Below the pieces are notes generated by a model, which was not told where the DNA came from, made no database searches, and saw only the letters and a list, made by a program, of their open reading frames with translations. From Streptomyces sp. NBC_00190 (GTDB taxonomy: Bacteria; Actinomycetota; Actinomycetes; Streptomycetales; Streptomycetaceae), in the NCBI RefSeq assembly GCF_036203305.1, contig NZ_CP108131.1:4030001-4094000 (forward strand): 64,000 nt of DNA. The letters run 5' to 3'. This document shows, piece by piece, positions 1-64,000 of the stretch. Every line of letters begins with the position of its first letter. The first letter of the stretch is position 1. The translations under genes were made by a program, and so were the position numbers.

Positions 1-1946
1 GCCCGTGAGATCAGCCAGCCGGAGACCGCCATCAGCCCGACGCTGCACCCGACGGCCAGCGCCCCGAGGAGCAGTCCGAGCCTGAAGCGTCCTTGCCAGG
101 CCCTGGCCACCGCGCGGACCCGACCCAGCGGATCGGCTGCGCCCGGATCGGTCCCGCCACCGGCCCGCGCCGGCTCGGGCGCGGCTCCGAGGATCCACTC
201 CCCGCCGTCGTCGGTGGCACCGCCCGGAGCCTCGGTCCGGACGGATGCGGGACGGGGGAGCGGCTCCGAAGCGGCGGGCAGCCCGGAACAGCCGTCGGCC
301 TGCGCGATCGGAACCACCCGGTCGGCGACGGCGAGCAGCGCCGGCCGGTGCACGACCAGCAGCACGGTCCGGCCCACGGCGAGCCGCCGGACCGCGTCCA
401 CCACCCCGGCCTCGGTCTCGCCGTCCAGCGCCGCGGTCGGCTCGTCCAGCAGCAGCACGGGCCGGTCCGCCAGGAACGCCCGCGCCAGGGCCAGCCGCTG
501 GCGCTGCCCGGCGGACAGACCCACGCCGCCCTCGCCCAGGAGGGTTTCCACCCCGTGCGGCAGCCCCGTCACGAACTCCCAGGCTCCGGCATCCTTCAAC
601 GCCCGGGCCACCTCCGCTTCGGAGGCCCCCGCCCGGGCCAGCCGTACGTTCTCCCCGATCGTCCCGGCGAACAGATGCGGACGTTGCGGCACCCAGGCGA
701 TCTGCTCCCGCCACTGCTCCTGGGACAGCTCCGCCAGGTCCACCCCCGCCACCCGTACCCGCCCCGCGGTCGGTGTCACGAACCCCAGCAGCACCTGGAG
801 CAGCGTGGACTTCCCGGCCCCGCTCGGTCCGGTGAGGGCCACGCACTCTCCCGGTCCGACCGTCAGCGACAGCGGTCCGGGCGAGTCCTGGCCCCGGCCC
901 TCGTACCGGACGCGGACGTCGTCGATCTCGATGCGCAGGGGAACGCCGCTCGGCAGCCCGGCCCCGCCGGCCGGGCGTACGACGGGTGCCTCCAGCACCT
1001 CGAAGATCTCCTCCGCGGCGGCCAGGCCCTCGGCGGCCGCGTGGTACTGCGCGCCGACCTGCCGCAGCGGCAGGTACGCCTCGGGCGCCAGGATCAGGAT
1101 GACCAGTCCGGTGTAGAGGTCGAGCTCCCCGTGGACCAGCCGCATGCCGATGGTCACCGCCACCAGCGCCACCGACAGGGTCGCCAGCAGTTCCAGGGCG
1201 AAGGAGGAGAGGAAGGCGATGCGCAGCGTCCGCATCGTCGCGCGCCGGTAATCGTCGGTGATCTTGCGGATCGACTCGGCCTGGGCCTTGGCCCGCCCGA
1301 AGACCTTCAGAGTGGGAAGTCCGGCGACCACATCGAGGAAATGCCCCGACAGGCGTGACAGCAGCCGCCACTGACGGTCCATCCGGGACTGGGTGGCCAT
1401 CCCGATGAGGACCATGAACACGGGGATCAGGGGCAGCGTGACCACGATGATGGCCGCCGACACCCAGTCCTCGGTGACGATGCGGGCGAGCACGGCCACC
1501 GGCACGACCACCGCGAGCCCCAGCTGGGGGAGGTAGCGGGAGAAGTAGTCGTCGAGGGCGTCCACACCGCGGGTGGCCAGCGCCACCAGCGACCCGGTCT
1601 TCTGTCCCGTCAGCCAGGCGGGGCCCAGATCCGCGGCCCGGTCCAGCAGCCTGCCGCGCAGTTCCGACTTGACCGCCGCACCGGCCCGGTGCGCGGCCAG
1701 CTCCGTCAGCCAGGTGATCAGGCCGCGCCCGACCGCCACCGCCGCGAGCAGCAGCAGGGGCGTCCGCAGCTCCGCCCCGCCGAGCCCCTCCTCGAAGGCG
1801 CCGACCACGATCTCGGCGATGAGCATCGCCTGCCCGACGACCAGCCCCGCCCCGGCGAGGCCCAGGGCCACCACCGCCCCCAGGAACAGGCGGGTGGAAC
1901 GGGCGTACCGAAGCAGGCGCGGGTCGACCGGTTTCACGTGAAACAT
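1..1946 (-). CDS. cydD: Thiol reductant ABC exporter CydDC fusion, partial (3' end beyond window)
   Basis: Exports cysteine/glutathione-type reductants needed to assemble cytochrome bd. Read from an ATG at 1946 the frame is open to the left edge (about 648 codons). It shows a six-helix ABC exporter membrane domain, then a nucleotide-binding domain with Walker A (GPSGAGKS), signature (LSAGQRQRLALARA), Walker B (VLLLDEP) and a switch His (VVHRP). After a linker a second membrane domain begins (VGCSVGLMAVSGW), the typical CydC start, so this is the CydD half of a CydD-CydC fusion as in other streptomycetes. It lies 41 bp downstream of cydB and is probably in the same operon. Its first codons, Met-Phe-His-Val-Lys, are written by a parS site; no good ribosome binding site precedes them, so a start a few codons later is possible. 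Confidence 0.9.
   Translation of the reverse strand, partial: MFHVKPVDPRLLRYARSTRLFLGAVVALGLAGAGLVVGQAMLIAEIVVGAFEEGLGGAELRTPLLLLAAVAVGRGLITWLTELAAHRAGAAVKSELRGRLLDRAADLGPAWLTGQKTGSLVALATRGVDALDDYFSRYLPQLGLAVVVPVAVLARIVTEDWVSAAIIVVTLPLIPVFMVLIGMATQSRMDRQWRLLSRLSGHFLDVVAGLPTLKVFGRAKAQAESIRKITDDYRRATMRTLRIAFLSSFALELLATLSVALVAVTIGMRLVHGELDLYTGLVILILAPEAYLPLRQVGAQYHAAAEGLAAAEEIFEVLEAPVVRPAGGAGLPSGVPLRIEIDDVRVRYEGRGQDSPGPLSLTVGPGECVALTGPSGAGKSTLLQVLLGFVTPTAGRVRVAGVDLAELSQEQWREQIAWVPQRPHLFAGTIGENVRLARAGASEAEVARALKDAGAWEFVTGLPHGVETLLGEGGVGLSAGQRQRLALARAFLADRPVLLLDEPTAALDGETEAGVVDAVRRLAVGRTVLLVVHRPALLAVADRVVPIAQADGCSGLPAASEPLPRPASVRTEAPGGATDDGGEWILGAAPEPARAGGGTDPGAADPLGRVRAVARAWQGRFRLGLLLGALAVGCSVGLMAVSGWLISR
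1931..1944. other. parS: parS site 1 (on cydDC start)
   Basis: Perfect GTTTCACGTGAAAC palindrome, the Streptomyces ParB-binding site. It covers codons 1-5 of cydDC: the ATG (1946-1944) shares base 1944 with the site. Confidence 0.93.
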
Positions 1947-1987
1947 CCCCCAAGGGAGGGTCAGGCGGGAGGGGCGGATGCCGGGGC

Positions 1988-2989
1988 TCAGTGCACGTCG
2001 ACGATGTGCTGCGTCCCGATCCGCTTGCGGAACACCCAGTACGTCCAGCCCTGGTAGAGCAGGACGAGCGGCGTGGCCACTCCCGCGCACCAGGTCATGA
2101 TCTTCAGGGTGTAGGGGCTGGACGAGGCGTTGGTGACCGTGAGGCTCCAGGCGTCGTCCAGCGAGGACGGCATGACGTTCGGGAACAGCGTCAGGAAGAG
2201 CATCGCGACGGCAGCCGCGATGGTGATCCCGGACAGTGCGAACGACCAGCCCTCGCGGCCCGCCAGGTTGAAGCCGAGGGCTCCGGCCAGCGCGATCACC
2301 GCGACGGCCATCGCGACCAGGCTCTTGGCGTCGCCGCTGTCGAGCTGGGTCCAGCCCAGGAAGAGCAGGGCCAGTACGGCGGTGGCCACACCCAGCCGGG
2401 TCGCCAGCTTCCGCGAGCGGTCCCGTATGTCACCGACCGTCTTGAGCGAGGTGAAGACCGCGCCGTGGAAGGTGAACAGGGTGAGCGTGACCAGGCCGCC
2501 GAGGATCGAGTAGACGTTGAGCAGGTCGAGGAAAGTCCCGACGTACTCCTTGTTCTGGTCGATCTTCACGCCGCGCACGATGTTGGCGAAGGCCACGCCC
2601 CACAGGAACGCGGGGATCAGCGAGGTCCAGAAGATCGCGTGTTCCCAGTTGGTCTGCCAGCGCTCCTCGGCCCGCTTGTGCCGGTACTCGAAGGCGACAC
2701 CGCGGATGATCAGGCAGACCAGGATGAGGAGCAGCGGCAGGTAGAACCCGGAGAAGAGCGTGGCGTACCAGTCGGGAAAGGCCGCGAAGGTCGCGCCGCC
2801 CGCGGTGAGCAGCCAGACTTCGTTGCCGTCCCACACGGGTCCGATCGTGTTGATCAGGACCCGCTTCTCCGTGCGGCCGCGGGCGAGCAGCTTGGTGAGC
2901 ACGCCGACTCCGAAGTCGAAGCCCTCCAGGAAGAAGTAGCCGGTCCACAGGACCGCGATGAGCAGGAACCAGACGTCGTGGAGTTGCAT
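1988..2989 (-). CDS. cydB: Cytochrome bd ubiquinol/menaquinol oxidase subunit II
   Basis: Second membrane subunit of the high-affinity bd oxidase, which reduces O2 with quinol electrons at low oxygen. The 333-residue protein has the usual CydB length, begins MQLHDVWFLLIAVLW and has the conserved early segment EGFDFGVG, the segment GPVWDGNEVWL and about eight hydrophobic helices. A strong ribosome binding site (GAGGAG) precedes the ATG at 2989. It follows cydA by 18 bp and is followed by cydDC, so the structural and assembly genes form one operon, driven from the Rex-controlled promoter upstream of cydA. Confidence 0.96.
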   Translation of the reverse strand: MQLHDVWFLLIAVLWTGYFFLEGFDFGVGVLTKLLARGRTEKRVLINTIGPVWDGNEVWLLTAGGATFAAFPDWYATLFSGFYLPLLLILVCLIIRGVAFEYRHKRAEERWQTNWEHAIFWTSLIPAFLWGVAFANIVRGVKIDQNKEYVGTFLDLLNVYSILGGLVTLTLFTFHGAVFTSLKTVGDIRDRSRKLATRLGVATAVLALLFLGWTQLDSGDAKSLVAMAVAVIALAGALGFNLAGREGWSFALSGITIAAAVAMLFLTLFPNVMPSSLDDAWSLTVTNASSSPYTLKIMTWCAGVATPLVLLYQGWTYWVFRKRIGTQHIVDVH

Positions 2990-3007
2990 GGTGTGGTCTC
3001 CTCAGCC

Positions 3008-4513
3008 TCAGTACGAGAAGGCCATCGGCCGGTCGGGGTTCTTGTCGTCTCCGCCGATCCTGGTGGGCGGGTTGAGGTCGGCCTCGGTGAGCTCGGGCGG
3101 ACCGGCCTTGACGTACTTGACGAGGAGCCTGACCTCGATGACGGCGAGCACGGCGTACAGGAGCGTGAACCCGATCATCGAGGTGAGCACCTCGGCCTGG
3201 GAGACGTTCGGCGAGACCGCGTCCCGGGTGCGCAGCACTCCGTAGACCACCCAGGGCTGGCGCCCCATCTCGGTGAAGATCCAGCCCCAGGAGTTGGCGA
3301 TGAGCGGGAAGCCCATCGTCCAGAGCGCGACGATCCAGTACAGGCCGGCGAACTTCGGGCTCAGCGCCTTCTTGAAGAGGACCAGGTGAGGGACCTCCTC
3401 CTCCCCGGTGCGCAGACCGGGCGGCAGCAGGAACTTCTTGCGGGTCAGCCACAGTCCCAGCACTCCGACGCCGACGGAGGCCATGCCGAAGCCGATCATC
3501 CACCGGAAGCCCCAGTAGGCGACCGGGATGTTGGGCCGGTAGTCGCCGGGGCCGAACTTCTCCTGCTCGGCCTTGTTGACGTCGTTGATGCCCGGGACGA
3601 AGGAGGTGAAGTCGTCGTTGGCCAGGAAGGACAGCAGGCCGGGAATCTCTATCGCGACCTTGTTGTGGCCCTTCTCCACGTCGCCGTAGGCGAAGACCGA
3701 GAAGGGGGCCGGCGCCTCGCCGTCCCAGAGCGCCTCGGCGGCGGCCATCTTCATGGGCTGCTGCTTGAACATCACCTTGCCGAGCAGGTCACCGCTCAGG
3801 GCCGTGCCCATACCGGCGATGATCATGACGACCAGGCCGAGCCGCAGCGAGCTCCGCATCACCGGGATGTGCCTCTTGCGCGCCAGATGGAAGGCGGCGA
3901 TGCCGGTCATGAACGCACCGCCCACCAGGAAGGCGGCCGTGATGGTGTGGAAGAACTGGGTGAGCGCGGTGTTCTGGGTGAGCACGAGCCAGAAGTCGGT
4001 GAGCTCGGCCCGGCCGCGCTCCTCGTTGATCCGGTACCCGACCGGGTGCTGCATCCAGGAATTGGCCGCCAGGATGAAGTAGGCGGACAGGACGGTGCCC
4101 ATGGACACCATCCAGATGCAGGCCAGATGGATCTTCTTCGGCAGCTTGTCCCAGCCGAAGATCCACAGACCGATGAAGGTCGACTCGAAGAAGAAGGCGA
4201 TCAGCGCCTCGAAGGCCAGTGGGGCACCGAAGATGTCACCGACGAATCGCGAGTAGTCGGACCAGTTCATGCCGAACTGGAACTCCTGGACGATGCCGGT
4301 GACGACACCCATCGCGATATTGATCAAGAAAAGCTTTCCCCAGAACTTCGTGGCCCTGAGGTACTTCTCCTTCTCGGTGCGCACCCAGGCCGTCTGCAGG
4401 CCGGCCGTGAGGGCGGCGAGCGAGATCGTCAGGGGAACGAAGAGGAAGTGGTAGACGGTGGTGATGCCGAACTGCCATCGCGCCAATGTCTCCGGCGCCA
4501 AAGCTAGGTCCAC
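3008..4513 (-). CDS. cydA: Cytochrome bd oxidase subunit I
   Basis: Haem-carrying subunit of cytochrome bd. I chose the GTG at 4513 because AAGGAG sits about 8 bases upstream and it gives 501 residues, a normal CydA length beginning VDLALAPETLARWQFG; the open frame upstream has no family similarity. His22, in the segment TVYHFLF, corresponds to the haem b595 ligand of the family, and GRQPW, typical of CydA, is present near the end. Nine or so hydrophobic helices are visible. The operator region at 4600-4622 links expression to the NADH/NAD+ state. Confidence 0.96.
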   Translation of the reverse strand: MDLALAPETLARWQFGITTVYHFLFVPLTISLAALTAGLQTAWVRTEKEKYLRATKFWGKLFLINIAMGVVTGIVQEFQFGMNWSDYSRFVGDIFGAPLAFEALIAFFFESTFIGLWIFGWDKLPKKIHLACIWMVSMGTVLSAYFILAANSWMQHPVGYRINEERGRAELTDFWLVLTQNTALTQFFHTITAAFLVGGAFMTGIAAFHLARKRHIPVMRSSLRLGLVVMIIAGMGTALSGDLLGKVMFKQQPMKMAAAEALWDGEAPAPFSVFAYGDVEKGHNKVAIEIPGLLSFLANDDFTSFVPGINDVNKAEQEKFGPGDYRPNIPVAYWGFRWMIGFGMASVGVGVLGLWLTRKKFLLPPGLRTGEEEVPHLVLFKKALSPKFAGLYWIVALWTMGFPLIANSWGWIFTEMGRQPWVVYGVLRTRDAVSPNVSQAEVLTSMIGFTLLYAVLAVIEVRLLVKYVKAGPPELTEADLNPPTRIGGDDKNPDRPMAFSY

Positions 4514-4599
4514 GTCGTCTTCTCCTTGTCGTCGCCGTGGGTCACAGCCGCAGGCTGTATGGCGGCTTCCCCCCATAACGGGAGGAAGCAGGACACGCT

Positions 4600-4622
4600 T
4601 GTGAACGCGTTCACATTCACAA
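4600..4622. promoter_or_regulatory. Rex operator (ROP) at the cydA promoter
   Basis: TGTGAACGCGTTCACA (4600-4615) is a perfect palindrome and matches the Streptomyces Rex operator; a further half-site TTCACAA follows at 4616-4622. On the minus strand a CATAAT -10-like hexamer lies just upstream at 4624-4629, so bound Rex would cover the start of transcription. Known role: Rex represses cyd genes until NADH accumulates. Confidence 0.88.
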
Positions 4623-4678
4623 GCATTATGGCGCACCCGTTTTCGACCCTTAGAGGCGGGGTCCCCCCTAGCCAAGAA

Positions 4679-4697
4679 ATTCAACAGATTGTTGAAT
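4679..4697. promoter_or_regulatory. Perfect inverted repeat overlapping a start codon
   Basis: ATTCAACAGATTGTTGAAT: two 8-base arms around GAT, immediately before or on the start of the cyclophilin-fold gene. It looks like a dimeric repressor site (GntR/FadR-type operators have similar arms); the regulator is unknown. Confidence 0.5.
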
Positions 4698-4704
4698 GTG
4701 GCCC

Positions 4705-5073
4705 ATGAAGATTCGCATCTCCTGGCCCGCCGGCCAGCTCACAGCAACCCTCGACGAGACCCCGACCAGCAAGGCGCTGGCCGAGGCCCTTCCGATCTCC
4801 GCGTCCGCGAACACCTGGGGCGAGGAGGTCTACTTCGACACCGGCGTCTCCGTGGCCCGGGAGCACGACGCCCGGCAGGTCGTCGAACCCGGCACGGTCG
4901 CGTTCTGGACCGAGGGCGACGCGCTGGCGCTGCCCTACGGCCCCACACCCATCTCGCGCGGAGGCGAGAGCCGCCTGGCGAGCCCGTGCAACGTGCTCGG
5001 CTCGTTCGACGGCGACTCCCGCCTGCTGGCCACCGTCCGCGACGGCGACCCCGTCCGCGTGGAACTCGCGTAA
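4705..5073 (+). CDS. Cyclophilin-like fold protein, function unknown
   Basis: Small soluble protein of 122 residues (125 if the ATG at 4696 is used). The pattern MKIRISWPAGQLTATL..., a central GEEVYFDTG and a Gly-rich end match the cyclophilin-like beta-barrel proteins (DUF/Cyclophil_like2 type) common in Streptomyces; true prolyl isomerase activity is not evident. No ribosome binding site precedes either ATG, so the mRNA may be nearly leaderless, and a 19-bp inverted repeat overlaps the upstream start. It is divergent from cydA and convergent with hisC. Confidence 0.72.
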   Translation: MKIRISWPAGQLTATLDETPTSKALAEALPISASANTWGEEVYFDTGVSVAREHDARQVVEPGTVAFWTEGDALALPYGPTPISRGGESRLASPCNVLGSFDGDSRLLATVRDGDPVRVELA

Positions 5074-5131
5074 CGCGCGGGCATCACTTAACGCATGGAA
5101 ATCGCGCAACGCGCGCAGGTCCCCGCCGGAG

Positions 5132-6211
5132 CTACAGCTCCTTGAAGAACGCCTCCGCCGTGTGCAGGAAGAGGTCGTTCGCCTCGGTCTCACCGATCGT
5201 GACCCGCAGGCCCTCGCCCGCGAAGGGCCGGACCACCACACCGGCCTTCTCGCAGGCGGCCGCGAAGTCGGCGGTCCGCTCCCCCAGCCGCATCCACACG
5301 AAGTTCGCCTGCGTGTCCGGGACCGTCCAGCCCTGCGCCAGGAGCGTCTCGTGCACCCGGTTCCGCTCGCCCACCAGCGCCCCGACACGGCCCATCAGCT
5401 CGTCCTCGGCGCGCAGCGAGGCGACCGCCGCGTCCTGTGCGAGCTGGCTGACACCGAAGGGCACCGCCGTCTTGCGCAGCGCCGCGGCCACCGGCTCGTG
5501 TGCCACCGCGAAGCCGACGCGCAGACCGGCGAGCCCGTACGCCTTGGAGAACGTACGCAGCACACAGACGTTCGGGCGGTTGCGGTACAGCTCGATGCCG
5601 TCCGGCACGTCCGCGTCGCGCACGAACTCGCGGTAGGCCTCGTCCAGCACCACCAGGACGTCCGTGGGCACGCGGTCCAGGAACCGCTCCAGCTCTGCGC
5701 GGCGCACCGCGGTACCTGTGGGGTTGTTGGGGTTGCAGACGAAGATCAGCCGGGTCCGCTCGGTGATCGCTTCGGCCATCGCGTCCAGGTCGTGGACGTC
5801 GCCCTCGGTCAGAGGGACGCGCACGGAGGTCGCACCCGAGATCTGCGTGATGATCGGGTAAGCCTCAAAGGAACGCCAGGCGTAGATGACCTCGTCGCCC
5901 GGGCCGGCCGTCGACTGGATCAGCGACTGGGCCACACCCACCGAGCCGGTACCGGTGGCGATGTGCTCCACCGGCACCCCGAACCGCTCCGCGATCTCGT
6001 TCACCAGGCCGGTGCAGGCCATGTCCGGGTACCGGTTGAAGTTCCCGGCCGCCGCGACCGCGCTCTCCAGCACCCCGTTCAGCGGCGGGTACGGGTTCTC
6101 GTTCGAGGACAGCTTGTACGCGACGGGCCCGCCCGCGGCGGCCGGCTTGCCGGGCTTGTATGTGGGAATGCCGTCCAGCTCGGCGCGCAGCTTCGGGCTC
6201 TTCTCGCTCAC
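5132..6211 (-). CDS. hisC: Histidinol-phosphate / aromatic aminotransferase (HisC/Pat type)
   Basis: PLP-dependent class I/II aminotransferase of 359 residues. Motifs: SSNENP near residue 36, the CNPNNPTGT segment near 159, DEAYREF near 190 and the Schiff-base lysine K223 in [15 protein letters not shown]. Family members convert histidinol phosphate or aromatic 2-oxo acids. No other his genes are nearby, so this may be the dispersed second copy, perhaps acting on phenylalanine/tyrosine, rather than the his-operon enzyme. Transcription runs away from the lacI-type gene across a 361-bp gap. Confidence 0.88.
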
Positions 6212-6572
6212 CGCAGGTCCTCCTCGACCATCCCGTACGACGTCGCCGTCGACTCAATACTGCTCACCTTATGAGGATTCCGCTCTTCCGAGAATGGGGG
6301 CGCCTGGAATGCGGGGGAGCGCGCGCATATATGCGCGCGCCGGTGGCCTGCGCCGTGGCGCGCATCCCTCGTGCAGGTGAGTTGAGAACGGCCCGCGACC
6401 GTACCGCTTTGGCATGCTCGTACCCGCCGACAAGCCTCACGGCAGCCTTCAGCAAGCAAATACCTTCAATTCCAAGGTCATTGGGGGTGGCGAACCCTGC
6501 AGAAACGTGCCTGTCAACGCGTGCATATGCACCCAGACCACCCACCCCACCGAGCCCTACTATCGGCTCGCC
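6212..6572. promoter_or_regulatory. Divergent intergenic region hisC / lacI-type regulator
   Basis: This 361-bp gap holds the promoters of two divergent genes. It contains a perfect 22-base palindrome at 6319-6340 (alternating GC arms around ATATAT) and a 12-base one, GTGCATATGCAC, at 6521-6532, 41 bases before the regulator's ATG. Either could be an operator. No small gene is evident. Confidence 0.5.
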
Positions 6573-7688
6573 ATGACAGCAGCAGGGAAGCATCACGTGA
6601 GCCGGACCGAGACCACCCGGCGGGCCACCGGCCGACAGGGCCGGGCAGGCATCAGGGACGTGGCCGCCGCAGCGGGCGTCTCCATCACAACCGTCTCCGA
6701 CGCGCTCAATGGCAAGGGGCGGCTGCCGGACGCCACCCGCCGCCACGTTCGCGAGGTCGCCGACCGGCTGGGCTACCGCCCGTCCGCCGCCGCCCGCACC
6801 CTCCGTACCGGCAAGTCGGGCCTCATCGGCCTGACCGTGACGACGTACGGGGATGAACCTTTCACCTTCACCGAATTCGCCTACTTCGCCGAGATGGCCA
6901 GAGCCGCCACCTCCGCCGCGCTCGCCCGCGGCTACGCCCTCGTCATCCTCCCCGCCACCTCCCGACACGACGTGTGGTCCAACGTCGCCCTCGACGGCAC
7001 CGTCGTCATCGACCCCTCCGACCACGATCCCGTCGTCACCGAACTGGTCCGCCAGGGCCTGCCCGTGGTCTCCGACGGCCGCCCCGCAGGCTCCCTCCCC
7101 GTCACCGCCTGGGTCGACAACGACCACGAGGCCGCCGTACTGGGCCTCCTCGACCACCTCGCCGCCGCCGGCGCCCGCAGGATCGGGCTGCTGACCGGCA
7201 CCACCACCGACACCTACACCCGGCTCTCCACGACCGCCTACCTCAACTGGTGCGAGCGCGTCGGCCAGGACCCCGTCTACGAGTCCTACCCCGCCCACGA
7301 CCCCTGCGCGGGCGCCGTGGCCGCCGACCGGCTCCTCGCCCGCCCCGACCGGCCCGACGCCGTGTACGGGCTCTTCGACCCCAACGGCACGGACCTGCTC
7401 GCCGCGGCCCGGCGCTACGGCCTGCGCGTACCCGAGGACCTGCTGCTCGTGTGCTGCAGCGAGTCCACCGTGTACGCCAACACCGAACCGCCCATCACCA
7501 CCCTCTCCCTCAAACCGCGCCGCATCGGCACCGCCGTGGTGCAGTTGCTCATCGACGCGATCGAGGGAGTGGACACCGGACGCCCCGTCGAACAGGTCGT
7601 CCCGACCGAGCTCATCATCCGTACCTCGTCACAACGCAGGCAGCCCCGAACGACCGTCAGTCCACCCCGGTCTCCGGCCCAGGACTGA
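6573..7688 (+). CDS. LacI-family transcriptional regulator
   Basis: About 371 residues from the ATG at 6573; a GTG at 6597 with CAGGGAAG in front is an alternative. The helix-turn-helix GIRDVAAAAGVSITTVSDAL and the hinge RLGYRPSAAARTLRTG are those of LacI/GalR proteins, followed by a periplasmic-binding-protein-like effector domain. The effector is unknown, probably a sugar or nucleoside. The gene has no transporter or catabolic partner beside it, which is unusual for the family; it may control itself and the divergent aminotransferase through the palindromes upstream. Confidence 0.9.
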   Translation: MTAAGKHHVSRTETTRRATGRQGRAGIRDVAAAAGVSITTVSDALNGKGRLPDATRRHVREVADRLGYRPSAAARTLRTGKSGLIGLTVTTYGDEPFTFTEFAYFAEMARAATSAALARGYALVILPATSRHDVWSNVALDGTVVIDPSDHDPVVTELVRQGLPVVSDGRPAGSLPVTAWVDNDHEAAVLGLLDHLAAAGARRIGLLTGTTTDTYTRLSTTAYLNWCERVGQDPVYESYPAHDPCAGAVAADRLLARPDRPDAVYGLFDPNGTDLLAAARRYGLRVPEDLLLVCCSESTVYANTEPPITTLSLKPRRIGTAVVQLLIDAIEGVDTGRPVEQVVPTELIIRTSSQRRQPRTTVSPPRSPAQD

Positions 7689-7851
7689 CGCGCCACACCG
7701 CTCCTCGGCGGCGCTGCCGACACCGCCGAGGATTTCCGCAACACCGATATTGGTATAAAACGGTAGGAACGATCGGCTCCGGACAGGATTCACCACCCCT
7801 GGTGCGTCACACAGCGCGAGCCGCATTCCTATGATGGGCGCACGACATCAC

Positions 7852-7882
7852 GGACCCTCCTCCCCGGAGGTCAGGAGGGTCC
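7852..7882 (+). promoter_or_regulatory. Hairpin over the upstream ribosome binding site of the phosphatase gene
   Basis: GGACCCTCCT (7852-7861) pairs perfectly with AGGAGGGTCC (7873-7882). The right arm contains the AGGAGG that would serve the GTG at 7887, so that site may be occluded; the ATG at 7920 has its own GGAGGGG. It could also be a terminator for the LacI gene. Confidence 0.4.
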
Positions 7883-7919
7883 GCAGGTGTACGGCAGCGC
7901 GACGGTGGTGGAGGGGTCG

Positions 7920-9179
7920 ATGACTCAGGGGGCCGGTCAGGGACCCGCGATGCGGACGGATACGCTGCGGGACTTCCGGGTTCCGGTCACCGAACCCGCC
8001 CCGTACGCCGTATCCACCGGGCTTCCCGGTGAGGCTCCCGTGTACGGCGAGTACCCGGCGTACTACGAGGACGGCGCGCTGAGCGTGCCCCAGCAGCCCG
8101 GCTACCCGCCGCAGGCGAACGCACAGTCCGTGCCGCAGCCCGTGGCACCGCCCGTCCCGCATCACGACGTGCACGGCGTGCACGAAGCGCACGCGACCGC
8201 CGAGCCCGCGGAGCCCGCCGACCCCGAGGACGACGGCTTCGACGGCTACACCCCGACCCACCGCGACCTGCCCGTCATCGGACGCGGCGCGCTCGGCGGC
8301 CCCGGCGACACCGTCCAGGTGCAGTACGTCCCCCAGGACACCGCGGCCGCCGGTCCCGGCCCGCTCTACGTGGTCGGCGACGTCCACGGCTACCTCGACG
8401 AGCTCGTCACCGAACTCCACGCCCAGGGCCTGATCGACAGCGAGCGGCGCTGGTCCGCGGGCAACGCCCGGCTCTGGTTCCTCGGCGACTTCACCGACCG
8501 CGGCCCCGACGGCATCGGCGTCATCGACCTCGTCATGCGGCTGTCCGCCGAGGCCGCGGCGGCCGGCGGCTACTGCAAGGCCCTCATGGGCAACCACGAG
8601 CTGCTGCTCATCGGCGCCAAGCGGTTCGGCGACACCCCCGTCTCCTCCGGCGCCGGCACAGCCACCTTCCAGGCCGCCTGGCTGCTCAACGGCGGTCAGC
8701 GCACCGACATGGAGCGCCTGCAGGACGTACACCTGCAGTGGATGTCCCGCCTGGACGCGGCCGTCCTGGAAGAGGACCACCTGCTGCTGCACTCCGACAC
8801 AACGGCCTACCTGGACTACGGCGACTCCATCGAGGACGTCAACGACACCATCCACGAGCTCCTCAACCGGGGCGACGCCGACATCACCTGGGACCTCTTC
8901 CGCAAGTTCACCAAGCGGTTCGCCTTCCGCGACGAGGAGACCGGCCCGGTGGCCGTACGCGAACTGCTCGGCACCTACGGCGGAAGCCGCGTCGTGCACG
9001 GGCACAGCCCCATCCCGTACCTCCTCGGCGAAGTGGGCACCGAGGACGGCGACGAGGCGCGCGGCCCGGAGGCGGTGGACGGCCCCCACGTGTACGCGGA
9101 CGGGCTCGCCATCGCCATGGACGGCGGGGTCACAATGGCGGGCAAACTGCTGGTCGTGCAACTTCCCCTGCGCGACTGA
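7920..9179 (+). CDS. Metallophosphoesterase / PPP-family serine/threonine phosphatase
   Basis: Soluble protein of 419 residues (430 if the GTG at 7887 is used). The first ~140 residues are Pro/Gln/Ala-rich and probably disordered. The catalytic domain carries the full PPP motif set: GDVHG, GDFTDRGPDG (GDxxDRG type), GNHE and VVHGHSP, so the dinuclear metal site is intact. It hydrolyses phosphomonoesters, possibly phosphoproteins or diadenosine polyphosphates. It is isolated from kinases here; the downstream gene is an unrelated membrane protein 155 bp away. Confidence 0.9.
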   Translation: MTQGAGQGPAMRTDTLRDFRVPVTEPAPYAVSTGLPGEAPVYGEYPAYYEDGALSVPQQPGYPPQANAQSVPQPVAPPVPHHDVHGVHEAHATAEPAEPADPEDDGFDGYTPTHRDLPVIGRGALGGPGDTVQVQYVPQDTAAAGPGPLYVVGDVHGYLDELVTELHAQGLIDSERRWSAGNARLWFLGDFTDRGPDGIGVIDLVMRLSAEAAAAGGYCKALMGNHELLLIGAKRFGDTPVSSGAGTATFQAAWLLNGGQRTDMERLQDVHLQWMSRLDAAVLEEDHLLLHSDTTAYLDYGDSIEDVNDTIHELLNRGDADITWDLFRKFTKRFAFRDEETGPVAVRELLGTYGGSRVVHGHSPIPYLLGEVGTEDGDEARGPEAVDGPHVYADGLAIAMDGGVTMAGKLLVVQLPLRD

Positions 9180-9334
9180 GGATTGTCACCAGGGGGGTAT
9201 TTACGGAAAGCCCCTGTCAACCTGCGGTGTGGTCCCTCTACCATCGCTCTATCCGTAGCAGGCTCTCCTCCGTTTGTGCCGGCGCCCGGGTCTACGCGGG
9301 CAAACCGGCCTCCACGGAGCATCGGGGGATGCAC

Positions 9335-10153
9335 ATGACCAGCGCTCCGCACCTGCTGACCGAAGACCGGCCCGAGTTCGATCGGCTCCTCGACGAGGCG
9401 CTGCGCACCGCACACGAACGGCCCGAGCTCGCCACCCTCGGCGAACGCCTGAACGCCGAACAACTGCGCACCATGGCCCTGGGGGCCAGCGCACTGCTGA
9501 CGGCTGCGGCCGCCGCGGAGTACGACTACTACGTGAAACTCCGCGAGGAACGACGCGACGAGGCCCTCTCCGCTCCCGGGACCCTGGACGAGGAGGACGG
9601 CGGACAGGGAGGCGCGGGCCTCGGCGCCGTGATCGCGGTCCTCGCGCCCGTTCTGGCGGGCACCGCCATGCTGATCTTCCTGCTCGTGGGCTACATCCTG
9701 AAGATGATCGAGCCCGAACCGGCCTTCGCCGAGACCATGCTGACGGCGGGTTCGTTCTTCGGGGTGCTCACCGCCGCCGCCCTGATCTTCGCCGTGATCG
9801 GCCTGCTGGTGACCGCGCTGCGCAACAGCGCGACCGAGGTGGCCGCGGACGGGGCGGAGGCGATATCCGACGAGGTCGCGCAGGCCCGGGAGGCCTGGCG
9901 CAACGCGCTGCTGGAGCGCGGGATCATGCCGTTCCTGCGGGACGCCCTGGCCGATCCGGGTATGGGGCCGGAACATCCGGCGCCCCGCACGCCAGGGGCC
10001 GGGCGCATCCCCAACCTGGGATACACCCGGCCCGACTTCACCAGTCCGGGATCCCCGTCACAGGGTCCCCGGCCGGGCTACACGCCTCCGGACTTCACGG
10101 GCCCGAAGTTCACGGGCCCGGACTTCGGCGGCCCGGAGCACGAGCCGGAGTGA
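9335..10153 (+). CDS. Two-helix membrane protein, function unknown
   Basis: 272 residues from the ATG at 9335, chosen over 9329 because GGGGG then lies at a workable distance. A charged N-terminal region (about 85 residues) is followed by two hydrophobic helices separated by a short acidic loop, then an amphipathic segment and a Pro/Gly/Phe-rich tail with repeats of the type DFTGP / YTPPDF. No enzyme motif is seen. It converges on the short collagen-like gene with a 49-bp gap. Confidence 0.78.
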   Translation: MTSAPHLLTEDRPEFDRLLDEALRTAHERPELATLGERLNAEQLRTMALGASALLTAAAAAEYDYYVKLREERRDEALSAPGTLDEEDGGQGGAGLGAVIAVLAPVLAGTAMLIFLLVGYILKMIEPEPAFAETMLTAGSFFGVLTAAALIFAVIGLLVTALRNSATEVAADGAEAISDEVAQAREAWRNALLERGIMPFLRDALADPGMGPEHPAPRTPGAGRIPNLGYTRPDFTSPGSPSQGPRPGYTPPDFTGPKFTGPDFGGPEHEPE

Positions 10154-10202
10154 ACCTCCCGGCCGCCCGGCCTCGCGCCCCGCTTACCGTCCTCTGCTGC
10201 CC

Positions 10203-11042
10203 CTACTTCATTGCTTTCGGCAGGTAGTTGGGATCCATCGGCCGAATCGGCGGCGCGTTGGCCGCCCGGCGGGCGACGTCCGGGTCACCCGGGTCGGGCT
10301 GGGGGTTCGCCTCCGTCCACACCCCGTTGCACGTGAGGGTGCCGGGACCCGGGTTGACGGCGCAGTTGGTCTCCCAGATCACCCCTTCCGTCGTCACCAC
10401 CTCGACCAGCAGCTGGTTGGCCTGATGGCTGATGGAGATCGCACAGGCGTCGTCCGGGAAGTCGCCCTCCTGGTTGAGGGTGAGGTCGTACCAGGTCCAG
10501 AGACCCGGGGTCGGCTGAAGCCCGCGGATGCCCGCGTACGCACGGGTGTCGCCGGGGAGTACCGCCTTGAACTCCCGTGCGTTGCTGTCCCGGACGGAGT
10601 CGATGTCCACGCACTGGGACGCACCGGTGGCTCCGGTCGCACCCGTGGCTCCCGTGGCCCCGGTCGCGCCCGTGGCACCCGCCGGACCGGTCTCACCCGT
10701 CGCGCCGGTCGCGCCCTGGGGACCCCTGGGGCCCGTCGGACCCGTCGGACCCTGCTTGCACTCGTCGTCGCCGCCACCACCGCGCGGGCCGGCTTGGGCG
10801 GCCACTCTCGGATCGTAATCGTGCTTGTCCGACTTTTCGTGCTTGTCCGACTTGCAGTGGTCACCCGTGGGGGCCGCCGCGCGGACCGCCGCGGTCGCCT
10901 GGATGGCCTGAGCCGTGGCGAACGCGGGGCTGGAAATTCCCGTCACCACCAGGGCGAGTGATGCGAGGGTGCCGCCAGTCAGCCAACCGCTCCGCCTGGG
11001 CAGCGGACCAAGGCGTGACCTGGTCCTGTTCTCGGGGCTCAT
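10203..11042 (-). CDS. Secreted collagen-like protein, short paralogue
   Basis: 279 residues from an ATG with AGGAG in front. Signal peptide with an Arg-Arg n-region, hydrophobic core and predicted cleavage after SPAFA (residue ~42). A Lys/His/Asp-rich linker with Cys63 and Cys95 precedes about 15 Gly-X-Y triplets (residues 98-142: GPT, GPR, GPQ, then mostly GAT). The C-terminal domain (from Cys144) is homologous to that of the longer paralogue at 12511-14268: both share AYAG, W-x-D, AC-x-ISI, VVTT-x-G and a Pro-rich end. No sortase motif or second membrane helix is visible, so the protein is probably released or held by partners. Function unknown. Confidence 0.85.
10617..10751 (-). repeat. 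Gly-X-Y coding repeat, short collagen-like gene
   Basis: About 15 triplets, mainly Gly-Ala-Thr, in uninterrupted collagen register. Confidence 0.85.
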
Positions 11043-11148
11043 ATACGCCGCTCCTTCTCGAAACCGGATCGAACGATGTGCGATGGGCCGTCTCGGGCCA
11101 CCTCGGTCATCGTGGGTATCGCGGTCGCAAGTGGTGGAACGCCTCGCG

Positions 11149-11164
11149 GATAAGTCAACTTATC
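11149..11164. promoter_or_regulatory. Conserved inverted repeat upstream of the short collagen-like gene
   Basis: GATAAGTCAACTTATC: two perfect 7-base arms, 107 bp upstream of the start at 11042. A near copy lies at the equivalent place upstream of the long paralogue (14371-14386) within a wider conserved upstream block, so it is a good candidate operator or promoter element. It also lies upstream of the divergent glycosyltransferase. Confidence 0.6.
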
Positions 11165-11279
11165 GGACCAGCAGTATGAGCCCAATGGAGTCTTTTGGGA
11201 GGTGGCGGACGCGACGCGCCCAGGCGCGGACGAACCGTGGCCTACCGTCGGCTCACGGTCGTTTTCATCACCACAGGGG

Positions 11280-12401
11280 ATGGAATCCTTGAGAGCAACA
11301 GTCTGCCTGAACATGATCGTCAAAAATGAGGCACCGGTGATCCGGCGCTGTCTCGAATCGGTGCGCCCTTTGATCGATACATGGGTGATCGTGGACACGG
11401 GCTCGACGGACGGCACCCAGGACATCATCCGGGAATTCTTCGGCGATCTGCCCGGTGTCCTGCACGAACGGCCGTGGAAGGGATTCGGCGACAGCCGCAG
11501 CGAGGCGATCGACCTTGCCCGCTCCAGCGCGGACTACCTGCTGTTCATCGACGCCGACGACGTGATGCAGGTACAGCCCGGCTTTCGCATGCCCGACCTC
11601 ACTCTCGACGCGTACCGCATCGCGGTGCACCACGAGCCCGTCATCCACTGGCGGCCCGCTCTGGTCTCCACCCGCTTGCCGTGGAAATACGTCGGCGTAC
11701 TCCACGAGTACATCGACTGCGAAGTCCGGCACAGCAGCGGCGTGCTCGAAGGCGCCAATATCCTCATCATCGGCGGCGGGGCACGCCTCAGGGAATCGGG
11801 CGAGCGGGAAAAGTACCTGCGCGACGCGGCGGTACTCGAACAAGGTCTGGCCAAGGAACCCGGAAATGCCCGGTACGCGTTCTACCTGGCCCAGAGCTGG
11901 CGCGACGCCGGAGAACCGGAGAAATCCCTCGCCGCCTACGACCGCCGTGCGGACATGGGCGGCTTCGCCGAGGAAGCCTTCTGTGCCCAGCTGTACGCGG
12001 CACGCATCGCGGCGAACCTCAAGAAGCCGTCGGCCGAGGTGATGGACCGCTTCCTTCGCGCACACGAGAGCCGTCCCACGCGCGCCGAGGCGATCGGCAG
12101 CCTCGCCCGCGTCTGCCGGCTCGAGAGCCGCTGGCCGCTGGCGTACATGTTCGCCCGGCAGGCGGTCCGGATCCCCCGCCCGGACGACATCCTGTTCGTC
12201 GAGTTCGACTGGCACGACTGGCGCGCGCTCGACGAACTCGCCGTGGCCGCCTACTGGGTCGGCGAGTACCAGGAGTCGCTGGACTGCTGCGAGCGCCTCG
12301 TCCAGGACGGCAGGCTTCCCGTCGAGCAGCACGACCGGGTCACTGCCAACCTCGAATTCGCACGGCGCAAGCTGGACCCGCAGTACCAGGTGGTCGCCTG
12401 A
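11280..12401 (+). CDS. Family 2 glycosyltransferase with TPR-like C-terminal half
   Basis: 373 residues from ATG 11280; GGGG lies directly before it, so the TTG at 11289 (9 bases later) may be the real start. The GT-A fold begins with CLNMIVKNEAPVIRRCL, then VDTGSTDGT and the metal-binding LLFIDADDVM (DxD type), as in the TPR-glycosyltransferase group that includes protein glycosyltransferases such as SunS. The second half (about 170-370) is all-helical with TPR-like repeats (AFYLAQSWRDAGEPEKSLAAYDRR). No membrane segment: it acts in the cytoplasm. It sits between two collagen-like genes and is divergent from the short one, suggesting that these are its substrates (inference). Confidence 0.87.
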   Translation: MESLRATVCLNMIVKNEAPVIRRCLESVRPLIDTWVIVDTGSTDGTQDIIREFFGDLPGVLHERPWKGFGDSRSEAIDLARSSADYLLFIDADDVMQVQPGFRMPDLTLDAYRIAVHHEPVIHWRPALVSTRLPWKYVGVLHEYIDCEVRHSSGVLEGANILIIGGGARLRESGEREKYLRDAAVLEQGLAKEPGNARYAFYLAQSWRDAGEPEKSLAAYDRRADMGGFAEEAFCAQLYAARIAANLKKPSAEVMDRFLRAHESRPTRAEAIGSLARVCRLESRWPLAYMFARQAVRIPRPDDILFVEFDWHDWRALDELAVAAYWVGEYQESLDCCERLVQDGRLPVEQHDRVTANLEFARRKLDPQYQVVA

Positions 12402-12420
12402 CCGCCGCTCCCCCGCACGA

Positions 12421-12472
12421 GACTGGAGGGCGTCGCCCCGGCCGACAGGCCGTGGAGCGGCGCCCTCCAGTC
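12421..12472. terminator. Bidirectional terminator between glycosyltransferase and long collagen-like gene
   Basis: GACTGGAGGGCG (12421-12432) pairs with CGCCCTCCAGTC (12461-12472) in the gap between convergent genes; the loop itself is GC-rich and can pair further. Confidence 0.6.
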
Positions 12473-12510
12473 GTCGCGCCGGGCCGTCGCGTCGGCCCGG
12501 GCTTCCCTAG

Positions 12511-14268
12511 CTAGGGGAGGCGGTTCCGGGAGGCTCCGCGCACCAGGTCTCCCTTGAACTCCTTGCCGCGCAGGGTTCCGGGAGTCGGGGAGGGGGTCAG
12601 TTCGATCCACCCCTCGTCCCAAGTGAAGTTGGCGCCGTTGGTGTCACCGTGAGTCTGGAAGATCTTGCCGTCCGTCGTCACGACCTTGATGTACGAGTTG
12701 CTGCCCTGCTCGATGATCGAGATGCCGCAGGCCTTGCCGAAGGGGAATCCCGGGTTGTCCGCGTTCGTAATGTCCTGCCAGACGGGCACACCTCCGGCCG
12801 TGGTCGCGCGGCCTGCGTAGGCGATGCCGTTCGTGAGAGCGGCACTGAACGACAAGGTGTTCGAAGGCGCGTAGCTGTCCATGTCGTCGCAGGGCCCGGT
12901 ACCCGTCGCGCCCGTACCACCTGTCGCGCCCGTGGCACCGGTCGCACCCATAGCGCCCGTCGTACCCGCACCGCCCGTGGCACCGGTCGCACCCGTACCA
13001 CCCGTCGCGCCGGTTGCGCCCGTGGCACCGTCCGCGCCGTTCACACCCGGAGCGCCCGTACCGCCTGTCGCACCCGTCGCACCGGTCGCGCCCGTGGCGC
13101 CGTCCGCGCCGTCCTCGCCCGGGGCGCCCGTCGCACCCGTACCGCCCGTCGCACCGGTCGCGCCCGTGGCGCCGTCCGCGCCATCCGCGCCGTCCGCGCC
13201 CGGGGCGCCCGTACCGCCCGTCGCACCGGTCGCGCCCGTGGCACCGTCCGCACCGTCCGCGCCGTCCGCGCCCGGGGCGCCCATCGCACCCGTACCGCCC
13301 GTCGCGCCCGTGGCGCCGTCCGCGCCATCCGCGCCATCCGCGCCATCCGCGCCCGGGGCGCCCGTACCGCCCGTCGCACCGGTCGCGCCCGTGGCGCCGT
13401 CCGCGCCATCCGCGCCGTCCGCGCCCGGGGCGCCCGTACCGCCCGTCGCACCGGTCGCGCCCGTGGCACCGTCCGCACCGTCCGCGCCGTCCGCGCCCGG
13501 GGCGCCCATCGCACCCGTACCGCCCGTCGCACCCGTCGCGCCCGTGGCGCCGTCCGCGCCATCCGCGCCATCCGCGCCATCCGCGCCATCCGCGCCCGGG
13601 GCGCCCGTACCGCCCGTCGCACCGGTCGCGCCCGTGGCACCGTCCGCACCGTCCGCGCCGTCCTCGCCCGGGGCGCCCGTACCGCCTGTCGCACCCGTCG
13701 CGCCCGTGGCACCGTCCGCACCATCCGCACCCGGAGCACCCGTCGCACCCGTCGCCCCGCCACCCAGACCCGTCGCGCCCGTGGCACCCCTGGCGCCGGG
13801 TGCACCGTTCAGGCCCGGCGCACCCGTGGCGCCGGTCGCGCCGTCCACGCCGTCCACGCCCGGAGCACCCGTCGCACCCGTCGCACCCGTCGCGCCCGTC
13901 GCACCGGTCGCGCCCGCGGCACCCCTCGGCCCCGTCGGCCCTGTCGGCCCCGGCCTGCCCTCTTCGCACCTGTCGTCACCGTCGGGCCCGGCCTCGATGC
14001 CCGCGGCCTTCGGGTCGTCGTCCGGATCCTGGTCCGGTCGCTGGTCCGGGCGATGGTGATGCCCGTTCGGCTTGCAGTGGTCCCCACCCGTGGGGCTCGC
14101 CGCGTTCACCCGCTCGGCCGCCCGGATGCTCTGAGCAACGGCGAAGGCGGGGCTGGCGACTCCCATCATGACCAGGGCAAGCGAGGCGAGGGTGCCGCCC
14201 GTCAGCCATCTGCTCCTTCTCGGCAGCGGTCCAAGCGTCGTTGACCTGGTCCTGTTTTCGGGGCTCAT
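12511..14268 (-). CDS. Secreted collagen-like protein, long paralogue
   Basis: 585 residues from the ATG at 14268, preceded by AGGAG; the start MSPENRTRS matches the short paralogue and an in-frame ATG 18 codons upstream is not supported. Order: Arg-rich signal peptide (cleavage after SPAFA, ~43), Pro/Asp/His-rich linker with Cys65 and Cys101, a collagen-like region of about 118 Gly-X-Y triplets (104-459) made of GAT, GAD and GAP blocks, one register slip near GLGGGAT, and a 126-residue C-terminal domain starting CDDMDSY that is shared with the short paralogue. Ala in X and Thr/Asp/Pro in Y make a potential glycosylation-rich triple helix. No wall anchor is visible. Confidence 0.87.
12892..13959 (-). 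repeat. Collagen-like Gly-X-Y coding repeat, long gene
   Basis: About 118 triplets with a higher-order unit of roughly [15 protein letters not shown] followed by one to five GAD, repeated around ten times. The DNA is nearly identical between units, so copy number could change by slippage or recombination, and assemblies may collapse it. Confidence 0.9.
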
Positions 14269-14370
14269 ACCACTCCTACTCGAAACCGATCGACCGATGT
14301 GTGGTCGGGCCTCCCAGGCCACACATCGTCAGCGTGGGAAGCACTGCCGCGAGTGGCGGGACAACTCGCA

Positions 14371-14386
14371 GATAGGTCCACTTATC
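14371..14386. promoter_or_regulatory. Inverted repeat upstream of the long collagen-like gene
   Basis: GATAGGTCCACTTATC, an imperfect copy of the repeat at 11149-11164, 103 bp upstream of the start at 14268. The stretch 14269-14395 aligns by eye with 11043-11175, so the two genes share a duplicated promoter region. Confidence 0.55.
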
Positions 14387-14503
14387 GGATTAGCGATGCG
14401 ACACCAACGGCCGCCATGACGGACACGAAGGGCGCGAGCCGTCAGGACGCGGTGGGCGACGACCAGCCGGCCGTGGCGAGTGGGAGCACTCCGGCACCAA
14501 AAA

Positions 14504-14550
14504 ACGGAGCGGACCCGCGACTCCCCCCTTGGGTCGCGGGTCCGCTCCGT
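14504..14550 (-). terminator. Intrinsic terminator of thiC
   Basis: An 18-bp perfect stem (14533-14550 with 14504-14521; the left arm begins ACGGAGCGGACC) with an 11-base loop. On the minus strand it is followed by six U residues (AAAAAA at 14499-14504), a classical rho-independent terminator that is rare in such high-GC DNA. Confidence 0.88.
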
Positions 14551-14567
14551 GGCTCCTGTCGAACGGC

Positions 14568-16482
<1,915 letters not shown>

Positions 16483-16566
16483 GCGTTGTGCAAAGTAGCC
16501 CCCACGCTAGCGCCATCCATGGCGTGCTGAACAGTGGGCCCCCGCATCTCTTGCGATGATCTGCTG

Positions 16567-17949
16567 GTGACGATCTCGCCGCAGCCCCCCACTGAGCCCG
16601 TGGACCCCACCAGCCACGCTGACCACGCGCACTCCCACGAGCCTGGCCATGGACACGGTCACGGGCACAGCCACGGGCACGGTCCGGCGGCCCCCGTCTC
16701 GAAGCACCTGCGCAAGGTCATCGCGGCCGTGCTGATCCCCTTCACCGTGGCCGTCTTCGCCGGCATGGTGGTGCTCTGGCCGGGCGGCGCGCCCGCCCAC
16801 GAGCGCACGGGTGTCGGTTTCGACCGGCAGACGCAGCAGGGCTCGGTCGTGTCGCTCGAACAGGTCGACTGCAAATCGGTGAACGCCTCGCAGGTGCCGC
16901 CCACCGGTGACACGTCCACGCCCGAGGGCCGCGAGGCCCAGGCCGCGCAGACCGGCGAGTGCAAGAAGGCCACCGTCGAGGTCGGCACCGGACCGGACAA
17001 GGGCCGCACCTTCGTGGAGATCGTCCAGCCGGGCGCGCCACGGCAGTTGGCGAAGGGGCAGGAGGTGGTGGTCGCGTACGCGCCGGACGCCCCCCGGGAC
17101 CTCCAGTACTCGGTCATCGACGTGAACCGCAAGTTCCCCCTGGCGCTGCTGGCCGGGATCTTCGCCCTCGCCGTCGTGCTGGTCGGCCGGATGCGCGGGG
17201 TGTTCGCACTGATCGCGCTGGTCATCAGCTTCGGCGTGCTGACCCTCTTCATCCTCCCGGCCATCCTGCAGGGGTCGAACCCGCTCGTCGTCGCCGTCGT
17301 AGGGGCGAGCGCCATCATGCTCATCGCCCTGTACATCTGCCACGGGCTGACCGCCCGCACCTCGGTCGCCGTCCTCGGCACGCTCGTCTCGCTGCTGCTG
17401 ATCGGGCTGCTGGGCTCGGTCTTCATCGACTGGGCGTTCCTCAGCGGCAACACCGACGACAACACGGGCCTGATCCACGGGCTGTACCCGGACATCGACA
17501 TGAGCGGTCTGCTGCTCGCGGGCATCATCATCGGATCGCTGGGCGTGCTCGACGACGTGACGGTCACCCAGACCTCCGCGGTCTGGGAACTCCACCAGGC
17601 CGACCCCTCCATGGGGTCGCGCGCCTTGTACCGGGCGGCCATCCGGATCGGTCGCGACCACATCGCGTCGGTGGTCAACACGCTCGTACTGGCCTATGCG
17701 GGTGCCGCGCTGCCCCTGCTCCTGTTGTTCTCGATCGCGAACAGCAGCATGGGGTCGGTGGCCAACAGCGAGCTGGTCGCGGTGGAGATTGTACGGACCC
17801 TCGTGGGCTCGATCGGCCTCGTGGCCTCGGTTCCCGTGACGACGGCGCTGGCCGCCCTGGTCGTGTCGGCCGACCGGCCGGGGACCCCGGTCGCCGGGAC
17901 GGCCTCGGGGCCGGCCCGCGGCGGCCGGGGCCGCCGTCGCAAGCGCTGA
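16567..17949 (+). CDS. YibE/F family multi-pass membrane protein
   Basis: 460 residues from GTG 16567 (a GTG at 16534 is also open; neither has a clear ribosome binding site). The N-terminus is His-rich (HAHSHEPGHGHGHGHSHGHG) and could bind metal. After one helix and an extracellular domain of about 120 residues with paired Cys, six to seven helices follow with the YibE/F signatures GLYPDIDMSGLLLAG and LGVLDDVTVTQTSAVWEL. The family's transport role is unproven. The gene is divergent from the thiC riboswitch and convergent with ssgA. Confidence 0.88.
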   Translation: MTISPQPPTEPVDPTSHADHAHSHEPGHGHGHGHSHGHGPAAPVSKHLRKVIAAVLIPFTVAVFAGMVVLWPGGAPAHERTGVGFDRQTQQGSVVSLEQVDCKSVNASQVPPTGDTSTPEGREAQAAQTGECKKATVEVGTGPDKGRTFVEIVQPGAPRQLAKGQEVVVAYAPDAPRDLQYSVIDVNRKFPLALLAGIFALAVVLVGRMRGVFALIALVISFGVLTLFILPAILQGSNPLVVAVVGASAIMLIALYICHGLTARTSVAVLGTLVSLLLIGLLGSVFIDWAFLSGNTDDNTGLIHGLYPDIDMSGLLLAGIIIGSLGVLDDVTVTQTSAVWELHQADPSMGSRALYRAAIRIGRDHIASVVNTLVLAYAGAALPLLLLFSIANSSMGSVANSELVAVEIVRTLVGSIGLVASVPVTTALAALVVSADRPGTPVAGTASGPARGGRGRRRKR

Positions 17950-18043
17950 AAGGTGTTCGCGGGATGGTGGGATTGCGGGAGAACTGAGCGGCCGGCGCCG
18001 CGCGTCGGTGGGCGCGGCACGCGTCAGTGAACGCGGCAGCGCG

Positions 18044-18493
18044 TCAGCCCGCGTTCTGCTCGTTCTGCCGGGATTCGGCCAGGATCTTGCCGAGCGCCTC
18101 GTCGAGGTTCTCCTCGAAGTCACCCAGGTTGCGCTCCTGACCGAGCGGAACGAGCCGGTCGGTGCGGTCGAGGAACGCGACGAGCGGGGCCGCGCTCGCG
18201 CGGAACAACGCCCGGTCGCCGCCGACCTGGAGGCGGATGTGGACATCGGACAGGTCCTCGGGATCGGTCGGGGCGATGTGCACATCGCCGTCGCCGCACG
18301 GCTTGTTGATGCCGTCGAGGAGGAGCTCCCGGCCGAACGCCCAGGTCACGGGCGCGTCTCCGGGAAGGTGGAAGGTCAGGCGGACTGCGTAGGGGTCCCG
18401 AGCGTCGTACCGGAGTTCCACCGGAATCCGGAACGAGAGCTCCTCGGAAACGAGGAAGCTCATCATGACCTCTGCCTGTACCGACTCGCGCAT
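18044..18493 (-). CDS. ssgA: Sporulation-specific cell division activator SsgA
   Basis: SALP-family protein of 149 residues that in Streptomyces activates septum formation and affects branching and spore formation. The body SFLVSEELSFRIPVELRYDA, the GDAPVTWAFGRELLLDG block and RLVPLGQE are as in S. coelicolor and S. griseus SsgA. Two starts are possible: the ATG at 18493, or the ATG at 18463 with GAGG in front, giving 139 residues. It lies directly downstream of its known activator ssgR, same strand, 96 bp apart. SALP proteins are confined to morphologically complex actinomycetes, so this gene supports the genus assignment. Confidence 0.95.
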   Translation of the reverse strand: MRESVQAEVMMSFLVSEELSFRIPVELRYDARDPYAVRLTFHLPGDAPVTWAFGRELLLDGINKPCGDGDVHIAPTDPEDLSDVHIRLQVGGDRALFRASAAPLVAFLDRTDRLVPLGQERNLGDFEENLDEALGKILAESRQNEQNAG

Positions 18494-18589
18494 TGCCTAC
18501 CCCGCTGTAGTGGAAGTGGCCAGGAATGACCCCCAGGGCCCTCTTGACAAGGGTGGTGGAAGCGCTGTCAGATCACAAGGAGTGAGTTT

Positions 18590-19360
18590 TCAGATACTGA
18601 TAGAGAACGAGAGGGTGCTCAACAGCGCGCCTACTTCACTCCGTAGCCGATCGACCACACACAGCAATCGATTTTCCTGGTGCAGGGGGAGGGAAATCGC
18701 CATGGTCGCGACGGTGTCGCCCGCGGTGATGGGGATCGCCGCACATACCGTGCCCAAGGCATATTCCTGACGCTCGATCACGGGCTGCATTCGCTCCAGG
18801 GAACCGATCCGGTGTTCCAGGGAACGTTGATCCGACACGGTGTACGGAGTGATGGCTTCGACCGGGTGCCGGTCGTAGTAGTCCTTGCGCGTCTTCTCGT
18901 CGAGCTGGCCGAGCAGGCACTGCCCGATGGCGTGCGCATGGCCGGTCTCACGGAAATCGGCCCACTCCTCGCAGGCCGGGCTGGCCGGGGTGTCCGAGAC
19001 GCCCACGACCTCGATCTCACCGTCGCGGAAGACCGCGAAGTAGACGGGGGCCCCGACCGCGTCGCGGAAGTGCGCGAGGGAGTCGAGGATCATGCTGCGA
19101 CGTTTCTGCTGGAGCCCTCCGCCGACCAGCCGCTCAGCCGCGTCGCCGAGGACGAAGACTCCGCTCTCCCGGCGCAGATAGCCCTCGTGCGTGAGGGTGC
19201 GCAGCAGGTGGTACGCGGTGGGGAGCGGGAGGCCGGCCTCGCGGGCCAGCTGTTTCGCCGGCGCTCCCGCTCCGTGCGAGCCCGCCGCTTCGAGCAGCCT
19301 CAGCGCCCGCTGAACCGAACCGATCAGAGTCGGCACACCGGCGTTGGGAACCGAAGACAC
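18590..19360 (-). CDS. ssgR: IclR-family regulator SsgR, activator of ssgA
   Basis: 256 residues. N-terminal winged helix (SVQRALRLLEAAG; LAREAGLPLPTAYHLLRTLTHEGYL), then the IclR effector domain (FRETGHAHAIGQCLLGQL; GTVCAAIPI). Position and orientation just upstream of ssgA match the SsgR-SsgA pair known to link the sporulation programme to division. I saw no TTA codon in it, so direct bldA control is not indicated. Confidence 0.93.
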   Translation of the reverse strand: MSSVPNAGVPTLIGSVQRALRLLEAAGSHGAGAPAKQLAREAGLPLPTAYHLLRTLTHEGYLRRESGVFVLGDAAERLVGGGLQQKRRSMILDSLAHFRDAVGAPVYFAVFRDGEIEVVGVSDTPASPACEEWADFRETGHAHAIGQCLLGQLDEKTRKDYYDRHPVEAITPYTVSDQRSLEHRIGSLERMQPVIERQEYALGTVCAAIPITAGDTVATMAISLPLHQENRLLCVVDRLRSEVGALLSTLSFSISI

Positions 19361-19615
19361 AGCTCACCCCCAGGCGTGGCGGCGGGCTTTGGGGGCCCGC
19401 CCTGCGGGGGCCTCCCCCGCGCATGCCGTGACTCCTGGGGGTTGTGCTCGGCGGGTGCTCAACGCGACCGCAGGTCAGAGCGGTGGTACCGGCTTTCGGT
19501 GCCCAGGGAACGGCACAGATTGCCACTCTATCCACCGACTCCCGGAGTATGAGTGGTTTCGCGCGCCATGTTCCCCCGCTTGGCTCAATCCCGGGAGCGC
19601 CCGGGCCGAGTCCTC

Positions 19616-19840
19616 CTACCACTCACCGGAGGAGGACTTCGTACCGCCGCCGACCTTCTTCACCACGAAGATCAGGCCGCCGACGAGGGCGACGAAGAGC
19701 AGCAGCTTGAAGACGAAGCCGATCAGGGCTCCCAGGATGCTCGTGATCACACCGCCGAAGACGAACAGCGCCAGCAGCGGAACGGCGACCCACTTAACCC
19801 ACCAGGGCATGCCTGCGAAAATCTGTCGGATGCCGTCCAT
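19616..19840 (-). CDS. DUF5326-type small membrane protein
   Basis: 74 residues with two hydrophobic helices (WWVKWVAVPLLALFVFGG and GFVFKLLLFVALVGGLIFVV), a basic stretch and a GTKSSSGEW tail. It matches a small family found across Streptomyces with no known role. A gap of 255 bp to ssgR holds nothing recognisable. Confidence 0.8.
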   Translation of the reverse strand: MDGIRQIFAGMPWWVKWVAVPLLALFVFGGVITSILGALIGFVFKLLLFVALVGGLIFVVKKVGGGTKSSSGEW

Positions 19841-19984
19841 GTCCTCGTCCTCTTCCTCGTCCGTGACTTCCTGCTCTCGATGCTAGGAGTCCGCGGACTG
19901 CCCCGGGGGCCCGCGAGCCCCCGCAGTCCCCTGATCCGCCCCCTAGGGGGACCAGGGGCGCGACCCTCATCCGGCCGTGGCCGC

Positions 19985-20302
19985 TCAGCTCTCCGGCGGG
20001 GAGAAGACGACCATCACGCGCAGGTCCTCGCTGATGTGGTGGAACTTGTGCGGGACTCCCGCCGGGACGTAGACGACGCTGCCGCGCGCCACCGTCGTCG
20101 TCTCCTCCCCGACCGTGATCGAGGCCCGGCCGCTCACGACGAAGTACACCTCGTCCTGACGGTGCGGCTGCTGCGGATCGCTCTGTCCGGCGTCGAGCGC
20201 GTACAGCCCGACCGACATGTTCCGCTCGCGCACGAACTGCAGATAGGCGCCGTCGTTGGCGACCCGCTCCGCTTCGAGCTCGTCAAGGCGAAAGGCTTTC
20301 AT
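19985..20302 (-). CDS. Cupin-domain protein
   Basis: 105 residues from an ATG with AGGGGCG in front; the longer frame is not supported. Single cupin barrel with motif 1 (PHRQDEVYFVVSGRASITVG) and motif 2 (GSVVYVPAGVPHKFHHI), so two His, a Glu and a further His can bind one metal ion. Substrate unknown; small cupins of this kind are dioxygenases, isomerases or ligand sensors. It is divergent from the holin-type gene. Confidence 0.85.
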   Translation of the reverse strand: MKAFRLDELEAERVANDGAYLQFVRERNMSVGLYALDAGQSDPQQPHRQDEVYFVVSGRASITVGEETTTVARGSVVYVPAGVPHKFHHISEDLRVMVVFSPPES

Positions 20303-20391
20303 CGTCGTTGCGCCCCTTGTACTCAATCGTTCCCGCACATCCGCTGATCTGCGGATGTCCCACCGGGATCTTCTCTGCCACGATCAGACAC

Positions 20392-20772
20392 ATGACCAAT
20401 TTCGTAGTCAAGACGCTCGCCAACGCGGCGGCCCTGGCCGTCGCCATCTGGTTGCTCGCCGGCATCACCCTCGACGACGGCAGCAGTCTGGGCCGCAGGA
20501 CGCTCACCCTGTTGCTGGTCGCCCTGGTGTTCGGCCTGGTCAATGTCATCGTCAAGCCCGTGGTGAAGCTGCTCTCGCTGCCGCTGTTCATCCTCACCCT
20601 CGGCCTGTTCACCCTGGTCGTGAACGCCCTGATGCTGCTGCTGACCTCCTGGCTGGCCGACCTGCTCGACCTCAGCTTCCACGTCGACGGTTTCTGGACG
20701 GCAGTCGTCGGCGGCCTGATCATCTCCATCGTCTCGTGGGCCGTGAACATGGTCCTGCCCGACAAGAACTGA
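20392..20772 (+). CDS. Phage holin family (PF04020-type) membrane protein
   Basis: 126 residues from the ATG at 20392 (MTNFVVKTLANAAALAVAIWLL); four hydrophobic helices with the typical GLVNVIVKPVVKLLSLPLFILTLGLF block. Despite the family name there is no phage context. It lies 10 bp before the tyrosine phosphatase gene and is probably co-transcribed. Confidence 0.86.
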   Translation: MTNFVVKTLANAAALAVAIWLLAGITLDDGSSLGRRTLTLLLVALVFGLVNVIVKPVVKLLSLPLFILTLGLFTLVVNALMLLLTSWLADLLDLSFHVDGFWTAVVGGLIISIVSWAVNMVLPDKN

Positions 20773-20782
20773 ACGGGCTGAC

Positions 20783-21274
20783 ATGTACCGCGTGTGCTTC
20801 GTCTGCACGGGCAACATATGCCGCTCGCCCATGGCCGAGTCCGTCTTCCGTGCCCACGTCGCCGAAGCCGGGCTCGACGCCCTGGTCGAGATCGACAGTG
20901 CCGGAACCGGTGGCTGGCACGAGGGCGACGGCGCCGACCCGCGCACCGTCGCCGTCCTGGAGGCCGCCGGATACGAGCAGGACCACCGGGCCCGGCAGTT
21001 CCTGTCCTCCTGGTTCGACCGCCTCGATCTGGTCATCGCGCTCGACGCCGGGCATCTGCGGGACTTGCGTGCACTCGCGCCCACCCCTCGGGACGCCGCC
21101 AAGGTCCGGCTGCTGAGGTCCTACGATCCGTCGGCCGCGGCCGACGAGACCGACGTGCCGGATCCCTACTACGGCTCGCTCGACGGGTTCGAGGAGTGCC
21201 TGGAGCTGGTCGAGGCAGCGAGCCCGGGCCTGCTGGACGCCGTACGCGAGGCCATGAAGGAGCACACCGCGTGA
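20783..21274 (+). CDS. ptpA: Low molecular weight protein-tyrosine phosphatase
   Basis: 163 residues. The P-loop CTGNICRS puts the nucleophile at Cys8 and Arg at 14, and the DPYYG near residue 128 supplies the general acid Asp. It resembles PtpA of S. coelicolor, reported to influence secondary metabolism. The gene ends in GTGA, where its TGA overlaps the GTG of the next gene, so the two are translationally coupled. Confidence 0.93.
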   Translation: MYRVCFVCTGNICRSPMAESVFRAHVAEAGLDALVEIDSAGTGGWHEGDGADPRTVAVLEAAGYEQDHRARQFLSSWFDRLDLVIALDAGHLRDLRALAPTPRDAAKVRLLRSYDPSAAADETDVPDPYYGSLDGFEECLELVEAASPGLLDAVREAMKEHTA

Positions 21275-22443
21275 ACTCCCCCCACCACGACGACCACGAC
21301 CACGGCCCCGGGGCGGCCCGGCTCGGCGACGGCACCCTGGCCGTCCGCGCCGGGCTGCCCGAGCCCGCCAAGAACGAACCGCCCGTGCCCGGACCGGTCT
21401 TCGCCGCGCACTTCCACCTCCCCGGCGACGTCGAGGGTCCGTACACCTACGGCCGCGACACCAACCCCACCTGGACCTTGCTGGAACGGGCCGTCGGGGA
21501 GCTGGAAGCCCCCGGCCAGGACGTGCACACCGTCGTCTTCGCCTCCGGCATGGCCGCGGTCTCCGCCGTCCTCCTCTCCCAGACGCACACCGGCGACACC
21601 GTGGTCCTTCCCGACGACGGCTACCAGGCCCTGCCCCTGCTGCGGGAGCAGCTGGAGGCGTACGGGATCCACGTACGCACCGCCCCGACCGGCGGCGACA
21701 GGCAGCTCGCGGAGCTCGACGGCGCCCGGCTGCTGTGGATCGAGACGCCTTCCAACCCCGGGCTCGACGTGTGCGACGTACGCCGCCTCGTCGACGCGGC
21801 GCACGCCGACGGAACCCTGGTCGCCGTCGACAACACCCTCGCCACCCCGCTCGGCCAACGGCCCATCGAACTCGGCGCGGACTTCTCCGTCGCCAGCGGC
21901 ACCAAGGGCCTCACCGGCCACGGCGACCTGCTGCTCGGGTACGTCGTCTGCCGCGACGCGGAGCTCGCCGCCCGCGTCCGCAAGTGGCGCAAGATCGTCG
22001 GAGCGATCCCGGGTCCCATGGAGGCCTGGCTCGCCCACCGCTCCCTGGCCACCATCCAGTTGCGCGCGCAGCGCCAGTGGGCCAACGCGCTGGCCGTCGC
22101 CGAGGCACTGGCAGGCCGCACGGACGTCACGGGGCTGCGCTACCCGGGCCTGGCCTCGGACCCCTCCCACAAGACGGCCGCCCTGCAGATGCGGGGCTTC
22201 GGCTCGGTGGTCTCCTTCACGCTTCCCGACCGCGCGCACGCCGAACGGTTCATGGCGGCCCTGCACCTCGTCGAGGACGCGACGAGCTTCGGCGGCGTAC
22301 GGTCCACCGCCGAGCGGCGCGGACGGTGGGGCGGTGACGCCGTGCCGGAGGGCTTCATCCGCTTCTCCGCCGGAGCCGAGGACACCGCGGACCTCGTCGC
22401 GGACGTCCTGCGCGCACTCGATCTCGCGGCGGACGGCGGCTGA
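21271..22443 (+). CDS. Cys/Met-metabolism PLP enzyme (cystathionine gamma-lyase/synthase type)
   Basis: 390 residues from the GTG that overlaps ptpA. Fold type I PLP enzyme: GRDTNPTWTLLE near 61, ASGMAA near 91, ETPSNPGLDVCD near 158, VDNTLATP near 186 and the PLP lysine K212 in ASGTKGLTGHGD. It cleaves or forms C-S bonds of cystathionine or related substrates. The His/Asp-rich N-terminus (HHDDHDHG) is unusual and may bind metal. Coupling to a tyrosine phosphatase is conserved in related streptomycetes, reason unknown. Confidence 0.88.
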   Translation: MNSPHHDDHDHGPGAARLGDGTLAVRAGLPEPAKNEPPVPGPVFAAHFHLPGDVEGPYTYGRDTNPTWTLLERAVGELEAPGQDVHTVVFASGMAAVSAVLLSQTHTGDTVVLPDDGYQALPLLREQLEAYGIHVRTAPTGGDRQLAELDGARLLWIETPSNPGLDVCDVRRLVDAAHADGTLVAVDNTLATPLGQRPIELGADFSVASGTKGLTGHGDLLLGYVVCRDAELAARVRKWRKIVGAIPGPMEAWLAHRSLATIQLRAQRQWANALAVAEALAGRTDVTGLRYPGLASDPSHKTAALQMRGFGSVVSFTLPDRAHAERFMAALHLVEDATSFGGVRSTAERRGRWGGDAVPEGFIRFSAGAEDTADLVADVLRALDLAADGG

Positions 22444-22457
22444 ACAGGCTGTTGAAC

Positions 22458-22494
22458 GGCGGTCCGAGCCTCCCCCCTCGTGGCTCGGACCGCC
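22458..22494 (+). terminator. Terminator after the PLP lyase gene
   Basis: GGCGGTCCGAGCC (22458-22470) and GGCTCGGACCGCC (22482-22494) form a perfect 13-bp stem 15 bp after the stop codon. Confidence 0.8.
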
Positions 22495-22534
22495 CCGGGT
22501 TCCGCATGTGAAGAACCACGCGACAAGGCTAGTT

Positions 22535-22551
22535 GACTCTGTGTCAGAGTC
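22535..22551. promoter_or_regulatory. Inverted repeat upstream of the LysR gene
   Basis: GACTCTGTGTCAGAGTC: 7-base arms around TGT, 69 bp before the regulator's ATG. LysR proteins commonly bind such sites to control their own gene. Confidence 0.5.
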
Positions 22552-22619
22552 CAATCACGGTAAAGACAGGGGGCTATCGGCATATTTATAGTTGAAGGCC
22601 CCCACCGAGAGGTGCCGCG

Positions 22620-23525
22620 ATGGATCTGGCACTGCTGCGCACCTTCATCGCCGTGCACCGGGCGGGCTCCTTCACCCGGGCCGCCACGCTTCTGGGACTG
22701 TCCCAGCCGGCCGTCACCTCGCAGATCCGCACCCTCGAACGCCAGCTGGGCCGACCCCTGTTCCACCGCCGCGCCCGCGGTGTCACCCCCACCGCCGTGG
22801 GCGACGAACTCGCCCACAAGGCCGCCCCGCACCTCGACGCCCTGCTGCGGATCACCGAGGCCGGACGGGAGGCGGCCGGCACCCTGCGCTCCCTGCACGT
22901 CGCCGGGCCCCCGGAGTTCCTGTGCCTGCGGGTGCTCCCGGCGCTGGCGCCCCTCGTCGGCCAGGGCCACACCCTGCGCGCCGCCCTCCAGAGCGGCGCC
23001 GAGGAGACCCTCGACGGGCTCGCCGCCGGCCACCACGACCTCGTCGTCACCACCGCCCACCCCCGGGGCGGACTGTTCACCGTCACCGCGCTGTGCGACG
23101 AGGAGCACGTCCTGGTCGCCGCGCCCTACTGGGCCGCCCTCGTGGGCCAGGACCGGGTGCGCGAAGAAGGCCCCGCCGCTCTCGCCGGCGTCCCGCTCGT
23201 CGAGGTCCACGAGACCCTGCCGCTCGTCACCCGCTACTGGGCCGCCGTCTTCGACACCCGGCCCGATGCCGGCGCCCTCGCCGCCACCGTGGTCGCCCCC
23301 GACCTGCGGGCCGTACTGGAATGCGTCCAGGCCGGCGCCGGGCTCGCCGTCCTTCCCCGCTACCTCTGCCAGGACGCTCTCGACAGCGGCCGGATCGTGG
23401 CCCTGGCGGATCCTCCGGTCCCCCCGCTGCGCACCTGGTTCCTGGTCGTGCGGACCGGCGGCCTCGCCCTCGCCCACCTCGCCCGGGCCCACGACCGGCT
23501 GCTGCGCGCCGCTGCGCACTGGTAA
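22620..23525 (+). CDS. LysR-family transcriptional regulator
   Basis: 301 residues. N-terminal helix-turn-helix LALLRTFIAVHRAGSFTRAA...LSQPAVTSQIRTLE, then a substrate-binding domain of PBP type II. GAGAGG precedes the ATG at 22620. There is no divergent target gene; the upstream lyase ends in a terminator and the NUDIX gene follows on the same strand, so the target may be itself or distant. Confidence 0.92.
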   Translation: MDLALLRTFIAVHRAGSFTRAATLLGLSQPAVTSQIRTLERQLGRPLFHRRARGVTPTAVGDELAHKAAPHLDALLRITEAGREAAGTLRSLHVAGPPEFLCLRVLPALAPLVGQGHTLRAALQSGAEETLDGLAAGHHDLVVTTAHPRGGLFTVTALCDEEHVLVAAPYWAALVGQDRVREEGPAALAGVPLVEVHETLPLVTRYWAAVFDTRPDAGALAATVVAPDLRAVLECVQAGAGLAVLPRYLCQDALDSGRIVALADPPVPPLRTWFLVVRTGGLALAHLARAHDRLLRAAAHW

Positions 23526-23584
23526 GCCTCCGTTTCCGGCCCCTGGCGCGTTTCAGAAGCGGAGTGGTGGGCCACGCTTCTCCC

Positions 23585-24064
23585 ATGACCGAACGTCCCG
23601 TGGTCAAACGCACCGCCCGCGCGATCCTGCTCGACGGTGACGACCTGATCCTCATCAAGCGCACCAAGCCCGGCGTCGATCCGTACTGGCTCACCCCCGG
23701 CGGCGGAGTGGAGTCCACGGACGCCACCGTCGTCGACGCCCTCCACCGGGAGGTCCACGAAGAACTCGGCGCGAAGATCACCGATGTGGTGCCCTGCTTC
23801 GTCGACACCGTCGAGCACATCGCCGACGGGGGAGTGACCGGCGTCAAAGTGCAGCACTTCTTCGTCTGCCACCTCGAATCGATGGACCCAAGCCAACGGC
23901 ACGGCCCCGAGATCGACCATCCCGAGGGCGAGTACGAGATCGTCCGCGTGCCCTTCAGCCGGGTCGGCATCGCAGCCGTCCACCTCGTCCCGCTGTCCCT
24001 GCGGCACTACCTCGACGGGAACATCGAGGGCGTCCGCGCCATGCACGCACCCGACCTGGGCTGA
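23585..24064 (+). CDS. NUDIX hydrolase
   Basis: 159 residues from the ATG at 23585. The Nudix box is visible as GGGVESTDATVVDALHREVHEELGA, with a one-residue departure from GX5EX7REUXEEXGU that keeps the catalytic Glu pair. Substrate unknown (nucleoside diphosphate linked compound). It is convergent with the flavohemoprotein gene. Confidence 0.9.
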   Translation: MTERPVVKRTARAILLDGDDLILIKRTKPGVDPYWLTPGGGVESTDATVVDALHREVHEELGAKITDVVPCFVDTVEHIADGGVTGVKVQHFFVCHLESMDPSQRHGPEIDHPEGEYEIVRVPFSRVGIAAVHLVPLSLRHYLDGNIEGVRAMHAPDLG

Positions 24065-24079
24065 GGACCCGGACCTACC

Positions 24080-24106
24080 GAGACCGGCGGAACGCCCGCC
24101 GGTCTC
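24080..24106. terminator. Bidirectional terminator overlapping the flavohemoprotein stop
   Basis: GAGACCGGCGG (24080-24090) pairs with CCGCCGGTCTC (24096-24106); the right arm runs into the stop codon of the minus-strand gene. Confidence 0.75.
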
Positions 24107-25292
24107 AGCCGGCCACGCCCGCCAGCCCCTCGACCGCGTCGTACCGGATCCGCTCACCCGGTATCCCGATCCGCTTGAGCTCGTCCACCCCGCTGCGGAT
24201 CATCGCGGGCGGCCCTGAGATGAACGCGTCGTACGAACTCCACGGCCCGTGCTCGCCGACCGCCTGCGGCAGCTGCCCGGAGAGCCAGTCGCCGATCACC
24301 GGGCGCACCGACAGCCACGGAAGCGACCGCTGCAACCCCAGCAGCGTGTCCTTGTCGTACAGGTCGTGGTCACTGCGCGCCCCGAAGAACACCTCCACCG
24401 GCCGCCGCTCACCGTGCTCGGCCACGTCCTCGATCAGCGCCTTGATCGGGGCGATTCCGGTGCCCCCGCCCAGGCACAGCATCCCGTTGTCCGTCGTGTG
24501 GTCCACCACCATCGAACCGGCCGGCGGACCGAGGCGCAGCACGTCCCCCGGGCGGGCATGGCGTACGAGCGCGTTGGAGACCCACCCCGCGGGCACGGCC
24601 TTGACGTGAAAGGACAGCAGTCCGTCGGCGCGCGGCGCCGAGGCGAAGGAGTAGTGCCGCCACACCTGGGGCCACCACGGGGTCTCCAGGCTGGCGTACT
24701 GGCCGGCGACGAAGGCGTACGGCTTGTCGGGGCGGACGGTCAGCACGGCGATGTCCGAGGTGCGCAGATCGTGCGAGACCACCTCCGCGTGCCACCACGC
24801 CGGGGTCCTGGCCTCGTCCTCCGCCGCCGCGTCGATCATGATCTGGGAGATCGCTGTGTAGACCCGCACCCACGCGGCCTCCGTCTCCGGCCCCCAGGTG
24901 GCCACCGCGTAGCGGGCCAGCGCACTCACGAGGGCCTCACCCACCGCCGGATAGTGGCCCGCCATGGTGCCGTACTTGCGGTGCCCGGTGCCCAGTTGGC
25001 GCAGATAGGGGGTCAGTACCGCGGGATTGTCGATGTGCTCGGCGGCGGTCAGCAACGCCTTCAGCAGCCGGTCGCGCTGGGTGTCCATGGCGGCGGGGAA
25101 CATGCCGCGCACTTCGGGGTGTCCGGTGAAAACCAGGGCGTAGAAGTAGGAGGTCACCTTGTCGGCGACGGGTGCGATCTCCGCGAGGGTCCGGCGGATG
25201 AGCACGGCATCCGGCGAGGGCTGGATCGCACCGCCCTCGACGGGTATCCGGGACGTCACCCGGCTGGCCGATCTGGTGGGCGGAACGTCCAT
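24105..25292 (-). CDS. Flavohemoprotein (globin-FAD/NAD oxidoreductase)
   Basis: 395 residues from an ATG at 25292 with GCGAGG in front (an ATG at 25313 is also possible). Globin domain in the first half with the proximal His region (LGTGHRKYGTMAGHYPAVGEAL), then an FR-type FAD domain (VWRHYSFAS) and a NAD(P) domain (MLCLGGGTGIAPIKALIED). Flavohemoglobins detoxify nitric oxide to nitrate. The N-terminal ~35 residues are extra. No NsrR-type site was recognised upstream. Confidence 0.9.
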   Translation of the reverse strand: MDVPPTRSASRVTSRIPVEGGAIQPSPDAVLIRRTLAEIAPVADKVTSYFYALVFTGHPEVRGMFPAAMDTQRDRLLKALLTAAEHIDNPAVLTPYLRQLGTGHRKYGTMAGHYPAVGEALVSALARYAVATWGPETEAAWVRVYTAISQIMIDAAAEDEARTPAWWHAEVVSHDLRTSDIAVLTVRPDKPYAFVAGQYASLETPWWPQVWRHYSFASAPRADGLLSFHVKAVPAGWVSNALVRHARPGDVLRLGPPAGSMVVDHTTDNGMLCLGGGTGIAPIKALIEDVAEHGERRPVEVFFGARSDHDLYDKDTLLGLQRSLPWLSVRPVIGDWLSGQLPQAVGEHGPWSSYDAFISGPPAMIRSGVDELKRIGIPGERIRYDAVEGLAGVAG

Positions 25293-25434
25293 GCGGTGCC
25301 TCGCTTCGAGCATCTCGGTCGGTCTGCACACGCCACGGCCTGTGATTCCGTGGTTCCGGGCTCCACAGCGTGCCAGCCGACTCGGAGGCCTGCGGGGAAA
25401 CGCGGAAAATCTGCGCTTCGAACCCACTTTCCTC

Positions 25435-26085
25435 CTAAGATGCCTCAACTCCCGGGCGTGGCACCCCGACAAGCTGGTATGCCTCCCGAAGGTCCCGCCC
25501 CTGGTAGACGTGTGTCGCGCGCTCCGCCAGATAGGGCCTCGCGTTGACCGCCACCGAGACCGGCACCGCCTCGAAGAGCACCGCGTCGGTCATCGAGTCC
25601 CCGTACGCGACGCAGTCGCCCCGGCTCAGCCCGAACCGCTCGCACAGCCGGTCCGCGACCGTGACCTTGCCCTCGGGCGTGAGGATCCCGGACACCTCCA
25701 TGGGCCCGGTGAACGGCACCGCCGGGAAGACCGATCCGTGTGCGGCGTGCGCGCCCCACTCCATCAGCAGTTCCACGAAGAAGGACGGCGACAAGGAGAT
25801 CACCGCGCAGTAGTCCCCACGCTCGCGGATCTCCCGCCACACGTCCTTGATGCCCGCCAGCCAAGGGGAACCGTCGAACGCCGCCCGGACATGCGCGGGC
25901 GTCAACTCGGCCCACAGCGCATGCACCGCCACCGAGAACTCCTGCGGCCCGATCTCCCGTGCGCCGAAGGACCGCTCCAACTCTGCGATCTCGGTACTCA
26001 GTCCGAGCTGCCGGGAGATCTCGACCGGGGCCGCCGAGCCGAACATCAGCGTCCCGTCGAGGTCGAAGAGGTGCAGGGTGGTCAT
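25435..26085 (-). CDS. HAD-IB family phosphatase (SerB-like)
   Basis: 216 residues. Motif I LFDLDGTL gives the nucleophile Asp8 region, motif II is in VISLSPSFF, and motif III is YGDSMTDAVLFE. The helical cap between motifs fits phosphoserine phosphatase-like enzymes, but the substrate cannot be told. Its start region is shared with two parS sites and a divergent acetyltransferase. Confidence 0.87.
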   Translation of the reverse strand: MTTLHLFDLDGTLMFGSAAPVEISRQLGLSTEIAELERSFGAREIGPQEFSVAVHALWAELTPAHVRAAFDGSPWLAGIKDVWREIRERGDYCAVISLSPSFFVELLMEWGAHAAHGSVFPAVPFTGPMEVSGILTPEGKVTVADRLCERFGLSRGDCVAYGDSMTDAVLFEAVPVSVAVNARPYLAERATHVYQGRDLREAYQLVGVPRPGVEAS

Positions 26086-26136
26086 AGCCGTCGAGGCTAG
26101 CTCTCCCCCGCCCGCCGCGGGGAGACCGAAGCCGAT

Positions 26137-26150
26137 GTTTCACGTGAAAC
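26137..26150. other. parS: parS site 2
   Basis: Perfect GTTTCACGTGAAAC, centre of a 26-base palindrome (26131-26156) between divergent genes. Confidence 0.95.
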
Positions 26151-26158
26151 ATCGGCTT

Positions 26159-26172
26159 GTTTCACGTGAAAC
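26159..26172. other. parS: parS site 3
   Basis: Perfect GTTTCACGTGAAAC with its centre exactly 22 bp from that of site 2, about two helical turns, so both face the same side of the DNA. Confidence 0.95.
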
Positions 26173-26207
26173 ATCGACGCGCAAATCCCCTGGACGGCTC
26201 CTGATCG

Positions 26208-27119
26208 ATGATCCAGTCTGGGCCGGTGACACCACCACACCTCAACAATCTGCCGATCCGCGCGCTGACCATGGACGATCTCCGCCTCTGCGCCGACCTG
26301 TCCGAAGACCGAGGCTGGCTCCGCGAGGACCACAAATGGGGCCTCCTCCTCGCCGCCGGAAGCGGCTACGGCGTCGATGCGCCGGACGGAGTAGGACTCG
26401 CCGCCGCCTGTGTCGTCACCCGGTACGGAGGAACCCACGCCGAACCGGAGCTCGCCGCCATCGGGATGGTCCTCATCGCCGACCGCTACTCCCGCCAGGG
26501 CCTGGGACGCCGCCTGATGACGTACGTCTGCGACGACGTACTCAAGGGCATCCCCCTCACCCTGCACGCCACCCCGTACGGCCGCCCCCTCTACGAGGAG
26601 CTCGGCTTCGAGACCACGGGCCGCGCCGAGATGCTCCGCGGGGACTTCCAGGCAGCGGGCACCCCTGGCACCTACGGCACCTCCCGAGTACGGCCGGCCC
26701 GCGCCGAGGACCTCCCGCGCATCCTGCGGCTGGACGCCGAGGTCTTCGGCAGCGACCGCACCCACATGATCACCCGGCTGCCGGCCTTCGCCGACCAGCT
26801 CATCGTCGCCGAAGACCGCAGCGGCAACGGCACCCTCACGGGCTACGCCGCGGCCTGGCCCAACATGGACACCCACGTCATCGGGCCGCTGATCGCCCGC
26901 GACACCGCCACCGCCCAGTCCCTCGTCACCGCACTCGCCCAGGGCACCGACCGGCCGCTGCGCACCGACGTCGATGTACGCCACGAGGAACTCCTCGCCT
27001 GGCTCAAGGACCGCGGCCTCGGCTCCGTGGCCTTCAACGACGTCATGACCCGCGACATCCCCGGCCTGCCCGGTGACTGGACCCGCCGCTGGGCACCGCT
27101 CACCGTGGCCGCAGGCTGA
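26208..27119 (+). CDS. GNAT-family acetyltransferase, two-domain
   Basis: 303 residues from ATG 26208; a GTG at 26226 (297 residues) is an alternative and neither has a clear ribosome binding site. The N-terminal GNAT domain has the acetyl-CoA loop RYSRQGLGRRLMTYV; a second domain of GNAT fold (Acetyltransf_18-like) begins near residue 160 (VRPARAEDLPRIL). Substrate unknown. It lies 19 bp before a second GNAT gene. Confidence 0.86.
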   Translation: MIQSGPVTPPHLNNLPIRALTMDDLRLCADLSEDRGWLREDHKWGLLLAAGSGYGVDAPDGVGLAAACVVTRYGGTHAEPELAAIGMVLIADRYSRQGLGRRLMTYVCDDVLKGIPLTLHATPYGRPLYEELGFETTGRAEMLRGDFQAAGTPGTYGTSRVRPARAEDLPRILRLDAEVFGSDRTHMITRLPAFADQLIVAEDRSGNGTLTGYAAAWPNMDTHVIGPLIARDTATAQSLVTALAQGTDRPLRTDVDVRHEELLAWLKDRGLGSVAFNDVMTRDIPGLPGDWTRRWAPLTVAAG

Positions 27120-27137
27120 GACAAGGAGCACCCCGAC

Positions 27138-27599
27138 GTGACCGACGCTCCCGAACTCACCATTCGTCCCGCCACCGAGGCCGATCTGCCCGCCATCGTC
27201 GCCATGCTCGCCGACGACCCCCTCGGCGCCACCCGCGAATCCCCGGACGACCTCACCCCGTACCGCGCGGCCCTGAAGCGCCTCACCGACGACCCGAACC
27301 AGCACCTGGTCGTCGCCGTCCGCGCGGACCGGATCGTGGGCACGCTCCAGCTGACGATCGTCCCGGGCCTCTCCCGCAAGGGATCCACCCGCTCCATCAT
27401 CGAGGGCGTCCGCGTCCACGCCGACGAGCGCGGCAGCGGCCTGGGCACCCGCTTCGTCAAATGGGCCATCGACAAGTCCCGCGCCGAGAACTGCGACCTC
27501 GTGCAGCTGACCTCGGACGTGAGCCGTACCGACGCCCACCGCTTCTACGAGCGGCTCGGCTTCGCAGCCTCCCACGTCGGGTTCAAATTGCGGCTCTGA
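27138..27599 (+). CDS. GNAT-family acetyltransferase
   Basis: 153 residues from a GTG with AAGGAG in front. A complete single GNAT domain: IRPATEADLPAI at the N-terminus, VRVHADERGSGLGTRFVKWAI as the acetyl-CoA pyrophosphate loop and FYERLGFAASHVGFKL at the end. Substrate unknown; forms a likely pair with the upstream two-domain GNAT. Confidence 0.9.
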   Translation: MTDAPELTIRPATEADLPAIVAMLADDPLGATRESPDDLTPYRAALKRLTDDPNQHLVVAVRADRIVGTLQLTIVPGLSRKGSTRSIIEGVRVHADERGSGLGTRFVKWAIDKSRAENCDLVQLTSDVSRTDAHRFYERLGFAASHVGFKLRL

Positions 27600-27656
27600 C
27601 CGGCCCGATCGGCAGGCCGGGCCCCTGTGTCGGCGGCCCGGCCTACGATCGGGAGG

Positions 27657-28832
27657 ATGAGCCCCAGCCTCCCCCTCATCAGCACCGCCGAGCGCCGCCA
27701 CCGCCTCGGCCGGCGCCACCGCCTGGCTCCCTCGACCCGCGCCACCACGGTTCCCGAGGCCGCGGACGCCGTCGTCGCCCTGCACGCGACCGACGCCGCG
27801 ACCATCTTCCTGTCCGCCCGCGCGCGGCTCACCGAAGGCGGACCCGGCGCGATCGAGCGGGCGCTCTACGAGGACGTGAGCCTGGTCCGGCTGCTGAGCA
27901 TGCGCAACACGCTCTTCGCGGTCTCCACCGACCTCGCCCCGTACGTCGATTCCTCCACCGCCCGGGGCATCGCGGTCAAGGAGCGCCGCACCCTGGTCAA
28001 GCACCTCGAAGAGGACGGGCAGGGCCTCGACGCCGACTGGCTGGCCCGGGCGGAGGCCGCCGCGCTCGACGCCCTCGACAGCCGCGGGCCCTCCACCGGC
28101 AGCCAGCTGTCCGCCGCCGTCCCCGCCCTGCGGCAGAAGATCACCGTGTTCCGGGGCAAGAAGCACGAGACGCAGACCGGTGTGGCCAGCCGCGTCATCC
28201 GGCTGCTGGCCGCCGACGGCCGGATCCGCCGCGACCGCCCGCGCGGATCATGGACGTCCAGCCAGTACCGCTGGGTCCACACCGCCCCCTGGCCCGCCGT
28301 ACCCGCAGCCGAGGCCCGCGCCGAGATCGCCCGCCGTTGGCTCCACGCATACGGTCCGGCAACCGAGGCCGACCTTAAGTGGTGGACGGGCTGGACCCTC
28401 ACCGATGTCCGCAAGGCCCTCGCCGTCGTCGGCCCCGACCAGGTACGCCTCGACGACGGGACCACCGCCCTCGTCAGCCCCGGCGACACCGCGCCCGAAC
28501 CGGCCCCGGAGCCCTGGGCCGCCCTGCTGCCCGGCCTCGACCCCACCGGCATGGGCTGGGCCGACCGCGCCTTCCACCTCGACCCCGCCCACAAGCCCGC
28601 CCTCTTCGACTACGCCGGCAACATCGGCCCCACCGTGTGGTGGAACGGCGAGATCGTCGGCGGCTGGGCCCAGCGCCCCGACGGAGAAATCGTCTGGCGG
28701 ATGCTGGGCAGCCCCGGCGGCGCCGCCGAGAAGGCGATCGCGGCCGAGGCCGCCCGTCTCGGCGCATGGGTGGGCGACGCCCGCATCACCCCGCGCTTCC
28801 GCACCCCGCTGGAACGCGAACTCGTCGCATGA
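27657..28832 (+). CDS. Winged-helix DNA-binding domain protein (HTH_42/AlkZ-type)
   Basis: 391 residues from the ATG at 27657. The body matches the PF06224 type group: LGRRHRLAP at the start, an LLSMRNTLF segment, WTSSQYRW and a C-terminal end ARITPRFRTPLE. Some relatives are DNA glycosylases that unhook interstrand crosslinks (AlkZ); the catalytic Gln-containing motif of that group is not clearly recognised here. It converges on the serine hydrolase with only 9 bp between the genes. Confidence 0.82.
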   Translation: MSPSLPLISTAERRHRLGRRHRLAPSTRATTVPEAADAVVALHATDAATIFLSARARLTEGGPGAIERALYEDVSLVRLLSMRNTLFAVSTDLAPYVDSSTARGIAVKERRTLVKHLEEDGQGLDADWLARAEAAALDALDSRGPSTGSQLSAAVPALRQKITVFRGKKHETQTGVASRVIRLLAADGRIRRDRPRGSWTSSQYRWVHTAPWPAVPAAEARAEIARRWLHAYGPATEADLKWWTGWTLTDVRKALAVVGPDQVRLDDGTTALVSPGDTAPEPAPEPWAALLPGLDPTGMGWADRAFHLDPAHKPALFDYAGNIGPTVWWNGEIVGGWAQRPDGEIVWRMLGSPGGAAEKAIAAEAARLGAWVGDARITPRFRTPLERELVA

Positions 28833-28841
28833 GCGGAGGCT

Positions 28842-30227
28842 TCAGCCGATGCCCCGCCAGCCCTGCGGGTCCACCCCGCCGGGCACCGGGGCCCCGGCCT
28901 CGTAGGGCTCCCGCGTGAACACGAAGGACGCCAGATCGAGGTGGCTCACCGAGCCGTCCTCGCGGCGCACCGCCCGCAGCGTCTCCCCCGCGTAGTAGCC
29001 GTTCACGCCCGTCCAACTGCCGTCCGGCTCCGCCCGGAAGCGGGCCGACCGCCCCATCGCGCCGACCGGTCCCAGCTCCAGCGACCCGTCCGCCTTCAGT
29101 CGCACCACCTGCACGGAAGTCCCCCAGTACCAGGGGCCGCACAGCTCCAGCGGCACCTGGTCGGACTCCGCGAAGGGCCGCCACGGCTTCGGGATCCGCG
29201 GCTCGGCCTCCGCGACGATGCCCACGAGGTCCGCTGCCAGCGCCGCGGCCGCGAGCCCCGAGGTGCAGTTCGCCAGCGCCACCGCCGCCACGTCGTCCGC
29301 CTCGCTCAGCCACAGCCCCGCGACGAACCCGGGCAGCGATCCGCTGTGCCCCGCCAACCGGTACGCGCCATGGGCCACCAGTTGCATCCCCAGCCCGTAG
29401 CCGAGATCGGCGGAACCGGGCTCCGGGGGCGCGGCCGGCGTACGCATCTCCCGTACCGACTCCACGTTCAGCACCCGCTCGTCGCCCCGGAGCAGGAAGT
29501 CCGCGAACCGCGCCAAGTCCCTTGTCGTGGACCACAGCTGACCCGCCGGAGCCATCAGCCCGAGGTCCTCCAAGGGCTCGGGCATCATCACGTCGGCCCA
29601 CGGATGCACCGCCCAGCCGCCCGCGTTCGGCGCCTGCGGCAGCACACTCGTCCGGTCAAGCCCGAGCGGCTCCAGGACCTCGGCCCGCAGCACCTCTTCC
29701 CACGGCTTCCCGCGCAGCGCCTCGACGAGCGAACCCAGGAGCGTGTAACCCGGGTTGGAGTAGTGGTGCCGGGTCCCCGGCGTGTGCTTGAACGGCTCTT
29801 CACCCAGCACGTCGGCGAGCTCGGGCCGCAGTTCACCGGGCGTACGCTCCCACCACGGGCCGGGCGTCTCCGCCGCCAGTCCACCGGTGTGGGACAGCAG
29901 TTGGGCGATGGTCACCTCACCGGCGCCGGCGCCCGGCAGGTGCTTCTCCAGCGGATCCGCGAGCGCCAGCAGCCCCTCGTCGCGCAGCCGCATCACCAGT
30001 ACGGCGGTGAAGGTCTTGGTGATCGACCCGATCCGGTACTGGACGTTCCCGTCCGGGCCGTGGCCCTCCACCGAGGTCCGGGAGCCCTCCCAGACCACCT
30101 GCCCGCCGCGAGCGACCGCCGCCACCACGGAGGGCGCCCGTCCTTCGCTCTGCGCGACGGCGATCCGGTGCCTCAGCGCACGCCGGGTGGAAGGGAGAAG
30201 TTCCAGGTCCTCAGAGAGCTCATCCAT
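28842..30227 (-). CDS. Serine hydrolase of the beta-lactamase/D-Ala-D-Ala peptidase class C type
   Basis: 461 residues. SITK (Ser68, Lys71) is the nucleophile motif, HHYSNPGYTLLG supplies the Tyr-Ser-Asn motif, and LAGHSGSLPGF fits the third motif (HxG). No signal peptide is obvious, so it may be cytoplasmic, which would argue against a secreted beta-lactamase; esterase or peptidase activity is more likely. The C-terminal ~130 residues form a lipocalin-like extension. It ends the strand started by dnaB, 9 bp downstream of it. Confidence 0.85.
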   Translation of the reverse strand: MDELSEDLELLPSTRRALRHRIAVAQSEGRAPSVVAAVARGGQVVWEGSRTSVEGHGPDGNVQYRIGSITKTFTAVLVMRLRDEGLLALADPLEKHLPGAGAGEVTIAQLLSHTGGLAAETPGPWWERTPGELRPELADVLGEEPFKHTPGTRHHYSNPGYTLLGSLVEALRGKPWEEVLRAEVLEPLGLDRTSVLPQAPNAGGWAVHPWADVMMPEPLEDLGLMAPAGQLWSTTRDLARFADFLLRGDERVLNVESVREMRTPAAPPEPGSADLGYGLGMQLVAHGAYRLAGHSGSLPGFVAGLWLSEADDVAAVALANCTSGLAAAALAADLVGIVAEAEPRIPKPWRPFAESDQVPLELCGPWYWGTSVQVVRLKADGSLELGPVGAMGRSARFRAEPDGSWTGVNGYYAGETLRAVRREDGSVSHLDLASFVFTREPYEAGAPVPGGVDPQGWRGIG

Positions 30228-30236
30228 GATCGGATG

Positions 30237-31724
30237 CTACGTGTTGGCCATGTCCACGAACCGCGAATAATGGCCCTGGAAGGCCACGGTGATCGTCGCC
30301 GTCGGGCCGTTACGGTGCTTTGCCACGATCAGGTCCGCCTCGCCCGCGCGGGGGGACTCCTTCTCGTACGCGTCCTCACGGTGCAGCAGGATCACCATGT
30401 CCGCGTCCTGCTCGATCGAACCCGACTCACGCAGGTCGGAGACCATCGGCTTCTTGTCGGTGCGCTGCTCGGGACCACGGTTCAGCTGGGAGAGCGCGAT
30501 CACCGGGACCTCCAGCTCCTTCGCCAGCAGCTTGAGGTTTCGGGACATGTCCGAAACCTCCTGCTGCCGGCTCTCGGGACGGCGCGAGCCACCCGACTGC
30601 ATCAGCTGGAGGTAGTCGATGACCACGAGGGAGAGGTCGTTGCGCTGCTTGAGCCGACGGCACTTGGCCCGGATCTCCATCATCGACAGGTTGGGGGAGT
30701 CGTCGATGTACAGCGGCGCGGCGGACACGTCCGGCATCCGGCGGGCCAGCCGGGTCCAGTCGTCGTCCGTCATCGTGCCGGAGCGCATGTGGTGCAGCGC
30801 CACCCGGGCCTCCGCCGAGAGCAGGCGCATCGCGATCTCGTTGCGCCCCATTTCGAGGGAGAAGATCACGCTGGGCAGGTTGCTCTTGATGGAGCAGGCA
30901 CGGGCGAAGTCCAGCGCGAGCGTGGACTTGCCCATCGCGGGACGGGCGGCGATGACGATCATCTGGCCCGGGTGCAGGCCGTTGGTCAGCGAGTCGAGGT
31001 CCGTGAAGCCGGTCGGCACGCCCGACATCTGGCCGCTGCGCGATCCGATCGCCTCGATCTCGTCGAGCGCGCCCTCCATGATGTCACCCAGCGGCAGGTA
31101 GTCCTCGGAGGTCCGCTGCTCGGTGACTGCGTAGATCTCGGCCTGGGCGCTGTTGACGATCTCGTCGACGTCGCCGTCGGCCGCATAGCCCATCTGTGTG
31201 ATCTTGGTGCCAGCCGCGACCAGCCGCCGCAGGACGGCCCTCTCGTGGACGATCTCCGCGTAGTACTCGGCGTTCGCGGCCGTCGGGACGGACTGCACCA
31301 GCGTGTGCAGGTACGAGGCCCCGCCGACCTTGCTGATCTCCCCGCGCCGGGTCAGCTCGGCGCCGACGGTGATCGGGTCGGCCGGCTCGCCCTTGGCGTA
31401 CAGGTCGAGGATGGCCTGGTAGATCGTCTCGTGCGAGGGCCGGTAGAAGTCGTGGCCCTTGAGGACCTCCACGACATCGGCGATCGCGTCCTTGGACAGC
31501 AGCATGCCGCCGAGCACCGACTGCTCGGCGTCGAGGTCCTGCGGGGGGACGCGCTCGAAGCCGCCGGCACCACCGCCGCCGTCCCAGGAGCCGCCCTCGC
31601 GGCCCCGGTCGTGCTGTTCGTCCCCGCGGCCACGGCCTTCGCTGTTGCGGCGGGTACGGGCGGGCAGACGGTCGCTCGGACCACTGTCGGCCCAAGGGTC
31701 GTCCATGGGCTCGGGCATACTCAC
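30237..31724 (-). CDS. dnaB: Replicative DNA helicase DnaB
   Basis: 495 residues from a GTG at 31724 (or ATG at 31718) behind GGAGGAGG; the long upstream frame is non-coding. Disordered Gly/Arg-rich start, N-terminal collar domain (PPQDLDAEQSVLGGMLL), then the RecA-like domain with Walker A AARPAMGKST (about 260-268) and Walker B LVVIDYLQLM. No intein interrupts it. The upstream 434-bp gap carries four DnaA-box-like sequences. Confidence 0.97.
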   Translation of the reverse strand: MSMPEPMDDPWADSGPSDRLPARTRRNSEGRGRGDEQHDRGREGGSWDGGGGAGGFERVPPQDLDAEQSVLGGMLLSKDAIADVVEVLKGHDFYRPSHETIYQAILDLYAKGEPADPITVGAELTRRGEISKVGGASYLHTLVQSVPTAANAEYYAEIVHERAVLRRLVAAGTKITQMGYAADGDVDEIVNSAQAEIYAVTEQRTSEDYLPLGDIMEGALDEIEAIGSRSGQMSGVPTGFTDLDSLTNGLHPGQMIVIAARPAMGKSTLALDFARACSIKSNLPSVIFSLEMGRNEIAMRLLSAEARVALHHMRSGTMTDDDWTRLARRMPDVSAAPLYIDDSPNLSMMEIRAKCRRLKQRNDLSLVVIDYLQLMQSGGSRRPESRQQEVSDMSRNLKLLAKELEVPVIALSQLNRGPEQRTDKKPMVSDLRESGSIEQDADMVILLHREDAYEKESPRAGEADLIVAKHRNGPTATITVAFQGHYSRFVDMANT

Positions 31725-32158
31725 CGGGCCGCCTCCTCCCGTCCGCAACGCGGACCTCGCCGTGCCATTCTTTCTACGACACGGCTCTGACATATGGGGC
31801 ACCCGAATCGGCTGTCGTCGAGTCGGGCAACGCACCACGGTAGGGCCGCGAGCGGCGTCAGCCAATCTTGTTATCCACAGGGTGTGTGGATGAGATGTGG
31901 ACGACGGCGCCAATGCTGTGGGTAAGTCCCCGGAAGCTGTGCACGGACCGGGGGACGAGGCTGTGGACAAAATCACCTGACCCACCCCGACACCCCACCT
32001 GACCTGCAATTTCCTTCTCCACGGACCGTGGGTCGGAAAATTCTTGGCCACTGTCTCAAGATCGCCTCCAACGGGTTGCGGAGAACGCGCAAGTCAGCGG
32101 CCCGGTAAGGATCCAAAGGGCCTTGCATCTATTACCTGTGGAAGATTAGATTGAGCAC
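31725..32158. promoter_or_regulatory. dnaB / MATE divergent region with DnaA-box cluster
   Basis: This gap contains TTATCCACA at 31871-31879, TGTGGATGA at 31885-31893, TGTGGACGA at 31896-31904 and a perfect Streptomyces DnaA box (TGTGGACAA, i.e. TTGTCCACA) at 31962-31970. The cluster lies 147-246 bp upstream of dnaB. DnaA could regulate dnaB or be titrated here. No gene is visible. Confidence 0.6.
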
Positions 32159-33496
32159 ATGACACAGGCCCCCGTCGCACCGAAGGCTGCTCCGAGACGG
32201 CACGACCGAGAGATCTTCGCGCTCGCCGTCCCCGCCTTCGGCGCCCTCGTCGCCGAACCGCTCTTCGTGATGGCCGACAGCGCCATCGTCGGGCATCTCG
32301 GGACACCCCAGCTGGCCGGCCTCGGCATCGCCGCCGCTCTGCTCACCACCGCCGTGAGCGTCTTCGTCTTCCTCGCCTACGCCACCACCGCGGCCGTCGC
32401 CCGCCGGGTCGGAGCGGGCGACCTGCAGGCGGCGATCCGGCAGGGCATGGACGGCATCTGGCTCGCCCTCCTGATCGGCGCGGTCGTCATCGCCGTGGTC
32501 CTGCCCGCGGCCCCCGGGCTGATCTCTCTGTTCGGGGCGTCCGACACCGTCGCCCCGTACGCGATCACATATCTGCGGATCTCCGCGCTCGGCATCCCGG
32601 CCATGCTCATGGTCCTGGCCGCCACCGGCGTCGTCCGGGGCCTCCAGGACACCCGTACGCCGCTCTACGTGGCCGTCGGCGGCTTCGCCCTCAACGCTGC
32701 CCTGAACGTCCTCCTGGTCTACGGTGCGGGACTCGGGATCGCCGGCTCCGCCTGGGGCACGGTCATCGCCCAGTGCGCCATGGCCGCCGCCTACCTCGTC
32801 GTCGTCGTACGCGGCGCCCGGCGGCACAGCGCCTCCCTGCGCCCCGACATCGCGGGAATCCGGGCCTGCGCACAGGCCGGCGCGCCCCTGCTCGTCCGCA
32901 CGCTGTCCCTGCGCGCCATCCTGATGATCGCGACCGCCGTGGCCGCCCGGCTCGGCGACGCCGACATCGCGGCCCACCAGATCCTGCTCGCGCTGTGGAG
33001 CCTGCTCGCCTTCGCCCTGGACGCCATCGCGATCGCAGGCCAGGCGATCATCGGCCGCTACCTGGGCGCGAGCGACACCGAGGGCGCCAAGGCCGTCTGC
33101 CGACGGATGGTGCAGTGGGGTATCGCGGCGGGCATCGTGCTCGGCCTGCTGGTCGTCCTGGCCCGCCCCGTGTTCATTGCGCTGTTCACCAGCGATCCGG
33201 CGGTCGAGGACGCCCTGCTGCCCGCACTCCTGGTCGTAGCCCTCTCCCAGCCCGTCTCCGGCATCGTCTTCGTTCTCGACGGGGTCCTGATGGGTGCGGG
33301 CGACGGCCCCTACCTGGCCTGGGCGATGCTGCTGACACTGGCCGTGTTCACCCCGGCGGCGCTCCTCGTGCCGGCCCTGGGGGGCGGCCTGACGGCGCTG
33401 TGGTGGGCCATGACGCTGATGATGCTGGTCCGGATGGTCACCCTCCAGCTCCGGGCCCGCTCGGGCCGGTGGCTGGTCGCAGGAGCCACCCGCTAG
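32159..33496 (+). CDS. MATE-family efflux transporter (DinF type)
   Basis: 445 residues, twelve hydrophobic helices, with the family patterns LAVPAFGALVAEPLFVMADSAIVGHLGT at the start and a symmetric second half (DADIAAHQILLALW). Substrate and coupling ion unknown. It is convergent with the rplI operon and ends before a parS site. Confidence 0.92.
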   Translation: MTQAPVAPKAAPRRHDREIFALAVPAFGALVAEPLFVMADSAIVGHLGTPQLAGLGIAAALLTTAVSVFVFLAYATTAAVARRVGAGDLQAAIRQGMDGIWLALLIGAVVIAVVLPAAPGLISLFGASDTVAPYAITYLRISALGIPAMLMVLAATGVVRGLQDTRTPLYVAVGGFALNAALNVLLVYGAGLGIAGSAWGTVIAQCAMAAAYLVVVVRGARRHSASLRPDIAGIRACAQAGAPLLVRTLSLRAILMIATAVAARLGDADIAAHQILLALWSLLAFALDAIAIAGQAIIGRYLGASDTEGAKAVCRRMVQWGIAAGIVLGLLVVLARPVFIALFTSDPAVEDALLPALLVVALSQPVSGIVFVLDGVLMGAGDGPYLAWAMLLTLAVFTPAALLVPALGGGLTALWWAMTLMMLVRMVTLQLRARSGRWLVAGATR

Positions 33497-33521
33497 CCGA
33501 CGGCCGCCAGCCGCCGGCGAT

Positions 33522-33535
33522 GTTTCACGTGAAAC
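33522..33535. other. parS: parS site 4
   Basis: Perfect GTTTCACGTGAAAC inside a 26-base palindrome (33516-33541) just after the MATE stop codon and before the shared terminator. Confidence 0.95.
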
Positions 33536-33555
33536 ATCGCCGCCCCGCCAACGAC

Positions 33556-33588
33556 GAAGGGCCGCACCCCGGTGGGGTGCGGCCCTTC
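33556..33588. terminator. Bidirectional terminator between MATE gene and rplI
   Basis: GAAGGGCCGCACCCC (33556-33570) and GGGGTGCGGCCCTTC (33574-33588): perfect 15-bp stem with a 3-base loop. Confidence 0.9.
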
Positions 33589-33599
33589 ATGCGCAGCCC

Positions 33600-34046
33600 T
33601 TAGGCGGCGACGACCTCGATGCCCACGTTCGCGGCCACGTCGGCGTGCAGACGCACGGAGACCTGGTACGAACCGAGGGTCTTGATCGGGGAGCCCAGCT
33701 CGACGCGGCGCTTGTCGACCTTCGGGCCGCCCGAGGACTCGATCGCCGTGGCGATGTCGGCCGGGGTCACGGAACCGAAGAGACGACCGGCGTCACCCGC
33801 GCGGGTGGCCAGACGGACCTTCACACCCTCGAGCTTGGCCTTGACCTCGTTGGCCTGCTCGATGGTCGCGATCTCGTGGATCTTGCGGGCGCGGCGGATC
33901 TGCGCCACGTCCTTCTCGCCACCCTTGGTCCAGCGGATCGCGAAACCACGCGGGACCAGGTAGTTGCGAGCGTAACCGTCCTTGACGTCGACGACATCGC
34001 CGGCGGCACCGAGGCCAGAAACCTCGTGGGTCAGGATGATCTTCAT
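33600..34046 (-). CDS. rplI: 50S ribosomal protein bL9
   Basis: 148 residues, [34 protein letters not shown], the standard bL9 N-terminal domain with the long connecting helix. Last gene of the rpsF-ssb-rpsR-rplI operon, followed by a strong hairpin terminator. Confidence 0.98.
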
Positions 34047-34064
34047 TAGTCGGTCACCCTTTCC

Positions 34065-34301
34065 TTATCGCGCGGTGGACGTGTAGGGCAGCAGCGCCAT
34101 CTCACGGCTGTTCTTGACGGCCGTGGCGACGTCACGCTGGTGCTGCGTGCAGTTGCCGGTAACGCGGCGGGCACGGATCTTGCCGCGGTCGGAAATGAAC
34201 TTCCGCAGCATGTTCGTGTCCTTGTAGTCCACGTACACGGTCTTGTCCTTGCAGAACGCGCAGACCTTCTTCTTAGGCTTGCGCACAGGCGGCTTCGCCA
34301 T
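34065..34301 (-). CDS. rpsR: 30S ribosomal protein bS18
   Basis: 78 residues with [12 protein letters not shown] (Cys pair) and [19 protein letters not shown]. The C-terminus is cut after YTSTAR, normal for the family. The Cys-containing paralogue is the Zn-ribbon type in which Streptomyces also has a Zn-independent alternate elsewhere. Confidence 0.98.
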
Positions 34302-34344
34302 TGTGTCTCTCCTGTGAAATCAAGAAGTGGGGATGCGAGCTGCC

Positions 34345-34938
34345 CTAGAAGGGCGGCTCGTCCGAGTAGCCACCGCCGGAGCCGCCGGAGCTTCCGCCCC
34401 AACCGCCCCCGCCGCCGCCCTGCTGCTGGCCACCGGCCGGCGCGCTGGACGCCCACGGGTCGTCGGAGGGAGCTCCGCCGCCCTGCGGCTGCTGGCCACC
34501 GGGGGCTCCGCCCCAGTTGCCACCGCCGCCGCCCTGCTGCTGACCGCCGCCGAACCCACCCTGACCACCGCGACCGGTGGTCTTGGCGACCTTGGCCGTG
34601 GCGTTCTTCAGGCTGGGGCCGACTTCCTCGACGTCCAGCTCGTAGACCGTGCGCTTGACACCCTCACGGTCCTCGTACGACCGCTGCCTCAGCCGGCCCT
34701 GCACGATGACGCGCATGCCCCGCTGAAGGGACTCGGCGACGTTCTCGGCCGCCTGCCGCCACACCGAGCAGGTCAGGAACAGGCTCTCGCCGTCCTTCCA
34801 CTCATTGGTCTGACGGTCGAAGGTGCGGGGGGTGGACGCGACACGGAACTTCGCGACCGCCGCACCCGAGGGGGTGAAGCGCAGCTCGGGGTCGTCGACG
34901 AGATTGCCGACGACCGTGATGACGGTCTCGCCTGCCAT
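34345..34938 (-). CDS. ssb: Single-stranded DNA-binding protein (SsbA)
   Basis: 197 residues. N-terminal OB fold ([20 protein letters not shown]), then a Gly/Gln-rich disordered linker and the acidic tip YSDEPPF that recruits repair and replication partners. In the rpsF operon, it is the essential paralogue. Confidence 0.97.
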
Positions 34939-35010
34939 GGATGAACCTCTCGGCGGGGATTGCTGCTGGGCTGCTGTGCTACTCGGTCCCGATTACCGCT
35001 GAACCGAAGT

Positions 35011-35301
35011 TCAGTGGGTCTCGGGGCGAAGGACCTTGGTCCGGAGAACCGACTCGTTCAGGTTCATCTGTCGGTCAAGCTCCTTGACGACCGCAGGCTC
35101 GGCCTGAAGGTCGATGACCGAGTAGATGCCCTCGGGCTTCTTCTTGATCTCGTAAGCGAGACGACGACGGCCCCAGGTGTCGACCTTCTCGACCTTTCCG
35201 TTGCCCTCACGGACGACGGAGAGGAAGTTCTCGATCAGCGGCGAGACAGCGCGCTCCTCGAGATCGGGGTCGAGGATGACCATCACTTCGTAGTGACGCA
35301 T
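35011..35301 (-). CDS. rpsF: 30S ribosomal protein bS6
   Basis: 96 residues from the ATG at 35301 with AAAGGAGG upstream; [19 protein letters not shown] is the normal bS6 start. First gene of the operon. The 251-bp gap to the next plus-strand gene holds its promoter and nothing else recognised. Confidence 0.98.
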
Positions 35302-35552
35302 GTGGAACCCACCTCCTTTGGACTCAGCGGCCACGGTCGTTCCGTGGCAGGAGGGTCGTGATGCGTGCGCACGGCATCCGCAGAGCAGACACCGCGCAGA
35401 CCGTACAGACTACCTGCTCGACTCCTTCCGGTTGAAATCCGGCAGGGGGAGGCCACAATCTGTATCCATCGGGTGTGCTCGGTGCTATGCCTTCGGCCCC
35501 CGCCGGAGACAGCCCGCAGCACCGCTCTGCTTCAGCCAGGAGGTGCCTTCCG

Positions 35553-35879
35553 ATGGCACAGGCAATGCGGCCCCAGTCCTCGCCCCAGTCCCCGCCCCCG
35601 TCGATCTCCCTCTTGTCCACCGACGGCAAGCCCCACCCGCTGCAGGACACCCTGATGGCGGCCACCTTGATCCTCGGAGCCGTGGCGTTCGTCACGGCGT
35701 TCTTCCACAACCTGCACCTGCTCACCACGTGGGCCGGACTGATCGGGATCCTGACCGGCGCGTACGGACAGTTCGTCTCCGTCACGACACGCGAGCGCTT
35801 CGCGCTGATCATCGGCCTTGGCGCGTCTGCCATCGGCTTCTTCCTCGGCATGTTCCACGGCGGCCTTTTCGGCGGCTGA
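35553..35879 (+). CDS. Small two/three-helix membrane protein, function unknown
   Basis: 108 residues from an ATG with a strong AGGAGGTG upstream. Short Pro/Ser/Gln-rich N-terminus, then hydrophobic helices (TLMAATLILGAVAFVTAFF, LTTWAGLIGILTGAYGQFVSV, FALIIGLGASAIGFFLGMF). No known motif. It lies 140 bp before femX on the same strand. Confidence 0.8.
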   Translation: MAQAMRPQSSPQSPPPSISLLSTDGKPHPLQDTLMAATLILGAVAFVTAFFHNLHLLTTWAGLIGILTGAYGQFVSVTTRERFALIIGLGASAIGFFLGMFHGGLFGG

Positions 35880-36019
35880 CCGGGCTGACCGGGGTACCTC
35901 CGCGACGGGGCACCGGCCGCAGCGCGGCCCGGGCCCCGGCCCGTCCCCCAGATGGGTGGCGCCCCTGTCGCAGTAGGCTTCGCGCCATAGCCAGCGAAGT
36001 CGCCGGAGGAGCACCCCGC

Positions 36020-37138
36020 ATGAGCCTGTCCCTGAGGACCATCAGCCGAGAGCAGCATCTGGCCTACCTCCAGAGCCTGCCGTCGGCTAGCCACTGCCAG
36101 GTCCCGGCATGGGCCGACGTCAAGAACGAATGGCGTTCGGAGAACCTCGGCTGGTTCGACAAGTCCGGCGAACTCGTCGGTGCCGCACTGGTGCTGTACC
36201 GGCAGCTGCCCAAGGTGAAGCGATACCTCGCGTACCTGCCAGAGGGCCCGGTCATCAACTGGTACGCCCCGAACCTGGAGGAGTGGCTCCAGCCGATGCT
36301 GGCGCACCTGAAGAACCAGGGCGCCTTCACCGTGAAGATGGGCCCGCCCGTCGTCATCCGCCGCTGGAACTCCACCGCCATCAAGGCCGGCATCCAGGAC
36401 CCGGAAGTCAAGCGCCTGCGCGACGTGGAGGCCTCGCACATCGAGCCCCGCGCCTTCGAGGTCTCCGACAAGCTGCGCCGCATGGGCTGGCAGCAGGCCG
36501 AGGACGGCGGCGCCGGATTCGGCGACGTCCAGCCCCGCTACGTCTTCCAGGTGCCGCTGGCCAACCGCTCGCTGGACGATGTCCTCAAGGGCTTCAACCA
36601 GCTGTGGCGCCGCAACATCAAGAAGGCCGAGAAGGCCGGCGTCGAGGTCGTCCAGGGCGGCTACGAGGACCTGCCGACCTGGCAGCACCTGTACGAGATC
36701 ACGGCCGAGCGCGACAAGTTCCGCCCGCGCCCGCTCAGCTACTTCCAGCGCCAGTGGACGGCCCTCAACTCCGAGGACCCCAACCGGATGCGGCTGTACA
36801 TCGCCAAGCACGAGGGGGAGCCGCTGGCAGCCGCCACGATGCTCACCGTCGGCCAGCACGTCTGGTACTCGTACGGCGCCTCCGCCAACCACAAGCGCGA
36901 GGTACGTCCCTCGAACGCGATGCAGTGGCGGATGCTGCGCGACTCCTACGCGCTCGGTGCCAGCGTCTACGACCTGCGCGGTATCTCTGACACGCTGGAC
37001 GAGAACGACCACCTGTTCGGCCTGATCCAGTTCAAGGTCGGCACGGGCGGCGAAGCCGTCGAGTACGTCGGCGAGTGGGACTTCCCGCTCAACAAGGTGC
37101 TGCACAAGGCGCTCGACATGTATATGTCGCGTCGCTGA
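36020..37138 (+). CDS. femX: FemX-like aminoacyltransferase (peptidoglycan cross-bridge)
   Basis: 372 residues from ATG 36020 with GGAGGA at a 9-base distance. Fem/MurM-type double GNAT fold: SHCQVPAWADVKNEW near the start, then LWRRNIKKAEKAGV, and the C-terminal GLIQFKVGTGGEAVEYVGEWDF that is typical of FemXAB proteins. In S. coelicolor the syntenic FemX adds the first glycine of the interpeptide bridge to lipid II using Gly-tRNA. It precedes an alanine-racemase-fold gene by 72 bp. Confidence 0.92.
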   Translation: MSLSLRTISREQHLAYLQSLPSASHCQVPAWADVKNEWRSENLGWFDKSGELVGAALVLYRQLPKVKRYLAYLPEGPVINWYAPNLEEWLQPMLAHLKNQGAFTVKMGPPVVIRRWNSTAIKAGIQDPEVKRLRDVEASHIEPRAFEVSDKLRRMGWQQAEDGGAGFGDVQPRYVFQVPLANRSLDDVLKGFNQLWRRNIKKAEKAGVEVVQGGYEDLPTWQHLYEITAERDKFRPRPLSYFQRQWTALNSEDPNRMRLYIAKHEGEPLAAATMLTVGQHVWYSYGASANHKREVRPSNAMQWRMLRDSYALGASVYDLRGISDTLDENDHLFGLIQFKVGTGGEAVEYVGEWDFPLNKVLHKALDMYMSRR

Positions 37139-37210
37139 CCCCACCCCTCACCCCCACCCACCCACGCACCGCTGCATCCCGCAGCCATTCAGGAGAGGTT
37201 CCGGACGGGC

Positions 37211-38242
37211 ATGGCGCTCACGCTCTACGTCGACACCGCGCGCTGGCGTGCGCACCAGAAGCAGATCCAGGACCAGTTCCCCGGGATGATCCCGGTCTGC
37301 AAGGGCAACGGCTACGGCTTCGGCCACGAGCGGCTGTGCGAGGAGGCGACCCGGCTGGGCGCCGACGTCCTGGCCGTCGGGACCACGTACGAGGCCGCCA
37401 GCATCAAGGACTTCTTCGGCGGCGACCTGCTCGTCCTGACCCCGTTCCGGCGGGGCGAGGAGCCGGTGCCGCTGCCCGACCGGGTCATCCGATCGGTGTC
37501 CTCGCTGGACGGGGTCCGCGGCCTGGTCGGTGCCCGCGTGGTCATCGAGTGCATGAGCTCGATGCGCCGCCACGGCATCTCCGAGCAGGACCTGGGACAG
37601 CTGCACGCGGCGATCGAGGACGTCCGGCTGGAGGGCTTCGCCCTGCACCTGCCGCTGGACCGCCCCGACGGCTCGGACGCCGTCGAGGAGGTCATCGGCT
37701 GGATGGACCGGCTGCGCGCGGCCCGGCTGCCGCTGCACACCATGTTCGTCAGCCACCTGCGGGCCGAGGAGCTGGCGCGGCTTCAGCAGCAGTTCCCGCA
37801 GACCCGCTTCCGCGCCCGCATCGGCACGCGCCTGTGGCTGGGCGACCACGACGCGACCGAGTACCGCGGCGCGGTCCTCGACGTCACGCGCGTGGCCAAG
37901 GGCGACCGCTTCGGCTACCGCCAGCAGAAGGCCGCGTCCGACGGCTGGCTGGTCGTCGTGGCCGGCGGAACCTCGCACGGCGTGGGCCTGGAGGCCCCCA
38001 AGGCCCTCCACGGCGTGATGCCGCGTGCCAAGGGCGTCGCCCGGGCGGGCCTGGCCACGGTCAACCGGAACCTGTCGCCGTTCGTGTGGGCGGGCAAGCA
38101 GCGCTGGTTCGCGGAGCCGCCGCACATGCAGGTGTCGATCCTGTTCGTGCCGTCGGACGCGACCGAGCCGAAGGTCGGCGACGAGCTCGTGGCGCACCTG
38201 CGCCACACCACCACGCAGTTCGACCGGGTGCTCGACGCCTGA
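37211..38242 (+). CDS. Alanine racemase-fold PLP protein, probable amino-acid racemase of unknown substrate
   Basis: 343 residues. The N-terminal TIM-barrel of alanine racemases is present with the PLP lysine K31 in VCKGNGYGFG (VxKxNxYGxG type). The C-terminal beta domain, which in Alr holds the catalytic Tyr, is short and diverged (GTRLWLGDHDATEYRG; KALHGVMPRAKGVA), so it may not be a true alanine racemase. Placed after femX, it may make or sense an amino acid used in the cross-bridge; this is inference. The GGAGAGG ribosome binding site is 9 bases upstream. Confidence 0.8.
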   Translation: MALTLYVDTARWRAHQKQIQDQFPGMIPVCKGNGYGFGHERLCEEATRLGADVLAVGTTYEAASIKDFFGGDLLVLTPFRRGEEPVPLPDRVIRSVSSLDGVRGLVGARVVIECMSSMRRHGISEQDLGQLHAAIEDVRLEGFALHLPLDRPDGSDAVEEVIGWMDRLRAARLPLHTMFVSHLRAEELARLQQQFPQTRFRARIGTRLWLGDHDATEYRGAVLDVTRVAKGDRFGYRQQKAASDGWLVVVAGGTSHGVGLEAPKALHGVMPRAKGVARAGLATVNRNLSPFVWAGKQRWFAEPPHMQVSILFVPSDATEPKVGDELVAHLRHTTTQFDRVLDA

Positions 38243-38245
38243 CAG

Positions 38246-38274
38246 CCGTGTGCCGGTCCAGGGCCGGCACACGG
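38246..38274. terminator. Bidirectional terminator between racemase-fold gene and GT87 gene
   Basis: CCGTGTGCCGG (38246-38256) and CCGGCACACGG (38264-38274): perfect 11-bp stem between convergent genes. Confidence 0.85.
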
Positions 38275-38276
38275 GG

Positions 38277-39737
38277 TCAGTCCTCGGGGTGCGTGCCCCA
38301 GTCGACCCGCTGTCCGTCCGAGGGCGTCGCGTACCGCGGCGCCCTCGCCGCGTCCGACAGCACGAACACGTCCCGGGCACCGTCCAGGACCCCGCCGGAG
38401 GGGTCGTCCGAGCCGTCCCGGCGCACGACGTCCCGTTCGGGCATCAGGATGTCGCGGACGATGACCGCGCACAGGTAGAGGGTGCCCAGCAGGTGGGCAG
38501 TGATCGCCAGCTGGTAGCCCTCCACGGGCAGGCCCTGGTGCTTGTCGCCGCTGCTCGTGTAGGCCAGGTAGAACCAGATCCCGAGGAAGTAGACGACCTC
38601 GGTGGCCTGCCAGATCAGGAAGTCCCGCCAGCGCGGCCGGGCCAGCGCCGCGAGCGGGATGAGCCACAGCACGTACTGCGGCGAGTAGACCTTGTTGCAC
38701 AGGATGAAGGCGGCGACGACCAGGAAGGCCAGCTGCGCGAACCGGGGGCGCCGGGGCGCGGTCAGGGTCAGCAGGCCGATGGCCCCGCACAGCAGGAGCG
38801 TCAGCCCCGTGGCGTACGTGTTGGCGTCCTCCAGCGGGTTGCCCGAGCGCTGGGAGATCAGCAGCCACACGGAGCCGAAGTCGATGGGGCGCTCTTGGCT
38901 GAAGGTGTAGAACTTCGTCCAGCCGTCCCAGGCGAAGAGCATGACGGGCAGGTTCACCAGGAGCCACGCCCCGGCCGCGCCGAGGGCGGCGGCGCCGAAG
39001 GCCCGCCACTTCCCGGCCCGCCAGCAGAGCACGAACAGCACCCCGAGCAGCAGCACGGGATAGAGCTTCGCGGCGGTGGCCAGGCCGATGAAGACGCCGA
39101 AGAGCACCGTGCGGCCCCTGGACCACATGAGCATCCCGGCGGCGGTCAGGGCGATGGCCAGCAGGTCCCAGTTGATCGTCGCGGTGAGCGCGAAGGCCGG
39201 TGCGAGGGCGAAGAGCAGGGCGTCCCAGGGCCGGCGGCGGTGGGTCCGTGCGACGCACACCGCGATGACGGCCGCGCAGGCCATCAGCATGCCCGCGTTG
39301 ACCATCCAGTACATCTGCTCGCGGTGCTGCATGGAGCCGCTGCCCGGGGTCAGCCAGGAGGCGATCTCCATGAACAGCCCGGTGAGGACGGGGTACTCCA
39401 GGTACTCCATGTCGCCGGGGAGCCGGTCGAAGTAGGGCGTCAGGTTGTCGGCGAAGCCGCGTACCGCGTAGAGGTGCGGGATGTCCGAGTAGCAGGCGTG
39501 GGTGTACTGCGAGCCGGCCCCGCGGAACCACGCCCAGTCGTAGCAGGGCAGCTTCTGCACCATGCCCAGCGCGAACATGCCGATGGCGATCAGGGCCACC
39601 ACGCGCACCGGTCCCAGCCAGTGCCCTCCCAGCCGGGCGTAGCGGCCGAGCGGGCCGCCGATGAACTCACTGCCCGCCGCGGCGACCTCGTCCTGCTGCG
39701 TGGGCAGTACGGGGTGGTCCTCGTGCACCTTGGTCAT
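38277..39737 (-). CDS. GT87-family (DUF2029) polyprenyl-phosphate mannosyltransferase-like protein
   Basis: 486 residues from ATG 39737 (MTKVHEDH); an ATG at 39767 and a GTG at 39785 are also in frame, but the last lies inside the terminator hairpin of the PBP gene and is unlikely. About ten hydrophobic helices; the first loop ends in DRLPGDMEYLEYPVLTG, with an acidic dyad as in GT-C enzymes. Such proteins transfer hexoses from polyprenyl phosphates to cell-envelope glycans. The C-terminus is hydrophilic. Confidence 0.85.
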   Translation of the reverse strand: MTKVHEDHPVLPTQQDEVAAAGSEFIGGPLGRYARLGGHWLGPVRVVALIAIGMFALGMVQKLPCYDWAWFRGAGSQYTHACYSDIPHLYAVRGFADNLTPYFDRLPGDMEYLEYPVLTGLFMEIASWLTPGSGSMQHREQMYWMVNAGMLMACAAVIAVCVARTHRRRPWDALLFALAPAFALTATINWDLLAIALTAAGMLMWSRGRTVLFGVFIGLATAAKLYPVLLLGVLFVLCWRAGKWRAFGAAALGAAGAWLLVNLPVMLFAWDGWTKFYTFSQERPIDFGSVWLLISQRSGNPLEDANTYATGLTLLLCGAIGLLTLTAPRRPRFAQLAFLVVAAFILCNKVYSPQYVLWLIPLAALARPRWRDFLIWQATEVVYFLGIWFYLAYTSSGDKHQGLPVEGYQLAITAHLLGTLYLCAVIVRDILMPERDVVRRDGSDDPSGGVLDGARDVFVLSDAARAPRYATPSDGQRVDWGTHPED

Positions 39738-39769
39738 GGGCTCATCCTGCCGTACCGGGCCGGACATGG

Positions 39770-39804
39770 GGGAAGGCCGTCGCACCCTGTGCGACGGCCT
39801 TCCC
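39770..39804 (-). terminator. Terminator after the PBP gene
   Basis: GGGAAGGCCGTCGCAC (39770-39785) pairs with GTGCGACGGCCTTCCC (39789-39804), a perfect 16-bp stem that separates PBP from the GT87 gene. Confidence 0.9.
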
Positions 39805-39835
39805 TTACTCGATCACTCGGGCACTCGGTCCGCGG

Positions 39836-42427
39836 TCAGTTGGCCGCCATGCCGGTCGGCCAACCCGTGGTGCCGCCCGGGCGACCGGGTCTTCCGGTGG
39901 GCGTCGGGGACGGTGATCCGCTGGCTCCGCCGTCGGCGCCTCCGATGACCCCGGAATTCGTTCCCCCGTTGTTGTTCCCGCCGGTGGTGTTCGGGTCGCA
40001 GTACAGCTCCCACGACGGCTTGCACGACGGCTTGCCGCCCTTGGACGGGGACGGGGACGGGGACGGGGAACTCGACGGAGACGGCGACGGAGACGTGGAA
40101 GGCACCACAGGGGCCGAGGGGGTGGGGGAGGGCGCGCCGGCCGAGTCGGCCACCACACCGATCTCCTCGGGCTCGGGGAACTGCTTGACCGGGGCGCCCT
40201 TGAGCGCCTCGCGCATGTACTCGGTCCAGATCACGGTCGGGATGTCACCACCGTGGATGGAGTCGGTGCCACCCACGCCGTTCATGGACATCAGCTTCTT
40301 GTCGGCCGAGTTCGGGTCGGTGCGGAAGAGGGTGACGGCGGTCGACAGCTCCGGGGTGTATCCGACGAACCACGCCGACTTGTTCTGGTCGGTGGTGCCG
40401 GTCTTGCCCGCGGCGGGCCGGCCCAGAGCCTTGGCCTTCTTGCCGGTGCCGTTCTCGACGACGTTCTCCAGGACCTTGGTGACGTTGTCCGCGACGGCGT
40501 TGTCCAGCGCCCGTTCGGCCTTGGGCGCCTCGAAGCCGGACAGCTTCTCGCCGTTCTTCATGACCTCGGTCACGGAGTAGGGCTCGTGGTGCGTGCCGGA
40601 CCCGGCGAAGGTGGCGTACGAGTCGGCCATCCGGATGGCGCTGGGCGTCGAGGTACCCAGGGCGAAGGAGGCGTCGTCGCCGGGGCTCATCGTCTCCTTG
40701 AGGATGCCGGTGGACTTGGCCACGTCGCGGACCTTGGTGTGGCCCACGTCGAAGACGAGCTGCGCGAACGGCACGTTGATGGACTTCTCCATCGCCTCGT
40801 TGAGGGTGACGTAGCCGAAGGCGGCGGAGCTCTCGTTCTTCTGCCGGAACGGCTTGCCGGAGTTGTCCAGCAGGGGCTTGCCCTGACGGTTCTTGATCAC
40901 CGTGAGGTCGTCGGCCATGTACTTGCTGTTGGCCGACAGTCCCTGGCCGTTCGAGTTCTGGGTGCCGTACTCCATCGCCGCCGCCAGGACGTACGGCTTC
41001 CAGGTCGAGCCGACCGGGACACCAGTGGTGTTGGCGTTGTTGCTGAAGTGCTTCTTGTCCATGCCGGCACCGCCGTACAGGGCGACGATCGCCCCGGTCT
41101 TCACATCGACGGAGGCGGCGCCGAACTGCACGAAGGTGTCCAGGTCGGGGCGCTTCTTCTCGTCGAGGAAGTCGTTGCGGGTGTCCTCGACGGACTTGAC
41201 CAGGGCGTCGACCCTGGGCTTCTCGAAGGTGGTCTTGATCTGGTAGCCGCCTAGGGCCATCTGCTCCGGCGTGATGCCCTTGGTCTTCATCACGTACTGC
41301 TTGGCCGTCTCGACCAGGTAGCCGATCTGGCCGGACATGGCGCGGGCCTGCTCCGACTCGACCCGGGCGGGGAACTCCTTGTACGTGGCCCGCTCGGTCT
41401 TGTCCATCCGGCCCACCTCGACCTCGCGGTCGAGCACCCAGGCCCAGCGCTTCCGGGCACGGTCCTCGTTGAGGACGGGGGTGGCCGCGGACCCGATGCC
41501 GCCGTCGGGGTTGTACAGGTTGGGGCCCTTGAGCACCGAGGCCAGGAAGGCGCTCTCGGACGGGTTCAGGTCCTGGCAGTCCTTGCCGAAGTAGGCGCGG
41601 GCCGCGGCCTGGATCCCGTAAGCGTCGCGACCGTAGTACGCGGTGTTGAGGTAGCCCGCGAGGACCTTGTCCTTCTCCTCGGAGACACCCAGCTTTATCG
41701 CGATGAAGAGCTCGGTGACCTTCCGCTTGAGCGTCTGCTCGGAGTCCAGGTAGGTGTTCTTCACGTACTGCTGGGTGATGGTCGAGCCGCCCTGGGTGGA
41801 GCCGCCCGTGGCCATGTTGTAGACGGCCCGGGCGATGCCCATCGGGTCGACGCCCTTGTCCGTCTCGAAGGACTCGTTCTCCGCGGCGATCACGGCGTCC
41901 CTCATCGACCGGGGGATCTTGTCGATGGGCACGATCTGCCGGTTCATCGACCCGCCGGTCGCGACCATCTGCTCGCCGTTGGCCCAGTAGAAGACGTTGT
42001 TCTGCGCCTGGGCCGCTTTGTTCTCGTCGGGCTTGTTGACCATCGCGATGCCGATGCCGGCCCCGGCGATGATGACCGCGAAGAAGCCCAGGACCGTGCC
42101 GGAGACGAACTTCCAGGACGGTACGAAGCGCTTCCAGCCGTCCCTGTCGGACCGCGGGTAGTTGATGAGGCGCTTGTCCGGGCGGCCCGTGCCGCGAGCG
42201 GCTCTGCCCGAGCCCCTTCCGGGGCCCGCGGGCCCTCTCTGCGCGGACCGGCGGGTGTCGGCGCGGCTGCCCTGGGGGGGCCGCTCGGCATGGGGCCCAC
42301 TGGGTGACGCCGTGGGGACGTCACGCCGGGCATCGGCGCCCCGGCCGGGGCGCGGCTGGGCGGCCCGGCGGGCCGAAGCTCGCCCGCCACCTTGGGGCTG
42401 CGGCGGTTTGCGGCGGTGCTCGCTCAT
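39836..42427 (-). CDS. Bifunctional penicillin-binding protein (transglycosylase/transpeptidase, class A)
   Basis: 863 residues. Disordered Arg/Pro/Gly-rich cytoplasmic start of about 100 residues, one anchor helix (104-130), a GT51 transglycosylase domain (Glu183 in AAENESFETDKG), then a transpeptidase with STWKPY (Ser474, Lys477), KSINVPF and GKTGTTDQN. The extracellular C-terminal tail is Ser/Pro/Gly-rich with a Cys pair (KPSCKPSWELYCD). It polymerises and crosslinks peptidoglycan; orthologues are called PonA-like. Confidence 0.95.
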   Translation of the reverse strand: MSEHRRKPPQPQGGGRASARRAAQPRPGRGADARRDVPTASPSGPHAERPPQGSRADTRRSAQRGPAGPGRGSGRAARGTGRPDKRLINYPRSDRDGWKRFVPSWKFVSGTVLGFFAVIIAGAGIGIAMVNKPDENKAAQAQNNVFYWANGEQMVATGGSMNRQIVPIDKIPRSMRDAVIAAENESFETDKGVDPMGIARAVYNMATGGSTQGGSTITQQYVKNTYLDSEQTLKRKVTELFIAIKLGVSEEKDKVLAGYLNTAYYGRDAYGIQAAARAYFGKDCQDLNPSESAFLASVLKGPNLYNPDGGIGSAATPVLNEDRARKRWAWVLDREVEVGRMDKTERATYKEFPARVESEQARAMSGQIGYLVETAKQYVMKTKGITPEQMALGGYQIKTTFEKPRVDALVKSVEDTRNDFLDEKKRPDLDTFVQFGAASVDVKTGAIVALYGGAGMDKKHFSNNANTTGVPVGSTWKPYVLAAAMEYGTQNSNGQGLSANSKYMADDLTVIKNRQGKPLLDNSGKPFRQKNESSAAFGYVTLNEAMEKSINVPFAQLVFDVGHTKVRDVAKSTGILKETMSPGDDASFALGTSTPSAIRMADSYATFAGSGTHHEPYSVTEVMKNGEKLSGFEAPKAERALDNAVADNVTKVLENVVENGTGKKAKALGRPAAGKTGTTDQNKSAWFVGYTPELSTAVTLFRTDPNSADKKLMSMNGVGGTDSIHGGDIPTVIWTEYMREALKGAPVKQFPEPEEIGVVADSAGAPSPTPSAPVVPSTSPSPSPSSSPSPSPSPSKGGKPSCKPSWELYCDPNTTGGNNNGGTNSGVIGGADGGASGSPSPTPTGRPGRPGGTTGWPTGMAAN

Positions 42428-42640
42428 CGAACGACTACTCCTCGGGCAGGCGAGTGGCCTGGAAGCGGCAAATGAATTCCGGTTCCCCCGGTGTCATGGC
42501 GCACAGACTACGCACGGTCAAAACCTAACCAGTGCCGAAGTTCACCCCAAAACGGGCAACTTGCCTGGCACGAATTCGCGATGTGACGCCGGTCACCATG
42601 TCACCCCTTGTCGCCGGACGCGCACCGTTCTATCGTCTGG

Positions 42641-42659
42641 ATGTATCGAGTCGATACAT
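42641..42659. promoter_or_regulatory. PadR-type operator upstream of the padR gene
   Basis: ATGTATCGAGTCGATACAT: perfect 9-base arms around one G, ATGT...ACAT ends as in PadR/LmrR sites, 43 bp before the ATG at 42702 and just before a TATAAAG -10-like element (42668-42674). Confidence 0.82.
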
Positions 42660-42701
42660 CAGCTCGGTATAAAGACTCAGAGTCGGAAGAGAGGCAGGCG
42701 G

Positions 42702-43304
42702 ATGAGCAGGCGCTCAGGCATCCTCGAATTCGCCGTCCTCGGCCTGCTTCGCGAATCCCCCATGCACGGGTACGAGCTGCGCAAGCGGCTCAACACCTCA
42801 CTGGGAGTGTTCAGGGCCTTCAGCTACGGGACGCTCTACCCCTGCCTCAAGACGCTGGTCGCCAACGGCTGGTTGATCGAGGAGCCGGGCAACGCCCCGG
42901 AAGACGCGCTCGCCGCTTCACTCGCAGGGCGCCGCGCCAAGATCGTCTACCGGTTGACGGCCGCGGGTAAGGAGCATTTCGAAGAGCTCCTCTCCCACAC
43001 CGGCCCCGACACCTGGGAGGACGAGTCCTTCGCCGCCCGCTTCGCCTTCTTCGGCCAGACCGAGCGAGACGTACGCATGCGGGTACTGGAGGGCCGCCGC
43101 AGCCGACTCGAGGAGCGCCTGGAGAAGATGCGCGCCTCACTGGTCCGCACGCGGGAACGCCTCGACGACTACACGCTTGAGCTGCAGCGGCACGGCATGG
43201 AGTCCGTGGAGCGCGAAGTGCGCTGGCTGAACGAGCTCATCGAGAGCGAGCGGGCTGGACGGGATCGCAGGCGACCCGGTCCGTCCGACGAAACTGCAAA
43301 ATGA
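42702..43304 (+). CDS. PadR-family transcriptional regulator
   Basis: 200 residues from the ATG at 42702 with GAGG upstream. N-terminal winged helix ([29 protein letters not shown] ... [17 protein letters not shown]), then a long C-terminal coiled-coil dimerisation domain (Arg/Glu-rich). Position beside ino1 suggests control of inositol synthesis or the neighbouring envelope genes. A perfect palindrome at its own promoter points to autoregulation. Confidence 0.93.
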
Positions 43305-43353
43305 GGCCTGCATCTCGCAGACCTCGTCCGAGAACAAACAGGGAGCAACCGGA

Positions 43354-44436
43354 ATGGGTTCGGTTCGCGTAGCCATCGTCGGCGTGGGCAACTGCGCCGC
43401 CTCGCTGGTGCAGGGCGTCGAGTACTACAAGGACGCCGACCCGGCGGCCAAGGTCCCCGGGCTGATGCACGTCCAGTTCGGCGACTACCACGTGCGTGAC
43501 ATCGAGTTCGTCGCCGCGTTCGACGTCGACGCGAAGAAGGTCGGCCTCGACCTTTCGGACGCCATCGGCGCCAGCGAGAACAACACCATCAAGATCTGCG
43601 ACGTCCCGAACGCCGGCGTGACCGTGCAGCGCGGCCACACCTACGACGGCCTGGGCAAGTACTACCGCATGACCATCGAGGAGTCCGCCGAGGCTCCGGT
43701 CGACGTGGTCCAGATCCTCAAGGACCGCCAGGTCGACGTCCTGATCTGCTACCTGCCGGTCGGTTCCGAGGACGCGGCGAAGTTCTACGCCCAGTGCGCC
43801 ATCGACGCCAAGGTCGCCTTCGTCAACGCCCTCCCGGTCTTCATCGCCGGCACCAAGGAGTGGGCCGACAAGTTCACCGAGGCCGGTGTCCCGATCGTCG
43901 GCGACGACATCAAGTCGCAGGTCGGCGCCACCATCACGCACCGCGTGATGGCGAAGCTGTTCGAGGACCGCGGTGTCCGTCTTGAGCGCACCATGCAGCT
44001 CAACGTCGGCGGCAACATGGACTTCAAGAACATGCTGGAGCGCGACCGCCTGGAGTCGAAGAAGATCTCCAAGACGCAGGCCGTCACCTCGCAGATCCCC
44101 GACCGTGAGCTCGGCGAGAAGAACGTCCACATCGGCCCGTCCGACTACGTCGCCTGGCTCGACGACCGCAAGTGGGCCTACGTCCGCCTTGAGGGCCGCG
44201 CCTTCGGCGATGTCCCGCTGAACCTCGAGTACAAGCTCGAGGTGTGGGACTCCCCGAACTCCGCCGGTGTCATCATCGACGCCCTGCGTGCCGCCAAGAT
44301 CGCCAAGGACCGCGGTATCGGCGGCCCGATCCTGTCGGCGTCCAGCTACTTCATGAAGTCCCCGCCGGTGCAGTACTTCGACGACGAGGCCTACGCGAAC
44401 GTCGAGAAGTTCATCAAGGGCGAGGTCGAGCGCTAG
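43354..44436 (+). CDS. ino1: myo-Inositol-1(3)-phosphate synthase
   Basis: 360 residues. NAD+-dependent conversion of glucose-6-phosphate to inositol phosphate, the first step to mycothiol and phosphatidylinositol. [21 protein letters not shown] is the Rossmann motif; the [12 protein letters not shown] and SYFMKSPP segments are the archaeal/actinobacterial short form. Transcribed with the PadR gene upstream (49 bp); ends in a very strong terminator. Confidence 0.97.
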
Positions 44437-44484
44437 TCGAGCCCCCAAGGTCGTCGATGACACCTGGGCTTCGGCTGTTCTTCC

Positions 44485-44523
44485 GCGGAGGGTCCCCGGG
44501 CAATGTGCCCGGGGACCCTCCGC
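44485..44523 (+). terminator. Terminator after ino1
   Basis: An 18-bp perfect stem (44485-44502 with 44506-44523, GCGGAGGGTCC...) around a 3-base loop. It ends 4 bases before the next start codon. Confidence 0.92.
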
Positions 44524-44527
44524 GTAT

Positions 44528-45829
44528 GTGACCCTTGCCCTCATGCCTGTCGTACGTGATCTGCGCGTACTCCTGCGCCTGAGGGACTTCCGCAACCTGC
44601 TCGCCGTACGGCTGCTCTCCCAGGCCGCGGACGGCGTCTACCAGGTCGCGCTCGCCACCTACGTGGTCTTCTCACCGGAGAAGCAGACCTCGCCCGCGGC
44701 CATCGCCTCGGCCATGGCGGTCCTGCTGCTGCCGTATTCGGTGATCGGCCCCTTCGCCGGGGTGCTCCTCGACCGCTGGCGCCGCCGCCAGGTCTTCCTC
44801 TACGGCAACCTGCTGCGCGCGTTCCTCGCCTGCATCACCGGCATGCTGATCGTCGCGAACGTGCCCGACTGGCTGTTCTACGCCTCGGCACTGTCCGTGA
44901 CCGCCGTCAACCGCTTCGTCCTGGCGGGGCTCTCCGCGTCCCTGCCCCACGTCGTCGGCCCCGGGCAGCTGGTCACCGCGAACGCACTGTTCCCCACCGC
45001 CGGAACCCTCGCCGCGACCGTCGGCGGAGGGCTGGCCTTCGTCGTCCGGCTGCTGGCCTCCGACTCCAACGCCGTCGTCGTCCTCCTCGGGGCCGGGCTG
45101 TACCTGTGCTCGGCCCTCGTGTCCCTGCGGCTGGCCGTCGGCCTGCTCGGGCCCGACCACCCTCCTGGCCGGCTCAACCCTTCGGTCGCCGAGGGGATCG
45201 CCCTCACCGTCCGGGGCATGGCCGAAGGCCTGCGGCACCTGGCCACCCGTCGGGAGGCCGTCCGGGCGCTCACCGCGATGACCATGATGCGGTTCTGCTA
45301 CGGAGCGCTGTTCGTGATGCTGCTCACGCTCTGCCGCTTCTCCTGGTCGGACAACGAGTCGGACGGACTGGCTCTCCTGGGCGTCGCGGTCGGTGTCTCC
45401 GGGGCCGGGTTCTTCACGGCTGCCGTGATCACTCCCTCGCTCGTGGGCCGATTGGGACCGTTGGGCTGGATCACCGCCTGCTCAGCGGGAGCCGCGGTCC
45501 TGGTCCCGGCGCTCGGCCTGTTCTTCGCCCCCGGCCCGATGGTGATCGCCGCGTTCGTCCTCGGCCTCGCCACCCAGGGCGCCAAGATCTCCACCGACAC
45601 GGTCGTCCAGTCCCGCGTGGACGACGACTACCGCGGCCGTGTCTTCTCCCTCTACGACGTGCTCTTCAACGTCGCCTTCGTCGGCGCCGCGGCGGTGGCC
45701 TCGCTCATGCTCCCGCCGGACGGGCGGTCCGCGGCCCTGATCCTCTCCGTGGCCGCCCTCTACGCAGCCACCGCTGCGCTGCTGGCACGGCAGAGCCGAC
45801 GATTCACCGGGGGCGCCTCCAAGCGGTAG
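44528..45829 (+). CDS. MFS transporter
   Basis: 433 residues from the GTG at 44528; an ATG at 44543 is equally likely. Twelve hydrophobic helices; VLLDRWRRRQVFLYGNLLRA is the conserved loop 2-3 motif of MFS efflux proteins. There is no ribosome binding site, and the ino1 terminator ends 4 bases before the GTG, so the message must start in the terminator or be leaderless. Substrate unknown. It converges on the CCA gene. Confidence 0.86.
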   Translation: MTLALMPVVRDLRVLLRLRDFRNLLAVRLLSQAADGVYQVALATYVVFSPEKQTSPAAIASAMAVLLLPYSVIGPFAGVLLDRWRRRQVFLYGNLLRAFLACITGMLIVANVPDWLFYASALSVTAVNRFVLAGLSASLPHVVGPGQLVTANALFPTAGTLAATVGGGLAFVVRLLASDSNAVVVLLGAGLYLCSALVSLRLAVGLLGPDHPPGRLNPSVAEGIALTVRGMAEGLRHLATRREAVRALTAMTMMRFCYGALFVMLLTLCRFSWSDNESDGLALLGVAVGVSGAGFFTAAVITPSLVGRLGPLGWITACSAGAAVLVPALGLFFAPGPMVIAAFVLGLATQGAKISTDTVVQSRVDDDYRGRVFSLYDVLFNVAFVGAAAVASLMLPPDGRSAALILSVAALYAATAALLARQSRRFTGGASKR

Positions 45830-45850
45830 CCGCGGGCTCCGCCGCCCCAT

Positions 45851-45900
45851 GCGTCCGGGTCGATGGGTCGATGTTTCACGTGAAACATCGACCCGGACGC
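45851..45900. terminator. Bidirectional terminator with an internal parS
   Basis: GCGTCCGGGTCGAT (45851-45864) pairs with ATCGACCCGGACGC (45887-45900). The 22-base loop holds parS. A second 30-base palindrome (45865-45894, arm ending ...GATGTTTCAC) centred on parS would compete with it. Confidence 0.85.
45873..45886. other. parS: parS site 5
   Basis: Perfect GTTTCACGTGAAAC within the loop region of the convergent terminator between MFS and CCA genes. Confidence 0.95.
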
Positions 45901-45906
45901 CCTGCG

Positions 45907-47373
45907 TCAGGCCTGAGCGGCCCACCACTCCTTGAGCGCGGCGACAGCGGCATCGCGCCCCATCGGGCCGTTCTCCAGCCTCAGCTCCAGCAGGAACGCG
46001 TACGCCTTCCCGATCACCGGGCCGGGGCCGACCTCCAGCACCTGCATGATCTCGTTGCCGTCCAGGTCGGGCCGGATCGCGTCGAGCTCCTCCTGCTCCT
46101 GCAGCTGTGCGATGCGCTCCTCAAGCCCGTCGTAGGTACGGGAGAGGGCGTTGGCCTTGCGCTTGTTGCGCGTGGTGCAGTCGGACCGGGTCAGCTTGTG
46201 CAGGCGCTCCAGCAGCGGACCGGCGTCGCGGACGTAGCGCCGCACCGCGGAATCGGTCCACTCGCCGTCCCCGTAGCCGTGGAAGCGCAGGTGCAGCTCC
46301 ACCAGCCGGGACACGTCCTTGATCATGTCGTTGGAGTACTTCAGAGCGGTCAGGCGCTTCTTGGTCATCTTCGCGCCCACCACCTCGTGGTGGTGGAAGG
46401 AGACCCTGCCGTCGCTCTCGAAGCGGCGGGTACGGGGCTTCCCGATGTCGTGCAGCAGTGCCGCGAGCCGCAGCACCAGGTCCGGCCCGTCCTCCTCCAG
46501 CGCGATCGCCTGCTCCAGCACGATCAGCGAATGGTCGTAGACGTCCTTGTGGCGGTGGTGCTCGTCACGCTCCAGCCGCAGCGCGGGCAGCTCGGGCAGG
46601 ATCCGGTCGGCCAGCCCGGTGTCCACGAGCAGGCCCAGGCCCTTGCGCGGGTTCGCGGAGAGGATCAGCTTGTTCAGCTCGCCCTGCACCCGCTCTGCCG
46701 AGACGATCTCGATCCGGTCGGACATGGCCTTCATCGCCTCGACGACCTCGGGAGCGACCTCGAAGTCCAGCTGCGCGGCGAACCGCGCCGCCCGCAGCAT
46801 GCGCAGCGGATCGTCGGAGAACGAGTCCTCCGGGGTCCCGGGGGTGCGCAGCACACCGGCGGCCAGGTCCTCCAGACCGCCGTGCGGGTCGATGAACCGC
46901 TGCTCCGGCAGGGCCAGCGCCATGGCGTTGACCGTGAAGTCGCGCCGGACCAGGTCTTCCTCGATCGAGTCGCCGTAGGAGACCTCGGGCTTGCGCGACG
47001 TGCGGTCGTAAGCCTCCGAGCGGTAGGTGGTCACCTCGATCTGGAAGTTCCGGTCGACGTCTCCGACACGGGCGTGCTTCTGCGCCCCGACGGTGCCGAA
47101 GGCGATGCCGACGTCCCACAGCGAGTCGGCCCACGGGCGGACGATCTTCAAAACGTCCTCGGGGCGGGCATCGGTGGTGAAGTCCAGGTCATTGCCGAGA
47201 CGCCCGAGCAGCGCGTCGCGGACGGACCCGCCGACCAGGGCGAGGCGGAAGCCCGCCTCCTGGAAACGGCGGCCGAGCTCGTCGGCGACAGGGGCGACCC
47301 GCAGCAGTTCACTCACCGCCCGGCGCTGCACGTGATTCAGGGCACTGAGGTTGTCTTCGTTGGCGTTCGGCAC
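45907..47373 (-). CDS. CCA tRNA nucleotidyltransferase / poly(A) polymerase family (PcnA type)
   Basis: 488 residues from a GTG at 47373 (VPNANEDN...); the upstream frame has no homology. Head: LALVGGSVRDALLGRLGNDLDFTTDARP with the catalytic DxD; then the neck and body domains, and an HD domain (ALLHDIGKPRTRR). It adds CCA or A tails to RNA 3' ends. As in other actinomycetes it lies beside the DUF6049-murJ block, divergent from it. Confidence 0.94.
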   Translation of the reverse strand: MPNANEDNLSALNHVQRRAVSELLRVAPVADELGRRFQEAGFRLALVGGSVRDALLGRLGNDLDFTTDARPEDVLKIVRPWADSLWDVGIAFGTVGAQKHARVGDVDRNFQIEVTTYRSEAYDRTSRKPEVSYGDSIEEDLVRRDFTVNAMALALPEQRFIDPHGGLEDLAAGVLRTPGTPEDSFSDDPLRMLRAARFAAQLDFEVAPEVVEAMKAMSDRIEIVSAERVQGELNKLILSANPRKGLGLLVDTGLADRILPELPALRLERDEHHRHKDVYDHSLIVLEQAIALEEDGPDLVLRLAALLHDIGKPRTRRFESDGRVSFHHHEVVGAKMTKKRLTALKYSNDMIKDVSRLVELHLRFHGYGDGEWTDSAVRRYVRDAGPLLERLHKLTRSDCTTRNKRKANALSRTYDGLEERIAQLQEQEELDAIRPDLDGNEIMQVLEVGPGPVIGKAYAFLLELRLENGPMGRDAAVAALKEWWAAQA

Positions 47374-47558
47374 AACAGAAAAGGGTACGTGCCCCGCCCG
47401 GCGCGGGCTTCCGCGTTTTCGGCGACCCCGGTACACGGCCGTCCCCGGGCTGCGCCGATCATGTGGAGCAAGGTGCGGCACTCGCGCACGGCGGTCCTCG
47501 TTACCATTCGTGGACGCACAGACGACGACCACTGACACTTCGAGGGACGGGCTAGCGC

Positions 47559-49823
47559 GTGGCCGAGGCGGCAGACATCCTGGGGGCCTCACCCGCCCCT
47601 GCCCGGCGCCGATGGCTGCGGCGCGCAGTCGTCCTGCTCGCCGGGACGCCGGTGATGGCCGCTCTCGTCTACTCTCCCGCCCCCAAGGCCCAGGCCGCGC
47701 AGGCGGCCTCCGTCGACATCCAGCTGACCTCGATGACCCCCGCCGCCCCGGTCAAGAGCGACACCCTGACCATCTCCGGCACCGTGGTCAACAACAGCTC
47801 CGAGACGATCAACGACGCCCACGTGGGCCTGCGGGTCGGCCCCCTCCTCGCGGACCGGTCCTCGATAGACGAGGCGGCGGAGCGCACCGGCTTCCGGGCC
47901 GGCACGGACCCCGGGGAGATCGACCCCGCCTACGCCGTGAAGATCGACTCGCTGCCCTCCAAGGTCGGCCGCCAGTTCAGCCTCACGGTCCCGGTGAACA
48001 AGCTGGACCTGGACAAGGACGGCGTCTACCAGCTCGGCGTCTCCCTGTCCGGCGTGACCGAGAGCCGCCCCTCCGAGCAGGTCCTCGGCATCAAGCGGAC
48101 CTTCCTCCCCTGGCAGCCTGAGGCCGCCGCCAAGCGCTCCCAGCTCACGTACGTGTGGCCGCTGATCTCCACCACCCATGTGACCGCGGAGACCGGCTCG
48201 GACGAGACCCAGACCCCCGTGTTCCTCGACGACTCCCTCGCCGACGAGCTGAAGCCGGGCGGCCGTCTGGAACGGATGGTCGCGCTCGGCAAGGAACTGC
48301 CCATCACCTGGGTGATCGACCCCGACCTGCTGTACACGGTCGACGCGATGACCAAGGGCTACCGGGTCCGCGTCCCGGGCGGCAAGCCCGTACAGGGCAA
48401 GAACAAGGCCGTCGCCGAGCAGTGGCTGAGCTCCCTGGAAGCCGCCGTCCAGGGCAAGAAGGTCGTCGCCCTTCCCTTCGCCGACCCCGATCTGGCCTCC
48501 CTCGCCCACCACGGCAAGGACGTCTCGGGCACCCTGGGCCAGCTGCGGCCCGCCACCGACAAGGCGAAGCAGGCCGTCGAGACGGTCCTGCACGTCCCCG
48601 CGTCCACCGACTTCTCCTGGCCCCTGGACGGCGCGATCGACCCCTCGATCGTCAACGTCGCCACCTCGGCCGGCGCCCACAACATCCTCACCCGCAGCGA
48701 CAGCCTCTCGGAGAGCGGAGCCCTCGGGTACACCCCCTCGGCCGCCCGCCCCATCGGCGCGGGCGCCACCGCCGTCGTCGCGGACGCGGAGCTCTCCACG
48801 GCGTTCGAGGGCGACATGCTGAACGCCGGGAACTCCACCCTCGCCGAGCAGCGGTTCCTCGCCCACACCCTCGCCCTGAACCTGCAGCACACCGACGAGC
48901 AGCGCAGCTTCGTCGTCGCCCCGCAGCGGATGCCCACCGCCAGCCAGGTGGAGACTATGGCCCGGGCCGTCCGCGCCCTCCAGGCGGGCCGCTGGACCCA
49001 GCCCGGGGACCTCGAAGCCGCAGCGGCCGCCAAGCCCGACCCCGCGGCCGCCACCCAGGTGCCGGGCGCCGGCCAGTACCCCGAGGCCCTGCGCAAGCAG
49101 GAGCTCGCCGTCACGGCCTTCGAGAAGGTCCGCACCACCCAGAACACCCTCGATCACTTCAAGGTGATCCTCGCCGCACCCGACCGCGTCGAGATCCCCT
49201 TCGGCAACACGACCAACCGGGAGATGTCCACCTCCTGGCGCGGCCACCCCGCCGAGGCCGACCTCTACCGGGACCAAGTCCAGAACTACCTGATCGGTCT
49301 CACCGAGAAGGTCAAGGTCATCCCGAAGTCCGACGCCACCCTGTCCGGACACAGCGCCACCATCCCGGTGAGCGTCCAGAACAGCCTCGTCCAGGACGTC
49401 CACAACCTCGTCCTGCGGGTGAAGTCCGCCAACCCCACCCGCCTGATGTTCGGCGACAAGGGCGAGGCGGAACAGCAGGTCACCGTCCAGGGCGACCACA
49501 CCCAGACCGTCAAGTTCCCCGCCAACGCGACCGCGAGCGGCCCCGTCGAGGTCACCGCGCAGCTCTTCACCAAGGACGGCGCCCCTTACGGCAAGGAACG
49601 CAAGTTCACCGTGAATGCCACCGAGGTCACCCCCACTGTCATGCTCGTCATCGCCGGCGGTGTGCTCCTCCTGGTCCTCGCGGGCATCAAGATGTACGCG
49701 AGCCGCAAGCGCGTCGCGGCCCGCGCGGCCGCCGAGGAGAGCACGCAGCCGAGTGACGAGTCCCCGGACACCGGACCGCAAAGCACCGAGGGGTCCGGCA
49801 CGAGTGAGACAGTGGACCGTTGA
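47559..49823 (+). CDS. DUF6049-type secreted, membrane-anchored protein
   Basis: 754 residues from the GTG at 47559. N-terminal membrane-spanning segment (RRAVVLLAGTPVMAALVY), a large extracellular part, and a C-terminal anchor helix (VTPTVMLVIAGGVLLLVLAGIKMY) followed by a basic and Ser-rich cytoplasmic tail. Equivalent to Rv3909 next to mviN in Mycobacterium; function unknown. It lies 46 bp before murJ on the same strand and likely works in lipid II export or its control (inference). Confidence 0.9.
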   Translation: MAEAADILGASPAPARRRWLRRAVVLLAGTPVMAALVYSPAPKAQAAQAASVDIQLTSMTPAAPVKSDTLTISGTVVNNSSETINDAHVGLRVGPLLADRSSIDEAAERTGFRAGTDPGEIDPAYAVKIDSLPSKVGRQFSLTVPVNKLDLDKDGVYQLGVSLSGVTESRPSEQVLGIKRTFLPWQPEAAAKRSQLTYVWPLISTTHVTAETGSDETQTPVFLDDSLADELKPGGRLERMVALGKELPITWVIDPDLLYTVDAMTKGYRVRVPGGKPVQGKNKAVAEQWLSSLEAAVQGKKVVALPFADPDLASLAHHGKDVSGTLGQLRPATDKAKQAVETVLHVPASTDFSWPLDGAIDPSIVNVATSAGAHNILTRSDSLSESGALGYTPSAARPIGAGATAVVADAELSTAFEGDMLNAGNSTLAEQRFLAHTLALNLQHTDEQRSFVVAPQRMPTASQVETMARAVRALQAGRWTQPGDLEAAAAAKPDPAAATQVPGAGQYPEALRKQELAVTAFEKVRTTQNTLDHFKVILAAPDRVEIPFGNTTNREMSTSWRGHPAEADLYRDQVQNYLIGLTEKVKVIPKSDATLSGHSATIPVSVQNSLVQDVHNLVLRVKSANPTRLMFGDKGEAEQQVTVQGDHTQTVKFPANATASGPVEVTAQLFTKDGAPYGKERKFTVNATEVTPTVMLVIAGGVLLLVLAGIKMYASRKRVAARAAAEESTQPSDESPDTGPQSTEGSGTSETVDR

Positions 49824-49869
49824 GCGATGCCGTGGCCGGTCGGCCTGGGGACGATGAGGTGGGGTTTCG

Positions 49870-52044
49870 ATGAACGCGCCGTACGACGGTGACCGCGCGC
49901 AGGGCACTGGTGGGCCCGCGCCCTCCCAGGGCACTGCCCCGAGCACTCCGGTGCCCGGGCAGGTTCCCGCGCCCGCGCCCGCGCCGGACCACGACCCGTA
50001 CGTCCAGGACGCCTACGACCACGACCCCTACCGGTCGCAGGACCTGTCCGCCCAGGACCCCGTCGCCGAGGTCCTCTACGACCGGGCCGCACACCCCCCG
50101 CCGCCGCCCGGTACCTACCAGGAGCCCGGCCCGCTCTACGCCGCCCCGACCGCGCCCTCCTACTCCCCCGACCCGCGCGTCTGGGCCCAGACCCCGCCGC
50201 CCGAGCCGGACGGGCCCTCCCGCCACCTGCCGTACGGCGACCACGCCACCACCACCGAGTTCGTCGGCGTGGACTCCCTCGTCACCAAGGCGGCGGACGC
50301 GCCGTCCGAACCCGACGCCTTCGCGCACCTCTACCGGGACCAGGAGGCGGCTCCCCGCACTCCCGCCGAGGACGCCCCCGTCGCCGCCCCGGCGCCGAGC
50401 AAGCCCGCCGGACGCGCGTCCAGCCTCCTGAAGTCCAGCGCGCTCATGGCCGCCGGCACGATCGTCTCCCGCATCACCGGATTCCTGCGCACCCTGGTCA
50501 TCGCCGGCGCCATCGGCGTCGGCACGTTCAACGACACGTACCAGATCGCCAACACCCTGCCCACGATGATCTACGTGCTGGTCGGCGGCGGCGCCCTGAA
50601 CGCCGTCTTCATCCCGCAGCTGGTCCGGGCCATGAAGAACGACGACGACGGGGGAGAGGCGTACGCCAACCGGCTGCTGACCCTCGTCGTGGTCCTCCTG
50701 GCCGCCATCACGACCATCTGCGTCCTCGCGGCACCGGTCTTCATCACGATGATGTCGCCGAAGATCGCCTCCGACCCCCAGCAGATGGACGTCGCGGTCG
50801 CCTTCGCCCGCTACTGCCTGCCCACGATGTTCTTCATGGGCGTCCACGTGGTCCTCGGTCAGATCCTCAACGCCCGCGGCCGCTTCGGCGCGATGATGTG
50901 GACCCCGGTCCTCAACAACATCGTCGTCATCGCCACCTTCGGCGCGTTCATCTGGGCGTTCGGCGGCTTCACCACCTCCGGCGTCAACGCCACCACGGTC
51001 ACCGCCGAGGGCGTCCGCCTGCTGGGCCTGGGCACCCTGCTGGGCCTCACCGTCCAGGCCCTGGCCATGCTCCCCTACCTGCGCGACGCGGGCTTCAGGC
51101 CGCGCCTGCGCTTCGACTGGAAGGGCCACGGACTCGGCAAGGCCGCCGGCCTGGCCAAGTGGACGTTCTTCTTCGTCCTCGCCAACCAGATCGGGCTCGT
51201 CGTCGTCACCCAGCTCGCCACCTGGGCCGGATCCGTCGCGGAGAAGCAGGGTCACCCCGGTACCGGCATCACCGCCTACAACTACGCGCTTCTGCTGTGG
51301 CAGATGCCGCAGGCCATCATCACCGTCTCCGTCATGACGGCCGTCCTGCCGCGCATCTCCCGCTCCGCCCACGACGGAGACGCCGCCGCCGTCCGCGACG
51401 ACATCTCCTACGGGCTGCGCACCTCGGCCGTCGCGATCGTGCCCTGTGCCTTCGCGTTCCTCGCCCTCGGCGTCCCGATGGCCACCCTGCTCTACGCGGG
51501 CTCCGGCGCCGGCGCACAGAACATCGGCTACGTCCTGATGGCCTTCGGCCTCGGCCTCATCCCGTACTCGGTCCAGTACGTGGTCCTGCGCGGCTTCTAC
51601 GCCTACGAGGACACCCGCACGCCCTTCTACAACACCGTCATCGTCGCCGCCGTCAACGCGGCGGTCTCAACAGCCTCCTTCTTCGTCCTCCCCGCCCGGT
51701 GGGCCGTCGTCGGCATGGCCGCCGCCTACGGCCTCGGCTACACCGTCGGAGTCGGCGTCGCCTGGCGCCGGCTGAAGACCCGCCTCGGCGGCGACCTCGA
51801 CGGCGCCCACGTGATGCGCACCTACGCCCGCCTCACCGGCGCCTGCGTCCCGGCCGCCGCCGTGGGCGGCGCCGCCGCCTACGCGGTCACCCAGTGGCTG
51901 GGCAGCGGAGTCGTCGGCTCCGCCGCCGCCCTCGTGGCCGGCGGCATCGCCCTCGCGGCCGTGTTCCTCATCGCCGCCAAGCGGATGCGAATCGAAGAGC
52001 TCAACTCGATGGTCGGAATGGTCCGCGGACGTTTGGGGCGCTGA
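49870..52044 (+). CDS. murJ: Lipid II flippase MurJ (MviN)
   Basis: 724 residues. The first ~175 are Pro/Asp/Tyr-rich and disordered, far longer than in E. coli MurJ (511). The body has 14 hydrophobic helices starting LLKSSALMAAGTIVSRITGFLRT, with the TLPTMIYVLVGGGALNAVF block. It moves lipid II across the membrane. In M. tuberculosis MviN carries a C-terminal pseudokinase and extracellular domain; here that portion is the separate next gene, 48 bp downstream. Confidence 0.95.
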   Translation: MNAPYDGDRAQGTGGPAPSQGTAPSTPVPGQVPAPAPAPDHDPYVQDAYDHDPYRSQDLSAQDPVAEVLYDRAAHPPPPPGTYQEPGPLYAAPTAPSYSPDPRVWAQTPPPEPDGPSRHLPYGDHATTTEFVGVDSLVTKAADAPSEPDAFAHLYRDQEAAPRTPAEDAPVAAPAPSKPAGRASSLLKSSALMAAGTIVSRITGFLRTLVIAGAIGVGTFNDTYQIANTLPTMIYVLVGGGALNAVFIPQLVRAMKNDDDGGEAYANRLLTLVVVLLAAITTICVLAAPVFITMMSPKIASDPQQMDVAVAFARYCLPTMFFMGVHVVLGQILNARGRFGAMMWTPVLNNIVVIATFGAFIWAFGGFTTSGVNATTVTAEGVRLLGLGTLLGLTVQALAMLPYLRDAGFRPRLRFDWKGHGLGKAAGLAKWTFFFVLANQIGLVVVTQLATWAGSVAEKQGHPGTGITAYNYALLLWQMPQAIITVSVMTAVLPRISRSAHDGDAAAVRDDISYGLRTSAVAIVPCAFAFLALGVPMATLLYAGSGAGAQNIGYVLMAFGLGLIPYSVQYVVLRGFYAYEDTRTPFYNTVIVAAVNAAVSTASFFVLPARWAVVGMAAAYGLGYTVGVGVAWRRLKTRLGGDLDGAHVMRTYARLTGACVPAAAVGGAAAYAVTQWLGSGVVGSAAALVAGGIALAAVFLIAAKRMRIEELNSMVGMVRGRLGR

Positions 52045-52092
52045 TGCGCACAACCGTCGCCCCCCTTCGTGTGTCGTGCATAGCGTCGGACT

Positions 52093-53898
52093 GTGGGCAC
52101 AATTGGCATGGCTTCGCAGACTGGCCAACAGCGTGCAACGGATGGGGAGGCGGGAACGACGGTGGCGGAACGTAGCACGGCCGCCGTCGACGTGGCCGAC
52201 AACAGTGGCGACAAGCCGCTGGCCGCAGAAGCGGACAAGGCCACGGCCGACGGGGTGGACATCCAGAACGGACGAGCCGCGGACGGACCCATGCCCGAAA
52301 AGGACGGCGAACGCACGACCGCGGCCCCCGCGGCCGCACCCGAACTCCACAGCGGCCACAAGCTCGCCAGACGCTACCGGCTCGAAGAGTGCGTCACCCG
52401 TGTGGACGGATTCAGCAGCTGGCGCGCGATGGACGAGAAGCTGCGTCGGGCCGTGGGCGTGCACCTGATCCCCGCCGACCATCCGCGGGCCCGTTCCGTC
52501 CTGGCCGCAGCGCGCTCCTCCGCCCTGCTCGGCGACCCCCGGTTCGTCCAGGTGCTCGACGCCGTGGAGGAGAACGACCTCGTCTACGTCGTCCACGAGT
52601 GGCTGCCCGACGCCACCGAGCTCACCGCGCTCCTCGCCGCGGGCCCCCTGGAACCCCACGAGGCCTACCAGCTCGTCAGCCAGATCTCCCAGGCCATGGC
52701 CGCGGCACACCGCGAAGGCCTGGCCCACCTGCGCCTGACGCCGAGCGCGATACTGCGCACCTCCACGGGCCAGTACCGCATCCGCGGCCTCGCGGTGAAC
52801 GCCGCCCTGCGCGGGATCACCAGCGAGACCCCCCAGCGTGCCGACACCGAGGCCATCGGCGCACTCCTGTACGCCGCCCTCACCCAGCGCTGGCCGTACG
52901 AGAGCGACGCCTACGGCCTCACCGGCCTACCCAAGGGCGTCGGCCTGATCGCCCCCGACCAGGTCCGCGCCGGTGTCCACCGGGGTCTGGGCGAGCTCGC
53001 GATGCGCGCCCTCGCCAACGACGGAGCCACCGCCTCCCGTCAGGAACCGGCCTGCACCACCCCCGAGGAGCTGGCCAAGGCCGTCGCCGCGATGCCCCGC
53101 ATCCGGCCGCCGGAGCCCGCCTTCACCGCCCCGCCCGAGTACCAGCACACCACCTACCAGCAGGGCAGCTACGGCCGCCCCACGCCCCCCGGCGTACCCT
53201 CCTCGCAGACCGTCACCGTCGCTCCCCCGCCGCCCCCGCTGCAGAGCCGCACCGGCCGCGCCCTGAAGTGGGGCGTCGCCGCCCTGCTCATCGCCGCCCT
53301 CGGCCTCGGCAGCTGGCAGCTCGCGGACACCCTGCTGGGCCACGGCACCCAGAAGGGCAACAGCGGCACCACCAACAACAACACCAAGACGGGCCCGGAC
53401 GACACCCCGAAGGAGCCGGAGCGTACCCCTCTGTCCATCAAGAAGGCCGAGGAGTACTACCCGGACGGCAAGCCTCAGAACATCGAGGGCGCCTCTAACA
53501 GCCACGACGGCGACCCGAACTCCTTCTGGCGGACCTACGCGTACACCGACGGGCCCGACCTGGGCGCCTACAAGGAGGGGGTGGGGCTCGTCTTCGACCT
53601 CGGCTCGGAGCAGGATGTGACCGCCGCCTCGATAGCGTTCAAGTTCAGCGGCGACCACACAACGGCGACGATCTACGCGGCACCCAACATGTCGCCGTCG
53701 ACCCCGGTCAGCAGCCTGCAGAAGATCGCCACCGGGACCACCTCCGACAAGCAGCTCGACCTCGTCACGAAGACTCCGGTCAAGACGCGCTACGTGGTCC
53801 TGTGGCTCACCGCCATGCCGAAGTCCGGCGTCTCCGACTACAGCGGCGCCGGCTACAAGCAGGGCATCACGAACGTCTCGTTCTCTCGAACCTCATAG
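52093..53898 (+). CDS. Transmembrane pseudokinase, partner of MurJ
   Basis: 601 residues from GTG 52093 (GTG 52162 with GGGAGG upstream is an alternative; 578 residues). Cytoplasmic protein-kinase-like domain (about 95-320) that lacks catalytic residues: no VAIK lysine (VGVHLIP), LAHLRLTPSAIL in place of HRDLKPEN, and no DFG (IRGLAVN). A Pro-rich segment, one membrane helix (ALKWGVAALLIAALGLGSWQL) and an extracellular discoidin/CBM-like jelly-roll end (FDLGSEQDVTAASIAFKF) follow. It is the split form of the tail of mycobacterial MviN, where phosphorylation by PknB controls binding of FhaA. Confidence 0.92.
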   Translation: MGTIGMASQTGQQRATDGEAGTTVAERSTAAVDVADNSGDKPLAAEADKATADGVDIQNGRAADGPMPEKDGERTTAAPAAAPELHSGHKLARRYRLEECVTRVDGFSSWRAMDEKLRRAVGVHLIPADHPRARSVLAAARSSALLGDPRFVQVLDAVEENDLVYVVHEWLPDATELTALLAAGPLEPHEAYQLVSQISQAMAAAHREGLAHLRLTPSAILRTSTGQYRIRGLAVNAALRGITSETPQRADTEAIGALLYAALTQRWPYESDAYGLTGLPKGVGLIAPDQVRAGVHRGLGELAMRALANDGATASRQEPACTTPEELAKAVAAMPRIRPPEPAFTAPPEYQHTTYQQGSYGRPTPPGVPSSQTVTVAPPPPPLQSRTGRALKWGVAALLIAALGLGSWQLADTLLGHGTQKGNSGTTNNNTKTGPDDTPKEPERTPLSIKKAEEYYPDGKPQNIEGASNSHDGDPNSFWRTYAYTDGPDLGAYKEGVGLVFDLGSEQDVTAASIAFKFSGDHTTATIYAAPNMSPSTPVSSLQKIATGTTSDKQLDLVTKTPVKTRYVVLWLTAMPKSGVSDYSGAGYKQGITNVSFSRTS

Positions 53899-53908
53899 CG
53901 AAGGGGGG

Positions 53909-53931
53909 CTGCGAGAGCAAAGCTCTCGCAG
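53909..53931 (+). terminator. Terminator between pseudokinase and sigM
   Basis: CTGCGAGAGC (53909-53918) and GCTCTCGCAG (53922-53931), 3-base loop, so the sigma factor probably has its own promoter. Confidence 0.75.
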
Positions 53932-53956
53932 CACGGCGCCAACCAGGAGGGGAATC

Positions 53957-54658
53957 ATGAGGCCTGCGGCTGAGGACCCCGTCTCGGCACAGGACCAGGA
54001 ACTCCTGGCGATGCACGTCGCCGGAGACCCCGACGCCTTCGGTGAGCTCGTGCGGCGGCACCGCGACCGGCTGTGGGCGGTGGCCTTGCGCACGCTCGGC
54101 GACCGGGAGGAGGCCGCCGACGCGGTGCAGGACGCCCTCGTCTCCGCCTACCGGGCCGCCCACACCTTCCGCGGAGATTCCGCCGTCACCACCTGGCTGC
54201 ACCGCATCACCGTCAACGCCTGCCTGGACCGGGCCCGGAAAGCCGCCTCGCGCAGGACCGCCCCCCTCGACGACACGGACCGCCTGGAGCGCCTCCTGGA
54301 GCCCCATGAGTCCGCCGAGGCCCCCGCGGAGCGCCAGGACCTCCATCGCCAGCTCCTGGCCGCCCTCAGCACCCTCCCGGCCGAACAGCGGGCCGCACTC
54401 GTCCTCGTCGACATGCAGGGATACCCCGTCGCCGAAGCCGCCCGCATCCTTGACGTGCCCACCGGCACCGTGAAGAGCCGCTGCGCACGCGGCCGGGCGA
54501 AACTCCTGCCGATGCTCACTCATCTGCGCACGAATGCCGGGGATAACACCGCCACCGAGCGGGGAAGGAACCGGACGCCGGGCGCAGCCGTCCCACCAGC
54601 GGCAGACCCCAGGCACCCAGACCCAGACGCAGTGAAGGGCGGAGGTGGACGACCGTGA
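53957..54658 (+). CDS. sigM: ECF-type RNA polymerase sigma factor SigM
   Basis: 233 residues. Sigma region 2 (DPDAFGELVRRHRDRLWAVALRTLGDREEAADAVQDALVSAYR) and region 4 (LSTLPAEQRAALVLVDMQGYPVAEAARILDVPTGTVKSR) are complete. It is followed by an anti-sigma gene with a 4-base overlap and by trxB-trxA, the same order as SigM-RsmA-TrxB2-TrxC of mycobacteria, which suggests a link to redox or envelope stress. AGGAGGGG precedes the ATG. Confidence 0.94.
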   Translation: MRPAAEDPVSAQDQELLAMHVAGDPDAFGELVRRHRDRLWAVALRTLGDREEAADAVQDALVSAYRAAHTFRGDSAVTTWLHRITVNACLDRARKAASRRTAPLDDTDRLERLLEPHESAEAPAERQDLHRQLLAALSTLPAEQRAALVLVDMQGYPVAEAARILDVPTGTVKSRCARGRAKLLPMLTHLRTNAGDNTATERGRNRTPGAAVPPAADPRHPDPDAVKGGGGRP

Positions 54659-55587
54659 CCCCCCCGGCAAGCACGACCGGCACGACCGGCGCCATTCGGC
54701 ACCCGGACGTCTCGGAGATCTCCGACCTCACCGAAGGACTCCTCTCCCCGGCCCGCAGCGCCGAAGTCCGGCGCCACCTCGGCGACTGCGCCCTGTGCGC
54801 CGACGTCCGCGCCTCCCTGGACGAGATCCGCGCCCTCCTGGGCACCCTCCCGGGCCCCGCCCGGATGCCCGCCGACATCGCCGGCCGCATCGACGCGGCC
54901 CTCGCGGCCGAAGCCCTCCTCGACTCCACCACCCCCCAGGCCTCCGACGAGGACACTCGGCCCGCGTCCGCCGCCCGTCCCCGGCCGACCTCCCGCGATG
55001 TTTCACGTGAAACATCGCCCGCCGGCCACCCGAACGGCCCAAGCGGACCCGGGCGACGCCGCGCCCGCCGCCGAATCGCCGTCCTCACCGGCCTGGCCGG
55101 GGCCGCCGCCTGCGCGCTCGGGATCTTCCTGTTCGCCGACCTCTCCGGCCCGTCCTCCCACGACGCCACAGCCCGCCATGAAACAGCGACCTCCGCCGCC
55201 CAGCCCCCCACCGACAGTGCCTACACCGCCCAGGGCCTGCGCGGCAGCGTCGAGCAGCTCCTCGGCTCCGGGCAGGGCGCCAAGGCAGCCACCCAGGGGG
55301 AGCAGAACAACACCTACGGGTTGGAGAACACTCCGGCCCCCGGGATCGCCCCCAACGACCGCCAGGCGGCCTCCGTCCCCGCCTGTGTCCAACGCGCCAC
55401 CGGCCGCCCGGAGACCCCGATCGCCGCCGAACGCGGCAGCTACCAGGGCACTCCCGCCTACCTGCTCGTCCTGCCGCACCCGGGCGACGCCTCCCTCGTC
55501 GACGCTTACCTCGTCGACACCGGCTGCGAGAACACCGCTCCGGCGACCCCTGGAAAACTCCTGCTGACGAACACCTATCCCCGTTAG
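54655..55587 (+). CDS. Zinc-binding (ZAS) anti-sigma factor with one membrane helix
   Basis: 310 residues from a GTG that overlaps the sigM stop (GTGA), so translation is coupled. His41-X3-Cys45-X2-Cys48 (HLGDCALC) is the ZAS motif that grips sigma and can respond to thiol oxidation. A single helix ([21 protein letters not shown]) starts near residue 140, followed by an extracytoplasmic part. Residues 116-120 (VSRET) are written by a parS site. It should hold SigM inactive. Confidence 0.92.
55000..55013. other. parS: parS site 6 (inside the anti-sigma gene)
   Basis: Perfect GTTTCACGTGAAAC, read in frame as Val116-Ser-Arg-Glu-Thr120 of the anti-sigma factor, in a Pro/Arg-rich linker. Confidence 0.94.
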
Positions 55588-55712
55588 CGACACGTAAGGC
55601 CGCACCGGGACAGGCAGGGAATGCATGCGCCGTAGGATCAGTTGGGTGGGGTGAGAGTCCGCACCGGCCCCCGGTAGGCAGCACGCAGTCCGCAGAAACG
55701 AGGAAGAAACCC

Positions 55713-56672
55713 GTGAGCGACGTCCGAACCGTGATCATCATCGGCTCCGGGCCGGCCGGTTACACCGCCGCCCTGTACACCGCACGCGCTTCGCTCAAGC
55801 CCCTGGTGTTCGAAGGTGCCGTCACCGCCGGTGGCGCCCTGATGAACACCACCGAGGTGGAGAACTTCCCGGGGTTCCAGGACGGCATCATGGGCCCGGA
55901 CCTCATGGACAACATGCGTGGCCAGGCCGAGCGCTTCGGCGCCGAACTGGTCCCGGACGACATCGTGTCCGTGGACCTCACCGGGGAGATCAAGACCGTC
56001 ACCGACACCGCCGGCACCGTCCACCGCGCCAAGGCCGTCATCGTCACCACCGGCTCCCAGCACCGCAAGCTCGGCCTCCCCAACGAGGACGCCCTCTCCG
56101 GCCGCGGCGTCTCCTGGTGCGCCACCTGCGACGGATTCTTCTTCAAGGACCACGACATCGCCGTCGTCGGCGGCGGCGACACCGCGATCGAGGAAGCCAC
56201 CTTCCTCTCCCGGTTCGCCAAGTCCGTCACGATCGTCCACCGTCGCGACAGCCTGCGCGCGTCGAAGGCCATGCAGGACCGCGCCTTCGCCGACCCGAAG
56301 ATCAAGTTCGCCTGGGACAGCGAGGTCGCCGAGATCCACGGCGAGCAGAAGCTCTCCGGTCTCACCCTCCGCAACACCAAGACCGGCGAGACCTCCGCGC
56401 TGCCCGTCACCGGCCTCTTCATCGCCGTCGGCCACGACCCGCGCACCGAACTGTTCAAGGACCAGCTGGACCTCGACGGCGAGGGCTACCTCAAGGTCGA
56501 CGCCCCCTCCACCCGGACCAGCGTGACCGGCGTGTTCGGCGCCGGCGACGTCGTGGACCACACCTACCGTCAGGCGATCACCGCCGCGGGCACCGGTTGC
56601 TCCGCGGCCCTCGACGCCGAGCGCTTCCTCGCCGCCCTCGCGGACGCCGAGAAGGCTCACGCGGCCGTCTGA
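55713..56672 (+). CDS. trxB: Thioredoxin reductase
   Basis: 319 residues. FAD motif [18 protein letters not shown]; redox pair Cys136-Ala-Thr-Cys139; NADPH motif [12 protein letters not shown]. Reduces thioredoxin; sits 51 bp before trxA on the same strand. Start is a GTG with GAGGAAG in front. Confidence 0.97.
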
Positions 56673-56723
56673 CCCTCACACCAGCCCCACCCCACACCCC
56701 GCAGGAAGAAGAAGGAGGCCGCT

Positions 56724-57065
56724 GTGGCCGGCACCCTCAAGAACGTGACCGACGCTGACTTCGACGCCGAGGTCCTCAAGAGCGACAAGCCCGTACTGGT
56801 GGACTTCTGGGCCGCCTGGTGCGGACCTTGCCGCCAGATCGCGCCGTCCCTCGAGGCGATCGCCGCCGAGTACGGCGACCAGATCGAGATCGTCAAGCTC
56901 AACATCGACGAGAACCCGGCCACGGCCGCCAAGTACGGCGTCATGTCCATCCCGACGCTGAACGTCTACCAGGGCGGCGAGGTCGCCAAGACCATCGTCG
57001 GTGCCAAGCCGAAGGCCGCCATCCTGCGCGACCTCTCGGACTTCGTCGAGGTCAAGAGCGCCTGA
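56724..57065 (+). CDS. trxA: Thioredoxin
   Basis: 113 residues from a GTG with GAAGGAGG upstream; active site Trp32-Cys-Gly-Pro-Cys36 and cis-Pro region VMSIPTLNVY. Reduced by TrxB, keeps cytosolic disulfides reduced. Followed by a parS-containing terminator. Confidence 0.97.
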   Translation: MAGTLKNVTDADFDAEVLKSDKPVLVDFWAAWCGPCRQIAPSLEAIAAEYGDQIEIVKLNIDENPATAAKYGVMSIPTLNVYQGGEVAKTIVGAKPKAAILRDLSDFVEVKSA

Positions 57066-57100
57066 CGTCCAGGGGCCCCACCCAGCGGTAGCCAGGGAGG

Positions 57101-57114
57101 GTTTCACGTGAAAC
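57101..57114. other. parS: parS site 7
   Basis: Perfect GTTTCACGTGAAAC after trxA. Its right half is part of the stem of the trxA terminator. Confidence 0.94.
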
Positions 57115-57152
57115 GGGGCCGCCCCCTGACAGGGGGCGGCCCCGTTTCACGT
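57106..57152. terminator. Bidirectional terminator after trxA, fused with parS
   Basis: The 22-base arm 57106-57127 (ACGTGAAACGGGG...) pairs perfectly with 57131-57152 around a 3-base loop, between trxA and the convergent GNAT gene. The right arm ends in a parS half-site (GTTTCACGT, 57144-57152). Confidence 0.93.
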
Positions 57153-57160
57153 TCCCCGGT

Positions 57161-57778
57161 TCACAGGGGACGCAGCGCCGGCTCCTTGCGCGCAGCCCCC
57201 AGCAGCCGGTCCAGCGCCAGCTCCACGTCTTCCTTCCACGACAGCGTCGACCGCAGCTCCAGCCTCAACCGCGGATGCAACGGGTGGGGACGCACGGTCT
57301 TGAAGCCCACCGAGAGCAGATGGTCCGCCGGCAGGAGGCACGCCGGCCCTTCCCAACGCGCATCCCCGAACGCCTCGATGGCACGGAACCCCCGGCGCAG
57401 CAGGTCCTTCGCCACCGTCTGGACCATCACCCGCCCCAGCCCCTGCCCCTGGTACCCCGGCATGATCCAAGCGGTGATCAGCTGAACGGCATCCGGCGAG
57501 ACCGGACTGGTCGGAAACGCCGTTGCCCTCGGTACGTACGCGGGCGGCGCGTACAGCACGAACCCGACCGGGACCTCGTCCACGTAGACCACACGGCCGC
57601 ACGATCCCCACTCCAGGAGGACGGCGGAGATCCAGGCCTCTTTCTCCAGCGCCGGCGTACCCGCCTTCACGGCGGCCTCACCGCTGACCGGATCCAGCTC
57701 CCAGAACACACAGGACCGGCAACGACGGGGCAGGTCCTGGAGGTTGTCCAGCGTGAGCGGTACCAGCCGACGACCCAT
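57161..57778 (-). CDS. GNAT-family acetyltransferase
   Basis: 205 residues. The acetyl-CoA loop is QGQGLGRVMVQTV. The start MGRRLVPLTLDNLQDLPRRCRSCVFWELD has a Cys pair (CRSC). Substrate unknown; conserved between trxA and parB in Streptomyces. It is separated from the upstream parB by a hairpin, so it has its own promoter. Confidence 0.88.
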   Translation of the reverse strand: MGRRLVPLTLDNLQDLPRRCRSCVFWELDPVSGEAAVKAGTPALEKEAWISAVLLEWGSCGRVVYVDEVPVGFVLYAPPAYVPRATAFPTSPVSPDAVQLITAWIMPGYQGQGLGRVMVQTVAKDLLRRGFRAIEAFGDARWEGPACLLPADHLLSVGFKTVRPHPLHPRLRLELRSTLSWKEDVELALDRLLGAARKEPALRPL

Positions 57779-57830
57779 GGAGGCATCGTATCCACTGGCC
57801 CCCGCTCTTTCGACAGCAGCAACACGGCGA

Positions 57831-57872
57831 AGGGGCGGACCGCGACGGTGGGAACCGCCACGATCCGCCCCT
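57831..57872 (-). terminator. Terminator after parB
   Basis: AGGGGCGGA (57831-57839) pairs with TCCGCCCCT (57864-57872), with further pairing inside; 15 bp downstream of the parB stop. Confidence 0.7.
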
Positions 57873-57886
57873 CGGCGGCTGCGGGA

Positions 57887-58975
57887 TCACTCCCCCGACA
57901 GCCCCTGCTCCAGAACGCGGCCCTCACCCGGCGCCAGCGTCCCCAGAATCCGCTCCAGATCCTCCATCGACGCGAACTCGACGGTGATCTTGCCCTTCTT
58001 CTGGCCCAGATCCACCTTCACCCGCGTCTCGAACCGGTCCGACAGCCGCGTCGCCAGCTCGCTGAGCGCCGGAGCTACCCGGGTACCCGCACGCGGGCCC
58101 TTCGGCTTCGCCACACTCGCCGGATCCGAATCCATCAGCTTGACGATCTCCTCGACCGCCCGCACCGACAGCCCCTCGGCCACGATCCGGTGCGCCAGCC
58201 GGTCCTGCTGCTCGGTGTCCTCCACCGACAGCAGCGCCCGCGCATGTCCCGCCGACAGCACTCCGGCCGCCACCCGACGCTGTACGGGAGCCGACAGGTT
58301 CAGCAGCCGCAGGGTATTCGTCACCTGCGGACGCGAGCGACCGATCCGGTCCGCCAGCTGGTCATGCGTGCAGTTGAAGTCCTGCAGCAGCTGGTCGTAC
58401 GCCGCCGCCTCCTCCAGCGGGTTCAGCTGAGCCCGGTGCAGGTTCTCCAGCAGCGCGTCCAGCAGCAGCTTGTCGTCGTCCGTCGCCCGGATGATCGCCG
58501 GAATGTTCTCCAGACCGGCCTCCCGGCAGGCCCGCCAGCGCCGCTCACCCATGATCAGCTCATAGCGGCCGGGCGACGACTGCCGCACCACCACCGGCTG
58601 GAGCAGACCCACCTCCTGGATGGAGGTCACCAGCTCGGCGAGCGCGTCCTCGTCGAACACCTCGCGCGGCTGCCGCGGGTTCGGCGTGATCGCGTCCATC
58701 GGAAGCTCCGCGAACGTCGCTCCCGCCACCACATTGGTCTCCGGCGCCGCCGGCACCGGCTCCTCCACCGGCGCGACGACGGATGTTTCACGTGAAACAT
58801 CCGCCTGCGTCAGCGAAGCCAGCTTCGCCGCCGCGATCCCACGCTCCGAGGTCAACACCGGCACCGCCGCCGGAGACGTCGACCCGGCAGCGATCACCGG
58901 CGGCGTCTTCTCCTGCGGCGCAGCGGGAATCAGCGCACCGAGCCCTCGTCCCAGACCTCTACGTCGCTCGCTCAC
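57887..58975 (-). CDS. parB: Chromosome partitioning protein ParB
   Basis: 362 residues, starting in the parA stop (ATGA). The CTPase/box II segment is [16 protein letters not shown] and the helix-turn-helix is in [22 protein letters not shown]; the C-terminal dimerisation domain starts near 290. It binds the parS sites in this window and spreads to form the segrosome. Residues 60-64 (VSRET) come from an internal parS site. Confidence 0.97.
58785..58798. other. parS: parS site 8 (inside parB)
   Basis: Perfect GTTTCACGTGAAAC in the linker-coding part of parB, in frame as Val60-Ser-Arg-Glu-Thr64. Confidence 0.95.
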
Positions 58976-60057
58976 TGGATCCCCTCCGCCGCACTCTGCG
59001 TGCTGTTCATGCCCGCGCCCAGATGGGCCTGCTGGGCGTCGTACTGCATCCCCACCCCTCGGAACGCGATCTCACGCGCCGCCTCCAGATAGGAGAGGGA
59101 ACCACTGGACCCCGGATCGTACGTGAGTACCGTCTGCCCATAGCTCGGCGCCTCGGAAATACGCACCGATCGCGGAATGCTCGTCCGCAGCACCTCCTTG
59201 CCGAAGTGGCTGCGCACCTCCTCCGCCACCTGCGAGGCCAGCCGGGTCCTGCCGTCGTACATCGTCAGCAGGATCGTCGACACATGCAGCGTCGGGTTCA
59301 GATGGGCCCGCACCAGATCGACATTGCGCAGCAGCTGACCCAGACCCTCCAGCGCGTAGTACTCGCACTGGATCGGGATCAACACCTCCGCTCCGGCCAC
59401 CAGGGCGTTCACCGTCAGCAGCCCGAGCGACGGAGGGCAGTCGATCAGGATGTAGTCGAGCGGCTGCTCGTACGCCTGGATCGCCCGCTGCAGCCTGCTC
59501 TCCCGGGCCACCAGCGACACCAGCTCGATCTCCGCACCTGCCAGGTCGATCGTGGCCGGAGCACAGAAGAGCCCCTCCACATCCGCCACGGGCTGGACGA
59601 CCTCCAGCAGGGGGCGGCTGTCCACCAGCACGTCGTAGATCGACGGCACGTCCGCGTGGTGGTCGATACCCAGCGCCGTCGAGGCATTGCCCTGCGGGTC
59701 GAGGTCGACCACCAGGACCCGCGCCCCGTGCAGTGCCAGCGAGGCCGCCAGATTCACGGTCGTCGTGGTCTTACCCACGCCGCCCTTCTGGTTGGCGACC
59801 ACGATGACCCGGGTCTGCTCCGGCCGGGGCAGACCCTGGCCGGCACGCCCCAGGGCCTCGACGGCCAGCTGGGCGGCTCGGCCGATGGGGGTGTCGTTGT
59901 CTACAAGGGGGGTCGATGTTTCACGTGAAACATCCTCGCCCGCCGATTCAGAGCGGGGACCGGGGACCGGGTCGGCCATCGGCCCCGCGAGGTTGGCGTC
60001 GGACCGCACGGTGTCACTCTCCTCGACATCAGGCTCGCGATGAACAGAGCCTGCCAT
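58972..60057 (-). CDS. parA: Chromosome partitioning ATPase ParA
   Basis: 361 residues from ATG 60057 ([13 protein letters not shown]), the start that matches the length of known Streptomyces ParA; an in-frame GTG at 60219 would add 54 residues but has no ribosome binding site and falls on a parS. The deviant Walker A is [17 protein letters not shown], with [13 protein letters not shown] and [13 protein letters not shown] following. N-terminal ~60 residues are disordered. ATPase gradient partner of ParB; needed for sporulation septum segregation. Confidence 0.95.
59918..59931. other. parS: parS site 9 (inside parA)
   Basis: Perfect GTTTCACGTGAAAC, in frame as Val43-Ser-Arg-Glu-Thr47 in the disordered N-terminal part of ParA. 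Confidence 0.95.
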
Positions 60058-60322
60058 GTCACCCGGGTCGCGAACCAGCGGGGCCCGTACTCCTGTGGAT
60101 GAATCCACCGATGTGGACAACTCCGTCCCCCCTTCGTGCTTGCGGTGACGGGGGGACGCGGCCGCACGACCGCGGCTGATGATTCCGTGCAGCAGAGAGC
60201 GACGTTTCACGTGAAACACGATGCCGGGACGGAGTCACCAGGCCGCTACGACACTCCGAAATCCATACCTATAGGGCCCAACACACCCTAAATCTCCGCA
60301 GGAAACGCCGACTGTCGGCGCC
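60058..60322 (-). promoter_or_regulatory. parAB promoter region with DnaA boxes
   Basis: Gap of 265 bp between rsmG and parA. It has a perfect DnaA box (TGTGGACAA, 60112-60120) and a close one (TGTGGATGA, 60094-60102), 37-63 bp before the parA ATG, plus a parS at 60204-60217 and a small hairpin after rsmG (CGCCGAC-T-GTCGGCG near 60305). Confidence 0.6.
60204..60217. other. parS: parS site 10 (upstream of parA)
   Basis: Perfect GTTTCACGTGAAAC, 147 bp upstream of the chosen parA start, so ParB could repress parAB here. Confidence 0.94.
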
Positions 60323-61039
60323 TCAGCGGCGCCGACGTGTACGGCTGGTCCGCGCAGCCTTAGCCCGCTTGGCCGCGAACCTCACCCCACCGGGGCTCTC
60401 TCCGACCTCGACCCGCACCACTGTCGACAGCGGGTCCACCACGCCCTCGCCCACCTGCAGCACCGAGGTCTTCACCACACCGAGCTTCGTCAGTGCCGTC
60501 TTCGCCGACACCAGCTCCTCCTCGGCGGTATCGCCCTTGAGCGCCAGCATCTCTCCGTACGGACGCAGCAGGGGCACGCCCCAGCCGGCCAGCCGGTCCA
60601 GCGGAGCCACCGCGCGGGCCGTCACCACGTGCACCGGCTGCAGCTTGCCGAGAACCTCCTCGGCCCGACCGCGCACCACCGTGACGTGGTCCAGGCCCAG
60701 CAGCTCCACGACCTCCTGGAGGAAGGTCGTCCGCCGCAGTAGCGGCTCAAGCAGCGTGATCTTCAGATCCCGCCGCACCAGCGCCAGCGGGATTCCGGGC
60801 AGACCCGCACCCGAACCCACGTCGCACACGGTGACGCCCTGCGGCACCACCTCCGACAGCACGGCGCAGTTCAGCAGATGCCGCTCCCACAGCCGCGGAA
60901 CCTCACGCGGCCCGATCAGGCCGCGCTTGACTCCCGCATCGGCCAGCAGCTCCGCGTACCGCACAGCTTCCGGGAAAAACTCACCGAACACCGCGCGCGC
61001 CTCTTCAGGCGCCGGGGGAAGCTCAGCTGCCTCCGTCAC
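60323..61039 (-). CDS. rsmG: 16S rRNA (guanine527-N7)-methyltransferase RsmG
   Basis: 238 residues (GidB). SAM motif CDVGSGAGLPGIPLAL and later ARAVAPLDRLAGW. Loss of this enzyme gives low-level streptomycin resistance in Streptomyces. The Arg/Lys-rich tail (AAKRAKAARTSRTRRRR) is typical. Separated from jag by a terminator, so it has its own promoter. Confidence 0.96.
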   Translation of the reverse strand: MTEAAELPPAPEEARAVFGEFFPEAVRYAELLADAGVKRGLIGPREVPRLWERHLLNCAVLSEVVPQGVTVCDVGSGAGLPGIPLALVRRDLKITLLEPLLRRTTFLQEVVELLGLDHVTVVRGRAEEVLGKLQPVHVVTARAVAPLDRLAGWGVPLLRPYGEMLALKGDTAEEELVSAKTALTKLGVVKTSVLQVGEGVVDPLSTVVRVEVGESPGGVRFAAKRAKAARTSRTRRRR

Positions 61040-61125
61040 GGGGACCGTCCCTTCCGTACCGCATGGTTCTGAAGAACCACGTCTTCAAAATGGCGCGTCG
61101 TTCACATGCCAGGCTGACAAACATC

Positions 61126-61152
61126 GGCCCCGTCTGCGACACAGACGGGGCC
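61126..61152 (-). terminator. Terminator between jag and rsmG
   Basis: GGCCCCGTCTG (61126-61136) pairs with CAGACGGGGCC (61142-61152), 18 bp after the jag stop. Confidence 0.85.
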
Positions 61153-61170
61153 GAACACTCGCACTACAGG

Positions 61171-61683
61171 TCAGGCCGGGAGCACAACGACGAAGCGCTG
61201 CGGCTCCTCGCCCTCGGACTCGCTCTTCAGACCCGCGGCCGCCACGGCGTCGTGGACGACCTTCCGCTCGAACGGGGTCATCGGGGCCAGCTTCAGCGGC
61301 TCGCCGGACGCCTTCACGTCCGCCGCCGCCTGAGCGCCCAGCGCCGCCAGCTCCTCACGCTTCTTCGCGCGGAACCCGGCGATGTCCAGCATCAGCCGGC
61401 TGCGGTCCCCGGTCTCCCGGTGCACGGCGAGGCGGGTCAGCTCCTGCAGAGCCTCCAGAACCTCACCGTCGCGGCCCACGAGCTTCTGCAGGTCGCGGCT
61501 GGCGGAGTCACTGACGATCGACACCGCGGCCCGGTCGGCCTCGACGTCCATGTCGATGTCGCCGTCGAGGTCGGCGATGTCCAGCAGACCCTCAAGGTAG
61601 TCGGCCGCGATCTCACCCTCCTGCTCGAGGCGGGTCAGGGTGTCGCCACTCTCAGCGGCGGCGGTGGTGGTGCCTTCCGTCAC
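61171..61683 (-). CDS. jag: Jag/KhpB-type RNA-binding protein
   Basis: 170 residues with a KH domain (KLVGRDGEVLEALQELTRLAV) and a C-terminal R3H domain (RSRLMLDIAGFRAKKREELAAL). No N-terminal Jag domain, as in actinobacteria. RNA-binding regulator of envelope growth in other bacteria. Follows yidC by 15 bp. Confidence 0.93.
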   Translation of the reverse strand: MTEGTTTAAAESGDTLTRLEQEGEIAADYLEGLLDIADLDGDIDMDVEADRAAVSIVSDSASRDLQKLVGRDGEVLEALQELTRLAVHRETGDRSRLMLDIAGFRAKKREELAALGAQAAADVKASGEPLKLAPMTPFERKVVHDAVAAAGLKSESEGEEPQRFVVVLPA

Positions 61684-61698
61684 GGGAGGGACTCCTTC

Positions 61699-62805
61699 TT
61701 ACTTCTTGGAGGGCTTGCTGGGGGGCGTCTGACGCTTCGACTTCGACTGCCGCTTGGGCTGCTGCCGCTTCGTGGCGACACCGCCGCTCGCCGCGTCCGC
61801 GTCGGCCGTGGCTTCAGAACTCTTGATCACCGAGCCGTCCGTCTGAGCGGCCATGCCCTGCTTGGTCAGCGCGGTGATGAACTTGCGCTCGTTGTCGTTG
61901 CGGTCTGGGCCCTTGGCCACGATCGCCGCGACGATCTTCTTCTTGCCCCGGCCCTTGACCTCACCGTGCGAGCTGACGTGCTTCAGCAGGCGCGTCAGGT
62001 ACTGGTCCTGAGCCTTGCTGCCCGGCGTCGGGTTCTGGTTGATCACGTACATCTGCTGGCCCATGGTCCACAGGTTCGTGGTCAGCCAGTAGACGAGAAC
62101 ACCGACGGGGAAGTTGATGCCCATGACCGCGAAGATCACGGGGAAGATGTACATCAGCATCTTCTGCTGCTGCATGAACGGCGTCTTGACCGACAGGTCG
62201 ACGTTCTTCTGCATCAGCTGACGCTGGGTGTAGAACTGCGACAGCGACATCAGGACGATCATGATGGCGGTGACGACACGCACATCGGTGATCGAGGCGC
62301 CCAGGGAAGCGGCCTTCTCGGCACTGTCAGTGAACTTCGCGGCCAGCGGCGCCCCGAAGATGTGCGCCTGACGCGCGCTCTCCAGCAGCGACTGGTTGAT
62401 GACGCCGATGGTCTTCCCGTTGGCGATGGCCGACAGCACGCTGTAAAGCGCGAAGAAGAACGGGGACTGCGCCAGGATGGGAAGGCACGAGGAGAGCGGG
62501 TTGGTACCCGTCTCCTTGTACAGCTTCATCATCTCTTCGGACTGACGCTGCTTGTCGTTCTTGTAGCGCTCCTGGATCGCCTTCATCTTCGGCTGGAGCG
62601 CCTGCATACCGCGCGTCGCCTTGATCTGCTTCACGAAGAGCGGGATCAGGCAGATACGGATCAAGACCACCAGGGACACGATCGACAGGCCCCAGGCCCA
62701 CCCGGTGTCCGGGCCGAAAATCGCGCCGTACAGCGAGTGGAACTGGACGATGACCCACGAGACGGGCGTGGTGATAAAGCTGAACAGATTGGCAATCGTG
62801 TCCAC
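61699..62805 (-). CDS. yidC: Membrane protein insertase YidC
   Basis: 368 residues from a GTG just after the yidD stop. Five hydrophobic helices in the 60-kDa inner-membrane protein family pattern, with the [21 protein letters not shown] segment carrying the groove Arg, and [23 protein letters not shown]. Long Lys/Arg-rich C-terminal tail that contacts ribosomes. No large periplasmic domain. Confidence 0.96.
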
Positions 62806-62808
62806 TAA

Positions 62809-63090
62809 TCAGGCTCCTTGAGCATTGCGAGATCTACGCAACGCACTGCGCAGCTGCTCGTGCCAACGCGGGCGTTTACGGGGTGGGACATGGTCCACGC
62901 CACCGGGGGACCACGGATTGCACCGCAGGATCCGCCAGGCGGTCAGGACCGTCCCCTTGACCGCACCATGCCGGTCGATGGCCGTGTATCCGTAGTGCGA
63001 GCACGACGGGTAATAGCGGCACACCGGCCCGAGCAGCGGACTGATCGTCCACTGGTACAGCTTGATCAAAGCGAGCAGCGGGTACTTCAT
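62809..63090 (-). CDS. yidD: Membrane protein insertion efficiency factor YidD
   Basis: 93 residues with the family signature [15 protein letters not shown] and [16 protein letters not shown]. Overlaps the rnpA stop by 4 bases (ATGA). Confidence 0.96.
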
Positions 63091-63461
63091 CGAGCCACGC
63101 CTCCCAGGAGCCGCACCAGAGCGGCATCCAGGTCCCGGGCCAGCTCGTCGGGGCCGGCATCACCCGCTCCGGGCAACGCACGTACCACCACCAGGCTACC
63201 GGCGGGCAGCTGAGACAGCCGCTCCCGGACCAGATGGCGCAGACGGCGCTTCACCCGGTTACGTATGACGGCGTTGCCGACAGCCTTGCTGACGACGAAA
63301 CCCGCACGCGTCGAGGGATCGATCTCCCCCGGCTCGTGCGGGTCCGTTGCACCGCTTGTACGTAGGTGGACGACGAGGAGTGGGCGACCGGCCCGACGTC
63401 CTCGACGTACCGCGCTCGCGAAGTCCTCGCGCCGCCTCAGCCGATTTTCGGGAGACAGCAC
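63087..63461 (-). CDS. rnpA: Ribonuclease P protein component
   Basis: 124 residues from the GTG at 63461 ([14 protein letters not shown]), the usual start; upstream in-frame codons are not supported. The RNR motif [22 protein letters not shown] contacts the RNA. Protein cofactor for tRNA 5' maturation. Confidence 0.94.
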
Positions 63462-63483
63462 GACGTCACGACCTGCGTGCTTG

Positions 63484-63621
63484 TTACGCGGAAAGGGCGG
63501 CGCGGCCCTTGCCACGACGGTTCGCGAGGATCGCGCGACCGGCACGGGTACGCATCCGCAGGCGGAAGCCGTGGGTCTTGGCGCGACGGCGGTTGTTCGG
63601 CTGGAAGGTGCGCTTGCTCAC
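63484..63621 (-). CDS. rpmH: 50S ribosomal protein bL34
   Basis: 45 residues from a GTG with GGAG in front: [19 protein letters not shown], ending in [12 protein letters not shown]. First gene of the rpmH-rnpA-yidD-yidC-jag operon that faces away from dnaA. Confidence 0.97.
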
Positions 63622-63976
63622 TCGGGGGCTCCAGAGAATGAATCGTTGTGGCGGGACATCGCCTGGCTGTCACCGTGCGCCCACGAGGAAACTCGCGTGT
63701 TCGCCCGAGTGGCACCGCTAAACGATCACTAACAGTGATCTTCGCCCATCGGTAGGCAGGCGGCAGCAGCCATCGACAACTCGACCTCGTTACGGTACGC
63801 GCGGCTACGCCATCCGGTCAAACCGAGGCGATGCTGCCCCACACTGTGCACAGGCTGTGGACAACGACTTGAACCGTACCCGCTGGCCTGACTACCGTTG
63901 TCTGATCCCGGATTTTTCGTCCCGACCGTCCCAAAGAACCACACATTCGTGGGACCCCTGTGAGAGAGCGTGCTCT
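63622..63976. promoter_or_regulatory. rpmH / dnaA divergent promoter region
   Basis: 355-bp gap without a gene. It has a perfect DnaA box (TGTGGACAA, 63856-63864), then a probable dnaA promoter TTGAAC (63869-63874), an 18-base spacer and TACCGT (63893-63898), about 80 bases before the dnaA start. The box just before the -35 fits DnaA autoregulation as known in Streptomyces. Confidence 0.72.
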
Positions 63977-64000
63977 GTGGCTGACGTACCTGCCGATCTT
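63977..64000 (+). CDS. dnaA: Chromosomal replication initiator DnaA, first 8 codons
   Basis: GTG start at 63977 encodes MADVPADL, the known N-terminus of Streptomyces DnaA; the rest is beyond the window. TGAGAGAG upstream is a weak ribosome binding site. Confidence 0.94.

Follow-up and report, generated by a model that had tools for sequence, protein, structure and literature searches.

The glycosyltransferase gene at the centre of this Streptomyces locus probably encodes an enzyme that attaches sugars to collagen threonines. Judging from the sequences and their distribution, we consider it likely that this GT2-TPR enzyme acts as a cytoplasmic protein O-glycosyltransferase on the Thr residues that fill Y in Gly-X-Thr triplets, before the collagen-like proteins are exported. 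This explanation draws its support from the linkage of the genes, their co-occurrence, a Thr content that tracks the enzyme, a broken enzyme gene next to a nearly triplet-free collagen-like gene, and the presence of two enzyme lineages at one locus.

The trio and its proteins

In the window, the stretch of 64,000 nucleotides that was analysed, the arrangement that the earlier note had described was confirmed: exported, Cys-flanked collagens with a common C-terminal domain lie on both sides of the GT2-TPR gene. CLP1 is divergent from this gene, and CLP2 is convergent with it.

10203-11042, minus strand: CLP1, secreted collagen-like protein, 279 aa
10917..11042, minus strand: CLP1 signal peptide, residues 1-42, with conserved N-region (LGPL motif); cleavage placed by eye
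10617..10751, minus strand: CLP1 collagen stretch (Gly-X-Thr) of 15 triplets, 11 of them with Thr at Y
10206..10616, minus strand: CLP1 C-terminal domain and tail; two predicted beta-propeller-like blades
11149..11164, no strand: perfect palindrome GATAAGTCAACTTATC, candidate operator between CLP1 and the GT2-TPR gene
11280-12401, plus strand: GT2-TPR glycosyltransferase (373 aa), candidate O-glycosyltransferase for collagen Thr
11280..11771, plus strand: GT-A catalytic domain of GT2-TPR, residues 1-164
11781..12374, plus strand: TPR-like helical domain of GT2-TPR, residues 168-365
12511-14268, minus strand: CLP2, secreted collagen-like protein, 585 aa
14140..14268, minus strand: CLP2 signal peptide, residues 1-43, with conserved N-region; placed by eye
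13753..13959, minus strand: CLP2 Gly-X-Y run 1, 23 triplets
12895..13749, minus strand: CLP2 Gly-X-Y run 2, 95 triplets
12514..12894, minus strand: CLP2 C-terminal domain
14371..14386, no strand: near-palindrome GATAGGTCCACTTATC, upstream of CLP2

The Gly-X-Y repeats exceed chance in both collagen-like proteins. CLP1 has a single run of 15 triplets, 8 of which are Gly-Ala-Thr, and CLP2 has runs of 23 and 95, with 47 Gly-Ala-Thr triplets and, overall, 61 of 118 triplets carrying Thr at Y; across 2000 shuffles, no run exceeded 6 for CLP1 or 10 for CLP2. The cut-off of Pfam Collagen is reached by CLP2 only (8.9e-41), CLP1 scoring slightly below it with 25 bits versus 27.2. Cysteines frame the triplets in both chains: C63 and C95 before and C144 after them in CLP1, C65 and C101 before and C460 after them in CLP2. 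The N-regions of the two proteins match each other, and by eye both have a putative export signal with a hydrophobic core and an A-X-A-like site. Their C-terminal domains are 35% identical and fall into no convincing Pfam family in a scan of 21 members. A lectin head for this domain found no support in the sequence, and neither the viral nor the PDB Foldseek search gave a match that reached E 0.001; the indirect (VIA) structure rows are mostly propeller proteins, judged by name. A third family member, an unlinked paralogue, lies 108 kb off in the same genome.

The GT2-TPR enzyme matches Glycos_transf_2 at 6.2e-15, TPR models match below their cut-offs (Pfam), and neither a signal peptide nor a membrane segment was seen by eye. 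A GTG at 11202 also gives an open ORF. D91-A92-D93 and H142-E143 are invariant across the 45 rows of GT alignment A2, which comprises 45 of 81 GT sequences (L061, L088 and L097 were dropped for stop codons, L067 by choice and the rest for brevity). The AF2 model has a pLDDT of 93.9, and fold matches were obtained for both halves, GT-A and TPR. Those spanning both domains are the SunS/ThuS peptide glycosyltransferases, which argues against the enzyme making or decorating another surface molecule (polysaccharide, teichoic acid or other protein) while being merely co-regulated with the collagens in one surface programme, an alternative that we regard as unlikely.

Upstream of both CLP genes, a 16-bp palindrome was found, and the upstream regions of the window's CLP1 and CLP2 resemble duplicates by eye. 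The GATARGTNNACTTATC pattern is matched by just two sites in the 8.9-Mb genome, upstream of CLP1 and of CLP2. As a general operator of CLP genes, the palindrome was discarded: with at most two mismatches, it occurs in only 6 of 46 CLP upstream regions, in every case between -113 and -121, and five of these six regions are CLP2-type. Control by bldA was also discarded, the TTA codon being absent from all three genes. Finally, the earlier note had pointed to sporulation genes nearby. One SsgA-family gene does lie at 18044-18493, but a sporulation link of the trio is unsupported: at 50 of 63 Streptomyces loci, none of six other neighbourhood genes tested (the SsgA-family gene not being among the six) was present in the DNA covered.

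Co-occurrence and linkage with Gly-X-Thr collagen

Across 121 Streptomyces genomes, the enzyme is present in 30 and the CLP domain in 29. Both occur in 24 genomes, the enzyme only in 6, the domain only in 5 and neither in 86 (Fisher p 3.8e-15, ignoring phylogeny), so the independence of enzyme and collagen genes that the earlier note had named as the outcome speaking against its proposal was not seen. With the CLP1 triplet stretch as query, a loose E of 0.001 gave matches in 20/30 enzyme-positive versus 28/91 enzyme-negative genomes; at an identity of at least 70%, the figures were 18/30 versus 3/91. Pfam PF01391, which matches 116 of the 121 genomes, proved unsuitable as a detector of collagen genes and was left out of the co-occurrence because many of its 30 top loci are G-X-P-rich or matched on both strands. 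These 30 are the highest Pfam scorers, and low Thr at Y there is no fair control and was not used.

A Thr-rich collagen gene lies within ~6 kb of the enzyme at 68 of 108 distinct loci, 29 of them outside Streptomyces, compared with 0 of 20 control regions. The count of 108 excludes control regions, viral loci and the class draw; duplicates L147, L148 and L150 were removed, the broken L152 was scored as without collagen, and a collagen ORF was counted from at least 8 triplets. The named GT loci are the best 80 of 160 relatives found. At 33 of the 108 loci, a collagen ORF of at least 8 triplets is absent from the DNA covered; in some of these the contig ends, and in others there is none despite 6 kb on both sides (L053, L054, L057, L060, L062, L066, L099 and L112). 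The neighbouring collagen is Thr-poor at seven loci (L046, L056, L061, L064, L149, L153 and L157), and of the 13 loci from other genera of the class, where GT identity is 35-50% and two loci lie on short contigs, just 3 have a Gly-X-Thr collagen. The wider GT2-TPR family must therefore have acceptors other than collagen. In the class draw, 4/4 further Streptomyces loci (L340-L343) carry Gly-X-Thr collagen, L340 apparently being the L040 locus.

Outside Streptomyces, the Streptomyces-type C-terminal domain was found at 0 of 47 loci, 29 of which have Gly-X-Thr collagen; the common partner of the enzyme is therefore Gly-X-Thr. The recurrence of the link with collagens that do not carry this domain again argues against another surface molecule as the target, as does the fact that the Thr content of the triplets, beyond the mere presence of the protein, tracks the enzyme: the triplets of unlinked CLP paralogues are Thr-poor in 9 of 11 cases, the five in enzyme-free genomes have 0-3 triplets each, and one genome carries a broken GT next to a CLP with 3 remaining triplets. 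The same observations bear on the possibility, in our view quite improbable, that the enzyme modifies the CLPs outside the triplets, in the linker or C-terminal domain, and that triplet Thr merely stabilises the helix. Thr and Ser are present in linkers and C-terminal domains too, and bacterial collagens often have Thr at Y: according to PMC8968730, Thr fills roughly a third (all bacteria) to a half (Gram-positives) of their Y positions, hydration networks being the usual reason given. However, the C-terminal domain is what the 47 non-Streptomyces loci lack, and paralogues with this same domain away from the enzyme are mostly Thr-poor or triplet-free.

Could enzyme and collagen genes simply travel together on mobile islands, by coincidence and with no functional tie? 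The enzyme is patchy in the genus (30/121 genomes), and the pair is seen in more than one chromosomal neighbourhood. Nevertheless, we hold this to be very improbable, as two divergent GT lineages (A-type and B-type) share one chromosomal slot, where a single CLP family accompanies both, and the pair recurs in Actinomycetota, Pseudomonadota, Acidobacteriota and Myxococcota while the control regions are empty. The GT tree, with 104 rows, carries a long-branch warning that includes L109 joining the B-type clade; it omits L061, L088, L097, the three duplicates and the broken L152. Taken at the level of sequence, the co-occurrence, the tracking Thr content and the broken GT beside a 3-triplet CLP thus support the suggestion of the earlier note that the enzyme may decorate triplet Thr in the cytoplasm before export.

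Proposed mechanism and wider reach

In the mechanism that we propose, GT2-TPR would take a sugar from a nucleotide-sugar donor in the cytoplasm, with UDP-GlcNAc or UDP-Glc as first guesses, and place it onto the Y-position Thr of Gly-X-Thr triplets in CLP1, CLP2 and the third family member that lies apart from them. The TPR arm probably grips the acceptor chain. The modified chains would be exported afterwards, presumably by Sec; twin-arginine export is not conserved, as 21 of 44 CLP N-regions have RR among residues 1-22. The product outside the cell would be a disulfide-flanked, glycosylated collagen trimer with a globular head. That a cytoplasmic enzyme should act on an exported protein was feared to be the weak point of the proposal; it is not a serious one, since SgtA modifies BclA3 collagen peptides in vitro and SunS/ThuS and GmaR, to which the enzyme comes closest in fold and sequence, are cytoplasmic peptide or protein glycosyltransferases.

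Viral GT loci contain a collagen-like ORF in 38 of 80 cases, and it directly adjoins the GT in 29 of 80 loci (24 of 67 distinct GTs). As support for the enzyme-collagen link, these neighbourhoods are weak because Thr occupies <30% of Y in the listed collagen ORFs of 17 of the 38 loci and the counts are raw figures, uncorrected for the base rate of collagen ORFs in phages. In PMC7029224 and PMC10202952, phage glycosyltransferases are given a role in protecting DNA or altering the host surface; on an alternative reading, they would modify collagen-like fibres of the phage itself. As a tentative and rather doubtful extension, a widespread, horizontally exchanged GT2-TPR family might have Gly-X-Thr collagen as a main acceptor in bacteria and phages. 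If so, Thr at Y would be largely a glycosylation code and not a hydration device alone, phage-borne members would modify the collagen-like regions of the phage's own fibres, and the three two-blade domains of the Streptomyces product would close a six-bladed propeller head, giving a trimer of collectin-like architecture.

The presence of the linked enzyme in several phyla makes the glycosylation of collagen Thr directly testable outside spore formers, and glycosylated bacterial collagen could be produced with the Streptomyces pair as a module. Among the matches listed from the open PMC literature (titles and abstract starts), no description of this enzyme-collagen pair in Streptomyces was found.

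Comparison with known systems

By its model, the GT2-TPR enzyme has a SunS-type overall fold, and its identity to the SunS/ThuS peptide S-glycosyltransferases is 18% (7msp) over the aligned part; the NCBIfam SunS equivalog TIGR04195 scores 41.9 bits against a cut-off of 350. In passing, no glycocin gene was noticed around the enzyme. GmaR of Listeria, a flagellin O-GlcNAc transferase, is the best PDB sequence match to the catalytic domain (1.7e-12), but the match spans only ~95 residues and the acceptor differs.

For the two predicted blades of the CLP C-terminal domain, the RSL/BambL-type two-blade propeller lectins, whose blades are four-stranded, served as comparison. The streptococcal adhesins Scl1/Scl2 share the Gly-X-Y repeats, to which their NCBIfam matches, far under cut-off, are due, but CLP1 and CLP2 have other heads and, by eye, no LPXTG motif. 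BclA of the Bacillus cereus group also combines an O-glycosylated collagen-like stalk with a globular head, according to PMC11952670 and PMC8968730; its head is TNF/C1q-like and the protein is located on the exosporium, whereas the Streptomyces CLPs have a predicted two-blade domain.

Glycosylation of collagen Thr by a GT-TPR enzyme is already known: SgtA of Clostridioides difficile, which glycosylates Thr of BclA3 collagen peptides in vitro, is the published precedent (PMC7157674). We take an SgtA-type enzyme to combine a GT-A domain with C-terminal TPRs, a Thr-triplet collagen as neighbour, transfer of GlcNAc from UDP-GlcNAc to triplet Thr, and common descent. The architecture, with N-terminal GT-A and C-terminal TPRs, was found here by Pfam, AF2 and fold matches, and so was the context, the gene adjoining Thr-triplet collagen in CLP1 and CLP2 as it adjoins a collagen-like gene in C. 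difficile (PMC7157674); 68/108 relatives have such a gene within ~6 kb. The likeness described here is one of architecture and gene context. The partners set the two systems apart: BclA3 is a protein of the spore exosporium, whereas those of the Streptomyces enzyme are secreted and carry another head domain.

A glycosyltransferase gene between two collagen-like genes

The GT2-TPR glycosyltransferase gene (GT) lies between genes for two collagen-like proteins, CLP1 and CLP2; the same genome encodes a third (L213) elsewhere.

10203-11042, minus strand: CLP1, collagen-like protein, predicted exported
Between CLP1 and GT, about 106 bp upstream of CLP1: 16-bp palindrome
11280-12401, plus strand: GT2-TPR enzyme
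12511-14268, minus strand: CLP2, collagen-like protein, predicted exported
About 102 bp before CLP2: one-mismatch version of the 16-bp palindrome
C1:3932797-3933141, 108 kb from the trio: L213, third CLP

CLP1 contains 15 Gly-X-Y triplets, 11 with Thr at Y, and CLP2 contains 118, 61 with Thr at Y; the longest runs in shuffled sequence were 6 and 10, respectively (2000 shuffles per protein). The earlier description of paired collagen-like proteins around a GT2-TPR enzyme holds: the N-regions and predicted signal peptides are alike, Cys residues stand on both sides of the triplets, and the C-terminal domains are 35% identical. Among Streptomyces proteins with the CLP N-region and triplets, a Cys is found at most 8 residues ahead of the triplets in 42 of 44 and behind them in 44 of 44. 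The palindrome search pattern fits no further site in the genome, and no palindrome precedes the third CLP, even allowing 5 mismatches; with up to two mismatches, 6 of 46 CLP genes, CLP1 and CLP2 among them, carry it at positions -113 to -121 relative to the start codon. An SsgA-family gene lies at 18044-18493, about 4 kb from CLP2.

Co-occurrence of the enzyme and Thr-rich collagen

In the Streptomyces genomes GT and the CLP domain do not occur independently; such independence had been named beforehand as refuting sugar transfer by GT to triplet Thr. Among 121 genomes drawn from Streptomyces, GT (scored at E 1e-30) is present in 30 and the CLP C-terminal domain (E 1e-5) in 29; 24 genomes have both and 86 neither (p 3.8e-15, phylogeny ignored). 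Within 3.7 kb of a GT lie 29 of the 45 CLP-domain matches. We counted 108 distinct GT loci, the 80 named ones among them being the best 80 of 160 relatives. A collagen ORF with at least 8 triplets lies within about 6 kb of GT at 75 of these, and a Thr-rich one at 68 (Streptomyces A-type 24 of 41, Streptomyces B-type 15 of 20, elsewhere 29 of 47), whereas none of 20 control regions, each 13 kb long, has one. The non-Streptomyces loci are from Pseudomonadota, Acidobacteriota and Myxococcota. Because the Streptomyces C-terminal domain occurs at none of these 47 loci, and the collagen proteins listed there with readable ends have different N- and C-terminal parts, the common element is the Gly-X-Thr stretch.

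Triplet Thr content follows GT. All but one of the 29 GT-linked CLP-domain matches have at least 12 triplets, and in 26 of the 29 Thr fills 30% or more of the Y positions, those in G046, G068 and G078 being the exceptions. At the G046 locus (L152), a TGA splits GT into two fragments and the adjoining CLP is down to 3 triplets, which could reflect decay or an assembly error. Eleven of the 45 matches are unlinked to GT although their genome has one. Nine of these lack the LGPL motif of the conserved N-region and have Thr at 0-12% of Y (the G074 member seems decayed or misframed); the two with LGPL have Thr at 59% and 74%, the latter being the third CLP, whose N-region is of the CLP1/CLP2 type. 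No GT match lies within 10 kb of it, so GT would have to act on it in trans. Genomes without GT hold five CLP-domain matches with 0-3 triplets each, the G082 one a weak 52-aa fragment. With the CLP1 triplet stretch as query, matches of at least 70% identity occur in 18 of 30 genomes with GT versus 3 of 91 without; at a loose E of 0.001 the counts are 20 of 30 versus 28 of 91. Proteins with the CLP C-terminal domain, another signal peptide and Thr-poor triplets, often of GPKGDRG type, are unlinked to GT (L215-L220, L222, L223).

Enzyme lineages and other acceptors

In an unrooted tree of 104 GTs, which carries a long-branch warning, A-type (39 rows, including the window's enzyme) and B-type (20 rows) Streptomyces enzymes form separate clades, each at 100/100, with rows of other phyla between them. 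A neighbourhood of hisC, lacI, phosphoesterase, TM protein, thiC and yibEF, whole or partial, is common to both, at ten A-type loci besides the window (L033, L034, L035, L037-L040, L043, L065, L143) and three B-type loci (L154, L155, L158). Since distinct clades thus occupy one neighbourhood, with a CLP present in all of these loci except L043, the most economical reading is that both types would serve the same substrate.

The GT2-TPR family at large is not devoted to collagen alone, since the DNA available around GT contains no collagen gene with at least 8 triplets at 33 of the 108 loci, the collagen neighbour is Thr-poor at seven, and Thr-rich collagen accompanies GT at just 3 of 13 loci in other genera of the same class. 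On viral contigs (L230-L306 among them), a collagen-like ORF directly adjoins the GT2-TPR gene at 29 of 80 loci, a raw count uncorrected for how common such ORFs are in phages; Thr content varies, 17 of the 38 viral loci with a collagen-like ORF in the neighbourhood being Thr-poor.

Three further observations concern individual loci. At L046, L056, L061, L064 and L149, an A-type GT has another, Thr-poor collagen gene no more than 6 kb away, and the encoded proteins have an N-region of their own. Between CLP and GT, L051:4329-5861 encodes a multi-membrane-span protein that is GT-C glycosyltransferase-like by eye. Among the proteobacterial GT-linked collagen proteins listed, L076, L077, L101, L103, L104 and L111 have in common an N-terminal module that resembles AADVTVTPPAGGGFVVKG and differs from the N-region of Streptomyces CLPs.

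Comparison with SgtA

The earlier note worried that a cytoplasmic enzyme would have to modify an exported substrate, a concern answered by the precedent of SgtA and BclA3 in Clostridioides difficile. SgtA puts beta-O-GlcNAc on Thr of BclA3 collagen peptides with UDP-GlcNAc and Mn2+, and also accepts Ser when substituted into these peptides (PMC7157674). A putative glycosyltransferase gene is likewise described in a preprint (PMC11952670), two genes away from that of the Thr/Ser-rich F-BclA of Bacillus thuringiensis. By analogy with SgtA, Thr O-glycosylation is plausible chemistry for the window's GT, with the triplet Thr of the CLPs as its proposed acceptors. SgtA, whose gene lies directly upstream of bclA3 (PMC7157674), and GT are alike in combining a glycosyltransferase domain with TPRs and in being encoded near a collagen-like gene.
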